From positions 1,178,001 through 1,242,000 of the forward strand of contig WHUZ01000001.1 in assembly GCA_015179045.1 (NCBI GenBank): a stretch of 64,000 nucleotides of DNA, given 5' to 3'. Source of the stretch: Kalaharituber pfeilii. Lineage: Eukaryota > Ascomycota > Pezizomycetes > Pezizales > Pezizaceae. Positions 1 to 64,000 of this stretch are shown piece by piece. Both the position numbers and the translations under genes were made by a program. How positions within the stretch are numbered: position 1 is the stretch's first letter; every line of letters starts with the position of its first letter. The notes under the pieces are model-generated. The model saw only the letters and a program-made list of their open reading frames with translations. It was not told the DNA's origin and did not search any database.

Positions 1-489
1 TATGGAGGAACTAAAATGCCTATAATCGGCTGGATGGGTTCAAAAGTTTTGGAATTGAGCTGCGGTGAATTATGGAGTTATTATGTTTTGGTTTTCTGTG
101 TTGTTCCGCCTCATGGGTTTTATATAAGACACTTATTTTTTGTCCCTGTGGAAATATTAATTCGGAAACAAGTGCACATTTTGTCCGTAAATGTAAAATG
201 ATTGCGGTCATTAAGATGGTTCAATTGAAAACTCGACAGGTGGATAGTTACCTGCATCATCATCCGTCCAATCCTGTACTCGTCGGTTGCATTGTACCCC
301 TGACCTGATTTTAACTGTTGAGAACATTGTTTAGGCATGATTACTTCCCGCTCAACTCTAACTCTGAACCTTGTCTCAACGTTACTTCTTGAGAATTCCA
401 TCCCTCTGATCTTCAAATTACCTAGGCCTGCCTTAATTTAAAGTCACAGACAGCATCATCCGACTCAATTGCAATTCCTCCAACCAACA

Positions 490-1809
490 ATGTCCAACCC
501 GTACCCTCTCAAAAGCGTCATCGTCATCGGTGGCTGTGGCTTCCTGGGCCACCACCTCGTCAATCTCCTCCAAAAGCAGCATCCGGAAACCGCCATTTCC
601 GTTCTCGACCTACACACGAGCAACAACCAATTTCCCGGAGTCACCTACATCAACGGCGACATCACCAAGCCCGAGGACGTGCGGGAGGCGTACCGGCAGG
701 TGAAGCCGCAGGTGGTGATAAACACCGTGTCGCCGTCTGCAGTCTCCGAGGCTGCGGAGGCGGTCTACTTCAAGGTTAATGTAGACGGGACGAGGACGAC
801 GATGGAGGTCGCGCAGGAGGAGAACATTCAGTGCTATGTGTATACGAGCTCGGCGGGCGTCGTGACGGATAACGTGACGGATTTGAAAAATGTGGATGAG
901 TCGTTTCCGATGCCGGCCAACATCCCGGATATATACAGCCGGTCGAAGGTATGAGGGAGAAATCTAGCGCTCAATTGATGGACATGTCGTTTGGGAAGTA
1001 GAGATGGGCTCACAGTATTGATAGGCAAAAGGAGAGCGAGTCGTGATGGAAATGAACGGGAAAGGGGGACTTAATACCTGCGCACTGAGAGTCGCTGGAC
1101 TCTTCGGGTAGGCTCCCTTGACCAGATTCTCCCGCAGTATTAAACAAATCGCTAACGCGTGCCTCTCTCTTCCGACCCTCCACAGTCCCGGCGATCGCCA
1201 ACTCATGTCCGGCCTTATCAGCGTCCTAAAAAACAAACAGACGAAATTCCAGCTCGGTGACAACGAGAACCTCTTCGATTTCACATACATCGAGAACGCC
1301 GCCTACGCACATATCCTGGCGGCCGAGCGGCTGGTCTACCAGCTCTCGCACCCCCATCAAAACCTGAGCACAGTGTCGCCGGCCAGGTATTCTTCATCAC
1401 CAACGGCGAGCCAGTGTACTTCTGGGACTTGCCTCGCGCAGTGTGGGCTATGTACGAAGGGCACGTTGCACCCTATCATATCAAACTGGGCAAGGAGACC
1501 GGGTTGATCGTGGCTTGGGCTGCGGAGATGTACTCCAAGTTGCTCGGCAAGGAACCCGGGTTTACCAGGTTCAGAGTCCAATATGCTACTACACATAGGT
1601 ACTTCAATATCAAGAAGGCAAAAGCATTGCTGAATTATCAACCGCTGTTCTCGCTACATGAAGGGTTGGACATATCAGTTAAGGTACGGCCCTTCTGTTG
1701 CAACCTCTATTATCCCCCATCTCCAAACATTGTGAGCTAACCTTTCCTTCTGAGATATTAGTGGTTTAGAGAGCAAGAGCAGAAACAAGCAGAGAAAAAA
1801 GATCAATAA
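490..1809 (+). CDS. ERG26: Sterol-4-alpha-carboxylate 3-dehydrogenase (decarboxylating), Erg26/NSDHL family
   Basis: NAD(P)-dependent C-3 sterol dehydrogenase/C-4 decarboxylase of ergosterol synthesis, acting at the ER with Erg25 and Erg27. The N-terminus carries the Rossmann glycine motif VIGGCGFLGHHL, followed by the short-chain dehydrogenase YSRSK active-site motif and, later, the family signature VFFITNGEPVYFWD. I read four exons: 490-948, 1025-1107, 1186-1683 and 1762-1809, with GT-AG introns of 76, 78 and 78 nt. The ATG at 490 is the first in frame. Exon 3 does not stay in one frame: the part ending in YQLSHP and the part starting VAGQVFFITNGEP differ by one missing base, best placed in the C5 run at about 1351-1355. 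A 52-nt intron (GTCTAC...CCAG) would also restore frame but would delete the conserved Ala-Gly before the FITNGEP motif, so a single-base deletion (sequencing or real) is more likely. Family assignment is secure. Confidence 0.88.
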
Positions 1810-2255
1810 ACGGGACTAATCGGAAAGAGATGAGTCTATGACTGTGGTACGACAAAAACGCATGTTTTGGAAAACGGGATACGTTACAGCTGCATATATA
1901 ATGCCTTTATATAATTTGTCTTCAAGCAGGTAATAATATATCTGATTATTCGATTTAATTGCCGTAGCGATATAATATAATATAGCTTGTTGTCGAGGAA
2001 TTTCATTCCAAGATAGCCACCATAGAAACGACTAGTGCTTGATTAATCTTGTATGCGATTCCAATGCTTCAATCATAAGTTTGAAGATTTTGCTCCCAAG
2101 CACCAATCGTCGCTGTGTATAAGGGATACAACAGCAGCCTCCCAAAGGTAACAGAAATAATGCATTCAAACCGTGCAAGATAAGGACTAGAAAATTACCA
2201 CACCACTACCGTTTTAAAAAAACATAAAAAAGGACAAAGAATTAAGTTGCTATAC

Positions 2256-3587
2256 TTAGGTAGGTGCATGGCTAAACAGGAAGGAAACACTTTCTCCATT
2301 GTGGGTTCGTCGACAAGCCTCGGCCAACTGTGATATATGTTCATGAGAAATTGCTAAAGGTATGATAGAGGGCCAACTTACTGTAGGCGCGATGTCAATA
2401 GTATCCAATTTACTGCACATTGCTTTCTTTTCCGCATGGGGAACCGTGTTTGTCACAACAACTCGGCTCAATTGGCTGCCATTGATGGCTTCGATGGCTT
2501 TACCACTCAATATACCATGGGTGACGATTGCAACCACCTCCTTGGCGCCATGCTGTTTGAGGGTCTCTGCTGCCTTGACAAGAGTGCCGCATGTGTCCGC
2601 CATATCGTCAACAAGAATCCCAATCTTGTCCTTGACATCTCCAACTAAGACCATGCGGGATACCTCGTTGGGCCGGGATCGCTCCTTATGAATCAGGGCG
2701 AAGTTAAGATCGAGACGGTCTGCTATTGCCGTGGCACTAGAGGAATAACAGTCAATAGGCGAGCCGTAAACATGACAAAGCCGTAACAGCCATACCGTTT
2801 TGCTCCACCAGCATCGGGAGAGACGATCACAGCATTCTTCCAATCGAAGTTCTCCCGGATATATCGCAACATAGATGGTTCAGCATAGAGCTAGAGACAT
2901 GCTTAGTAAGCATGTGCTATAGTATCAGCATGGAGCCTACTTCGAGCTTACACTGCAGTAAGTGTTAGCTGATTGCATCACCCATCCAAATGTGGTCCAA
3001 AACGTACTTGTCAACAGGAACATTGAAGAAGCCTTGGATTTGACTGGCGTGCAGGTCCATCGTAATCACATGGTTGCATCCAGCAACCTGCAGCATGTTC
3101 GCTATTAACTTGGCCGAAATTGGCGCTCGGCTTTTATCTTTTTTGTCTTGTCGAGCGTATGGAAAATTTGGGATAACAGCTGTTATACGCCTTGCGGAGG
3201 CAGTTTTACAAGCGTTGATCATGATGAGAAGTTCCATGAGCCCATCGTTGATCTCACCAGGCGCAGTAGATTGCAGGATGAAGACTGCCGACAAATATCA
3301 GTCACTAGGGGTGTAGAGTAACTGAGGAAAGCTTGAGGTACCGTCTTCGTCTCTAACACTTTCGCCAATAGTGATGGATGTTTCCTGATTTGAGTACTGA
3401 AGAACCAAGATCTTGGTGAGCTCGACACCCAATCTGAGCCAGTCACTATCAGCTATTGGCTGAGATACTGAGGTCACTGCTCTGCAATTGAGCTGTAAGA
3501 TTGAGCTATCACATACCGGTCCGCAACCAGTCTCGCCAGTTCGGGGTGGCTGTTCCCCGTCAACAGTTTTATCGAATTTGTCGCCAT
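2256..3587 (-). CDS. Ribose-phosphate pyrophosphokinase (PRPP synthetase)
   Basis: Makes PRPP from ribose-5-phosphate and ATP for purine, pyrimidine, His and Trp synthesis. It starts with the family N-terminus [18 protein letters not shown]. It then has the [22 protein letters not shown]-binding loop, the [12 protein letters not shown] metal-binding segment, the PRPP-binding loop [13 protein letters not shown] and the typical C-terminal end [12 protein letters not shown]. Exons on the minus strand run from 3587. The third exon ends at 3008 after GTT GAC AA and the next recognisable exon begins at 2890 with Leu-Tyr-Ala-Glu-Pro. Joining them directly shifts the frame. Inserting one T at 2952, flanked by CAG and GTAAGC, gives the conserved Val-Asp-Asn-Leu-Tyr-Ala-Glu. 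Later exons are about 2890-2796, 2736-2382 and 2327-2256. The last intron (2381-2328) is 54 nt with no in-frame stop, so its retention would add 18 residues. One of several fungal PRS paralogues; which one is not clear. Confidence 0.92.
2952..2952 (-). other. Putative single-nucleotide micro-exon of the PRPP synthetase gene
   Basis: On the minus strand the base T at 2952 is preceded by an acceptor CAG (2955-2953) and followed by a donor GTAAGC (2951-2946). The upstream intron 3007-2953 is 55 nt, starts GTACGT and has a GCTAAC branch site 12 nt before its end. The downstream intron 2951-2891 is 61 nt, contains TACTAAG and ends CTCTAG. Both are ordinary introns for this genome. Only a one-base exon joins the phase-2 end (AA) to the phase-0 start (CTC) and gives the conserved Asn codon AAT. 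Not proven without RNA. Confidence 0.62.
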
Positions 3588-4285
3588 GTCGCAAGATACG
3601 TCTCACGTCGATATGCAGACTGCGTTATTGAGGTGGTAATTGGAATGCTATTTGCTCTGTAATAAAACCGGGCGAAGGAAAAAGGCGGCGATGTTAGCTC
3701 ATTCTAGCTCCAGAAGGAAAATGAAAAATGGAATAAAGAGACAGAGGGGCTTGTTAGCCGGGTGTAGAGGGACACTTACCCTGCGGTTAAGGCTTAGCTG
3801 TCGTCCCGAGTGTTTCGAGTTGATGCCTGCTAGCTGGGTGGCTATGAGTTGCTAATACCTACAGGAGATAGATTAGCTTGTAACTAGAAATCTTGCACAG
3901 CTATCATCCTGTTGACCAAATGGCGATGTCAAATGGCGGCAATCAAAAGCAGGGAAAAATCACGTTTGGAAAAAAAAAAAAAAAAAGAAAGAAAAAAATT
4001 GCTGCATCGATGGTTGCGCGTGGGCAGGGGTGTGGTGGGGGTGGGGTGGGGAGTGGGGAGTGGGGAGTGGGGCAACCCGTGAGAAGAAAGGTATAAGCGG
4101 TCACGTGACGCAGATCGCTCGCAACTCGACACATGAGATGTATAGTACAGAACCGGGGCTGGGGGGTCTCGGGTGGGAGGTCCGGGTTGGATCGTTACAA
4201 GTAGTTTCATCTTGGAAGAAGAGTGATAACTTTATAGATCTAGATACGCATTTCCATGAGATCTATTCTCCATGTTCCTGAATTA
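3588..4285. promoter_or_regulatory. Upstream region of the PRPP synthetase gene with poly-A tract, G-rich repeat and E-box palindrome
   Basis: No gene is supported here. From the PRS start outward the stretch holds an A-rich run at about 3969-3997, a G-rich tract at 4027-4072 with (GGGGAGT) repeated, and a perfect 10-bp palindrome GTCACGTGAC at 4100-4109, which contains the CACGTG E-box core. The palindrome lies about 510 bp upstream of the ATG. Its role in regulation is inference only. Confidence 0.35.
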
Positions 4286-5125
4286 CAGTCACTGGTCAAA
4301 AGTCTTGGTGACGCCACTTTTCTTGGCACCTCACAATGCTTGCTTGCACAACTTCAAACGCTCATATCTCCATGATCCATAGCTCAATTTCAGAAGTTGT
4401 ACCTGCAATTGATAGCACCGTGTCTATAGTCTTGCATATCACATGCAGCAATCATGAGAATAGTAGTAGTCAATTATATGGACCAATAAATCAGGAGCAA
4501 ATTCTAGCATTTTTACCTAAATTCTCTCTGCATAATAGTGTAGTTCCATACAAGGAGAATATTTTTGGGGCTAGTAAATTTTGCTATGAAAATACATATT
4601 GAGTCCATCTTATTTCATATTTTTGATATTTTTTATGTTGTGTTGCGGGTTCTGTGTGGAGCTATTTATTTCCAGACACCGATATTTGACCCTAAAATGA
4701 CAATTTTGTATGGGAATTTGGCAATCTTGGCGTTCTTTGAAGTTTGCGATTTTATCTCGGCAGCCACATGACCCAAACATCTGTTCTACAACCGGAACCA
4801 TGAAGTTTCAGGTAGTACCTATCATAGAAAAAATCCTGTTTGTCTATCTAGTTGTGGTGCTAAAGATACATCACATTTCAAAAAGCCACAGTTTTTGTAT
4901 GGAATACCTAGTCATCAATAACTTTTTGTAGATATTACACTGCAATCAGTGTGCTATAAGTATATCCTGTGCTGTAGCATAAACCATACTGCTTACACTA
5001 TCACCAGTTCAAGTTCTAGGTTAATTGGGTCACTTCTTGTGGAGATATCTCAATTTTTGTTCATATGGACATTGTCGCCGCTTGGTGCTCAGATCGCTTT
5101 CACCAAGACTTTTGACCAGTGACTG
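4286..5125. mobile_element. MITE-like element with 25-26 bp terminal inverted repeats and TA duplication
   Basis: The left end starts CAGTCACTGGTCAAAAGTCT and the right end is its exact reverse complement for at least 25 bp (5101-5125). Both ends are flanked by TA (4284-4285 and 5126-5127). The CAGT terminus and TA target site are typical of the Fot1/pogo branch of Tc1/mariner DNA transposons. The 840-bp interior is AT-rich and has no open frame resembling a transposase, so it is a non-autonomous or internally deleted copy. No other copy with these ends was noticed in the window. Confidence 0.85.
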
Positions 5126-5527
5126 TATCTACAGTTGTCTCTCCGTTTCCTTGCCTTCAACAATATTAATTCTCTTATATAGAGAACGTATGGAGTGCGC
5201 TAGCCATTTGCTTCTTCTGCGTATCATAAGTTCCCCAAGCACTAAAGAAAATGGTAAAGAGGTAATCAACATTAAAAGGAGGTGTAGAAGGGGGCAGATA
5301 AGGAGAAAAGGAAAGCAAGAGAGGAAAACGGAAATGGAAACGGAAAGAAGGTACAGGAACTGGTAGAGTGGCTGAGAGGGTGATCATTAATAACGGGGGG
5401 TTAATTGAATGTACGGAGAAGGCATTCACTGCATATAAAGTTCATACGACGTAGTTCAGCTTTTGACCTTCTAGTTTGTAGCTGTAAACCTATCATAGTG
5501 CTTATATACGAACTGCACCTCTCTGAA

Positions 5528-5631
5528 ATTTTTATTTATTTATTTTTTTTTTTAAAAATTATATAACTCTGCTTGTAGTATAAAGTTATGGTAGGGTCCC
5601 TGAGCGAGCCCTTAAAGCCTGGAGACAGGCT
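5528..5631 (-). repeat. Short A-tailed retroposon-like repeat, copy A (RIP-like divergence)
   Basis: Read on the minus strand this is about 75 bp of unique sequence followed by an A-rich tail. The same unit occurs as copy B at 6423-6528. About 16 transitions separate them over about 75 bp and nearly all put T or A in copy A where copy B has C or G, with about one transversion. That bias is what repeat-induced point mutation or methyl-cytosine decay produces. No flanking duplication could be fixed for this copy, and it lies just downstream of the acylphosphatase stop codon, so it may be part of that gene's 3' UTR. Confidence 0.7.
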
Positions 5632-5755
5632 CAACTCCTCTCCCACACTCTCTAAGGCTCTTCTTAAACAGTGTAGGCCCACATGAATGTGGTGGGTTGA
5701 GTCGTGTGGTTGCATTTTCTGAGTTGTCATAACCCTTCGGACTCTGTAATTAGTT

Positions 5756-6131
5756 TCATCTCCGAATGACAAATTCCTTTTCTCCTTCCACGATTTTCTG
5801 TATTTCTGTTTCGACCCTGATCTGTATTCACCAATATACGTCAGTACATCTATCCCGGCATAAATTCTCCATTCTGACACATGGCCTGACTTACAACTGT
5901 ACTTCCCGGACTCCCCTTATCCACATCCTTAAGAAACGCTGCAAGCGCCGTCTCCGTACCTTGCGCTTCGCCAGCAACTTTGCCATTGGGAAGGTTCCGC
6001 ACATAACCTGTTACGTTGTGGTTCACGGCAGCGCGGTGCGTGTAAGCGCGGAACCAGACGCCTTGGACGAAGCCATGAACGAGGAAGGAGTAGCGTTTGA
6101 GCTGCATGGAGGTTTCGGAATGGTTGGACAT
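5756..6131 (-). CDS. Acylphosphatase
   Basis: Small cytosolic enzyme that hydrolyses acyl phosphates such as 1,3-bisphosphoglycerate. The first exon (5895-6131) carries the acylphosphatase signature: VHGFVQGVWFRAYTHRAA with the catalytic Arg of the VQGVWFR loop, then the second signature GYVRNLPNGKVAGEAQG with the catalytic Asn. A 73-nt intron (5822-5894, GTAAGT...ACAG, phase 0) joins to a second exon (5756-5821) encoding the normal C-terminal strand ending EFVIRR. Without the intron the C-terminus would be non-homologous. The spliced product is about 100 aa, the usual size. The start may be the Met at 6131 or the internal Met eight residues later. Confidence 0.9.
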
Positions 6132-6422
6132 TGCGACGTCGCGAGTTCTAGTGTTAGATGCTCTCGTGCCCGCCGGTGTCTAGGGGAGGGTTGAAGAAGA
6201 ATTATTGGTGGTGGTGGTGGTGGTGTCTAGCTAGATATCATGGAGAGGTCAAAGTAATAAACCTTAGCTGCTACGAATACTAGTACCACAAGGGTATGAT
6301 GTAGATGTCTGGAGGTTTGATAAATTGGTGTTCCTGGGCTGGTTCACGTGCTGCATCATATTTTCTGTGGTCACCCCCGCACACCTGTACGGCCCATGCA
6401 TGCACACAGCAAAAGTGGTTAA

Positions 6423-6528
6423 TTTTTATTTTTATTTTTTATTTTTTTTTTAAATCACATAACCCCGCTTGTAGCACGTGGCCATGGCAGGGTCCCTGGG
6501 CAAGCCCTCGAAGCCCGGAGACAGGCTT
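6423..6528 (-). mobile_element. 106-bp A-tailed retroposon insertion (copy B) with 15-bp target-site duplication
   Basis: The segment is bounded by a perfect 15-bp direct repeat AGCAAAAGTGGTTAA at 6408-6422 and 6529-6543. On the minus strand it ends in an A-rich tail of about 32 nt. A long target-site duplication plus a 3' A tail is the hallmark of target-primed reverse transcription, so this is a SINE or a 5'-truncated LINE copy. It lies upstream of the CAB5 gene. Copy A at 5528-5631 is its diverged relative. Confidence 0.85.
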
Positions 6529-6861
6529 AGCAAAAGTGGTTAAGATGGACATATTATAAAACTTATTTTTCACGCTGGCATAAACTTTCAGGTTAATTCT
6601 GGATCCAGCTGGCAGTTTACATCTATGTTCTTCTATTTGCCTCGACCTCGCGTTATACGCCTCATTGGTAGATCGCCCTTGAACCACAGGACACCCGAGC
6701 TGTGCCCAGGTCCAATTCAGATTTGATAGCATCATAGAGCGAGGGTGTCATGGTTTCGAGTGGCGTCATACAGCAGACTCCGCACGCACGAATCCGCAAT
6801 CTCTTGTCTGCGGCTATCGCAGATCATCAACCACCTCTGCTAATGTCGCCTCATCGCCGTA

Positions 6862-7694
6862 ATGCTCCTCATCGGCCTTACAGGTTCAATATCCACCGGA
6901 AAATCCACCTGTTCAAAACTCTTATCCTCCCCACCACATTGCCTCCCTGTCATTGACACCGACCAGCTTGCGCGAGACGCGGTATCCCCTACCGACCCCC
7001 TAGGCAAAGCCGGCTATGATGCTATTGTGAGATACTTTGGCCCCACAACTCCCGATCTGCTTCTCCCCCGGACCCCACAACGGGGGTCCAGGCAATTAAT
7101 CGGCCTGTGCTCGGAAAAAGGGTATTTGGAACCGACTCGGAAAAGCAGCGCGACAGGGCCATACTAAACAAAATTATTCATCCAATCGTGCGCAAGATGA
7201 TGTTTTGGAGCATTTTTCAGTATTGGTGGTCTGGTCACTGGGCAGTCGTCCTCGATGTCCCACTACTATTTGAAAGCGGTTCCGACCTCTTCTGCGGCGG
7301 CGTCATTGTCGTCGGCATGAAAGACACAGAAACGCAAATCCAGCGCCTGCTCGCTCGGGACCGCAAGTCCGGTGGCACAATGACCCGGGAGGATGCCGAA
7401 CATAGAGTCAAGAGCCAGATGCCGATACTAGAAAAGGTGGAGCGGGTGGAGAAGTGCTGGAGTGGGAGCAGGAAAGGGTATGTGGTGTGGAATGACGGAA
7501 CGAGGGAGGAGCTGGCGCTGCAGCTGGGGGAGGTGGTGGGGAGGTTTAAGAAGGGTAGAGGGCCGTTCTATACGGAACTTGGTGTGGCGATGCCGGTGTG
7601 GACGGCCATGAGGGCGCTGTTGTTGTGGATAGGAAATTGGTGGAGGAAGAGGCAGTATATGCAGGAGCAGCAGAAGTTGAAGGCGAAGATTTGA
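6862..7694 (+). CDS. CAB5: Dephospho-CoA kinase (Cab5/CoaE), with apparent one-base frameshift
   Basis: Last step of coenzyme A synthesis: phosphorylates the 3'-OH of dephospho-CoA. It begins MLLIGLTGSISTGKST with the P-loop GSISTGKST, then VIDTDQLARDAV and the motif GYDAIVRYFGPTTPDLLLP. The reading frame then breaks. After one missing base (C5 run near 7066-7070 where C6 would fit) it continues INRPVLGKRVFG, ILNKIIHPIVR and the lid region VLDVPLLFESG. The C-terminus has the hydrophobic Trp-rich tail common in fungal CoaE proteins. A canonical 65-nt intron (7028-7092, GTGAGA...CCAG) would also restore frame, but it would remove the well-conserved VRYFGPTTPDLLLP segment, so I favour a sequence error or mutation. 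Automated annotation may have chosen that intron. Confidence 0.85.
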
Positions 7695-8172
7695 CGGGGT
7701 CAATTGAACCAATCGGTCAAGTAGTTTCATTCACCTGCGATATAGATATTCCGATTGCTCACATTACATTTCCATCCCATTCCATCAGACTGGTACGAGA
7801 GCACCCATTGGATCTACAAACGCCGTTGGGGCTGTTTATCGAATTTACATGCGCTATCTCGCAACGTGATGTGTTGACCTTCTGTATGCTCATCGACTAC
7901 CAAATACAGCCTCTTGGCATCCCACTTTCCCAATTTACCCCATTACGTAGATTAGATCCGTTGCCCCCTCCCCTCCACAACTAAACGTCCCTTCCATGCC
8001 CTCGCTCCTGCGCAACCATCCCATTACCATCTCAATCATCGCCTTCCTCCTCACCTACGCCTACTTCTCCTACACTTACCTCCTATCATCCGACCCCGAC
8101 CCCGACTCCGAGTCACCCTCGCCCACTCCGCCTTGCGCTCTCGCCGCCCCACTTAGCACAAACACCACCATA

Positions 8173-8633
8173 ATGTCGACAGTCTGGGCGCAAACCACTA
8201 TCACCCTCCCCCCCAAAGCTCGCGGCTGCTATCTCATTACCGACCACCTCCTCCGCGACCTGCAGCCCCTCATCTCTCCCTCCGCGTAGGCCTCGTCAAC
8301 CTCTTTATTCAACACACCTCGTGCGCGCTCTCGCTCAACGAAAACTGGGACGACGACGTGCAGCTGGACATGGCAGACGCACTCGAGCGGATCGTCCCAT
8401 ATGACAAGGGGAGCAAGCTGGGCCTGTACCGTCATGATGCAGAGGGCTACGACGACATGCCAGCGCATGTCAAGAGCGCGTTGATCGGCGCGAGCGTGAG
8501 CGTGCCCGTGAGCAACGGCAAGTTGGCGCTGGGCACGTGGCAGGGGATTTGGTATTTGGAGTTCAGGGCGAGAGTGCATACGAGGAAGGTAGTGGCGACG
8601 GTGCAGGGAGAAAGGATGGCGGGATCGAGTTGA
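8173..8633 (+). CDS. YjbQ/UPF0047 family protein, with apparent one-base frameshift
   Basis: Member of the UPF0047/YjbQ family (secondary thiamine-phosphate synthase-like fold). Its physiological role in fungi is not established. The start at 8173 has A at -3 and gives the usual family length of about 150 aa beginning [20 protein letters not shown]. The first part runs to about 8286 and then meets TAG. One base later in frame the core continues [37 protein letters not shown] and [12 protein letters not shown], the diagnostic HTS, DMPAH and LGTWQGI motifs. No GT donor lies between the two halves, so splicing cannot explain the break. A missing C in the run at about 8265-8279 can. The upstream frame is open back to an ATG at 7996 and would add a hydrophobic segment. 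I regard that as less likely. Confidence 0.83.
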
Positions 8634-9040
8634 CTGGGCTGGAGGCTGTAGAGCTGAAGATTGAGTTGGTCCAAAAAGTTCGCTTACCGGTTATGGAATT
8701 GTGAACTTCGCTTTTGAAGGCGGCCGTAACTGGGAACATCCGCGTAATTAGTATTGGTGATTACCTGAACCAGACAATAGAATTGTACATTAATGATTGT
8801 GATTTGGTTATTGGGAAGGAGTTTCTGTTCATAGTTTTACCACGTCTTGAACAAAACGTTTTATCATGTCATGAAGTTCATGTTATGCCTATGAAAATTG
8901 AGGAAGCTCTACACAGTTTCCAAAAAGGAAATTTTCAACGATGTACTGAAGGAAACGAACGACAACCGGATTATAATCTACATATCTCACGCCGAGAACA
9001 ACCAACACTGTTAAATAAATCTCAAAACTTTGACTACAAA

Positions 9041-10280
9041 TCACACCATACCTGCCCTGTCACTCCCATTACTCGACCCCACAAAGGTATTTCCCTCCAA
9101 CACACTCTGTCTCCCCGCCTCAGAACTCTTCTCTCTCACACTCTCCACCCGAGTCTGCTGCTCCGCCTCCCGCTTCACGATTGCCACCTTCGCAATCTTC
9201 TTCCTAAATGTCTTCTCACTTCTCGTGAAGCAGCAAAGTAAGGTATGAAGGATGAATGAGGCTATGGAAAACCCTGCGGCCATCCACATGTAGACAAACA
9301 TTTCTTCTCCCAAAATCCCTTTGACGGTAACTTCGGGGGCAACTTCGAATGTGGAGCGGAAGAGAGAATAGATAGTTGACGCCATGACTGCGGCGATAGT
9401 TGTGCCGGCCATGGCAATGCCTTGGACGCAGCTGCAGATGCCGGAGGCCCAGCGGCTGTATATCGCAATCCAACCTACACGCATACCAAATTAACAGAGG
9501 CCAGTAGTATGGGTAGGAACTAGTAATACCTATGCATATGGACAAGAAAGTAAAGGCAATTCCGACCATGAAGCACACAAACATCCAATAACTAGATGTT
9601 TTTGCCAGCTCGAGAGGCTCAGTTATATTCGCCGGAAGCGCAACTGCAACCTACTTTTTTAGCTCATTGCTCAAAACTGAGATGCATAATACCGGCAACT
9701 CACTCTTAGCCCCTCTGAACAACTGGCCGGTCAGAATATCCACCGGATTGAACCAATACAAATGCTTCGGCGGTGAACAATATGTGACGCCAGCTCTATT
9801 ATAGCCCTCACAATATCCCCAAATCCCCACTTGATAAAAATCCCGTAGCCCCAGAGACTGTGCTATCGAGTTTATGAGCCCATGATCCGGCACACTTTCT
9901 GGTATCAAGTTCGACAAATCCAACTTCAAAAAATATATATTGTTCAATACGGGACTGTTAAATGTATTTCCCAACAATACCAGAATTGTAAAAACCAAGG
10001 ATAGAATAGCTAGCAATGTCGAAAGCAATATAAGAAATCTACGGATTCGTGTCTCTGGGTTCGTGAAGAGACCAAGCCCAGGAGCGCGGGAGTATTTGGA
10101 AGTAAATGGTCTTTGGGGTATCTTGAAGGAATCGAATGTGTAACATAGACGCCTGTATGCATTTATCTTATTTCCTGAGACCTGTCTATCTTGTCTCGAC
10201 CGTTTCTCATCATTATTCGTCTCATCCGGTAACCAGGGTGTATTCGAGCTCGACAGTGTATGTGGAATTGGGCTTGCCAT
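9041..10280 (-). CDS. Sur7/PalI (claudin-like) family plasma-membrane protein
   Basis: Probable four-pass eisosome/plasma-membrane protein. Exon 1 (9693-10280) has a cytosolic N-terminal tail of about 80 residues and a first transmembrane helix rich in Leu/Ile (FLILLSTLLAILSLVFTILV). It is followed by an extracellular loop with the family motif GIWGYCEG...YCSPP and YWFNPVDIL. Exon 2 (9530-9650) and exon 3 (9041-9474) supply three further helices (VGIAFTFLSICIG, IAMAGTTIAAVMAST, WMAAGFSIASFILHTL) and a basic C-terminal tail. Introns are 42 and 55 nt; the 42-nt one uses the donor GTATTA so that the frame joins Leu-Pro to Val-Ala-Val. The total is about 380 aa. The Cys pair and GYC motif place it in PF06687-type proteins. 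The exact paralogue is unknown. Confidence 0.85.
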
Positions 10281-11540
10281 AGAACTTCTGGGATATCAAG
10301 TGATGGAGGATAGTAAAGTCACGGTGAAAGGGTATTCTGCGCATTGGTGAACCGAATAAACACTTGGGCCACATAACGAGAACTATTCAACCTCGGGAAG
10401 GCTTTTCATATCAAGTATTGCTAAGTATATGACGTCCAGCTCAAAGTTCAGCGAAGGCGAACGCCATACCAGCCATGGTAGATGAGCGAAACTAATGCGT
10501 TTGAGGCACGGAGCTATATAGAATAGTGACAACCTGGTTGCTTAATTCCAACGGGCAGAAGACATTTTAATGAGGTATAAGCCTGTTTCCTAAAATCTCA
10601 TGGATGCTGTAGTCAACTTGAAGCGACATTAGGTCCGCTATTTGGAGGACAGTCGCTAAGCTGTTAGCGTCAGCCCTGGTGATCACAAACGGGCACGAGG
10701 CTGCTGAATTGGCCATGGACAGGTCGTTACTCGGGGGCGTACTTGTATGGGCAGATGTTAACAGGGCGTGCTAACAGAGCAAGTAATTCCTGGGTATCTC
10801 GGGACGAGATTCGGAACTGCAGATGATCCCTGCAGATGGTTTGAACATTGTGATGTAGCCCTACCATAAGTGGCCGCCGTTAATGAAGCCTAACAGTCAC
10901 AGATCGTTGAGCCAAGGTGAACTCTGTTCTCGTACCCAGACGGACACTGGATGCTGCCAAGAGGTGTAAAGTATGGTACGAGTTATCATATCCTGTCTCG
11001 AGACGCTGACTAAGCAGGGGAGTCCAATCGGAGTCCCATCATTTAGTCAACGTCTGGTTACGAGACCACACCATGACTGCAGCATTTTTTTTTACTCTTT
11101 ACTTCTCTTCTCTTATGCATTCATTTTTACCGTTCCTTGCTTCAAGTAGACATACAGCTCGTAAGAAAGTTTTTGTGCTTATCTACATCTATCTCATCTA
11201 GAAAAATACTATCTACTGAGAAAATTGCTCATCCGCCATCATTATGTTCTCACTTGCCCCACCCCCTTCGTCCTTTCCCATCAAATATTACGGACTTTAA
11301 ATTGGGCTTCTTTGACACTTCTCTCCATGTTATTTGGCTCTCATTCAGTCCGGAGAATAATACTTGTACGCAATTCACTTGCCTCGGTATACAGTCTTCT
11401 TCTATTTGTATACATATTGGGAAGGTTCCCATTCGGGGAGGTAGCTGTGTATACATTTTTCTTCTCCGCGCATTTGTACCATAGTATAATTTTCCATACC
11501 CTTTGAGTCATTGATTCTGTCTACAATCGCTGTCACGATC
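10281..11540. other. Intergenic stretch between SUR7-like and TIP20 genes
   Basis: About 1.26 kb between the 5' end of the Sur7-like gene and the 3' end of TIP20. Only short, overlapping frames without recognisable domains are present. I see no inverted repeats, RNA genes or transposon remnants here. Confidence 0.5.
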
Positions 11541-12966
11541 TCATGCCCAAGCTTCGACTCGTCGCTTCAATAGCCCCCTTACATCCGAAACTTCCAGCTC
11601 CCTGATATCAAATTGCTGCAAGAAGTCTCTCGCCTTATCATTATCTTCAAAGACCATATCGACGGCAGCCTTCAGCGATGGTACTTTCTTTCCATCGATG
11701 ATATCCTGCAATCTGCTATGTTCTGGAACCTCCACTGCATCCACCATTGGAAGTGTAAGCAGTAGACAAGTCTCCTTCAGCTTCCTAGTTATACCTTCTG
11801 CAGAGATGGTTACATCCCGTACGTACACGCCAGAGATGGCCCAAAGCTCGCTACAATCTCGTGCAAATTGGCGTGCTCCCAGGAAACTGAACTGATTCCT
11901 TGCAACGACGTAATCCAAAAGGTGGCTTTGGACTGTCGCCATGCTTTCGCGGAATATACGCCGGATCCCCGCAGCAGTAAGAGCACGGGTGATGAAGGCG
12001 TAGAATGACGAAAGGCTAGCTAAAGGCTGGACTATTTCCGGAGATACTGTCAATGAATTGTGAAGGTCTGAATTGCCTTCCACATGCCCGGAAGCGACAG
12101 ATTCGATGGAGGACCATATCGTTCTGTGCAGTAAACCAGTTAGACTGTATTACAATAGTGAAGATGAGAAATTTACATTCGACTATATGATCTTAATTCC
12201 TCAACCACACTATTTCCAATGTGCTCAATAATCACCTCCTCTGTCCGTTGCTGGAGAGCTTTATATGCTCCGGCAGTTTCATCAAAGAGGGCACCGTCGT
12301 CGTCACCTGATACAACAGCGCTAGATGTCTTATCTGCCACTTCCTGTACAGTCATTGTTCCTGACAGTTGAGCATTCTTGTCTTCATAATGAGAAGAACG
12401 GTCTTGCAGTTCCTCCCATATCTCAAGAAAGAACTAGTATTGTTGTTAGTGTTGAGTGTAACAGGCAATATTTGCAAGAACCACATACGACGTCTTCACC
12501 CCAATCCCTCATACAACCCTCTATATACATAGCACTTCCATAAACTCTGCAAAGTCGCTCTAGGCCTGCTATACCCTTTAGGGTATCGGCTTCTTCTTTA
12601 CTTCTGCCCTGAACGGCTCGAGCAATGGAGGACGAAAGCATTCTGAATGCCTCGATTGATGAATTAAGCCTGTCGTGGTATTGATCAAGAACATTTATTT
12701 GAATATCGATGAGGAACCGAAGGCGCTGAGTGAAGGATGTAAGAGGCCGATATCGATCTTGACCATCGAGGCATTAGTCATGTGTCAAGCCAACATTGCA
12801 GTGCTCCGCATACCAGTGATTGTTTCTAGTAGATCCTTCAACCTCATGGCAGACTTGGTTGGTTTCGCCTCATGTGCCTCGACGGAGTCATAGTCGATTT
12901 GCCATGCATCTTCCGCACTCACAATATTTTGATACCGTGACAACGCAACTGATATAGATGATCAAT

Positions 12967-13010
<44 letters not shown>

Positions 13011-14430
13011 AATTGAGATACTGAATATGCACTTACAGTCTTTCTCTACCTTCAGCCACTGCCAGAACCAGTTATCCTTAACCAAAACCTCGTGTGTCAT
13101 TCCCTTCCATAGGGCATCAGCGCTGCTGCCGTATGGAGCATATAAGTATTCATCTCTGAGTACGGTATCGAACTTAATCATTTCGTGAATGAAATGAGAT
13201 AGTAGCTGCGCATGCGACACAATTGAGGGTAATAGGTTTTTAATCTTACGGCGAAGCATGGGAAGAACGGCAGTTATAAACTCAAGAACAGCATCACGCC
13301 CTGAGTCTGGCAGATATTGATCCAAAAGCGGCTGAATATGTGTAACTGCGAAAGGTGTATAGTCTTCTATAAGAGTGAGAATGTGGTTGAAAAACCATTC
13401 CGGCTGTATGGATATTAGAAACTAGGCCTACTGCTAGGCTGAGTGAGCTACTGTACCTTGTCTAAGCGGTTTGTTTGCTTGTCGCCTTCGAAGTGATAGC
13501 GGAACCGGAGTGCCAATGGCTTTGCCATAACTTCCAGTGGCAGAAGTGGAAGAGAAACAGGATCCACGCTCGCTGGTTGATTTGGTGATATGAGCTCTCT
13601 AAGCATATTTAGCAGAGGGAAAATTCATGATAGCTAATGGGAAGTCCCACGGTTCTTGGAGATCTAGCAGCTTCATAAATGAGGCTTCGAATGCAGGGTC
13701 ATGAGACACATCAAGAGTAGTTGAGGGCCACCCCAGCCTAGTGAGAACGGTTTGAAATTCTCCACTGAGTTTCCCTTTCATGCTGTCCCAAAGCTCATTT
13801 GCTGTCTTTTCGACATAGTCAACAAGATGCACAGCTGACTCTTCTGTCTCCTCATGGCGGGTCCTAAGATCCTTGGACAAATGCTTAAGCTTATGATAGG
13901 GTACAAGTGCAGCTTTTGGATTCGAGTCGATATGCTTATGCGCATCCAGGCTTTCAAGCTATTAGACAAGATCTACCTCAGCTGCCAACTTGAGCTTACC
14001 TCAACTGGTGTACCAATTGAATCAACTCCATATAGCGTTTGGCGACGTGAAGCCTCTGCAGGCGGTCCATGCTAGCCTCAATCTGTCTCGCCGCATCTTT
14101 TGTACTTTCCGAGGCAGCAGTAGCTTGAAGTCTTCTATTGATGTCGGCTTGCTCCTCCTGGAATTGTTGTGCTTGTATCAATAGCCTTTCCGAATGCTCA
14201 TAAGCAATTTTCTCGGTTTCCTGGATAGTACTATAGACTTCTTCTAACTGCACTAGCTATGAGTATGCGGTTTGGAGCTGGTGGGGCTGATGACATACCT
14301 GAGATCGTAGAAGGGATTGCTGGTTTTGAACTGAGGATAGCAAGGTATCAAGTGTATCAAGATCTGCAAGGGTCTGAAATTTGTCATTGAGGAAGTCCTC
14401 AACACGGGCATCCTGCTCTGCCTCAGCCAT
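11541..14430 (-). CDS. TIP20: RINT-1/Tip20 family subunit of the Dsl1 tethering complex
   Basis: Tethers COPI vesicles at the ER. The protein starts MAEAEQDARVEDFLNDKF and has an N-terminal coiled coil (EKIAYEHSERLLIQ...RRLQAT). The RINT1/TIP1 domain follows: LDLQEP joined to ELISP, LPLLPLEVMAKPLALRFRYHF, PEWFFNHILTLIEDY, LPDSGRDAVLEFITAVLPM, then the C-terminal helical bundle. About eight exons are read on the minus strand. Clear junctions are LLRSQ to LVQLEEVY, and an intron beginning GTGGGACTTCCC that must be removed to join LQEP to ELISP. One intron holds a 36-nt T tract at 12974-13009. The gene is divergent from the GatC-like gene, 105 bp away. No frameshift is needed. Confidence 0.88.
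12974..13009. repeat. Poly-T tract (36 nt) inside a TIP20 intron
   Basis: An uninterrupted run of 36 T on the plus strand, so A on the coding strand. It lies between the exon ending in WLKVEKD and the exon containing NIVSAEDAWQIDYD. It could be a simple homopolymer or the tail of an old retroposon. No flanking duplication was recognised. Confidence 0.8.
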
Positions 14431-14484
14431 TGTTGTGGATACTTGATGGAGAGCGTTGTTGAACACTTTGGCAGTTACCCATAC

Positions 14485-14507
14485 GATAAGATAAGATAAG
14501 ATAAGAT
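14485..14507. repeat. GATAA pentanucleotide repeat in a divergent promoter
   Basis: Four tandem GATAA units plus GAT sit between the TIP20 start (14430, minus) and the GatC-like start (14536, plus). GATAA is the core site of fungal GATA factors, but a short microsatellite is equally possible. Confidence 0.6.
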
Positions 14508-14535
14508 TATAGTTCACCTGACACAACGAACCTTA

Positions 14536-15216
14536 ATGGCTAGAACTGTTGCTGAGTATAACATAGTTTGGCTGAGAAACATCATGTGCCGCCCTTCTCG
14601 AATCGTCACGGAATTACCCTTCAGGGTGTTCCGGCGACTCTATTCGTTCTCATCGTCGGGGAATGATCCAATCAATGCACTGTCCAAGCCATCATGGTCC
14701 GTTCGGTCCCTTCTCCCTCCAAAGCCGGGCTCTTCGTCCACTATCGAATCCTCTGAAATCACACCAGCAAAACTTCACCATCTCTTACGACTTGCTGCAC
14801 TCCCTCTACCTGTGTCCCCAGAGGAGGAGAAAGCTCTTATCAGCACACTCCTTGACCAATTGCACTTTGTCAAAGATGCTCAGTCCGTGGACACTACCGG
14901 TGTGTCTCCACTCCATATGATTCGGGATGAGATTGCGGGTAAGAATTACACCATGGAGGATATAGAACCTACTAGCTCTGCATTGAGGGACGCCGACATA
15001 CAAGGGCGCATAAAATGGGATGTGCTTGGGCTGGCTAGCAGAAAGTTAGGCGATCATTTTGTTGTGGATGAGGGACTAGAGGCAGAAACTCAGGCTGCAT
15101 CGGGCGGTTTAGATGAGGCAGAACTCCGTCGGAAATTAGGATTGGATGAGGATGTTGAAACGGATTCACCTGAGGAGGCCAATGACGAGCAATTCACTCG
15201 CAGAAAAAGGCAATAG
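14536..15216 (+). CDS. Mitochondrial glutamyl-tRNA(Gln) amidotransferase subunit, GatC-like (Gta3 type)
   Basis: Small subunit of the mitochondrial transamidosome that turns Glu-tRNA(Gln) into Gln-tRNA(Gln). The first 60 residues are rich in Arg and Ser with no acidic cluster, as expected for a mitochondrial presequence. They are followed by the GatC helices: ITPAKLHHLLRLAALPL, EEEKALISTLLDQLHFVKD, then VSPLHMI and the MRDEI-like IRDEIAG. The acidic C-terminal part (LGLDEDVETDSPEEAN) is typical of filamentous-fungal versions. It is a single exon. The first ATG is at 14536; an in-frame ATG at 14584 also gives a good presequence. It is divergent from TIP20. Confidence 0.78.
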   Translation: MARTVAEYNIVWLRNIMCRPSRIVTELPFRVFRRLYSFSSSGNDPINALSKPSWSVRSLLPPKPGSSSTIESSEITPAKLHHLLRLAALPLPVSPEEEKALISTLLDQLHFVKDAQSVDTTGVSPLHMIRDEIAGKNYTMEDIEPTSSALRDADIQGRIKWDVLGLASRKLGDHFVVDEGLEAETQAASGGLDEAELRRKLGLDEDVETDSPEEANDEQFTRRKRQ

Positions 15217-16427
15217 GAAAGTCAGGTTGCTCATAGATCATTATAAGCCTGGGTCTCAAATTCCATGGCTTTGCAAGCCCTTTATTCATGTTATTCTGTT
15301 CCTCGAGCGCACTATAGAGTCAATAGTAGACTAGATGTTTTGCACGCGCCTATTATTCAGCATCTACAAAACTGGGGTAGGAAAAATGAAAACAAATATC
15401 ATACATCGTGGCATCATTCCAGCAGATGCATATGGCATATGGTACCATGTTGCGGGTGGGCCAGCAGCGCAGTTGCAGACAGTATGCATAAGTACTTGCA
15501 TGCCAGGCAAGTATGGGTTCTATGCATAGTACCGAGCGTATGCATATGCACGAGTACATAAGCATCTCTGTACTCATATGTGCTCGAGTATTGAGTACAA
15601 CTTCAACGTCTCTCGACACGGAGAGTATGATCCTGCGCTCTCCACTTAACAGCCGCTGGTCCCCCATACAGCATGCCTCTCTTCGAGCCAGGAGGTCTAT
15701 CATAGGCACGAGAACTAGTCTCGTAACCAGCACGAGAACATATTTCTTCGTTTCCAGGATGGATGCTGTAGATTTGGCCGTGCTCAGCCTCAGCCACAAC
15801 ACCACTAGTCCTTCCCGCACCACATCGAGCTCCAAAGCTGCCAATCAGGGTTAACGAGACTATCCGGCAGGCTGTGCATGTTACTAGTGGCTGCAGCTGA
15901 TCCACAGCCCGCCTCCACAGCGGTGATTGCGGAGGCACACGTCCTTCAATTAACCTTCGTTCTAGCACCGGTAGCATAGGCCTCAGGCGTTTGACAGATC
16001 AGTAGGTATCTGTGACTTCTCAATGATTCCTTGATTGTCAGCCCTAGCATTATCATCATCAGGCGTGTCTTAGGAAAGGGGATAGGGGAGGAGGCCATTC
16101 AGAGGTCGTGCCTGTGCGACACTTTGCCCTACCGGCCTGGTAATTTTAGCAGCGGCCTTCTTCTACCTGTCAGCTTTTCCTGGCTAAAGCTGGTGCAAGC
16201 TGGGAAATCTTACTTTGGTGCTCTATCCTCCTGCCTAGGAAGAGCAACAAGCCGTATCCAACATCTGGTTTGACCCTCCATCTTCAAACCTCACCTGGTT
16301 GTTTCCATATCACCCATCACTTACGAGTTAACATAAAAGGATTTATCTTGCCATATTTACGTATAACCTATTCACTCGTGAAACTTATCCCCGCAAAAGT
16401 GCAGCAGCCTTACCCGGGTTGCCCGCA
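15217..16427. other. Intergenic stretch between the GatC-like and PLC-like genes
   Basis: About 1.2 kb. Two overlapping minus-strand open frames (15353-15844 and 15603-15977) exist but have no recognisable domain, no homologous second exon and a shadow-like composition, so I do not call them genes. No inverted repeats or RNA genes were found. Confidence 0.45.
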
Positions 16428-17699
16428 ATGCTCTACTCACCCCGCCAACTCCTATCGACCTTCTTACTTCTGGGATCACCCCTCTTAACGCTCGCAAAAT
16501 ACAACCCAAAAGCATGCAACAACTCTCCACACCTTTGCTCAGTCTCGTATGGGGCCATCACTCATCTAGGGACACATAATTCACCCTTCCTGCGTGACCA
16601 TAGTACCGGTTTCTCTGCTTCGGGAAATCAATACTTCAATGTGTCGGTACAACTGGATGCCGGTGTTCGCTTGTTACAGGGACAGCTGCACAGAGCAAAC
16701 AATGGTGGGGAACCAAGGATGTGTCACTCAAGCTGTAGTTTAATGGACGGCGGCACGTTGGGGGATTGGCTGACGGAAGTTAAGATATGGCTGGATAACC
16801 ATCCAAGTGACGGTACAATATTTGTCTTGATGATTGGAGCAAACAGTAACAGCTAACGTTCCTCGCAATAGTTGTTACATTATTAATTGCAAACCAAGAT
16901 AGAATTCCAGCAAGTGACTTGTTACCCTCTTTCTCTAAGAGTGACACAGCGCCGTTAGCATATGTCCCGTCCCCAGCGGGGATCAAGATTCCAAAGTTTC
17001 CTACGCTTCAGACTCTAATTGATGAAAATAAACGGCTAGTTGTTTTCGTCACCTCAGGAGAAGACGATAAAATTGCACCTTTTCTGCTTTATGAATGGGA
17101 CTATATTTGGGAAACCAAGTGGGAGAATAAGGATGAAGGGGGGATGAGCTGTGAAGTGGATAGGCCAGGAAGACTTAAGGGTCCAGGTGGAATCTCAAGA
17201 GCTGAAGCACAGGGGGTGGTTCCACTCCTCAATTGGTTCTTATATTATGAAATTTCCGGGCTAGGTGTTCTGAGACCATATGTGGAAAAGGTAAAACTTG
17301 TTGGTACCCTCGAACCTAAACTTGTCTTTAACCAAAATCTAGATTCAAAACACTAATGGACCATTACTGCAATCGGGGCTTGAAAAATGCAAAAACGAGT
17401 GGTCACGAGCACCAACTTTCATCCTTGTAGACTTCTTCAACGAGGGCAACCCTATTTTGCACGTTGACCTTATCAACAATGTTACCAAACCGGTCAATCG
17501 TGTTAATCCCCCTTCTACACCAAGTGAGGATGACCCTCCATCTGGGTCAATAAAAGGGAAAACACAGGGGGAGGAGAGGCTCGACAGGCTATTGCTGGAG
17601 ATTGACGAGCATGGGAAGGTCACAACGTGGGGAGATTGGATTCTTGCGAGTGGAGATTGGGGAGACGGATTTGATATAGACGCCCTCAAGCAAGACTGA
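16428..17699 (+). CDS. Secreted PLC-like phosphodiesterase (TIM-barrel, PI-PLC X-like)
   Basis: Starts MLYSPRQLLSTFLLLGSPLL, a signal peptide. The mature domain has ITHLGTHNSPF with the catalytic-type His, then RLLQGQLH, MCHSSCSLMDGGTLGDWL, LPSF, LIDENKRLVVFV, YEWDYIWETKWEN and SRAPTFILVDFFNEGNP. This is the order of fungal PLC-like phosphodiesterases with conserved Cys residues. Three exons: 16428-16812, 16872-17290 and 17343-17699. Intron 1 (59 nt) joins HPSD to VVTLLI and intron 2 (52 nt) joins YVEK to IQNTNG. Both are needed because the unspliced frames hit stops. The second catalytic His is less clear, so enzymatic activity on phosphoinositides is uncertain. The protein is about 385 aa. 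Confidence 0.82.
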
Positions 17700-18573
17700 C
17701 ATTATCAAATGCAAGGATTTTTTTCGAATAGCATATTACATGCAGCAGCACTGGGTTACCTGGTAATGATCTGGGTATATGATTTCTTTCTGCTTCCTTC
17801 GTTTTTATTTGTGTATGAATTTAAGTCTCTTCATGGAGGAGTTTTGGAATACCATGATAACATGGAAATACGATAACCTGACTTACATACCCGTACATGG
17901 CGATTTATTGCAGAGGTCTTCCTTATATAGTGTCAGTATAATATTATGGTTCTTGAAACTATGAACTAAAATCCACAAATTGTCAGGAAAGGACTTACCA
18001 CATCAGAGTCCAGGAAGACGCCCTTAAGCTTGGGCAGCACCGGGGTGTAGGCGTGACTTGAGATGGCATGTTCAAGGGTGCACCCTTGAGTGTAGAGATG
18101 TTCAGATGTGGAAATTCCATGGCTGATCAGAATTCCCAGTAACATGTTCTACATAGCCTAGGCCAAAAGTAGATCACTGGATAAATGGGAGAAAGACAGA
18201 GAAAAGAAACATGGCAATTGAGCATCCATCAATGACCTCCGCCGATGCCCACAACAATTTGCGCAGGGATATGACTAAGACCTTCAGCTGCCCAAGCTAC
18301 TGGTAGCCCCGCCGGAGAAAATAGCTTCAGGTTTACCACTACCGGTTCCCTGAGCACTACGTCTCAACCGTGTTTCTTTCTGCAATTGGGTACTTTCTTC
18401 CTTTTCCTCCATCCTCTTCAGTATAATTGAACCCCAGTTCGCAGTTTCCGGAGCCTACAGCTTCTGTATGTGGATATACCCCACCACCATTGTTCAAAGG
18501 AAGCACCGAGCGAACTAGCCTTATTGATACCCCAATTCCCCATCTATATCCACAACTACCCTAATCATAGAAG
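17700..18573. other. Intergenic stretch upstream of HOM2
   Basis: About 870 bp with only very short frames. It holds the 3' region of the PLC-like gene and the promoter and leader of HOM2. No repeat or RNA gene was recognised. Confidence 0.45.
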
Positions 18574-19957
18574 ATGTCTCCTGCTACACAGGCAGTTCCA
18601 GTTCAGAAGAAAAAGTGTGGTACGTATTATTACTAATATCACCATGACACCTGAAGCTCAAGGAGAAGCTATGAGTGTGACTCATCCACACTTAGGAGAT
18701 ATGGAGCAATTACCCTCGAAATTCATTGAAGACAGGGTTGACTGACAGGAAAACGTGAACTACAGGTGTGCTAGGATGTACTGGTTCCGTGGGCCAGAGG
18801 TTCATTCTACTTCTTTCACAGCACCCGGCCTTCACTCTGCATGCAATTGGTGCGAGCGCTCGCTCAGCTGGGAAGAAGTACTCTGTTGCGACACGATGGA
18901 AGCAGAGCCATGCTATGCCGGAGGAGGTGAAAGCAATGATTGTACGGGAGTGTAAGGCAGAGAACTTTGAGGACTGTGATGTTGTGTTCTCCGGTTTGGA
19001 TGCAGACGTTGCGGGAGAGATTGGTATGATCTCCTGCGGTTTCATGATAAGGGTGTATATCGATTAACTTTTCTACGTTCTTACAGAGATGGAATTCCTC
19101 AGGAATAACCTAGTCGTCTTCTCCAACTCCAAAAACTACCGTCGAGATCCTGTCGTTCCCCTCATCGTCCCTCTCGTCAACGTCGACCACTTCTCCGTCA
19201 TCCCGCACCAGCGTGCCTCCTACGGCCTCTCCAAAGGCTTTATTATCACCAATGCCAACTGCTCCACCACCGGCCTCGTGGTCCCTCTCAAAGCCCTTCA
19301 AGACGCCTTCGGCCCCATTTCCACTGTTGTCGTCACCACCCTCCAAGCCATCTCTGGAGGCGGTTATCCCGGAGTTCCCTCCATGGACATCCTCGACAAC
19401 ATCGTGCCCTACATTGGCGGTGAGGAGGAAAAGGTTGAGTGGGAAACCCGTAAAATCCTCGGCGGCGTCAACGCTGACGCCACTGGCTTCGCACTTCTCA
19501 ACAACATAGTCGTCTCGGCGCACTGCAACCGCGTTGCCGTCATGGATGGGCATACAGCATGCGTTTCACTCAAGTTTGCCAGGTCTCCAGCACCAAGTGT
19601 GGAGGAGGTCAAGGCTGCACTTAGGGACTATGTGAGCGAGCCACAGAAGATGGGATGTCACAGTGCGCCGAAGAAGGCCATCTATGTGTTCGAGGAGGAG
19701 GATCGACCACAGCCAAGGCTGGATAGGGATTTGGATGGGGGGTATGCGGTGTCCGTGGGGAGGGTGAGGACTGATCCGGTGTTTGATATCAAGTTTGTGA
19801 CGCTGTCGCATAATAGTGAGTCTCCTTACCTGGTGCATTGGTATAGCTCATAATGAATTGCGCTGACGAGAACTTTTAATCACATACAGCTGTCATTGGA
19901 GCTGCTGGGTCCAGTATACTGAATGCTGAGGCGGCGGTCATCCAAGGGCTTCTATAG
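18574..19957 (+). CDS. HOM2: Aspartate-semialdehyde dehydrogenase
   Basis: Second step of the aspartate pathway (Thr, Met, Ile): reduces aspartyl-4-phosphate to the semialdehyde with NADPH. Four exons: 18574-18619, 18766-19023, 19087-19815 and 19890-19957. Introns are 146, 63 and 74 nt and all junctions keep frame. The Rossmann start [13 protein letters not shown] spans the first junction. [15 protein letters not shown] follows, then the catalytic Cys motif [33 protein letters not shown], the active-site His region [15 protein letters not shown] and the C-terminal [14 protein letters not shown]. The total is about 366 aa, the normal length. Intron 1 contains TGACTCA at 18678-18684, a perfect Gcn4/CPC-1 core. 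Confidence 0.95.
18678..18684 (+). promoter_or_regulatory. Gcn4/CPC-1-type site TGACTCA in HOM2 intron 1
   Basis: A perfect TGACTCA palindromic core lies in the first intron, about 100 bp after the ATG. General amino-acid control by Gcn4 is known for HOM2 in yeast; whether an intronic site works here is inference. A 7-mer can occur by chance. Confidence 0.3.
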
Positions 19958-20342
19958 GAGGATCCTTATGTAAAAGTTATACCGTCATGAAGATTATACA
20001 AAAACTCGCATAGCAATTGTTTGACTTCTAAATAATGTACTGTCACGCGAAGAGCAACATTACTGTAATTGTTCTCTTGTCTTGTCTACAGCAAGCGTCG
20101 CATGCATGCAGTTAGTGGTCATTTTGGAGGAGGTTTCCACAAATTCAGCAAGTGGCACACAAGCTCCAGGCTCTAGCAGCACTCCAGCAGAGTGAGTACA
20201 GCACACATTCAGGAGATAGATATGGCATCTATCTCAGATGTATCTTAACATATAGTGTTACATCGGGGAAGCAAGGCGTTTAGAGAACACGTATGTTCAC
20301 CAGTGCCCAATTATTTCGTCAAACGATGCCTTATCTTCCCAA

Positions 20343-21639
20343 TCACCACCACCGCTTCACCCTTTCCCAAAATTCCACCAAATTTCTCTTCCGCTCCACC
20401 GCCCTCTTCAGCCCCCCACCCATTCCTCCTCCCATTCCCCTGTAATGATCACATGCAAATATCCAAACGCTGCGGCGTCCATTAGACCCGGCACTTTTCC
20501 TCCAAAGAACCATTCATCATTTCCCAGCAGGCCACTCAGGGCGTCAAGGGCTAATGCAGCGTCCGCAAGGATGGCAGTCCGGTCAATCAGGCCGGGATGA
20601 CGCTGTTTGAGTTGGGAGAGGGCGGAAGCACGAAGCTCGGAGGAGATGAGGGGATATATGAAGGAGGTAGCGGAGTCGGTGTATTTCGGCACTGTATGGT
20701 TATGGAGATTAGGGGGGTGCAGGTGGGTTGTGTAGAGCTGCAGTGGTGGCAGTGGAAAATTAACATGAGTTAACCCAGATTTTAATGAGCCCAGTAGAAA
20801 GGAGGAGGGGAGGACACAAACCAAAGCATCTCGTATCTGGTTATCCAGCAATTCCATAAACGCTTGCAAGTCCCCTCTTTCAGTGTCGATCTCTCCGTCG
20901 TCTCCTTGAGACCCATTCTGTCCCTCTTCATGAATCCTATGCGTCCTCTGCGAGTTCTCCTTCGCCCACTGCGCTAGTTTCATCGCTGGTATCGGCACCG
21001 GCGACTGGTATCCCGGAGGAGGCGAAGCTGACTTTGCTAGCGGCGATGATTCCCACCTCTCAACATTCCACTCCGTTGGAGCCACCGAGTCCCCTGAGGC
21101 AGGTATCAGGAATGGTAATGCACTACTGTTACTAGGACAGGCATGGTTATTGCTTGGTACAGTTTTATAGGGAATCCCGCAGAACTTGAGATATGTCTAG
21201 ACCCACGACAAACAGGCACCCCACAATAAGGTATTTCTACATATCAGCCTCTCTTGTTCTCCCTTCCTAGCGGGCTACGGGGCAGCAGTAGGCTAAAATA
21301 CAGTTCTTGACTCCAGGTGGAAAAAAACACAATTGTGCTTGAAATAGGCGCACAAACGAACGAAGCAAAAAGTCGAATTGAGCAGAAATTGGAGGCTGTG
21401 AACGAGAGAATGGAACCCACCTGCCACTTTAGACACTCTGGGTCAAAACTAAATCCTCCTTCTGGCCTCTTGAGCTCTTCCAGCGTTATCCAAACGTACA
21501 ACCGTGGCCGTGTCGACGGTCTAGGACACCGTGCTGGGAGGGGCAGTGCCGGGTATGTAACGAGTGGGAAAGCGTCGAATATCTTGCGTATAATTGGCGG
21601 GACTGCGAATATATGTTTTCTGGGAGGGGATGTAGACAT
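20343..21639 (-). CDS. SAM35: Sam35/metaxin-like outer mitochondrial membrane protein, with apparent one-base frameshift
   Basis: GST-fold subunit of the SAM complex that inserts beta-barrel proteins. Exon 1 (21421-21639) starts MSTSPPRKHIFAVPPIIRKI and ends with the family hallmark FSFDPECLKWQ. After an intron of 224 nt, exon 2 begins TYLKFCGIPYKTV. It carries LPFLIPASGDSVAP, LLGNDEWFFGGKVPGLMDAA and the AFGYLHV helix. At about 20443-20446 the frame breaks. Read straight through, it ends in an unrelated short tail. With one base added to the G run (C run on the plus strand) it continues to the normal metaxin end LKRAVERKRNLVEFWERVK, stopping at 20343. No intron fits without deleting conserved sequence. 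It is divergent from KRE33 across 382 bp. Confidence 0.78.
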
Positions 21640-22021
21640 TGTGAGAGGATTATATTTCAGGAACGGGCGGAAGACTGTGGATGGTGGTGCTGTACAGCCT
21701 CGCCCTCAATGCTGCAGAGTAGTCTCTGAACGGGCGCTCCATTGCCGCTTTGGTCGTATGAAAATTCATTTCAAATGGATTGTGGGGTGCCAAGGAGGGC
21801 GAGAGCTATGACGAGTCACGACCCGTTGGCGTCATCTCGGCAATGCCAAGATTTACAAGTTAAGCCCTCCTAATCCCAGTCAATTTTCAGAGAACTGTAC
21901 AGATAATTTTCGCAAGCAAGTTGCAGTTCATCTGCGCAACAAGACTCGACATTGCCGGTCTGTTCCTTCGTCGGTTTCCGTCGCCCATTGGCATCTGCAG
22001 GAAGGATTCCTGGACGAAAAG
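21640..22021. promoter_or_regulatory. Shared divergent promoter of SAM35 and KRE33
   Basis: A 382-bp gap between two oppositely oriented starts (21639 minus, 22022 plus). It must contain both promoters. No specific factor site stands out. Confidence 0.5.
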
Positions 22022-25000
22022 ATGGTCAAGAAGAAGATGTGAGTTTTCTGCTTCCTGTATGGGCATTAGGAGGAACTAGCGGATGTTTCAGCTGGGTGAA
22101 GGATTCGAATTGCGAAGAAGGTGGATGAGAAGCTAATTGGGGGGTTTCCAGCGACGCTCGGATTCCGGCGCTGATTCGCAATGGGGTACAGGTTCGTGGA
22201 CACATCTTGTCGCCACAAATTCTACCTTGAGCCAAATGGAGAAAGGGAGTCGGTGTCCTGGGGGCCCAAGTAACTAACCGTCACCGTCACCAACGTAGGA
22301 GAAAAAACGCAGCTTCTTCGTCGTTGTGGGAGACCGTGGCAAAGATGTGATTCTGCACCTTCACTACATCCTCGGCAACTGCGACGCCAAACAAAATAAG
22401 TCTGTTCTTTGGGCCTACAAGCACAAACTGCTCGGCTTCACCAGCCACCGCAAGAAGCGCGAAGCGAAGATCAAGAAGGAGGTGAAGCGGGGTATCCGGG
22501 AGGCGAATACGGAGGACCCGTTCGAGCTTTTCATCAGCTTGACGAATATTAGATATGTGTATTATAAGGAGACGGACAAGATTCTGGGGAATACGTATGG
22601 GACTTGTATATTGCAGGACTTTGAGGCGCTGACGCCAAATTTGTTGGCGAGGACGATTGAGACGGTTGAGGGGGGCGGGTTAGTCATTTTGTTGCTGAAG
22701 ACGATGTCGAGTTTGAAACAGTTGTATACGATGGCTATGGTGGGTGATTCTGGTTCCAATGCGGGAGAATGGGAATGAGGTACTGATATTGATATGGATT
22801 ATTTAGGATGTGCACGCACGATATAGGACAGAGGCCCACGATGATGTGGTGGCGAGGTTTAACGAGCGGTTTATCCTGTCACTTGCAGACTGCGCAAACT
22901 GCCTTGTTATTGACGACGAAATGAACGTCCTGCCTATCTCCGGTGGAAAGACAATAAAAGAACTTCCGCCGCTGAGTGAGGATTCCGGAAAGGCTAAGTT
23001 AACGGCGGAGTTGAACGAGATCAAGGAGAGCTTAGCAGAGGTGCAACCAGCCGGCCCCCTGGTGAACCTAACAAAGACGGTCGATCAAGCCAAGGCAGTC
23101 ATGACCTTTATCGATGCAATTGCGGAAAAGACGCTCCGGAGCACGGTTACCCTGACAGCTGCTCGCGGTCGCGGTAAATCCGCTGCATTAGGTATTGCGG
23201 TTGCAGCGGCCGTGGCGCATGGGTACTCCAACATCTTCATCACCTCCCCCAGTCCCGAGAACTTGAAGACGCTCTTCGAATTTATCTTCAAGGGCTTTGA
23301 CGCTCTGAACTATAGCGACCATCTCGACTACGACATCATCCAGTCGACAAACCCCGCATTCAACAAGGCGATTGTGAGGGTGAATATACACCGGCAGCAC
23401 CGGCAGACGATTCAGTATATACAACCTCAGGACGCACATGTCTTGGGCCAGGCGGAGTTGGTGGTCATTGACGAAGCTGCAGCGATCCCGTTGCCATTGG
23501 TCAGGAAGCTGCTAGGGCCGTACCTGGTCTTCATGGCGTCAACAATAAACGGGTATGAAGGAACCGGAAGGTCTCTTTCGCTGAAGCTCATACAGCAGCT
23601 GAGAGAGCAGTCAAGCGGCGTGATAAAGCCTACAGAAGGCGAAACCGCCGACCGCTCAGGCAAAGCTACGAAGGGAGAAGTCTCCGCGTACGGCGGGCGC
23701 ACACTACGGGAAACGACGCTGTCAGAGCCGATTAGATACACGCCTGGGGATCCCGTCGAGGCATGGCTGAATAAGCTTTTATGTCTGGACGCTACGTTAC
23801 CGACGGCGGGAAGAGTTAATGTAGGCGGGACGCCATCACCGGATAAGTGCGATTTATATTCGGTGAATAGGGATACACTATTTTCGTACCATCCTGTGTC
23901 GGAGAAGTTTTTGCAAAAGATGATGGCACTATATGTGGCCAGTCATTACAAGAATTCGCCGAATGATTTGCAGCTCATGTCTGATGCGCCAGCGCACCAG
24001 CTGTTTGTCCTCCTGCCGCCAACGGAAGAAGGGAGTAAGCAGCTACCTGACCCGCTAGTCGTGATCCAGGTTGCACTAGAGGGTCAAATCTCTCGACAGA
24101 GCGTGCTGAATGCGTTGAATAGGGGTAGAAGAGAAGGAGGTGACTTGATTCCGTGGTTGGTATCGCAACAGTTCCAGGATGAAGAGTTTGCGGGATTGTC
24201 GGGGGGGAGAGTGGTAAGGATTGCGACGAATCCGGATTATATCAGGGTAACTACGCATTTCGCAGGATATACGCTACTTTTGTCTAGTCATGGATAAATT
24301 GCTAATGAAATCCAATTCAGATGGGTTACGGCAAACGCGCCCTACAATGCCTTATCGACTTTTTCGAAGAAAAATTCACCCCTCTCGACGAAAACCCCGT
24401 TTACATCGATGAAAACATTTCCCGCATAACTGACACAGACCTCGAAAACGCCACCCTTCAAACCGACCACATTACCGTCCGCGATCCTAAAACCCTCCCC
24501 CCCTGCTCCTCCGCATGTCCGAAAAGCGCTCCCCGAGACTGGACTACATAGGAGTCTCCTACGGCCTTACTCCTGCTCTACACAAGTTCTGGAAGAGATC
24601 CGGGTTTGCCCCAGTGTATCTAAGACAAACGGCGACGGAGTTAACGGGCGAGCATTCATGCGTCATGATTCGGCCGATTGAAGGCAAGGAAGCCAGCTGG
24701 TTAGGGGCGTTTGCGAAGGACTTCCATAGACGTTTTGTGCAGTTGCTGTCGTACAACTTCCGTACCTTCTCCGCGACTATGGGGCTCATGATCTTGGAAT
24801 CTGCAGCGATGGGTGCGAAGTTAGATACGGCGCCCGCTAAGGCGAATGCGAAGCCGCTTGATAAGGAAGCGGTAGACGCGCTGTTGTCACCGTTTGACTT
24901 GAAGCGGCTGGAGACATACGCGAACAACATGTTGGACTACCACGTCATCGTAGACCTGGTTCCGCTGATTGCGGATATGTACTTCAAAGGACGACTAGGG

Positions 25001-25597
25001 GAGGGGGTGCAGTTATCGCCGGTACAGCAAGGAATACTGCTCGCGATCGGCCTGCAACGGAAATCGGTTGAGGAGGTGGAAAAGGAGATGGGGTTGCCGG
25101 GACAGCAGGTGCTGGCGATGTTCATCAAGGTGGTGCGAAAAGTCGCAATGTACTTCCGCGGTCTCCTCGCCGAGGCTGTGGCGAAGGAGCTTCCGGACGC
25201 AGAAGCCGGGCGGTCAAAAACATATTCTCGCATACCGGGTGAGGATGGCGTGGTGGAAGGGGCGGAGAAGTTTGCTCCACTGGAACAAGGAGTGGATGAC
25301 GATCTGAGGGAGGCGGGAAGCGAGGCGATGAAGGCCTATAGAGAGAAGCAGAAGCAATTGATTGAAATGTTGGATTTGGGAAAGTATGAGATTCCGCAAG
25401 AAGGTGGGGCGGAATGGGAGGAGGCAGAGAAGTTGGTTGGGGGGAAGGGCGCCACGACGGTCAGTGTGAAGAAGGTAGTGATGGAGGGCGGGGAGGGAAA
25501 GGGCAGGAAGAAGAGGAAGGCGGTAACAGCGGCGGAGGTGTATGATCAGGAATTGGGGGAAAAGGAGAGGAAGGGAGGGAAGAAGGGGAGGAAGTGA
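22022..25597 (+). CDS. KRE33: RNA cytidine acetyltransferase (Kre33/NAT10), with apparent one-base frameshift
   Basis: Nucleolar enzyme making N4-acetylcytidine in 18S rRNA and some tRNAs; needed for small-subunit assembly. Exons: 22022-22038, 22152-22191, 22299-22739, 22807-24246 and 24321-25597. Motifs in order: PALIRNGVQ, SVLWAYKHKLLGFTSHRKKR, ILQDFEALTPNLLARTIETV, the Walker-A-like AARGRGKSAALG, the DEAA box VVIDEAAAIPLPLV, and the GNAT core PDYIR joined to MGYGKRALQCLIDFFEEKF. Then come LDYIGVSYGLTPALHKFWKR and a basic C-terminal nucleolar tail ending KKGRK. In the last exon the frame breaks at the C7 run 24497-24503. With eight Cs the protein reads KTLPPLLLRMSEKRSPRLDY as in the family. 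A 50-nt pseudo-intron could restore frame but would delete conserved residues. Confidence 0.93.
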
Positions 25598-25771
25598 GTT
25601 GTGGCGAGTGAGATTGAGTGGGGAGGGGGATGAGGGCCAAAATGTATTTTATGCGCATGATTGTTTCATAGCTTTATTTTCTGTATTTTTTGTATTGTTC
25701 TGCTCACTATAATTTTTTTTTCGCACCAAATCATGAATAAGTGTGGTCCAAATTTCATACCGTGAATTGTA

Positions 25772-26250
25772 CTTTTTTTTTTTTTTGTGGGGGGGGGGGG
25801 GGGGTGGAATTCGCAGCACTGCCCATCATTTATTATTATATACATAATTATCATTGACGTCTCCTCCGCCGATTCCTGACCTCATTCCGATCACATAAAT
25901 CCTTCCACTTCTTATCTACTGCAGCATCAACGTAGATAAAAGCTCTTACTATCCCCACTAATTTATTCTCCAGGTCCACAACTATCCCAAACACTTGTAA
26001 AGAAGTAACTACTGGTTGCCTGCTGCTCCACTCGATAACTCAATCAAGCCACCTCTCGACTCATCCCAATGCTCACACTCCAATATCACATGCCATTCAC
26101 TCTCAACTCCCTTTCCACATTGACACTGCCGCTCATCCCTTGGGATACCATACCATCTACCAGTAACTTATGGCATGAGTGGCGAAGCCGTGCCATTGTC
26201 GTTAGTGGTAGTAGTGTATATGGTGCCCTTCGTAGCTTTCCTTTCAGCCT
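25772..26250 (-). mobile_element. Degenerate 3' end of a non-LTR retrotransposon (LINE)
   Basis: On the minus strand a 50-residue frame (26161-26009) contains WYGIPRDERQCQCGKG followed by VESEWHVILEC. This forms a C-x-C-x8-H-x4-C knuckle preceded by an Ile-Pro-Arg-Asp-Glu motif, the pattern found after the reverse transcriptase of Tad-type and other LINEs. Just upstream another frame reads MARLRHSCHKL, also LINE-like. Downstream a third frame (26033-25851) stays open for 60 codons to a basic end. The three frames are out of register, so the copy is dead. A run of A15 (25772-25786 on the plus strand as T) next to a G-run may be its poly-A tail. The 5' part is missing or unrecognisable. Confidence 0.6.
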
Positions 26251-26835
26251 CCGCAACTTTTAATGGTGCCAGCTGTAGTGCCTCATTCCTAACTGATTCC
26301 CTTTCTAACTTTAAAAAGTCTTCCTGCTTTCTCTTCACAAACTTCTCTGCTATTTTCGTCACCCTCCTCTCCATTCAGTATTTGTGTAGCAAAATTAGAA
26401 TCTGTACCCAACTCTCGCAATAGCTCCCAATCCCCATACATCTTTCGCCTGCTAATCTTGAACTGTCCATAATCTTTAAATTCAATCCCTCCCTCACACT
26501 ACTATTGAAAATCTGAAAACTCCAGAGAGCCGCCAAGAACTACGAAGCGCAACGCGGTCAAAACCTGGTAAGGAGCCCAATATGGGTCAAAACCAGGTAA
26601 GAGGCCAAAAAAACGGGCGGATATGCGAGTGTGGTTAACAGGGATTACGGAAAATAAATACAGTTTTCCCTTGCTATACCGGATCTGTGAAATCCGGGTA
26701 TAGCAAGGTTCCGTTACTATATGCTAGAATAAAATGCTTGGTAGAATAGAGTAGGATGGGTAGCAAAAGTAATTACTAATTGGGAAGTGGAACGACAACC
26801 TTATTTTAATTACATATGTAATGTTAAGTTTAGTA

Positions 26836-27884
26836 TGGTGGTGTTCATCAAGAAGGGACCCCTGTCGACCAAAATTATTGACTTCAACGAGAAATTATAT
26901 TTCATTACCTGACTACATCTGATTGAAATTTAAAACCCGTAGATATGTACTATTTCGTCTGCTCTACAACTCTTCGGAGTCCAAATTAAAAAATAAAAAT
27001 TAGGTATTGAGAAATATAAGATCAAAAATTTAATACTTTGTATGGGAAGCCCCTAACGAGTTACATGCCAAGACAGCCAAAATTACTGAATTGGTACTAG
27101 TGTAGAATGAAAAAAATTACTATATATAGAAATGATCTACCTACTTAACTCTTCTATGACTCTTATATACACGTTGTGTAAATTCCTTTGTACCATATAC
27201 ACAACCATCTCGATAAGCTTCCATAGTACGTAAACATTTATAAAAAAAACGATTAATAGTAAGATCAGAAATAGAGTTAAGAGCTTGAGGAACTGTTTGT
27301 CGTAAATAGTGGAGAAGTCTACATTCATTGTATTCTTCATCAGCTCATTATAAACATCCACCGCCATACTCAAGTCCTGAATATCCTGCTCATGTTGTTC
27401 CTCCTGCTCCTCCTCTGATTCCCACTCAGACTCATCCACTAAAGACTCTTCACTCTCGCTATATACAAGCGGTCCGGAGATATCCACATGCATCTCTGCT
27501 GTAACCGGCTCGACAGTATTTACTTCCACTCCATACATAACTGCTCTTCTTTTCGCCTTGCTGGCAGCAGCTTGAGAAGCAAGCAAGCAAGCATTTCGTT
27601 TCCTGCTCAGACGGCCCATTTTACCTATCACTACATTAGTATTTGTGTTTTTTTAAAGCTAAAAGGTGCTATAGATCAGCGTATACTTACTCTCAGGAAC
27701 CTAACTCAAGTTATCCGATGTCAAAAGGCAGTTTTGCTGTAGAGATTCTCTGTGTGCGGCGGTGCTGAATTGTGAAAGAGAAATTGCAAAAGGGGGGTCA
27801 GAACGCAGGGGCCAGGTATTTTTAGTGTATTAGTCAGCAAGCAAGCCAGTGTTACACCTGGTCCCTTCTTGATGAACACCACCA
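26836..27884. mobile_element. Inner TA-flanked inverted-repeat element (1.05 kb)
   Basis: Perfect 25-bp terminal inverted repeats starting TGGTGGTGTTCATCAAGAAG at 26836-26860 and 27860-27884. TA flanks both sides (26834-26835, 27885-27886). It lies wholly inside the 26661-28117 element, so it inserted later. It carries one open frame on the minus strand (27137-27619) that is not a recognisable transposase. Confidence 0.85.
27137..27619 (-). CDS. Uncharacterised ORF inside the inner inverted-repeat element
   Basis: A 160-aa frame starting MGRLSRKRNACLLASQAA. It has a basic Ala/Arg/Lys-rich N-terminus and then a strongly acidic Glu/Ser/Asp block (ESEESLVDESEWESEEEQEE). A Leu/Ile/Val-rich hydrophobic stretch (LTLFLILLLIVFFINVYVLW) looks like a transmembrane helix. 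I do not recognise it. It may be a passenger ORF, the first exon of a larger gene, or chance. No DDE or helix-turn-helix motif of a transposase is visible. Its position between perfect inverted repeats argues that it moves with the element. Confidence 0.35.
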   Translation of the reverse strand: MGRLSRKRNACLLASQAAASKAKRRAVMYGVEVNTVEPVTAEMHVDISGPLVYSESEESLVDESEWESEEEQEEQHEQDIQDLSMAVDVYNELMKNTMNVDFSTIYDKQFLKLLTLFLILLLIVFFINVYVLWKLIEMVVYMVQRNLHNVYIRVIEELSR

Positions 27885-28119
27885 TAAGTATGAATATCTG
27901 CAAGTTGAATGCAATGTAGGGCAGCCAAGATTGGACGTATCAGTGTTAGTGTATCGGTATATGATAGCAAATATTATTTGTATGGAGACAGGGGGTAAGT
28001 GCCTGGCAATTCCTGTCCGGTCCGGTATTCTTAGTGCGTCCGGTATAGCGAGAGGGATGTAGCAACCTGTAGCAAGGTTGCCGGTACAGCGAGGTCCAGT
28101 ATAGCAAGGGAAAACTGTA

Positions 28120-29309
28120 GGTGAAGAATCAGCGTCGAAATTGATATATATATTAGATAGAGCTTCCAGAGCATACGTGCGAGCGAATAAACTCTCTTCT
28201 CCATAGATTATTTCAACGACAAGTAATTAACGCGCGCTGCTGTAAGGACAGAGCCCAGAAGGATGAAGCCTAGTAGGAGAGTTCAAGTCTATTAGTGATG
28301 ATGATCCTCTCTCGTCTCGAGTCTAAACTAGGGCTTTCGATACTGTGGCTTGCACCGCTTTACGTCACATCGCCATGCAGCCCATGTAGAAGCTTCTGTC
28401 ACCGCTGTGCGCCACATGCAGCCCTGACACCGCTATGCGCCATATGCGCCATGCAGCCCTGACAGCTGCCAAGTAGATCTCGGAGAGTACTGTATTGCAA
28501 CCGACCAGCATAACACTATTACTTCTGCCCCCACCTTTTCCCGTGGACTCTTCTGAACTTCATGACACGGATGAGTTGGCGGCATAGATGGGAGGAAGTG
28601 CAGCGAACTGGGCATAGGATGCTGTTGCGTTGTCGGGTCTTTGCTCTGCTTTTGCATTTCATTTACAAAACATAATTAGATGTAGCATCGTCCAATGAAT
28701 CCCCCTGCGCGTATGATTTCCACCAAGACTAGTCAGCAGCTAACCGGGCGGACGATGTCGAGTAAGGCGAATGAAGCCTCAGTATCGTACTACGGTTAGC
28801 ATGCAAAGCCGCCTGTTACCCTGAATACACGCGGTTGCACACTTACCAGGAATACCATACAGCCATACAGCCTGGTCACACCTGTTACTTCTCACCCGTA
28901 GTGTACCAACAGCAGGTTCAAGATCATTCAATTTGTAGCTCAGCAAGCATTGATTCATACTGTGTTAGTGCAAGTCTTACTCATACCCCAGAACACCCTC
29001 ACCCCTAGTGTTATCGCCTTCACGCAAGTAAACTAAATAAGCAACTGTAGAGAAACAAAAGAACGAAGGAAATTGTATAGGAGGATAATTGAAACAAAAG
29101 AAACCATTTATTAGTACACCCTACAATGCCAAAAGCCAAGGCAGGAAAGCAATCGTGCAAAAAATTAAACAGCCGCCAGAAACATGACGCCGCAAGATGT
29201 AATCCACCTCTTGAAATTTTCAACATAACATAAGCAAAACTGCCTAGTGATTACAGAAAATGATTGTTGGAGACGCTCCATATTACAATCATACCCAGAA
29301 GAACATTCG

Positions 29310-29362
<53 letters not shown>

Positions 29363-29484
29363 AAAGAAAGAAAAAATTGAAATAAAATAAAAATAGAAGT
29401 CTAGGAATTGAGGAAGCAATATGTCACAAGAGGCAAACCGACCCTCCTGCTGACAACACATCGTAACCTTCCTCCTCTTCATCA
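28120..29484. other. Intergenic stretch with imperfect tandem repeat and poly-A tract
   Basis: No gene is supported. At about 28347-28450 an imperfect tandem array contains three versions of a unit reading CACCGCT...GCGCCA...ATGCAGCCC. An uninterrupted A51 lies at 29310-29360. The stretch continues the repeat-rich block to its left. Confidence 0.5.
29310..29360. repeat. Poly-A tract of 51 nt
   Basis: Uninterrupted A homopolymer followed by GAAAAGAAAG. It could be the tail of a plus-strand retroposon, but the sequence before it shows no recognisable element and no flanking duplication was found. Confidence 0.85.
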
Positions 29485-30986
29485 CTAAATAACGACTGTA
29501 CCCATGGCTCTTGCCGTCCTAATACCACGCCTAACACTAGGTGTTATGTCTATTTCATCCTCGCTCTCCATCGGAACTCTATTCCTTGAGATATTAGCAC
29601 TATTACCTCCTCCCTGCCCTTCCAGTGGGTGTTCATCGCTGGAGTCATCAATTATTACCGCTTCGCGCCACTGCATTTCCTCGCTGCCGCTTCTAGCCGC
29701 TGCTCGTCTTACCGCCAATTGCTCCTCATACTCCCCTTGCTCCTCAGCATGGTCGTTCCTGTCGTCATACTCGAATTCGGTTTCCCCTTCAAGCGTTTCT
29801 TCGCCAATTTCTTCCTGTTCTTCAAGTTCCGCTCGCCTCTCATCTTCATCACCATCTAGAGCCTCTTGGCTGGAGCCACCAATATCAATGTAACTATAAT
29901 TGTCATCGTTCTCGTCTAGGTGGCCCAAAACGCGATCATTCTCTTCTGGATCAACCATTTCACCGCGTTCATGACATTCCACCAAGATTCTATCCGTTTA
30001 GACTCAAATGATCAGTACAAGGCAAACAATGAAGAAATTGGCAAAATGAGGGCAATTCACTCATTAAACATGCCCACGTTGTAACATCGCCTGGCTTTCA
30101 GATCGATCATCACGCTCACTCTTGAAGAGGTCCTAGCCATGTTTAAATCCCGACACTTGATATATATATTACCAGTTGCAGTCGGATAACGCTCCTCAAC
30201 TTTACTCCACATTATGTGTAAGCCATCATAGAGATCCTCATCCACTATGGGCATTGTGCGGAGTACTTTGCGTATGTCGCCCTCAATATTCTGACGCTCG
30301 GTATATTCAGGTGGAGGGGTACTAGACCCTGAAGATAAAGGGATTGGGCTTGATGTTGTTGCACGGTGTGTGCGATGACTGTGACCAGCGTGACTACATG
30401 GAGGTGGGAGATTATGAACACCAGCAGAGCGAACAGGTCGAACAAGTGGTGGAGAGGATGGCGGTGCATTCATTGCAAATTGATAATTAAAGAGTGGACC
30501 ACGCTCAAATTGCTCATCCAATTCTGGGGACAGGGCTAGATCTAGTGGAGGAATCCTGAATTGAAACTCTTGCTGAAGATGAGGAGGAGGTGGAACCATA
30601 AGCCTACATTGTCCGGTAATCATCTCAGTACACGCTATTACTAGTTTCTCAAGCCAGTCAAGTCAGAAGTGAACTTACATGAATGCAAAGCGGTCATCCT
30701 GGAACGGCGGGACTGTAGGCCAAACTTCTGAATTTGGGGGAGATGGAGGAGCTACACATAAACGTGCTCCAGAATCGCCAGGAAGTTGTGCCAGAAGATT
30801 GTTCAGTACGCTCACCAAAGTAGTGACATTATGTTCCGTAGATGAAGGTCTTGCATCTTCGTGTCCATGGGATCTTTGATATGGATGGTCACGAGAAAGG
30901 TTTGCAAAATGCGGGTAGTGTCGGTGAGGCCCTGGCCCCGGTGAAGCTGGCAAATTACACAACCTTGCAGTTGGGTTGGTGGACAT
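29485..30986 (-). CDS. Uncharacterised proline-rich/acidic protein
   Basis: Three exons read coherently on the minus strand. The first starts MSTNPTARLCNLPASPG (30986) and ends in FAFM. An intron beginning GTAAGTTC joins it to LMVPPPPHLQQEFQFRIPPL. A second intron beginning GTGAATTG joins MFNE to ILVECHERGEMVDPEENDR. The middle part has a short ordered-looking segment (KVLRTMPIVDEDLYDGLHIMWSKVEERYP) and a basic patch with MARTSSRVSVMIDLKARR. The C-terminal third is very acidic (EDERRAELEEQEEIGEE). It has no known domain. Phase-correct introns with good donors support a real gene, but its setting among repeats means it could be an orphan or element-derived. Confidence 0.55.
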
Positions 30987-32714
30987 GCTGAGATTCTTGT
31001 GGGTGCGTATGACTTCAAGAAGGTTTTGAAATGAGGGGCTCAATTTTCTGTTGAGTGGAAGTATACAAGTCTGAATCTAAATTGGGGATGTCAGCACAAA
31101 GGATATCAGAGTGAAATGGTAATAGACCAACTGAGAGGAGAAAAAATGGAAGTCCTGCCAGAAAGCAGTGTAAAGCAGGGATCGATTGTATTGTAATGTG
31201 CCTCTGTGTGTTTATTTTTGCAGTTGGGCGTTCCGCTGAGTCTCTGTAGGGAGATAGATCAATGGAATGGCTTTGATGAGATGAAGATGACAGAATGTCA
31301 ATCCCAACGTCTGGGGATGTGCTGTTCCACCTTGATAATCTAAGTGCACGGAGAGAAAAATCGCATCACAAACTAGCGTTATGATTGTTGTACGAGGTAG
31401 TAGAAGGGGATCAATAGTGAATAACAAAAATATTGAATGGAAGTTGGTGCGTGATTAACGTCGCCGCCAAGGAGTGTGAGTATTCAATGGTGCAGACGAG
31501 ATGAGGTTTGTGCTGTGGCATCGCAATAAAAATGTGAATATGAAGCCGGTGAAGGTTCCCAATTCGGAAGCTTGACTTGCATCTGCAGGCATTCAAAATG
31601 CAGACAATGCATCACTGAATGACTGCATCATCCTTATCCTGCACTTACCCAATCGAGCGCTACCTTTTGAAGAACGACAGTCATCTTCCAGAATATGAAG
31701 CAGTTATTTGTGCTGCATATAGTGGTGTCCAAGGGCACGGGACAGTGTTTAATTGCGCCCTCTGATGATCTAAGTGTATTGCAAGTGTTGGCAGAAGTTT
31801 GAGAAGGAGAAACCTTTACTATAGCAGACTATAGCTGGATTCTAGTGCATAACATCTGGTGCCTTTATCGCGGTTGAAAATGAGTACACAAACCAGGATA
31901 TGGGAATATACTTGTGTATACAGGGCAAGAAGAATTTTATCTTCATCGCTCACACCGACTAATGCGCTGCGACAGCGTTATGAGCTTCCTTAGTAGTGCA
32001 AGTGAGAAGGGCTTTGAGCTCTACCGCGTTGCCAGTGTCCCAGGTTTTCTTGGGATCAAAGAAAGAACCGAAGAATCAGAGCTTCCCCCCATCGGTGAAG
32101 CCTCGCCGCTTAATGAAGCATCAGGAGATTAGAATTGGAGCACACTGTCTTTGGAGGTTGTTGAATTGAAGGACTCTCCAGCAGCAGGGTGCGTCACGTG
32201 GCATTCCGCACTCGGCTCCCTGCCAGATTCTCGCGGCGGGTGCTGAAGCATGAACTATTCCCTTGCGAGAGAAACCTCGCTTTTATCTAGGGCGGGTTAT
32301 CCTAACCCCCTTATAAACATGACAACGAGCTTCTAGTTCTGTGCTTTCAGCTGCGGGCAGCTGTGAAGTGCCTTGTCGATGGGCACCAGGCCATAGGGTA
32401 GAAAGACCATGCCCGATATGCAAGTGTATTATATATAATTCAGTAAATCAAGTCTTCAAGTATTACATTACAGTTGCATCGTACAGAACTTACCAGAAAA
32501 CTTGACTGGGGCCTGTTTGGAAAATCACCTGACAGCACAGTAAGCTTTCCTTGCATACCCATAAGTTTCGTCAGCACCAGCATACTTAAGTCCCAGCTTC
32601 CATTTTTCGTGCTCTGGTAATTCGCATAAATCTCAACGCTATATAATTGTACATGTAAATAAAAAGGGAAATCGTGACATTTTTGTAGCCATGATGGCGA
32701 ATGGAATAGTTGGC
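30987..32714. other. Intergenic stretch of about 1.7 kb
   Basis: No recognisable gene, RNA or inverted repeat. Only short frames without homologous motifs are present. It separates the uncharacterised acidic gene from mago nashi and probably contains the former's 5' leader and promoter. Confidence 0.45.
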
Positions 32715-33460
32715 TTAGATTGGTTTGATCTGCAGTATTGTCAGGACATCATGCACCTCAATTTTGCGAGTTGAGTATACCTTGAAGTGTAAGGATATTA
32801 GAGAAAACACCAGCCCTTTGAGGTCTTGGACTAGATAATAGAAAACCCTAAGTCCTTCTGGGTCTTGTGATTCCTGCACATCGACAAGAGAGCCAATTTT
32901 TGCCGTCTGAACGCCATTAGTTATATCTCCCAGGTATGATCCGTTCCCGAAGCTCACGAACCTCAAATGAGATGTGTTCATTCCCAAGACGGATTTCGAG
33001 CTCCTGCCGCCCGTCCTTATTCCTTGGTGGCCAGTTCGTATCGTCTTCCCTATTGAGATCTTAGTTTTGTGGCAATACAAGTGTTCCAGTACATGGCATA
33101 CTTCATAATCTCACTCTCCCTAATAATGCGCTTGATCTCCTTGATGAGCAATGCGCTCACGCACACTGTAGTCGTGGTATGTTAATGATGCACTCAAGGC
33201 CACCTTGAAGTCAGCAACTCGACAACCTACTTTCTTTTCGAATCAATAAATCATTTCTGTAGTTCGAATTATTCGCGTATCGTGCTATCGCGCATTTCCC
33301 GTCTGCGACAACCCTGAAGTCAAACTCTACATGTGACGTTAGCTGGACGAGTGTCGATTTTGATGCATAGTGATTGCCCCCAACCTAGAAATTCGTGACC
33401 GAACCTCCCAGAATGCCCAGAATAGTAGCGAAGGTAGAATGGCTCGTTGTTTGCTGCCAT
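32715..33460 (-). CDS. Mago nashi homologue, exon junction complex subunit
   Basis: Partner of Y14/RBM8 in the exon junction complex. About six exons join without frame problems. They encode [108 protein letters not shown]; a stretch ending [16 protein letters not shown]; and the last four residues IKPI. The last intron (32730-32780) is 51 nt. The protein is about 150 aa, the usual size, with the nearly invariant C-terminus GLHFK-IKPI represented as SLHFKIKPI. Presence of an EJC core gene fits an intron-rich ascomycete. Confidence 0.93.
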
Positions 33461-33890
33461 ACTGAACAGATGGTTATCGATGTTGGTGAGTAGGATGTAG
33501 TTCGAGTCACGGAGGATGCATACTTACTGGAACGTTATATGATTGAGCCCCATGCTGAGAAGTACTGTGAGGGTGCACTTAACGCAACGAAGCACACTAG
33601 CGGGACAGAAGGACAAGTCAATCAGATTCACCAGATACACCATAGCCCCGCCATCTCTACCCCAGGATCATCAGCAGATATTCTTCGGAATTGGCACCGT
33701 TGTCGAGACAAGGGCCTCGGGTAGCTACCTCCTGGATTGAAGAATAATGCAGCTACTGACTTTACTGTAGCTATTGATACCAATACCGTACCCGAATTGA
33801 GGGCAAATCAATTGCAGCGAACTCCAGGAGCAAGCAATTACAAGATTGTAATACTTACTTGAGCCAGTTTTTTGGGAAAGAATAACTACA
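33461..33890. promoter_or_regulatory. Divergent promoter region of mago nashi and SEC26
   Basis: A 430-bp gap between two divergent starts. Only short frames are present. Both promoters must lie here. No specific site was identified. Confidence 0.45.
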
Positions 33891-36800
33891 ATGGCGAACA
33901 TCTTGGAGAATTCATATTCGCTTGTTCTGATGGACAATGCGGCCGACCAGCCAACCATCCAGCAGCTACAACAACAGTTGGAGAAAGGCACAGATGAGAG
34001 CAAGTGCGACACCATGCGACGGATCTTGACGATTATGCTCAATGGGGAACCTCTCCCACAGCTTCTTATGCACATAATACGGTTTGTAATGCCATCGAAA
34101 CATAAGCCATTGAAGAAGTTACTCTATTTTTACTATGAAGTATGCCCAAAGCTGGATGTCAATGGGAAATTGAAGCAGGAGTTTATCCTGGTCTGGTAAG
34201 TTCACCAGTCCTGGAATATCAATTGGGCTGTTAATAGCATGTCACTAGTAACGGAATACGCAATGACCTCCAACATCCCAATGAGTATATTCGTGGGAAC
34301 ACTCTCCGATTCTTGTGCAAGCTGAAAGAACCCGAGCTTCTTGAACCGCTGCTTTCTTCACTTAGGGGGTGCCTGGAGCATCGTCATGCATACGTACGCA
34401 AGAATGCTGTTCTTGCGGTTCAATCAATATACCACACCGCTGAGCACCTAATACCTGATGCCCCAGAGCTCCTACAGACGTTTTTGGGAGCAGAAAATGA
34501 CACTACGTGCAAGAGGAATGGATTCGTTGCCTTGAGCAGCGTTAGCCCTGAGAAGGCCCTGGAATATGTCAATTCCATTTTCGATGAAATCACGTCTGCC
34601 GACGAATTGACACAGCTTGCTTTACTAGAATTCATCAGGAAAGATGCTCTTCGTAATCCTGCAAATAAGGTTAGGAGATTGAACAAACATGCTCTGGGCC
34701 AAACTTATGCTGGTTATTCTAGGCAAGATACTTGCGACTTATCTTCGACTTGCTGGAGGTTTCATCCAATACTGTAGTGTATGAGGCTGCCACATCACTC
34801 ACTGCGCTCACCAACAACCCTGTCGCCGTTAAGGGTAATTTCGACATCACTAGACTTTGTTGAACATATACTAATATCTTGGTAGCCGCTGCTTCAAAAT
34901 TCATTGAATTAAGTATCAAGGTTTCTGACAACAATGTGAAGCTTATCGTGCTGGAGCGTGTTGATCAATTGAGGAGGAAGAATGCCGGAGTACTGGATGA
35001 CCTTACTATGGAGATTCTTCGTGTTCTCTCCAGGTACAGTATACAGCTGCACCATTCGAGGTTTCAATGTCTGACGGTAATAGTCCTGATCTTGATGTCC
35101 GGAAGAAAGCTCTTGAGATCGCGATGGAGATGGTCTCAAGCAAGAATGTTGAGGAAGTGGTATTACTTCTGAAGAAAGAGCTTACCAAAACTGTGGATCA
35201 AGAATATGAGAAGGTCTGTATCATCCCCTAACTATTTGTATTAGCGAGTCTTACCTTCCTTCCAGAACAATGAGTATCGCCAGGTTTTGATCCACTCAAT
35301 TCATTCCTGTGCCATCAAATTCTCCGAGGTGGCAGCTAGTGTCGTTGGATTATTGATGGATTTCATCGGCGACTTTAATAATACCTCCGCCGTGGATGTG
35401 ATAGCATTTGTTAAGGAAGTCGTGGAGAAGTTTCCAAATCTCCGCTCAGATATATTACAAAGACTTACCGCTACATTGAGTGAAGTTCGTTCTGGGAAGG
35501 TGTCCAGGGGTGTGCTATGGATCATTGGAGAATACTGCGTCGAACAATCTGGTTTGAATCTCTCTTTGCAATGTGTGGAAAAACGTAGCTCACTCGTGTA
35601 CAGCTATCAGGGAAGCTTGGAAACGGATTCGCGCGAGCTTGGGTGAAATACCTATTTTGGCTACAGAGCAACGACTGCTTGATGAAGCTGTGGACGAAAA
35701 TGCTGAACAACAAGCTGCCGCCAAAGCTGTACCATCGGCATCCAGAAAAGTTCTTGCGGATGGAACTTATGCAACAGAGAGTGCACTAACTAGCGAATCA
35801 GCGCGCGCAGCCAAATTAGAGGCAGTGAAGGCAGCGTCGAAACCCCCACTCAGAGCCCTTATCTTGGATGGTGACTTCTACCTCGCTTCTGTATTAGCTT
35901 CCACACTTACCAAATTGGTAATGAGGCATTCTGAAATTTCATCGGACAAGGCCAGAACGAATGCTTTGAAGGCCGAAGCGATGCTTATCATGATTTCTAT
36001 AATCCGTGTAGGCCAGTCTCAGTTTGTGAAGACACCGATTGACGAGGATTCAGTTGATAGGATAATGTCATGCGTGCGGTCCCTAGCAGAATTTGAAGAG
36101 AAGAAAGAGCTCGAGACAGTATTCCTGGAGGATACAAGGAAAGCATTCCGGGCTATGGTTGTTGCAGAAGAGAAGAAACGAAAGGAGAAGGACGACATGG
36201 AAAAGGTGAAGAATTCGGTTCAGGTGGACGATGTTGTACCCATCAGGCAGCTGGCAAAGAAGAATGTTGTCGAAGGATCCGATGAGATGGAGCTTGACCT
36301 CGAGAAGGCCACCGGCGGAGACGCCAACGAAGGAGACTTAACATCTAAACTGAGTCGTGTAGTACAACTCACTGGCTTCTCCGACCCTGTATACGCAGAA
36401 GCGTATGTCAAAGTTCACCAATTCGACATCATCTTGGATGTCCTACTGGTGAATCAAACCACGGAGACTCTTCAGAATCTCTCAGTGGAATTTGCAACTC
36501 TGGGTGACCTAAAGGTGGTGGAGCGACCAACTACCCAAAATCTCGGCCCACATGGTTTCCTAAGTGTACAATCTACCATAAAGGTTTCTTCTACAGACAC
36601 TGGGGTCATATTCGGAAACGTTGTCTATGATGGCCCAAGCTCGACAGAGACGAATGTGGTTATCTTGAACGATGTTCATGTGGATATCATGGACTATATC
36701 CAACCAGCTTATTGCAGCGAAACCCAGTTCCGTACGATGTGGACGGAATTTGAGTGGGAAAACAAGGTCAACATCAATGCAAAGGCTAAATCATTGCGGG

Positions 36801-37126
36801 AGTTCCTGGAGAATTTGATGAAGTGCACTAATATGGCTTGCCTTACACCCGAAGCCTCGCTGAAGGGTGATTGCCAATTCCTGAGTGCAAATCTCTACGC
36901 TAGAAGTGTCTTTGGTAAGTTCGCTTCAGGAAGTGGTTGAATAATATAGGCCGCTAATGTTGTGCTTCCATTTGTTTAAGGCGAGGATGCGCTTGCAAAC
37001 CTCAGCATCGAAAAGGAAGGTGAAGATGGACCAGTGACAGGTTTTGTCCGTATCAGAAGTCGATCCCAAGGCCTTGCTCTCAGCCTAGGGTCATTGAAGG
37101 GCTTGAGTAAGGTGGGCGGTTCATAG
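33891..37126 (+). CDS. SEC26: Coatomer subunit beta (beta-COP, Sec26)
   Basis: Large HEAT-repeat subunit of the COPI coat for Golgi-to-ER and intra-Golgi transport. Eight exons: 33891-34195, 34249-34669, 34723-34834, 34886-35033, 35084-35213, 35266-35551, 35604-36914 and 36981-37126. Introns are 50-66 nt, mostly ending TAG or CAG. Motifs: [87 protein letters not shown] joined to [14 protein letters not shown]. The appendage domain ends near [19 protein letters not shown]. The total is about 950 aa, as expected. It is divergent from mago nashi. Confidence 0.95.
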
Positions 37127-37299
37127 CCAAGCGCAAATGTGTGTGGGACTGGTAATGAGGTGGAGCGGGTGAAGAAGGGAAATTAGAAAAAGGGACTGGA
37201 ATGGGCGGGTTTTTTTTCAAGTCTATACATATATCACGGTAATGCATCAAGACGTTGAAAGAGCAACATGTCGCCTAACATCCGGACATATCATGGTTA
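37127..37299. other. SEC26 3' flank
   Basis: Short region between the SEC26 stop codon and the start of the MITE. Nothing else is recognised. Confidence 0.4.
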
Positions 37300-37907
37300 T
37301 GGTGCCGGAAGTTAATAATCAACATGTTGTAACATTCCTGGCCAGCATTAGTAAGCAGCACTATATGTGTCATTTTGCTGCTTGCAAATTGGTTAGGCAA
37401 TCGCGCACCCTTCAACTACGGTCACTTTATACGGTCGCATTACATGCTCGCTTTACGTCTACAGCTGCCAGTTTTTCCAGAGTCTATTGCAGGTCTATGA
37501 GAAACTATACCCAAAGCTCTTTTTCTAGTTCAGACATCTCTATTATAATTAGTGTCTTCGTATTATGCAGGCATATAAGGATGGTCATCAATATGGTACA
37601 GAGGCCTTCAAAAAAAAAAAGAGTCACCGGTGGGTGCGAGAGGGGGAACCCTTTGATGACTAATCCATTTGTATGGGGCTTGGCATGTAACATTTGCTAC
37701 ATTTCCTAAGAAAGTAAGAAAACTTTGAACCTTTTCAGTTTTACAACGAATAAGGATTTTGCCATGAAAATATCATAGAATGATAGAGCATCTCAAATAG
37801 TATTTGATATTTCTACCTTAGTTCATACCAGGTTGTAGTTGCTGATAGGTTTTGCATTGCGTTGGTTGTGTCGCAAATTTCATGTTGATTATTAACTTCC
37901 GACACCA
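37300..37907. mobile_element. MITE-like element, 608 bp, TA-flanked
   Basis: The left end begins TGGTGCCGGAAGTTAATAAT (37300-37326) and the right end (37881-37907) is its reverse complement with one mismatch in 27 bp. TA flanks both sides (37298-37299 and 37908-37909). The interior has no meaningful open frame. The TGGTG terminus resembles the first five bases of the 26836-27884 element, but the rest of the repeat differs, so it is a separate family. Confidence 0.83.
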
Positions 37908-38312
37908 TATCACATCTGGCAACGACCATTAGCGCCTGTGTTTTCCTCCATGGCTGCTAGAATATCCGCAGTAGAGGAGTATGTAGTTCACTGTCGTATT
38001 GAGTGGGCCTGTGCCGACTTCACGAAATTCCATGACCCGCGCGGACTGCACCAAAGCGTACAGCGGAGTACGAGTACTCGAGTATATGATGGTATGAGAT
38101 ATCTGCAGCGTTGCAGGGTCCACCCAGAAGATAAGGGAGCTGACACCTTCAGTCGTTGCCGCGTGCTGCTGACCACCACCCATCCCCCCTTCCGTGTCAC
38201 CGCCATGGCTGCCGCGTTCCTCCACGAATGACTTGAAAACCCTCGGCCCAACGCAGTGCGCTCACCACACTTCGCACACTTCCGCTCATAACTGCCAGCT
38301 ACGGTTGTCACG

Positions 38313-40000
38313 ATGTCGCAAGGTTTGGATCTTCTAACAATCAGCTCAACGCTGTCGCTGGGTATTGCCGATGACTCGCTGCAAATTACAGGTGAGTTTG
38401 TAGCTCTTTAGTAGAAAACGAAGGTAGTGTGCAATGGACCTCTAACTGCAAGATGATCAGATAATCGCCTTAACAAGAAGAAGAATCGGTCTAGCTGCGG
38501 GAGCGCAATTTGTGGTACGTACTTTCGCCATATCGTTATATAAGCTCTTTCACGTACTGACATTAGACGGTCTTAGACCACCGTGCTTCTACTCGCCAAA
38601 TCCCGTTGTACGATATCCTCTGGGCACAACTGTCCAACTCAACACTTACAATCGACTATGCCGAGCACAAGTCGAAGACGAATGTGAAGCCCGCCACATT
38701 AGAATACCCCATCAAGGATTTGGATGAAGGAATTGTGGAGGGATGGTGTTCGCTGCTCTTAGAGCGCGCATATGGGGGTACGTTTATACCTTGCATGTAT
38801 GGACATCCTTTTCTAATGCGATGCCAGAGGCATTACCTGGAAAGCGGGTGAAGGTCCTGCTGAATCCCTATGGTGGTCAAGGGCTTGCAGCAAAGCTATG
38901 GGCGACACAGTGTGAGCCATTGTTCCGGGCGGCCCATTGCAAAGTGGATGTTGAACAGACAACGTACCATCAACATGCGATGAAAATAGCGGAGGAACTA
39001 GACATCTCCGCGTACGACACTGTGGCCTGCGTTTCCGGCGATGGTATCCCACACGAGGTATTTAATGGCTTCGCTAAGCGTAAAGATGCACGGGAAGCCC
39101 TGCGCAAGATCGTTGTATGTCAGCTCCCAGGTGGTTCTGGGAACGGCATGTGCTGGACTCTGACTGGCACAGATAGTGGAAGTCTGGCTTCGCTGATATA
39201 TATCAAAGGCGTGAGAACACCAATTGATCTTGTCTCAGTGACCCAGGGAGACAGGAGATTGCTATCGATGCTGTCACAGTCGTTTGGAATTGTGGCAGAG
39301 GCGGATCTGGGGACGGAAGACTTGCGGTGGATGGGGGGGTTCAGGTTTACGTGGGGATTGTTGACAAGGATATGGGGGCAGGTGGCATATCCTTGTGACA
39401 TTGCGTATGCGGCGGTGATGGATGATAAAGATGCTATTAGGGAGTACTATAGGCAGGGCGTTAACTCGACGGTGGAGGGCGAAGTCGACAATTACGATGG
39501 GCTGCCACCATTGAAGTATGGTACAGTTAATGATGAGCTACCGGAGGGTTGGAGCCTGGTTCCACATCCGACAATTGCGAATTTCTACGCTGGAAACGTG
39601 GGTTTGAGACCTCCATCCGCAAGGTTACTTCAGGTTTTCTGACTTACAAACTTTACAGATGTCTCGCATGTCCGCCGATGCTACCTTTTTCCCAGCCGCC
39701 CTGCCCAACGAAGGCCTCTTTGATGTCATTATCGGAGACTCCAAAATTAGCCGTATGACCGCCCTCAAAATGCTGGCAGCCGCGCCCGACGGTTCTCACT
39801 ACGACATGGACTGCACAAAGTACCAGAAAGTCGAGGCCTATAGACTAGTACCTCGCGGCAAGAGCGGGTATATCAGCATTGACGGCGAGGCGATTGAGTA
39901 TGCGCCGTTTCAGGCGGAGGTGCATAGGGGGTTGGGAACGGTGCTGACGAAGGATAGGAAGTATACAGGAGGGGAGGTGCTTTTGAAGAATAGCGCATAG
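38313..40000 (+). CDS. Sphingoid long-chain base kinase (Lcb4/Lcb5 family)
   Basis: Diacylglycerol-kinase-fold enzyme that phosphorylates sphingoid bases, acting at membranes in sphingolipid turnover and signalling. Five exons: 38313-38391, 38461-38514, 38577-38777, 38828-39597 and 39659-40000; all phases agree. Motifs: QIPLYDILWAQL, the nucleotide-binding VKVLLNPYGGQGLAAKLW, AYDTVACVSGDGIPHEVFNG with the SGDG catalytic loop, CQLPGGSGNGMCW, IKGVRTPIDLVSVTQGD, SFGIVAEADLGTEDLRWMG, YPCDIAYAAVM, and the C-terminal strand RGKSGYISIDGEAIEYAPFQAEVHRGL. The total is about 480 aa. Whether it is Lcb4 or Lcb5 cannot be told; many filamentous fungi have one. Confidence 0.93.
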
Positions 40001-40170
40001 AGTATAATAAGAATAATATTGTTTTATCTACTGTAGGCAAGTTTAATTACAGGTTTAGATACCTTAGGGCTTAGATAATACACTGTTTTACTTAATTATA
40101 CAAGAAGCGTAAGAACAAACTAATTCATACAATCTAGTAACTTTTTAGAACCAAACTCATGCCACAAGCA

Positions 40171-41256
40171 TCACACAAATCCCGTCCACTCCTCATCATC
40201 GTCACCATCCCCTGGATCTTCATCATCACTATTATCGAACTTTGAGTAACCCCATTTCTCGAGCCGGTCGTCGCCAAGCATTTCTTTTACTCTTGTCCGT
40301 ACAGGCTTCGTAGGACTCTTTTCTAATAATCGTTCGAAGGGGATAAGAAGGATATCTATGGGGAGCTTGTCGGGGATAGAGGCAGAGTCGGAATCGGCAG
40401 GGGAAAGTTTTTCGAGCTCGTCGAGGTAGATGTCAATGAGATGGTAGCGGATGCCATTGGGTATCTTAATGTTTGTGGGACTGCGCTGGAAAGTTAGTGG
40501 TATGGGCCAAGAAGGACAAGAGAGGAAGCGTGGGAATTCATACTGTAGGGGGATTTCTTGGAGGATGTCCATGTATCGCGGGAGAAGGTCCCCGGACCAA
40601 TTTCTTACTTTCAGATATCGGAATGATGAGGCCAGGTATCCGCGCACTAGGAGGAGAAATTTGTCCATTCTGTACACGTGCAATTAGCATAGCGAAGTGA
40701 CAGTAATTGTATACCGGCATGCACCTCAGAACATCAATCCCATTCCACTCCCTCGCCATCGTTTCCCAGAAACACTCTAGGAAGAGAAGCGCAGTATTCT
40801 CCTGCATTGTGTCCACCAGACTAGCCAAGTCGACTACTAGGCGTTGCTGTGTCCGCGGGCGATCAGACATCCACATGCCTATATTGCACAATCAAGCCCG
40901 CTCTTTGTTATTATTGTCCTGTCAATGCGGGGCTTTTGCCATGCAGATCCACAGAGAAGCGAGGACATACAGTAGAACAGACCCTTCCAGAGTTTCAGTA
41001 GGTCGATTTTGGTGAAGACTCGCTTGCCGGAGAGGTACGTTCGGAGAGAGTCGACTGCTGCATCGCGGGTAGGTCGGTCTATAGGCGGACAGAGGGAGAG
41101 GGAATTGACGGCCGTTGTTAGTTACTTCTCAAGTATGCGAACTGGGTGGTAGGAGGCGAAGAGGAGCTGCGGGAGGGTTTGGAGTTGAATTGTACCATTT
41201 GCAGCAAGCTGTTTTATGAACGGCGTTGGCCCTGACTCTGGCGACTTTGTAGTCAT
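40171..41256 (-). CDS. RRP1: Ribosomal RNA processing protein 1 (Rrp1/Nop52)
   Basis: Nucleolar factor for 27S pre-rRNA processing into 25S/5.8S. Exon 1 (41126-41256) starts [20 protein letters not shown]. Later exons encode [18 protein letters not shown]...[17 protein letters not shown], then [35 protein letters not shown], and [16 protein letters not shown]...[10 protein letters not shown], then [17 protein letters not shown]. The FYCMWMSDRP and RLDKF-like segments are family signatures. The acidic C-terminus ([15 protein letters not shown]) is usual for nucleolar proteins. It is convergent with LCB4/5, whose stop is 170 bp away. Confidence 0.9.
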
Positions 41257-42708
41257 TGTCGGAGGTACAGAGGAGTAGAAGTTAATTGTGTGGGGGGCGG
41301 GATGTGTCAACGACGGGCTTTTCTTCTCCTTGTATAATTATAATTGATGAGATATCAAGTTGATATGCTATTTGTCGTATGTAGTTCGGTCGATTGCTAT
41401 TGCATGAGCCTCGACAGCATAAATTTTTCAAATGGGAGGGTAGTGAATGCTTAGTCAGGCATGTCACGCTCACGTGCTGTACTGTGCTGTGCCGCAATAT
41501 GTAGTGCATATGATATACTAGTACTAGTAGAGTACATAGACTTGGAATCAGAACAAGGTATAGGCACTGGACTTTATGGCAGAGTACGCTCAAGCTCAAG
41601 AGGCTTCCAGCACAGCACATGGACGAGAGTCTTGTACCAGTGGTAAAGTATGCCGCGCTGTAGGGGCTTGGTATCATATGACTACTGCTGCCGCCCTGCT
41701 GCACTGCTGCCCTGCTGCCCCTGCCGCCGCGCCATATCATATCATATCATAAACGAACTCCGGCCAATGAACCCTGCGCATTGCCGCAAGCTCCAAACAA
41801 ATTTACCCTGGCCCACCGGAAAGCACTGCATATCAAAGCAGCTTGGCGTAGACGCACCGCATCGTCATCGTCATGGGGGAAGCTGGTGTCACAACCGGCC
41901 TCGGCCACGAGGGCTCCGACGAAACGTGCCCTGCCCGCTTGCCGCACGCCTTGGTAGCAGCGAAATGCGATGCCGCCGCCGCCGCCGCCGCTCGGGAGCG
42001 GCGAGTGCTTACCGCCTATGATAGATATGGATATGTACACGATATACTGATCGTATCCGATACCTGCAGAGCAAAGTTGCCAAGTGAGGTCTGAGCAAGG
42101 CCCACTTTGTCCTGCCACTCCACTGCACCCAGCACTATCATGGTCAAGGCGCAAGGTGGCCCACCCTCTACATCAGCCAGAATCGGCACCCATACGTCTT
42201 GACCTATCCATCCCACTCGTAGCTTTTTGCATCTCATTCCCCGCCGCTGGATTCGGATTCGAATACCCACCTAGTCCACCTGACCGCAATATTCTTGGGC
42301 ATCCGTGGCTATCCGTTCGCATCCTGCAGTCTACCGCTATTTTTCTGCCTGCACTTTCGTGCCTCTTTTTCCCAGCGATCTCACCGGGGCCCAGTTCAGA
42401 AATTTCATTATTCGACGCTTCTGCCTGCGTGAAGAGGTGAAGAGGTCCGTTTCCTCACCCACCTTGTTTAAGGCATTCTCTGGGTGTCTTGTTTTAGGTT
42501 GGTCAGTACACTCCTTGCACTGCACATCTAGCCTTCCACGCCCCCGCGCTCTCTCGCTGTTCGATTCCCGTTCCCCCGGGGGTTGGCTTAACTGTCTCGA
42601 ATCCTTAAAGCTTGTAATCACGGCAAGGCACCACTAAAAAGTCAATTCTAGAGATAGATTTAGACTTGATTGTGCATTCAGCAGAGGATATATAAGCTTC
42701 GATCAATC
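41257..42708. other. Divergent intergenic region between RRP1 and NTE1
   Basis: About 1.45 kb. It contains CTG/CCG-rich low-complexity sequence near 41680-41735, a (ATATC) microsatellite near 41735-41750 and a (GCC) run near 41970-41990. Several short frames exist, none with a recognisable domain. It probably carries the long leader of NTE1. Confidence 0.45.
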
Positions 42709-45700
42709 ATGGACGAGGCCACCACATCAGTCTTTATGGGCCCCTTGACGGTGGAAACTGCCAGTGCCACTCTTTCAACGTATACTGACCCTTCTGCTTC
42801 TACGACAGCAGCAGGATCTTCATTTATGTGGACAATCTTTTCTGCAATATACAGTACGGTATACCTGCTGCCTAGGACAGCCATTGCCTTCATTACCTTT
42901 GCTACATATACATTACCTACATGGCTATTTACACTTTTCAGCACCTCATTGACGGTCACAATGAACTTTACCACCCTCCTCTTCATAATATTCGCAATCG
43001 GGTCGGGGCTGGTATGGCTGATTCGGTATCGACTTCTCAATATGTACCCCTCATTACCGCATGAACCTCAACGAAAAGAGCCGGTAATAGACCTTTTTCC
43101 AGATACTCAGGAGGGGGATTCCAAACCTGGCCTATCAAACTACTTGGACGAGTTTCTGAGTGCAATCAAAATTTTTGGTTATCTGGAGAGGCCAGTGTTC
43201 CATGAGTTGACAAGACATATGCAGACAAGGCGATTGATCGCTGGAGAAACTCTTCTGCTAGAGGAAGAAAAAGGATTCTGTCTGGTAGTTGATGGGCTAC
43301 TACAAATATTTGTTAAGCAGAACCGAAACGGCAGAGAAGCTGAATATAACTGTTTCGAATGTAGCGACTACCATGGTGATACTAGGGCTAGTAGGAGGAA
43401 AAGAGACCCCAGTGAGGATGCGTACCACGATGAAGAGGATGAAAGTGAGAACCGTGCACAAGGGTACCAGCTACTTGCTGAGGTTAAAAACGGGGCACCA
43501 TTGAGTTCGCTATTTACCATCCTAAGTCTGTTCACTGAAGATGTAAAATTACGACAAGAGTTTGAGGAACTTGATGGAGGTACTGAGTCTAGCGCAAGCA
43601 GCAGTGCTCATGGATTCAGCCGCCAGAGTAGCGGGTTGGCCGAGGGAGCAGTTGCAGGGACAGGAGAGGCATACACTCCCTTGGCTGATAGCGAGAGGCC
43701 GGGGAGCAGTGGTGAGGGCAAAGATGGACTTTTGATGCAAAGGGGACCTAGTGGAGGGCTTCATAGGGAACCCCTCCCATCGATACCACCTTTGTCACTT
43801 GATGGAGGTAGTCCTATGCATCAAACAAGGCCTACGACCCCTTTGGAGACACCAAACTCGCAAGCTCACATTGAAGCTCGGCCTAAGCGTCCAAGGCTAA
43901 AATCAAGGAAGGCACAGTCCGTTCATCCTGACCTTATAGCGAGGGCTTCGGTCGACACTACAATTGCTGTAATACCAGCTACGGCATTTAGACGCCTGAC
44001 AAGGATTTTCCCTAAAGCGACTGCTCACATCGTCCAGGTCATTCTTACTAGATTTCAAAGAGTCACATTTCTCACAGCATATTCATATTTAGGCTTAACG
44101 GATGAGGTACTACGGACGGAGAGATTTATGAATAAGTATACTATGTATGAGCTTCCAAACTATCTTCGGGGTGGAGCATTAGATCGACTCAAAGAAAAAT
44201 TCAAGGCGGAGCAAGAGCGTGCCGGCCCGGAGGATCACATGAAAGGAATTGTCCTTCATAATCCTTCAGCGGCAGGTCATAGGAGAAGAATATCTTCAAC
44301 CTCAATGCGGAAAGAGGCCGTGATTCATGCTAGGCTAGCCAATGCCAGGGGAACGCCTTCCCCAGCTTTGGATACACCATCACCATCCTTTCGACGTAAT
44401 AACAACGGCAATGAAAATGGCGGAGAGGGTGCGGGTGACTTACAGACTAATGTCCAATTTCTCTCGCCTCGAGGAAGATGTGGAATCCAGTCATTTACTC
44501 CTTTGTCTGGTAGCCATACAAATTTTCATGAAGGATATGATGAGAAAACACCGCCTGGGCTCGGCTTTAATCCGTTTGCAAAAAGTCATGGCCGGTATCC
44601 CCATGATGCAACGGTACACACGATAAGTGAAGACACTGCTTTCAGGGAAGCTGTTTTAGAGTGTATTTACAAGGCTATTGGACTTACTCAGCCAATTAAA
44701 CCGCAAACCGACTCCGCAGATCACTCTCCAGGCCTTACTTCATACGATGCACGCAAGCCTAAAACGGTTTTCAGCAACGCTTTTGGAATGCTTGAGCCTT
44801 TTGAAGGAATGGACGATTCAGACTCGGTAGTGTCAACGGCTTTGTCGGCAGCAAGTACAAGTGGGGGAATGTTTGGTCAGCACGCAGATATGAAGAATGA
44901 AATTGATATTGTATTCTTTCCTAAGGGCTCTGTTCTGGTGGAGCAAGGTGAAAGAAATCCGGGCCTGTATTATGTCATTGATGGTTTCTTGGATGTTTCA
45001 ATCCCCGTTGAGGACAAAAAGAGTAATAACAGTACCTCCTTCAAACTCGGCGTGGGTGGACATGCCACTGTACCAAATCATGAACTACCTCCCTTGACCA
45101 GAACAACTACTGGTTCAAGTTACAAGTCAAATTCCAAGTCTGAGGGTGGAGACAAGAAGATGGCAAGGAAAAGCTTATTCATGATCAAACCAGGTGGCAT
45201 TGCCGGGTATATTGGTAGCATGTCAGCTTACCGTTCTTTCATTGACGTGAGGGCGAAGACGGATGTCTATGTGGGGTTTTTGCCTACAGATGCCCTAGAA
45301 AGAATTGTGGATAAGCACCCAGTCGTGCTGCTGACAATGGCGAAACGATTGACAAGCTTGCTGCCTAGGTTAATTCTGCATATTGATTTTGCTTTGGAAT
45401 GGGTACAGGTGGATGCTGGCCAAGTCATTTATCATCAGGGAGACGAAAGTGATGCAATTTACATTGTGCTGAATGGGCGTCTGAGGGCAGTTATGGGCGA
45501 TCAAGCAGGGAAAATGCAGGTGGTTGGTGAATTTGGGCAGGGGGAAAGCGTTGGAGAGTTGGAAGTTTTGACAGAAACAACTCGACCTGCGACAGTTCAT
45601 GCTATACGAGACACAGAATTGGCCAGGTTCCCTAGAACATTATTTAACAGCCTTGCCCTTGAGCACCCCGGAATTACCATGCAGATTTCCAAGATCATAG

Positions 45701-47626
45701 CGTCCCGGATGCGAACTCTAACCGATAATCCACTCAAGGTGGATTATTCCCCTTCAGGAATTACTGATCGTACATCTGCAATACCTGTAAAGAGAGGCAC
45801 AAACAGTACAATGAATCTACGAACTGTGTGCATCCTTCCTGTTACGGCCGGAGTCCCTGTAGCAGAGTTTGGTAATCGACTATCCAATGCATTACAACAA
45901 GTAGGGATGCCAAACGGTGTTACACTACTAAATCAGGCAGTAATTTTGAGCCATCTTGGGCGCCATGCATTCAGCAGGATGGGGAAGCTAAAGTTGTCCG
46001 GCTATCTTGCTGATCTGGAAGAGAAGTTTGGTATGGTTCTATATGTTGCCGACACGAATGTGAACGCCCCATGGACGCAAACATGTATTAGTCAAGCCGA
46101 TTGTATCCTAGTTGTTGGTCTAGCAGAAGCAAGTCCGAAGATTGGAGAGTACGAGAGGTTCCTCGTTGGCATGAAAACAACAGCAAGGAAGGAGCTGGTT
46201 CTGTTGCATGTTGAGAGATATTGTCGACCAGGATTGACCAGGAAATGGCTCAGAGTAAGCTGACAGACTTGGGTATAACACTATGGATACCATCACTGAC
46301 TACGAGTCTAGAATCGAATTTGGATAAACGGCGGTCATCATCATATTCAAATGGCATTCAGAACAACTCCTGAGCCTGTACACCCCCAAACGAAGAGATT
46401 TGGCTCTGTGCTCAAGCAGCGTGTACAATTTCTACATGCCGAGATTGCCAAATATACATCTCGGCGGATACTGAGCACCCCGATATATTCATCGGAGACA
46501 CCATTTAAAGGCGATTTTCACCGGCTTGCGCGTCGATTGTGCGGAAAATCTATTGGGCTGGTGCTAGGTGGAGGCGGTGCGAGAGGTATAGCACAAGTTG
46601 GTCTGATAAGAGCATTGGAGGAAACTGGTATTCCAGTGGATATCATTGGTGGTACATCCATTGGTGCGTTTAACGGAGCTCTATACGCAAGGGATGCGGA
46701 CATAGTGCCTGTATACGGAAGAGCAAAGAAATTTGCGGGCAGGATGGCTAGCCTGTGGCGTTTTGTGCTTGATCTCACATACCCTTCGTATGTCCCCTTT
46801 ATACCCGCACCATTTGTGCTTCTAACTAATTATAAATATACAGATGCTCGTATACTACAGGCCAGGAATTCAACCGTGGAATATTCAAGACATTCGGTAA
46901 TTCTCAAATTGAAGATTTCTGGTGAGCGAATGGCGGCAAGGTATCACCGGAGTGCATGGTAGGGCTAACAAAAGATACAGGCTTGAATTCTATTGCAATA
47001 CAACTTCCATATCCAAGTCCCGCATGGAGATTCACACCTCAGGGTACGCATGGCGATATATCAGGGCATCCATGTCCCTTGCCGGTCTGCTTCCTCCCCT
47101 GTGTGAGGATGGCCAAATGCTTCTAGACGGAGGTTATGTCGATAACCTCACCGTAGCGCACATGAAATCCCTCGGTGCAGACATAATTTTCGCAGTGGAC
47201 GTGGGATCAGTCGACGACAACACACCTCAGCAATTCGGCGATAGTCTCTCTGGCGTCTGGGCATTCTTCAACCGATGGAACCCCTTCTCTTCATACCCGA
47301 ACCCACCCACCCTCGCGGAAATTCAGGCGAGATTGGCGTACGTTAGTAGTGTGGATGCGCTAGAGCGGGCAAAGATGATACCGGGTTGCATCTACATGAG
47401 GCCCCCGATCGATGCGTACGGAACATTAGATTTTGGAAAGTTTGACGAGATTTGTGAATTGGGGTACGAATATGGGAAGAAGTTTCTGGCGGAGCTGAAG
47501 GAGAAGGGCGGCATTGACGGGTTGTGGATGGATAGTAGCGGTATTTGTGGGGCCGGAGGGGGAACCAATGGAGATAGCAAGAGAGAGGTGAGAAGGATGA
47601 TGGCGCCGAGAAGGGCGAGTATATAA
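42709..47626 (+). CDS. NTE1: Lysophospholipase Nte1 (neuropathy target esterase family)
   Basis: ER-anchored phospholipase B that deacylates phosphatidylcholine to glycerophosphocholine. Four exons: 42709-46254, 46312-46787, 46844-46921 and 46981-47626; the introns are 57, 56 and 59 nt. The N-terminal helices lie at about residues 35-115 ([31 protein letters not shown]). A first cNMP-binding domain follows ([20 protein letters not shown]), then a Ser/Pro-rich linker. Two more cNMP domains follow ([36 protein letters not shown]). The patatin domain has the oxyanion loop [12 protein letters not shown], the nucleophile elbow GGTSIG and the catalytic Asp in LLDGGYVDN. The protein is about 1,580 aa. 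The assignment is secure. Confidence 0.96.
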
Positions 47627-48770
47627 AGGGGTTTGCATGTAGTTGAACTGAGGAAAAGTTTGGAGTGAGCGTTATGTTTCTCTGATACCAGTTTTGTCTA
47701 TCAAATGGAGGGGTAGCATTGTGACATCTTAGGGTAACGCATCAGTTTGTGCCTTGCTGCTGGATCAAGCTTGGTGACCACGTGACCAAATATTACAACC
47801 TTCACCGCCTGGGTATATTATATATAAAAATAAAATAATTAAAAAAATTACTTTTTTTTCCCTCCTTTGCTGATCTCCTCGGTATGGCTCTACTGGGGCA
47901 TCAGAAGCACGTTCAGATATGCTGCGCGCTAATTTACAATGAGTTTATATGAGAGTAAGAGGTGGCTCTCGCAAGTTTCTGGGGGAATCGTGCATAAAAG
48001 AGCAATCTCTGTATCATACTTACCTCGCTACTTTCATCACCTCATCTCGCTGTTCAGTGTTCATCTATCATTCTCTTTGCTCGTCATACTATTATTCTTT
48101 CGACACATGATTTACTCTTCCCGACCATTCTATTACATAAGTAAGTACATTGGCCAGAGTTATTCCTCCCCTGGGGCCTCCCGGCAGAGAATCCATTGTG
48201 CCAAGCTGCTGTGGACCCTCCTACAGTTCACATCGGCCTTCTGCGGTACTTTCTCACCTTTACTATCCGCGCTTTTTCCGTTTCCCTTCTCTTAGCTCCA
48301 CCTCATGAATTCACAACCCCAATATATCCACAAGCTGTTTGCTTGTTTTTTTTTTGAGGTACTCCCCCTCCCGCTTCGGAATTAACAACCCAACTCAGTC
48401 GGGCTATCCTCCGCTGACCATACTAATAGACCTGGAATGTTTGGAGTCCCTATGTATCCATAACCTCAGCCGTGTATGATACCACCCACTGCTCTGGTGC
48501 ATCCACCAATTAAATGACAAAGATTCCATATGTATAAAACGCAAAGCAACGGAGAAATGAAAAAAAATAGATAAAATTAAAAGCAGTGCATGGGAATAGT
48601 CGACGTAGTAAGGCGAAAAGTGCAGCGGCGGAGAGGCTGGGGATAGGCTGATGGAGAGAGAGAGGTGGGAGATGGGAGAGTGGGATGGGAAGTGCGGTGG
48701 GTGCAAATGGAGGGGAAGTTGTCTAATTTTCGAATTGACCTTTAGCTTGGTGAAGAGGTATGTCAGTTCT
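47627..48770. other. Intergenic stretch downstream of NTE1
   Basis: A 1.1-kb region. One open frame (47939-48295) is hydrophobic and Ser/Phe-rich with no recognised domain, so I treat it as chance. A palindromic context with CACGTG occurs near 47779. No inverted-repeat element was found. Confidence 0.4.
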
Positions 48771-48838
48771 TCCTAGTAATGGACGAGTGCTACAGAAATG
48801 AGGAAATGAGGACCCCGGTTCGAATCCGGGCTGGGGAA
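48771..48838 (+). repeat. tRNA-like segment (tRNA pseudogene or SINE head)
   Basis: TGGACGAGTGC (48780-48790) resembles an A box. GGTTCGAATCC (48817-48827) is an exact B-box/T-arm sequence, with a 5-bp T stem CCCGG/CCGGG around a 7-nt TTCGAAT loop. The spacing of 37 nt between box starts is tRNA-like. The 3' acceptor strand CTGGGGA has no good 5' partner and the anticodon arm cannot be folded, so it is not a functional tRNA. A tRNA-derived SINE is possible, but no tail or duplication could be fixed. Confidence 0.4.
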
Positions 48839-49685
48839 GGAGGTTGTCCTGGCATCTTATTAAATAACATGCGGTTTCATTTAGGAGTTAGAAGCTCGGT
48901 TCTAGCGAGTGTTAAATTGAGAGTTGGAACCGGGTTAATTTTTCGTAGTTGCACTACCCCTCGTAAATTTTTCGCATAAACTCCACGCTGCCACTTCGAC
49001 TTCCCCTAGTGCATAGAAGCATATCAAACCCTACAGAGAGGGTGGTGAAAATGGTCAGCCTAATCGGGCTAGCCAACATGACAAGGGAGGGGCAGTGGTA
49101 TAAAAATATTGGAAGGCATATTGACTATCATACCAACCAGACTGCTGCCCTCACCCATACATAGTCCGGTTGCGGAGTCTGGACACGAGAACAAGCTGGT
49201 TGCATCATATCAACTACCACTATTTGCGTCTTTCCCCGTTTTCGGCATGAGACTACTTTTAAGAGAGCAAGTAACTATAAAAGCAACGAAATGTGTGGCC
49301 AAAATAGATGGCATTTCGACAACTCAACGGCACGGGAGCAGACGCAGCTTGACAGTATAGTGAAATAGTGAGTACGCATACACTGGCGTATGCCACTGAT
49401 GATAACTTATTTCAGAGTTCAAATACACCAAGGTTCCAGAGTTACAGATGAAGGCAGTCTATACAGTCCTAACACATATGCAAGCTGTACGAGAAACTGG
49501 AGTTGAGTTTGTTCTCGTACGGAAAAAGATGTTGAATAAGTGCAATGAGGCTTGCAAGACATGGTGGAGAAATATTACTCTTTCTGCTACTTTGGCATGC
49601 TTCATTTATGGAGCTTCGAAAACTCTATGTAACTCGAGATTGCATGTTGGATGTCGATACTATTTCAAGGATGGCGTTACCTATC
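48839..49685. other. Intergenic stretch next to the P450 relic
   Basis: No supported gene. Part of 49440-49685 may be the decayed 3' portion of the cytochrome P450 relic, but I could not recognise conserved P450 motifs (no ExxR or heme-binding Cys segment) in any frame. Confidence 0.35.
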
Positions 49686-50215
49686 TGTCAAGCAGTGCCT
49701 TGCTCTTCTTCAAGGTCTCTGTCCAAACGAGCTTAGAGTGCTCTCATGGTCAGTAAAGGCTCCTAAAAGTAGCCTCAACTGAGGGGTAATGTCAAACGCA
49801 CTTATTATTCTTCTCATTGAATGTTGGCGCCATAATCGATGCGCTCTGCAATGCTTTCCGTTTGTCGTTACCACATTCTTCCCAAATATTTCCAACGCCT
49901 TATATGCACTAGCCGGCTTGGGGAAGTCCTCTCTCCTGGACACCATTTCCTCGATCATATCCGCATCTGCGATCGACATAATATCTGTAGAGGATACAAT
50001 CAAAAACATATCCATCTTCATTTGTTTATATACATCGTACTTCATGTGCCAGTTCCAGTCTGGTTCAAGGAAGGGTTCCCAGGATTGTATGAGGAAGGAG
50101 GGAAGGTAGCGCTTGATGAGAGGGTGAAAGAAAGGACCGAAGATTATCCAGAAGATATCAAGTTCATAGACAACGTACGGGAAGCCGCCGATGTGCGCGA
50201 TACGAATATTTGCGG
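49686..50215 (-). pseudogene. Cytochrome P450 pseudogene, N-terminal part only
   Basis: From 50215 the minus strand reads RIAHIGGFPYVVYELDI, FWIIFGPFFHPLIKRYLPSF, EPFLEPDWNWHMKYDVYK, FLIVSSTDIMSIADADMI, VSRREDFPKPASAYKALEIF and GKNVVTTNGKHCRAHR. This is the order of the N-terminal fold of fungal P450s. Next, out of frame by one base (near 49836), comes IMAPTFNEKNNKC, and after an apparent intron LVWTETLKKSKALLD (49731-49686). There is an in-frame stop upstream with no start codon, the frameshift is not in a homopolymer, and the ExxR, PERF and heme-Cys regions are not recognisable downstream. It is therefore a truncated, decayed relic. Confidence 0.75.
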
Positions 50216-51061
50216 GTAAAGGCAGTCAAAGTGGTATATTGTGTACCCCATAAATAGCGCGATAGGGGCTTGGAATGGTAATACAATTGACATTTGGGGA
50301 AGCAATTTGTGGAGGGACAATAATCTACCACAGAACACTGTAGACCTGCGTACTACTAGTCGATGCCCGCAATTTAAAACCTTCTTCCATGTCGAGCAAG
50401 TGACAGATGCTTGCTGGCACAACGGACGGTGGGTATGGTGTGGGAACTTCAACTCCAACGGCGCTCGCCGTCTTAGTACAAGGGTAAAGTAGAGTTGTAG
50501 GCACCAGAGGAAGGTATCCGCAGATGCATCTGCAAAGTGCACAAAGCATTCAAACAGGCAGAATCTACTACACGTATAGTCACTGTTAGACCACGATTTA
50601 GTACAGGAATCTCAGACGAATTTACTCAATGGACCGTAGTCGTAACGCGTGACAGTTCAGAAAGAACAAGATATGATATAAAATAGGATTAAACGGGGTC
50701 TGCACTTGTACGACGTCTACATTCTGACCCTCATGGTCCAAGACATCCATCAGCAATGCTGCCCATGCTGGAACGCTCGTCGTCATCCCATTGCCTTCCT
50801 TCCCGCTTGCCTTGCTCGCCAATGCCACTTATCTTGCTGCAACATCACAGCCGGAGTGAGAGAAGTGGGTGCCAAAAGAGGTGCATCCCAGCTGCAGGCG
50901 TGCTGAGAGAAGTGCCTTCTGCTTGCAAAAATGGAGTGTTTGAGAAGCCGTCGTTTATTCTCCTCTGATAGCCCTCTTTGAAACACAAGTTAACCCTAAG
51001 AGCTGCCTTTCGCATGCATGCTCGACCACCTCATGTGCTCAATTAGCTCAACCACCTCATT
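50216..51061. other. Intergenic stretch upstream of the minisatellite
   Basis: Several overlapping short frames on both strands, none with a recognised domain. The lost 5' end of the P450 relic would have been at its left edge. Confidence 0.4.
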
Positions 51062-51115
51062 CAGCTACCTCAGCTACAGCTACCTCAGCTACAGCTACCT
51101 CAGCTACAGCTACCT
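51062..51115. repeat. 15-bp minisatellite
   Basis: Three tandem copies of CAGCTACAGCTACCT (51071-51115) preceded by a partial copy CAGCTACCT. The neighbouring 51025-51061 has looser CTCAACCACCTCAT-like relatives. Confidence 0.88.
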
Positions 51116-51938
51116 CGATGTAAGGGAACCTTACACTGCTTAGTGACCATGTTCGCCGTCCTCGCGTCCATAAGTCCATGAATATGACGTTCTGCATCGG
51201 GATGCATAAGATGCACAATAGACATAAGTATTTTACGCTTTTCCTATGAACGCAGAGCTAGTGGGGCCGAGGTAACAGGGATGGTGTTGGCAGGCGCTGT
51301 ATACGCTGCGGACGCCCCTTACAGAACGCAACGGACAAGTTGGGTGGTTACTTCCGAATTCGGCATTACATTGCTGAAACAAGTTAAGCTCTTTGGTTAG
51401 TCAGCATGACGGCAATCATGTCATGCAACCAGCTTCTTGCAACAGTCGTGCATATGGTCACCTGCCAAGGTCAAGCTCTCGGAGACGTCACTGGACATGC
51501 TAAGATACGCGTCAGGAGAGGTAAACCATACCGTAAAATTCAGTAAATGAGACCGTACTCATGAATAAGATCCTAGTTGACAGTGTTCGCTCCGGAACAT
51601 TTACAATAAGGCTATACCAGGAATTAACAATCCATAGGACATGTTTTTCCCAAGCCGTAGAAAGCTGTTGCTCACAGCTGACTGACACACTCGATATATA
51701 GAAATTGTTGGAGTTCTCGGGTTTGGAGAATATGTGATGGATATATAGCAGTACTCGCATGTGTATGTTACAGGGCACATGTAAGTCGTCAAACATGGCA
51801 CCACAAATAATCGCTTTGGTATTGATTACTAATTAAGCCACGTGACTACAACCTATTGAAGTTCATGAGCACTAAAAGTCAAGCGACAACTCTGACAAAA
51901 CTCAGCCCACAATCGATATCAAGGACACAAATTGGCGA
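51116..51938. other. Intergenic stretch upstream of the low-complexity gene
   Basis: About 820 bp without a supportable gene or repeat. It contains CACGTG at about 51839-51844, about 95 bp upstream of the next ATG. Confidence 0.4.
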
Positions 51939-54457
51939 ATGCAACATCTGAGGTACTTTTACTACAGCCATCGGTCATCCACGCAACAAATCTGCTTGTT
52001 ATGTTCTTGTACGAGGGCACTTGGGCGGCGGTTGATCTCGAGCGCTAGGGACGATGGTGATTCGAGGAAGGATGGAAAGGGGAGTCAACGGCCAAAGGTG
52101 GGGACGAAAGGAACGGGGGCGACAAAAGGAACGGGGGCGACGAAGGGAATAGGGACGGCGAAGGGAATGAGGACGGGCAATTGGGCCGATAAGAAGAGGC
52201 CCGATAATAAGAAGAGGGCCCGAAGTGGTGTAGATGGTGGGGATGGTGGTAGTGGGGGGGGTGGAAGTGGGGGTGGTGGAAGTGGGGATGGTGGGTCAAG
52301 ATTTAGGTTGATAAGGCCGAAGAGGAAGAAGTGGGGGCAGGAAGGATACGTACAGCCGCAGAGCGGCGAGGATGTTATGAAGGCCGGGGAAGGGGACCAG
52401 GGGCATCGTGGACGACAGCAGGATGGCCACAAAGGATTAAAAGGACAAGGACAACAACTAACTAGCAAGGTGAAGTACACGAGGAAGCGCGATGGTAGTT
52501 ACAATCACAAGACGAGGCTCAACCGCACAGGTAGTCCTACTCCAAATCGCACTCTGGCCTCCACTTTCACCTCTCCCGTCCATATCACCTCCCCTCCCCG
52601 CTAACTTCTGGTTTTGGAACCAACCTCACTCCCATCAAACCTGGTCTCCTCCGAAACATCATTGGCGACAAGCCCGTGGTCATCCCCCCTACTGCTGCTT
52701 CCCCAGGATCGAGGCCTCCCACCACCAACACCTCGTCTAAGACAACTGCGGATCTAGACGCACTACCATCGCTCCCGTCTAAACATCGCGCAAGATCGAA
52801 GCCGCCATTATTCGGGAATATAGCTGCTGCAGTGGGGAGGGCGAAGACAGAAGGTGGAGAGGCGGCAGGGGCGGGTGCGGAGGCGGGGATGGATGCAGGT
52901 ACAGGAACGGGTAATGCACGATCAGGATCATTCGTGCCAAGGATCCCAATCCCGGTCGACGAAGTCCTCGCGCAACAAGCGCGCGCCAGGGCATTACGAG
53001 AGTGGGGCGAGCTTGACATCGACCTCACAGGCCCCTTCGGCGACCAATCTGCCTCCAGCATCACAATTCCCCGCCCTCGAGATGTCTTGGACTCCGTGCC
53101 CCACTATCCTCCCACAACCCCGCCGCCGTCCCACTCCGCTGGCAAACCCACCCGCCACCTCCGTCTCTCGCATATCGGCACGACTCCACTCCCATCGGAC
53201 ATCTACCGGCTCATCCCCGACAAAGAACACATCCCGCGCTGGCGCAACGAAGAGGCCAAGTTTGCGGCGTTTTGGGCACGGGATCCACGCACGATGAGTA
53301 GGCTGGACGGGTACCATGTGCTGTGGCCTGCGGGGGGGCTAGACGGGAAGCAGAGGGATTTGAAGGAGGGGGGTAAGGCGAAGGTAGTGGGCGGGGGTGG
53401 GGAGGCGAGAAGTGAGGCGTTTAGAGCGCATTTTGGGGAGGCGGTAATGGAGGGGGACAGATTTCCGGCGGCTATACTGGGAAGTGTGGGGGGTGTAAAG
53501 GAAGTGAAGGTTAATGAGGAGGGAGGTGAGGACAGTTCGAAAGAGGAGGCTAGCAACAGCGCCCAACAGAGCACGACTTCAACCGCTCCTTCTGACCCAA
53601 TCTCCAGCCCCAGCATCGCTACCTACACTCCACCCCCCCATCCCTCACTCCGCATCCTACGCCCGCACCAAACGCTCCCCTTACCCGGCCCCCCTTACCC
53701 CACCGCCGCCTACCTCCCCACCACAATAATCCCCCACGGCAACCTCATGCACCTACATCTCCTCGTCAACTCTATCCCGCCTTGTGCCCCGGGCTCCGCA
53801 GTCCTCCTCACCACTTCCTCGCAGGGTGGGCCTACACCCGAGACCGGAAAGCTGCCACGCACACGCGAGATCCTGGCGCGGCTTCTAGCTGAAAGCTACG
53901 AGCTTGTCGGCTCGCATGTGGACTACGACGGACGAATCGTTGGGGACGCTGCAGGTGTCGGTATCAACGGCCTTGACATTATTGGTGGCGTCATTGGGGG
54001 CAAAGGGATGGGGCGATGGAATACGGAAGCCCCGGCGTGGGGAAACTATGGGGATAGGTGGGGCAATGACGCACAAGGTGGCGCGAGCGAGGAGATGTAC
54101 GGCGTCACACGCATCATCATGGCCTCTGGACTTCGCGATGACCCTTTTTCTGCGTTTGCGGTCGCGGCGGGTAAAAGTGGGGGGTGGGGGCACGTTGGAA
54201 ATCCGAGCACGACAGGTGCAGGCGCTGGCGATGGGGGCAAGCGCGGGAAGCGAGAGCACTGGTCGCAGAAGGAAGAGAAGCGGAGAAAGGTGGCGGAGAA
54301 GAGGGGCATCGAGGGGGCTGAGGGGAGGTGGATCGTGAGGTTGGCGAGTAGGGCCGAGGCAGGGAGGCTGGTGAGGAGTTGGCATATGAGAGAGTTTTGG
54401 ACAGGCATTGGAGGGCCAATGGCAAGTAAGGTGGTGATGAGGGCGGAGATTTTCTAG
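51939..54457 (+). CDS. Uncharacterised, probably mitochondrial, Gly/Pro-rich protein
   Basis: The N-terminus MQHLRYFYYSHRSSTQQICL with ARALGRRLISSARD-like basic composition looks like a mitochondrial presequence. A long low-complexity Lys/Gly/Thr region with repeats of GTGATKG follows. The first frame ends at 52604 while the main domain is in another frame. An intron 52531-52706 (GTAGTC...CCCCAG, 176 nt, Py-rich) joins them in phase and gives about 780 aa; a one-base indel in the C-rich tract is the alternative. The ordered part has DIYRLIPDKEHIPRWRNEEA, KFAAFWARDPRTMSRLDGYH, TTIIPHGNLMHLHLLVNSIP and near the end GRWIVRLASRAEAGRLVRSW, which looks like a C-terminal RRM-like strand-helix. I do not recognise the family. 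Confidence 0.68.
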
Positions 54458-54705
54458 AGGCGAGGAGGAGGGAAGCGGAGGAGAGGGGAGGGAGGTGGAG
54501 AAATTGGAGGGTTTTGTAAGTTTATATGGAGTTGCATATACCATAGATGGATACCAGCTTTACTCGTTTGGTAGAGAACAGGAAAGTAAACACACGTATC
54601 AAATGCTCGGTGGTCATCTCCACGTTTAAAATTACACATCTTCTGTTACCCTAAATAGGTACTACCACCGCTCTTCGAGCACTTTTCATGAAGAGGATTC
54701 GGCAT

Positions 54706-57332
54706 CTACTGGTTCTTTTTCATCACAGCCCTCCCGATGATCTCCTTGCCCACCTCCGCTGTCGCCTGAACACTACTCTGCTGAAGCCAGAACATCCTCT
54801 CTGTCTCATCCGTCACAATTTCCTGCAGATCCAACTCATCCGGTTCAGAAATTGATGCTCGCCCTTGCTTCTCCATGGCGTCAACCCCCAAACTTTCCTC
54901 CAAGTACCTCTTCCTGACCAAATAGCGTTCTTTGCGCTCGCGGACCAAGCCAGGTGATTCAATCTTGTTTAGGGCAATTCTAATGACCATCCTAGCTGCG
55001 AAGTAAAGATGCTCCGAGAATAAGATGGCGGTGAGCACACCCCAGAGGGTGGGTGATTTGGGGTTACCAATAATGCCCGAGGACTCGCTGAAGAGGTAAA
55101 TCAGGGCTGCAGAGGTTATGGAACCGAGCCATGAGAGGAAAGAAAGGTTGCTAGAGAGAGGTGTTAGCAATGATGGATTTCAAGTAGAACAATGACTTAG
55201 CATCATACTCAAGCCATGGTCCAATAGAGTCAGTGCGGAGTGGGACTGGACGTTGCATCTCAAGGCAAATCTTTGCTGCATCACTTCGGAGCTCGATCCA
55301 GTTGTTCACAATGAAAGACACTGCTGTGAGAGGCCAAATTGGCGAAAATAAAGTTAAGTATCCAAACTATCAAGTAATAATCCATGTTCAGTATTTATGG
55401 TCCTGTCAATCGCGCGCACATCTGATACATACCTGGGTCACCATCTCTCTCAAATCGCTGCTGACATTGTAGACATCTAATTCAGCTTCATCCCGCACTC
55501 TTTCCAAGAAAGACTTTTCCTCATCCCTATCTACAACGGCAGATGCTTTGTCAACCTCCTTTCTGCTGCTTTGCATCTGCTTCGCTTTCTTGAATACTCT
55601 CCTCTTGACAAATGGAACGACCAATTCCAAAGCTAACCCAACGACTTGGGCGGTAACAGTGAAGTAGATAACCTGCTTCCTGAGTCGATCAGGGTTGATC
55701 TGGAAGGTCGCTGGGGCTTCATGTTTCTCATCAATAAACTGTACTGTGGCAGTATTGAAAAAGTTGAGATGTGGCATAATCTGAGCTCCGAATGGCACAT
55801 AAACGAAGGCAGTGAGGAAGAGTGGAACATATGAAGTAATGACATTGAGCACAAAAATCTTTTGGGTCATTGCATAGTCATAAGAGTCGGCATTTTCGTA
55901 ATTCTCGTAGTCATTGAGTCGAGTCGCGATATTTGTTAGGATTGCGCTGAGTGTTGGGACAAAAACGCTAAGGAGTACGGTTGGAAGGAAGACCTAAAAC
56001 GATCAGTAAAATACAAGTTTATAGTGGCACTGTCACATACAAGAACACTCTTTCCCGGGCCATTGTAGATCTCGCTCAAGAACACTTCAATCCCAAATAC
56101 TGCTGCAAACAAGCTGGCCAAAATCCCAGCTGCAATTAGGGCAAATGGAACCTGTAAGCTCTGTCTGGCCAACCTTTTCCAAGCCGAGAATACAGGAACC
56201 CTCTGTCCCGTCACAGAGTCCTCAACAACACCGTCAGGTTGGAATGCCGCCCTTTTGTTCTGGATTTTCGCACATCCACGAACACCCCAGCGCACACCCA
56301 GGTCGATCTCCTGACGTCTCCACCATTCCACGAAAATTATTGACCACAGACCGTTGGCAAGAGCAAATAATGGGGAGTACGCCGGGAGGAGGAAATATGA
56401 GGTAGCACCAAAGATGGCCGGGAAGATGAGGAAGGCAAAGTAGTTTTGAAGGAAGGCGAAATAAAACCCAACCTTTAATGGAAGGTAATGGAGTAAGTAT
56501 GCGTTGGAAAGTATACCAGAGCCTTCTGGAGGTTATGTACCTTTTCTCCAAACTTGTCCCTCAATGCGTCAAGCTCCGTCGGCGAAATTGTCCAAGATGT
56601 CGACCAACGTTTCAGCCATTCCTTGATTTCTCATCAGCCCTCGCTGAAAGGGGTTTCACTATGGATGAAAATATACCTTATTAAAGCTTCTGTCATGCAA
56701 GGCAAAGATGCTCTCAACCAAATTCCACTCTCCCTGTTTCGGAGTAATTCCTGCCCCTCCCTCACCTTCAGGGAGAGTAAGCAAAAGATATACCAGCCTC
56801 AGCCTTTCGGCATCTGTAACGGGCTCTTTGTCGAGTGATTTTTGAGTCTCCTTGTCGGGGGCGGCAGGTCGAATTCCGTGAAGCCAATCCTTGACTCTGC
56901 GATTTCAAATGCCTTTATTAGAGGACGCCAATTTGCAGATTTCGAATTAGGTGAAAGAGACAGTCCTACCTGGAACGGTACACCTCTGCCATGAATCTCC
57001 TCTGGCTTTTGATTCTAACGAATAACAACACCGAACCGTCCCTGCCATCTCTAGCTTCCACTCTCAGCCCTACACGATCAAGCGCAGTTACAAGCCTCTC
57101 AAATTGTCTTTCTGCCTTTTCTTTATCTTCGTTGTTGTCAGTGGTGTCCGGAGCTATCAATCTTTGGGACTTGCAACATACCCGCGGATGTGAATCGAAA
57201 GGAGATGACGTAGTCAGCCCCAAGGTTGCTATACTTGGCTTTTGGCTTTCTAGGTGCAGCAGGTGCAGCAATCTCCTCGAGCGATGAAGCAGACGAAGCA
57301 GGCGAAGGCGGTGTATTGGAGCCCATTGTCAT
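54706..57332 (-). CDS. Anoctamin/TMEM16 family protein (Ist2-like; likely lipid scramblase)
   Basis: Multi-pass membrane protein. By homology to the fungal nhTMEM16/afTMEM16 group it is a Ca-activated phospholipid scramblase, while the Ist2 branch also tethers ER to plasma membrane. The N-terminal cytosolic domain has YVISFRFTSA joined over an intron to DKEKAERQFERLVTALDRVG. It then has LRLVYLLLTLP and the helix start GFYFAFLQNYFAFLIFPAIF. Helical segments include SPLFALANGLWSIIFVEWWRRQE, LQVPFALIAAGILASLFAAVFG, VFLPTVLLSVFVPTLSAILTN, FVLNVITSYVPLFLTAFVYVPFG, FGYLILFSPIWPLTAVSFIVNNWIELRSDA and FLSWLGSITSAALIYLF. The C-terminal tail is cytosolic. About seven exons are read. The start codon is MTMGSN at 57332, right after an A-rich leader (33 of 34 bases A on the sense strand). 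Confidence 0.92.
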
Positions 57333-57335
57333 CAA

Positions 57336-57366
<31 letters not shown>

Positions 57367-57862
57367 TTTCTGATTGAAGATACTGCTCTAGAGCTGAGAG
57401 AAGGTGAGTGGGTCCCCGGCTTTCTTGGGGATGGGTTGCAATTGTTCCTTGGTGGGGTAGGGCATATGTACAGTACTTATACTTCTCCACAACGCGCTGC
57501 CAGGATACGGTGGGACTGCAGCATGCACACAACGTATACAGGAAATCGGAGTTATTCCAAGTCTTTCGTAGCGTATGATAGCACGGCTGCCCAGCGTTTG
57601 TCCGAGGAGCACAGTCGAGTGCCTCAGCAGGAGCGGTTGGCCAGCTGAACAGGATCGCACGCTGGCGACCACGGCGCAGACGACGCAATGCGGCGTGGAT
57701 CGGGACTGAACGCAGCAAGCTTCGCCTGCGGGCGCAGAATGGGAATTAGCTGTGTCACTTAGGGCGATCACTGTGGCCACATTACACTTGGAGTGCCACA
57801 AACGCTGCAACCCCGTGATCGGCATAGTTAAGCGCCCCTGGACGAGCACTCTACAGCAAGAC
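57333..57862. promoter_or_regulatory. Anoctamin upstream region with A-rich leader
   Basis: On the sense (minus) strand the 34 bases 57369-57336 are all A except one G, ending four bases before the start codon. Further upstream no gene is supported. Confidence 0.45.
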
Positions 57863-58425
57863 GAGAAAACCTTTTAATATCCTGTAGCAAAAGCAAAAAC
57901 CTTTGAAATACCCATCATAACATTAAAATAGTAACAACACCATCTTGGCATGGTTTCCTAAGAGCAGCGATATATGCGTGTTCAGCAAGCACGTCAGGTT
58001 TTAAGATACTGGCAATATACCTCTTGTTTTAACCTGTTCGACATACTGCCACTCAGTTAGTGATGAGCAGTTGAGGAGAAGCCTGAGACAGAGCAGCGAG
58101 AGTAGTGAGCTCGAGTAGGAGTGGTAACAGCTGGAGTAGTTAGTAGTACCTGCAGCAGTGAACCTGGAGTTGAACAGCAATAATCTGAATAGCAGGAATG
58201 AGCCAAATAGCTAGGGGCATATGCCGACCAAGTGGCAGCATTGCGTATATGTCGAACGCGTTAAAACAAATAGGCATATTACCCGTGTCTCAGCACCAGA
58301 CGCGCTTGCTGATATATCGCTGCTCTTAAAAAAACATGCCAAGACGGTATTGTTACTACTTTAATGACATGATGGGTATTTCAAAGGCTTTTGCTTTTGC
58401 TGCAGGGTATATTAATGGTTTTCTC
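57863..58425. mobile_element. Mutator-like foldback element (MULE-MITE), 563 bp, 10-bp target-site duplication
   Basis: A 10-bp direct repeat ACAGCAAGAC lies at 57853-57862 and 58426-58435. Between them the ends begin GAGAAAACC and finish GGTTTTCTC. The inverted repeats extend about 185 bp inward with scattered, mostly transition, differences and a few small indels, leaving a spacer of about 175-190 bp. Long inverted repeats plus a 9-11 bp duplication are typical of Mutator-like elements. It is non-coding. Confidence 0.9.
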
Positions 58426-58435
58426 ACAGCAAGAC

Positions 58436-59178
58436 ATAGTTGTGAGGAGCGGAGCAGCGAGAAGCTAGGCCCAACAAGGCAGTAGCTTCCTAAACTGGCA
58501 TGAAATCTCTGTGCTTTATCATTGGAGGCGTAGGGAAGGAGATCCTCGGTTTGGCTTTTTATTGTCCTAGCTTGTTTGTTTACGCACTTGGCCCAGTATT
58601 CCGGTTATAGGTCTCGCAGCAGTTATTCCGCCATGATTTGGTTTTGTTTACATGCCCCCAATTTTGTTGATAGCTGCATCATGACTAGTGCTTGTGTGAA
58701 TTAGAGATATCTTTGCGAAGGTGATTCCAGTGTTCATACAAGCTTATTATGGATCTTGATCTCGACTTTTGTCTACTTACATTAGTCAGCACCCTCATTC
58801 CTACAGGTATGCTGTATTAATCAAAACATTAATGACTACCTCATGTGCAATGTCCTCCCATCGTGCATGTACAAGTGCATTACCCTCAAGAATTACATGT
58901 GGATCATGATGCAAGATTTACTTGTAAATGGGATCTCCTCATTACCCTCAAGTAGCTATCACTCCAAGCTCCATTTCCCTCCATGATGGTTACGATTTGA
59001 AAAATATGTACTCTATGAGGATATCTTCCTTGAATGTTATGTCTATCCTGATTCTACGTGCACCAATACTGTCATAAATTTTAAACAAGGTATGTGCCAA
59101 TCAATGACAATATCATACTGCCTTCTTTCAGTGCCCCCCCATATGCCTTCAGCGTTCCCCACTTTAGCTTCTCGTCCT
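58436..59178. other. Intergenic stretch between the foldback element and MTQ1
   Basis: About 740 bp with only short frames. No gene, RNA or repeat was recognised. It contains the 3' flank of MTQ1. Confidence 0.4.
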
Positions 59179-60558
59179 TCAACATTGCTCTCCCAACCAC
59201 TTCCACCCACCACCACCATCCACCCCTATTTCCCTCCTCCACGCTACCACTGCCCTTCTCCGTCCTCCCCAATCCCTCCAAATTGCTGTGCCCCCTGCAT
59301 CCGCATCCCACTCCCTCTCCACAATCCTTCGCACTCTCTCCACCTGCTCCTCGTCACCACCCACCTCTACTACCAACGCCTTCGCCGAGAACACCTGGTC
59401 CGCAATGCGAGCTATCACCGGGTAGAACTCGTCGCCGGGGGCGATAGGCTCCTCGGCATCTTCTAGTTCCGCTTTCGCTGGCCACTGCAGCGCAGGCGGC
59501 ACGAGCGCAAGCTTCGGTTCCCACCTCCGCACGGAACGGGAGGTGGTGGTTAGATATTCCCGGGGGGGAATATACGGTGGATTCGAAATCACCACGTCCA
59601 CCTCCGGGATTCCACTCATAATATCTTCGTCCCCGTCATGAAAGAACCGTAGAATCTGGTCAAGTAGCTTCTGACCCCGCTCCTTCCTTTTCCTAACTGT
59701 ACTAACCGTATTACTTTCACTTTCTCCCCCATCTCCTGTATCCTCCTCAAGATCCAACTCTGGATCTAAATCAAACACATTTCCCTGTACAAACCCCACC
59801 CCACCCTCCTCGATTGCTGCCGAATGTACGCTACCAACCCCCTTCACATTCTCCTCGAGATTCCTTTTCGCCAGCGTAATTGCCTTCTTAGATAGATCTA
59901 TCCCCAGTATCTTTGGCTGCAGGCATCCATCTTTCCGTAGCGAGTCCGACGGCGGGTATAGCAGACTATGTAGTAACAGCGGAATACACCCCGTTCCTGT
60001 ACAAAAATCCACCACCCTCAGCCCCCTTGGCTCCTCCTTACCCTCCTTTCCCGCCTCCAATCCCCTCTCCCATCTCATACGATCCCCCTTCATCTGATTC
60101 CTCTCCCATAAATCCGCAAAATGCTCTACCACATCCACCGTCTCCGCCCTCGGTATCAGTACCCCTCTCTGCACAGCAATTTCTACCCCCGATAACCCGA
60201 AATACTCTTTGCCTAGCAAATATTGTATAGGTTCACCCCACATACCGCGCCTGGCACACAGCGACCTGAGCAACACATTTCTCTGGTGCTGAAGTAATGG
60301 TGGCGGCGGGTTGTGGGGATCTGGGTTGGGCAGGAGTGTATCGTGGACATGTTCACGGAGCCACCGGAGCTCGTTTAGTGCGGAATTGAGGTCACGGGTT
60401 TCACGAAGGAGAAGGGGAACATTGGGGGAGTGGATGCGAGAGAGATGTTGAAGGAGGCGTGGAAGGAGGCGGGGCATGTCGTTATTTGGAATGGGTGAAG
60501 GTGGGGCGCGGCGGTGGTGAGAAGGTTTGTATGCAAGGGATCGGCTAGTGTAGATCAT
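59179..60558 (-). CDS. MTQ1: Mitochondrial release-factor glutamine N5-methyltransferase (Mtq1/HemK/PrmC family)
   Basis: Methylates the Gln of the GGQ motif in the mitochondrial peptide-release factor. Single exon of 459 aa. An N-terminal helical domain has REHVHDTLLPNPD and GEPIQYLLGKEYFG, then VLIPRAETVDVVEHF. The SAM-binding motif is VVDFCTGTGCIPLLL, motif II is ILGIDLSKKAITLAKRN, and the catalytic substrate loop is VVISNPPYIPPREY with NPPY. The C-terminal part has ALVVEVGGDEEQVERV. An acidic, low-complexity insert (DLDPELDLEEDTGDGGESES) sits between motifs, as in other fungi. The basic, Arg/Ser-rich first 25 residues fit mitochondrial import. The Met at MPRLLPRLLQHL is an alternative start. 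Confidence 0.9.
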   Translation of the reverse strand: MIYTSRSLAYKPSHHRRAPPSPIPNNDMPRLLPRLLQHLSRIHSPNVPLLLRETRDLNSALNELRWLREHVHDTLLPNPDPHNPPPPLLQHQRNVLLRSLCARRGMWGEPIQYLLGKEYFGLSGVEIAVQRGVLIPRAETVDVVEHFADLWERNQMKGDRMRWERGLEAGKEGKEEPRGLRVVDFCTGTGCIPLLLHSLLYPPSDSLRKDGCLQPKILGIDLSKKAITLAKRNLEENVKGVGSVHSAAIEEGGVGFVQGNVFDLDPELDLEEDTGDGGESESNTVSTVRKRKERGQKLLDQILRFFHDGDEDIMSGIPEVDVVISNPPYIPPREYLTTTSRSVRRWEPKLALVPPALQWPAKAELEDAEEPIAPGDEFYPVIARIADQVFSAKALVVEVGGDEEQVERVRRIVEREWDADAGGTAIWRDWGGRRRAVVAWRREIGVDGGGGWKWLGEQC

Positions 60559-60765
60559 GACGTAACTAGGCTAGCACTCACTGAGACAAAATAAAAACGC
60601 GAGAAAACAATAAAATAAATGGAGGACAGTACATTCGTTCAGTTCATTCCTCATGCTAGTAGCGACTAATTATACAAACTTCTCTTCATACGCCGTTAAT
60701 TACAAATATAGACTGCAGCCACACATACAAAGCCAAACCAATACCAAACTCCTGCAACATCCAAA

Positions 60766-63700
60766 CTAAATCGGCGGCATCTCAGCCCACTGCTCCTCAA
60801 TCATGTCCCACGATCCCCCCACATCTGCAACTTCCCTATCCACCGCACTCAAGGTGGGGTTTCCATTCCCTTGTTGCGCACCATTTCCATTATTACTACC
60901 CTGTGAATTGCCTCCGAAATTGCTACCATTCCCATTGCCTCCATTGACTTCGGCCAGCAGGTCGCTCACTCCATTTCCGCCAATACCGCCAATACCAAGA
61001 ACTTGCATCTTCTCCAGCTCTCTTGCAAAGAAGTCTCGCTCCTCGTCGAGCATGCCCTCGTTTGCGCCCATACTCTGAGGGTATCTCTGGATGTTATAAA
61101 ATGTTGTCAGCGCCCTTATTGCCTGCTCCTGTGGCAATGCGTCCTCGACCTCTGCGTCAACGTCGGACCCGGCTAGCCAATCGTCCCGTAGTTCCGGCCT
61201 GCAATGAAGGTATATTCCCGTGATAACCTTCATATTACCTTGCCTCCATTTCCTGCCGCAATATGGAACTTGGCCCTTAAAGAGCTTGAGTGTATACAGT
61301 CGCATATCCTCCTGCGAGCACTTCAGCGCTTTCCGCAAGGATGGCGAGGATTTGTATTGCACAAGCAAGAGGTTGCGGTGGGCCTTTCCTTTGCAAATCT
61401 TCTGCATGATGCGGAGGTAGTTGATAATAGTGAAAAAGTTTCTCCAGGAGAAGTCTGTGATCACTTCAGGCAAGAATTCTTTCTTTCCCTCGCCATCAGT
61501 TTCGGGGCTCGTTGCGTTTGACTGTCCCGCCTGATCCGATGCTGGTGGCTGTAATGGAGGCAGCGGCGGGGGCTTATTGGGAGGTGGAGCAGGCGGTGGA
61601 AGTGTATTCCTTCGGATTCTAATAGGTGGAGGAAGCGCTTCGTCCAGGTCAAAATCATCGTCTTCTTTGCTGCTCTGGTGATTCTCGCTGTCATCAATGT
61701 CTGTGGGCGAAGAAGGTGCGGGCTCCTCTTGCACATCAGGTGATGCCGAGTTCAGCTTACAGAAATGCAAATAGCTATATAAACGTATCTTAGTTCATGT
61801 CCAGGGTTCAGTGCGCAACATATAGGCTTACGAATACTCTTTCCAGTCCGTCTTGGTATTGACATGAGTTGCTACGTCCAAGTGCGTGAATATTCGTAAC
61901 ATCAATGGTAAGTAGCTAGTATCCAACAAGATCTGCGTCAAATATTCAAACTTGAGGACATCTATTTTAGTTGCCACATTAGTGAATCGGTAACTAAGTA
62001 GCAAAAGTAAAGGTAACATACGTGAGACCCTGAACCATTTCAGAAGTAATAGAAAAATTGCGGATACTGCTTTACTCATGATTTCTGTTTCCCTCATCGC
62101 ACTGAGCTTCGCTTCATCCCTCACGGCACTGTTTGCAGCATTCGCCTCATTGTGGTCACCACCCATGTTACGCCTAGGACTAGATTCATCTGGTATACTC
62201 TGGAAGACAAGACCTGTGGGAGAATAAAGGTTCTGAAGAACCACTTTTAAACACACAATTATGAATGATTGAAGGTTTGGAAGGCAAGTTCGCTAAGATC
62301 TGTCAATAGAATGGCCAAAATCCCAACATTCGAGAAAGACTTACGTAAAGATCTTCCACAGTTTGTAACCTCCGTTCTTCCATACAAGTCTCTTTTCCGT
62401 GCTTATTCACCCCAATTCCTCCGTCGTTGGTATGGATTCCTTCCGTATCATTCTCGGCGCCAATACCAACAGCCCATCCTCGCTCATGTCGCAAAAATTC
62501 CTCCCTTTCTTTCCATAGTTGCCTCATTGCCAATGTCATCCTAATCCGGCGTTGAAATAAATCACCGGCTTCAGAAATGCTTTCCGGAACGCTAGAAGCT
62601 TCACCTCCACTGCCTTCTACTCTTCTCCATTCAGATGATGTAGATGAATTTGGAGGGGGGTATAGAAATGGAAAATTTTGGTTGGTCTGGTAATTTTGTT
62701 TCTTCGCGCCCTTAGTCCCTGCAGGAGAGGGAGGGGGCGAAGGGGCTGGCGTAGCAATATGAACCGGTTGATTCAAAATAGAAGAAGTAGTGCCACCAAG
62801 AATACCATTCGCCCCGACTGTGCAGTGATTGCTGGATAAACCGTCGTAAGGACCACCCAACATCCCGCCGCCTTGGCCTCCAAGATTGGTAGAACTGTTG
62901 TTACTTCGCTCTATTCGTTATATATATCAGTACAGAAGCCTATAACAATAGAAAAATCCGACATACTGAGTCCTTCAATTTCAAAGCCATTCACAGGCGG
63001 AGGCGGATTATATGCAGGATACTTTGCCAAAATGTCTTGTCTAAAGTTGTGGTAATCCAAAGGTGATGCAGTAATTACTTTTTTATCGACACGTTTACTT
63101 AAACCTTCTTTAACCCTTGCCCAACTTTTTGTCTTTGCCAGGTGCTTGGGACTCTTCATGGAACCTATTGTGACAAGGATTGCTTTCCATGTTAGCAATA
63201 GAAGTTGCTGTAAGGGAATTTTGTCCTTTTGTTTTTCATCCTCTTGCCATCTGATTTGAGATATGGTTTTGACGAGCCATGGGAGAAGCAGAGGATCCAA
63301 GTCAGCAAGTTCGTCACGGAGAGCATCACATTCCGCAGGGGTTGCGGCCTTGTACAATGGTGGGCGATGAAGACTTGAACCTGACAGAAAAGAGGATGAA
63401 GGTGAAACTTTTCGAGAGGAAACCGGATCTGCTAATGCCGAAGGTGTGTGCACGGTAAATATGAAATATAATATTAATATGGAGTTACGGAGCTCCTTAA
63501 GATCTAATAATTGCTGCTCAGTTGGAGGGGGTTCCGGAAGGTATATATTATCCCTAAAATCGAAATGTTAGATTTGAAGTGTTCCCGGATGCAAGGTATT
63601 TCTTTGCTGAGTACCAAGTTTTTGACATGATCCCTCTCAATACCTGATAAACTGCATCAATTGCAGCACCCTTTCGTAATAGTTTCGCATTTTCCACTAC

Positions 63701-64000
63701 TGTATATAGCTGATCATGTTCCGTAGTAGCTTCCCCATAGACGCCTATTTAACGAGATGAATGAGCAATCTCGATCATGTGATACAAATTGGAGCCCCCC
63801 CACCACTCATTACCATGAACTGACCTACCCTGGGCAATATAGCTAAGCACTTCGAGAGCTCGAACTCTTTTTCCTTGATCAATGCTCTCCAAAGAGTCAA
63901 TGAAACGGCCAATGAAGGTCATTTTCTTCTCATCATCTGTATCTCTCCACCGCAGTACTTGCACACTTGCTTTCGATTTCTGTTTCTTTCCACTGGATAG
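60766..64000 (-). CDS. STRIPAK subunit Far11/HAM-2 (STRIP1/2 family), 5'-partial
   Basis: Scaffold of the STRIPAK phosphatase complex, needed for hyphal fusion and development in filamentous fungi. The gene enters from the right edge, so its start is outside. Minus-strand exons encode VQVLRWRDTDDEKKMTFIGR, ALEVLSYIAQG, LPEPPPTEQQLLDLKELRNS, LLPWLVKTISQIRW, YPAYNPPPPVNGFEIEGLS, LPNLQSFIIVCLKVVLQN and KAVSAIFLLLLKWFRVS. The C-terminal Far11/STRP signature follows: ITDFSWRNFFTIINYLRIM, KAHRNLLLVQYKSS, TLKLFKGQVPYCGRKWRQGN and YLHCRPELRDDWLAGSDVD. It ends in a Gly/Asn-rich tail. At 62278-62363 the intron must use the second AG (CTTAG) to stay in frame, so there is no frameshift. Confidence 0.92.

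Follow-up and report, generated by a model that had tools for sequence, protein, structure and literature searches.

Probable one-base exon in a PRS4-like gene

A single T at position 2952 of the window (the whole 64-kb stretch of Kalaharituber pfeilii DNA analysed here) very probably forms a coding exon, lying between two short introns of a PRS4-like gene and supplying the third base of a conserved asparagine codon. K. pfeilii is a desert truffle, and Kalaharituber is placed in the Pezizaceae, Pezizales. The gene at 2256..3587 on the minus strand is, by its predicted product, a PRPP synthetase, in agreement with the identity proposed in an earlier note on this DNA. The product contains Pribosyltran_N and Pribosyl_synth domains and aligns over its full length with known enzymes, human PRPS1 and PRPS2 aligning with it from residue 5 or 6 through 319, and its best database match was P0001, a public K. 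pfeilii protein. The assembled product has 320 amino acids encoded by seven exons, the one-base exon included, and the four coding introns other than the two which flank position 2952 measure 83, 57, 59 and 54 nt. The gene was assembled from the following features.

2256..3587, minus strand: coding sequence of the PRS4-like ribose-phosphate pyrophosphokinase; ATG at 3587, stop codon ends at 2256
3517..3587, minus strand: exon 1, 71 nt
3342..3433, minus strand: exon 2, 92 nt
3008..3284, minus strand: exon 3, 277 nt; closes with GAC AA, the AA being the first two bases of the Asn147 codon
2953..3007, minus strand: putative 55-nt intron preceding the one-base exon; starts GTACGT, ends CTGCAG; GCTAAC at 2969-2964 as branch site
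2952, minus strand: putative one-base exon, T; third base of the Asn147 codon
2891..2951, minus strand: putative 61-nt intron following the one-base exon; starts GTAAGC, ends CTCTAG; TACTAAG at 2908-2902 as branch site
2796..2890, minus strand: exon after the one-base exon, 95 nt; starts CTC TAT GCT GAA CC in phase 0
2382..2736, minus strand: penultimate exon, 355 nt
2256..2327, minus strand: last exon, 72 nt, carries the stop codon

Exon 3 terminates with GTTGACAA, after the second base of a codon. The homologous exon that follows opens with CTCTATGCTGAACC at 2890 in phase 0, so that a single junction falls one base short. Between them the T at 2952 is preceded by CTGCAG and followed by GTAAGC on the minus strand, 55 nt beyond the donor at 3007 and 61 nt ahead of the acceptor at 2891, and this is the sole occurrence of AG-N-GT within 3284-2796. 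Taken as an exon, this base both restores the frame and completes the conserved protein sequence, giving the codon AAT (Asn147) and the motif VDNLYAEP. The phase gap, the isolated T with its acceptor and donor, the two intron lengths with their own branch sites and the restored Asn-Leu-Tyr-Ala-Glu had all been read from the sequence in the earlier note, and each was found again here.

Both flanking introns are complete in length, donor, branch site and acceptor, the downstream one being weakish (see below). The best branch sites in a de novo model were GCTAAC and ACTAAG, and in both introns the branch A lies 12 nt from the intron end. Against the Aspergillus consensus sequences quoted in PMC12403724 (RYURAY for the branch site, GURWGY for the donor), GCTAAC fits and ACTAAG fails at the last base, while the donor GTAAGC fits and GTACGT fails at +4. 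The branch site of the second intron lies inside a near-palindrome, ATGCTTACTAAGCAT (2899-2913, minus strand). Predicted RNA structure across the one-base exon was no more stable than that of shuffled sequences (z-score 0.04).

Asparagine was present at position 147 in 238 of 240 listed homologues, a non-random sample made up of the best 120 of 7,992 and the best 120 of 7,427 matches. The two exceptions in this sample both carry lysine and are the public K. pfeilii model P0001 and P0008 from Ascobolus immersus, whereas the asparagine is kept in P0002 (97% identity; longest contig 1,465 nt) and in the Peziza protein P0003 (95%). Two paralogues were found (C330 and C328), and on reading by eye D-N-L-Y is uninterrupted by an intron at this site in each. 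With a fragment of the spliced protein as query, no K. pfeilii transcript fragment appeared by name among the best 120 of 7,427 matches, the best identity being 92%. A search for papers on the corresponding human residue (N144H or Asn144 of PRPS1) returned none. In P0008, a PRS protein which also comes from the Pezizales, the lysine in place of the conserved asparagine may reflect a real AAG codon or the same hidden exon.

Splice signals and alternative splice paths

Splice signals were scored with a position-weight model of donors, branch sites and acceptors, self-trained without proteins on 262 kb of the K. pfeilii genome (the window and 20 neighbouring stretches). Relaxed mining gave 174 unvalidated candidate introns, some of them surely false, and strict coding flanks gave just 5 introns. 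The set of 174 contains three other introns of the PRS4-like gene and neither of the introns flanking 2952. Relative to this set the first intron (3007-2953) scored at the 82nd percentile and the second (2951-2891) at the 9th, and the other four introns of the gene scored at the 82nd, 70th, 81st and 3rd percentiles, the last value being that of the accepted intron 2381-2328. A hypothetical single 117-nt intron also reached the 3rd percentile.

The splice signals at 2952 exceed chance. An acceptor and branch site as good as those preceding 2952 accompanied 136 of 33,524 AGs, and when an equally good donor one base further on was added the combination occurred once on both strands of the 262 kb, at 2952 itself (0.4 expected). 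In this rough self-trained model the chance of such good signals arising in the gap, with 27 allowed places, was approximately 2e-5. As a control, 18,254 117-mers were taken from both strands of the window at every 7th base, and YAG-N-GTRNG with both introns of at least 45 nt was seen in 98 of them (26 distinct places), four of which were the 2952 locus. When both branch motifs were added, seven 117-mers from two places remained, and since four of these seven are again the 2952 locus the control is strengthened. Dinucleotide shuffling of the interval, in which its 6 leading and 30 trailing bases were kept in place, gave the YAG-N-GTRNG layout in 91 of 20,000 sequences, with the branch motifs also present in 16. 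A loose scan with coding flanks returned a single candidate exon of 1 nt, which was 2952 itself, together with 3, 1, 4 and 2 candidates for exons of 2, 4, 5 and 7 nt, respectively, two of which outscore 2952. As rival micro-exon candidates are obtained in this way, splice signals alone are insufficient as proof, and it is homology, not motifs, that carries most weight for the proposed exon. The top candidate of the loose scan is a 5-nt exon at window position 39177 on the plus strand, with introns of 62 and 73 nt, and may be due to chance.

Splice paths were also enumerated with at most two GT/GC-AG introns of at least 35 nt and with ends between 3045 and 2850. This yielded 72 paths with an open frame, among which the path with the one-base exon ranked first against the Peziza homologue with a score of 1544; the runner-up (1531) adds three residues and requires a GC donor. 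Two other canonical solutions each keep the reading frame open. One uses the weak donor 3003 and a single intron of 113 nt, yielding VDKYLYAEP with an additional residue; the other places a 10-nt exon between two introns. Both, however, add residues to a motif that is identical in nearly all listed homologues, and donor 3003 scores -1.2 in the splice model compared with 4.6 for donor 3007. We consider splicing by such a path extremely improbable.

The public gene model and competing explanations

The public protein P0001 was identical to the assembled product except for N147K. When all other exons were left unchanged, Lys147 arose from none of the intron pairs that combine GT, GC or AT donors with AG or AC acceptors. 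Among the paths tested it could be obtained from a single 116-nt intron, and only with ends GT..TA, TA..AG or AG..CT. Because Lys147 thus needs a non-canonical 116-nt intron, the model suggests that the annotation of P0001 met the same missing base. A paper which covers K. pfeilii (PMC7550596) describes JGI annotation as aided by transcriptomes when these are available, and P0001 presumably stems from that work. P0001 would be most easily explained if a transcript had been forced onto the genome and one of its bases had found no place there, a genomic G being taken instead. A base lost from the genome sequence would yield the same artefact, and the model therefore tells that one base is missing, not which cause lies behind it. 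Probably the one-base exon was missed in P0001 and the public gene model needs correction.

Loss of a base in the assembly is the main doubt about the one-base exon. Single-base indels are a usual fault of long-read assemblies. One base might have been dropped at an exon edge, for example where GG was read as a single G (the true sequence then being AAG ahead of GTACGT, with Lys147) or where a T or C in front of CTC was lost. A single canonical intron of about 117 nt would then suffice, and the inner signals would be there by chance. The donor and branch site of such an intron are fair in the splice model, and the lysine in P0001 and in the Ascobolus model would suit an AAG preceding the GT donor. 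Intron length is a weak argument against it, because 40 of the 174 unvalidated candidates measure at least 100 nt and the 5' leader of the gene may itself hold a 123-nt intron (3657-3779, minus strand, GTAAGT to TTACAG, with two GCTAAC branch-like sites). We nevertheless judge a lost base to be unlikely. The error would have to fall at one of a few positions, and a loss giving lysine would also abandon the residue kept in all but two of the listed homologues, the two closest relatives included. The inner AG-N-GT and branch site would be expected by chance with a probability of about 2e-5 to 5e-3, depending on the test used, and from reading of the sequence the inner acceptor, if used alone, would lead to a stop within a few codons.

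The geometry is also near that of a stwintron (spliceosomal twin intron), in which a splice signal of the outer intron is itself interrupted by a first intron, so that sequential removal is obligatory. The arrangement resembles the ascomycete stwintrons described in PMC12403724 in that two U2 introns would be removed in two steps from one interruption. Unlike in stwintrons, the splice elements of an outer intron are all unbroken, the second intron having an intact donor, GTAAGC, which begins one base past the first intron, and one base would stay behind as a coding exon. No donor, branch site or acceptor of an external intron was found to be divided by an internal one, and a genome search with the 117-nt stretch brought up no further copy, hence no sign of a spread element. 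A true stwintron at this site is accordingly highly unlikely. A repeated or mobile intron was rejected, the 117-nt stretch matching the genome only at its own position.

Splicing model, precedents and implications

We infer that both introns are spliced in vivo, the T at 2952 acting as a constitutive exon between two short U2-type introns, each of which would be recognised separately by intron definition. Splice sites in ascomycetes are paired through intron definition (PMC12403724). Removal of one intron would join the T to one of its neighbouring exons, and the remaining intron could then be spliced in the ordinary way, since the donor, branch site and acceptor of each intron survive removal of the other. 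As both introns have their own signals, two successive ordinary reactions would suffice, in either order. The joined exons would rebuild the AAT codon of the conserved Asn147, and the predicted by-product is a transcript in which 3008 is joined straight to 2890 with the frame shifted. The earlier note held such an exon to be noteworthy for exon definition in a fungus; exon definition is not strained, as ascomycetes use intron definition and both introns are about the length of the others in this gene.

That note also described one-base exons as extremely rare with a precedent in plants. A fungal precedent exists as well. In Fusarium CYP621A a one-base exon is supported by RNA reads in two species and is claimed by its authors as the first for a fungal gene (PMC12940212). 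The K. pfeilii gene resembles it as an ascomycete gene with one base between two introns inside a conserved motif, with AG-N-GT flanks, noticed through a phase mismatch and with gene models that are wrong at the site. The Fusarium exon is a G in the middle of a Gly codon and is common to 20 orthologues (PMC12940212), whereas the K. pfeilii base is T, the third of an Asn codon, seen in one species of another class. Since the genes differ, the K. pfeilii case would be independent. In plants, a single-nucleotide exon of APC11 was proved by cDNA, reporters, RNA-seq and RT-PCR (PMC4674806) and one of VPS55 by RNA-seq and RT-PCR (PMC8831610), and in each, as here, one base with splice sites on both sides completes the reading frame; the stretch in APC11 spans 422 nt (PMC4674806) compared with 117 nt in K. 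pfeilii. Exons of one base escape ordinary read mapping, as the example of soybean APC11 shows (PMC8831610). A one-base exon has also been described in placozoan mitochondrial cox1 (PMC5436844). Among the papers listed by literature searches on single-nucleotide exons and fungal microexons there was no nuclear fungal case besides CYP621A, and two papers on fungal mitochondrial introns use the term single-nucleotide exon (PMC12308204, PMC8208691).

If confirmed, this would be, as far as the literature listings show, the second case of a one-base exon in a nuclear gene of a fungus, found in another fungal class and in a core gene of nucleotide synthesis, and intron definition would again be shown to tolerate the smallest possible exon. 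Confirmation would also show that public models can conceal one-base exons, leaving one wrong residue together with a non-canonical intron as a usable search signature. More tentatively, and with considerable doubt, the one-base exon might be old and selected across the Pezizales, with the Ascobolus lysine hiding the same exon. In that case the present arrangement could be a stable one that came about through the origin of a second intron at a distance of one base from an older intron, and could precede either a stwintron or an intron shift of one base.

Elsewhere in the window, Pfam matches pointed to conserved genes for a NAT10-type RNA cytidine acetyltransferase at 22807-25597, coatomer beta at 35558-36940, a phospholipase of the neuropathy-target-esterase type at 42670-47626 and a DUF3402 protein at 60766-61794.
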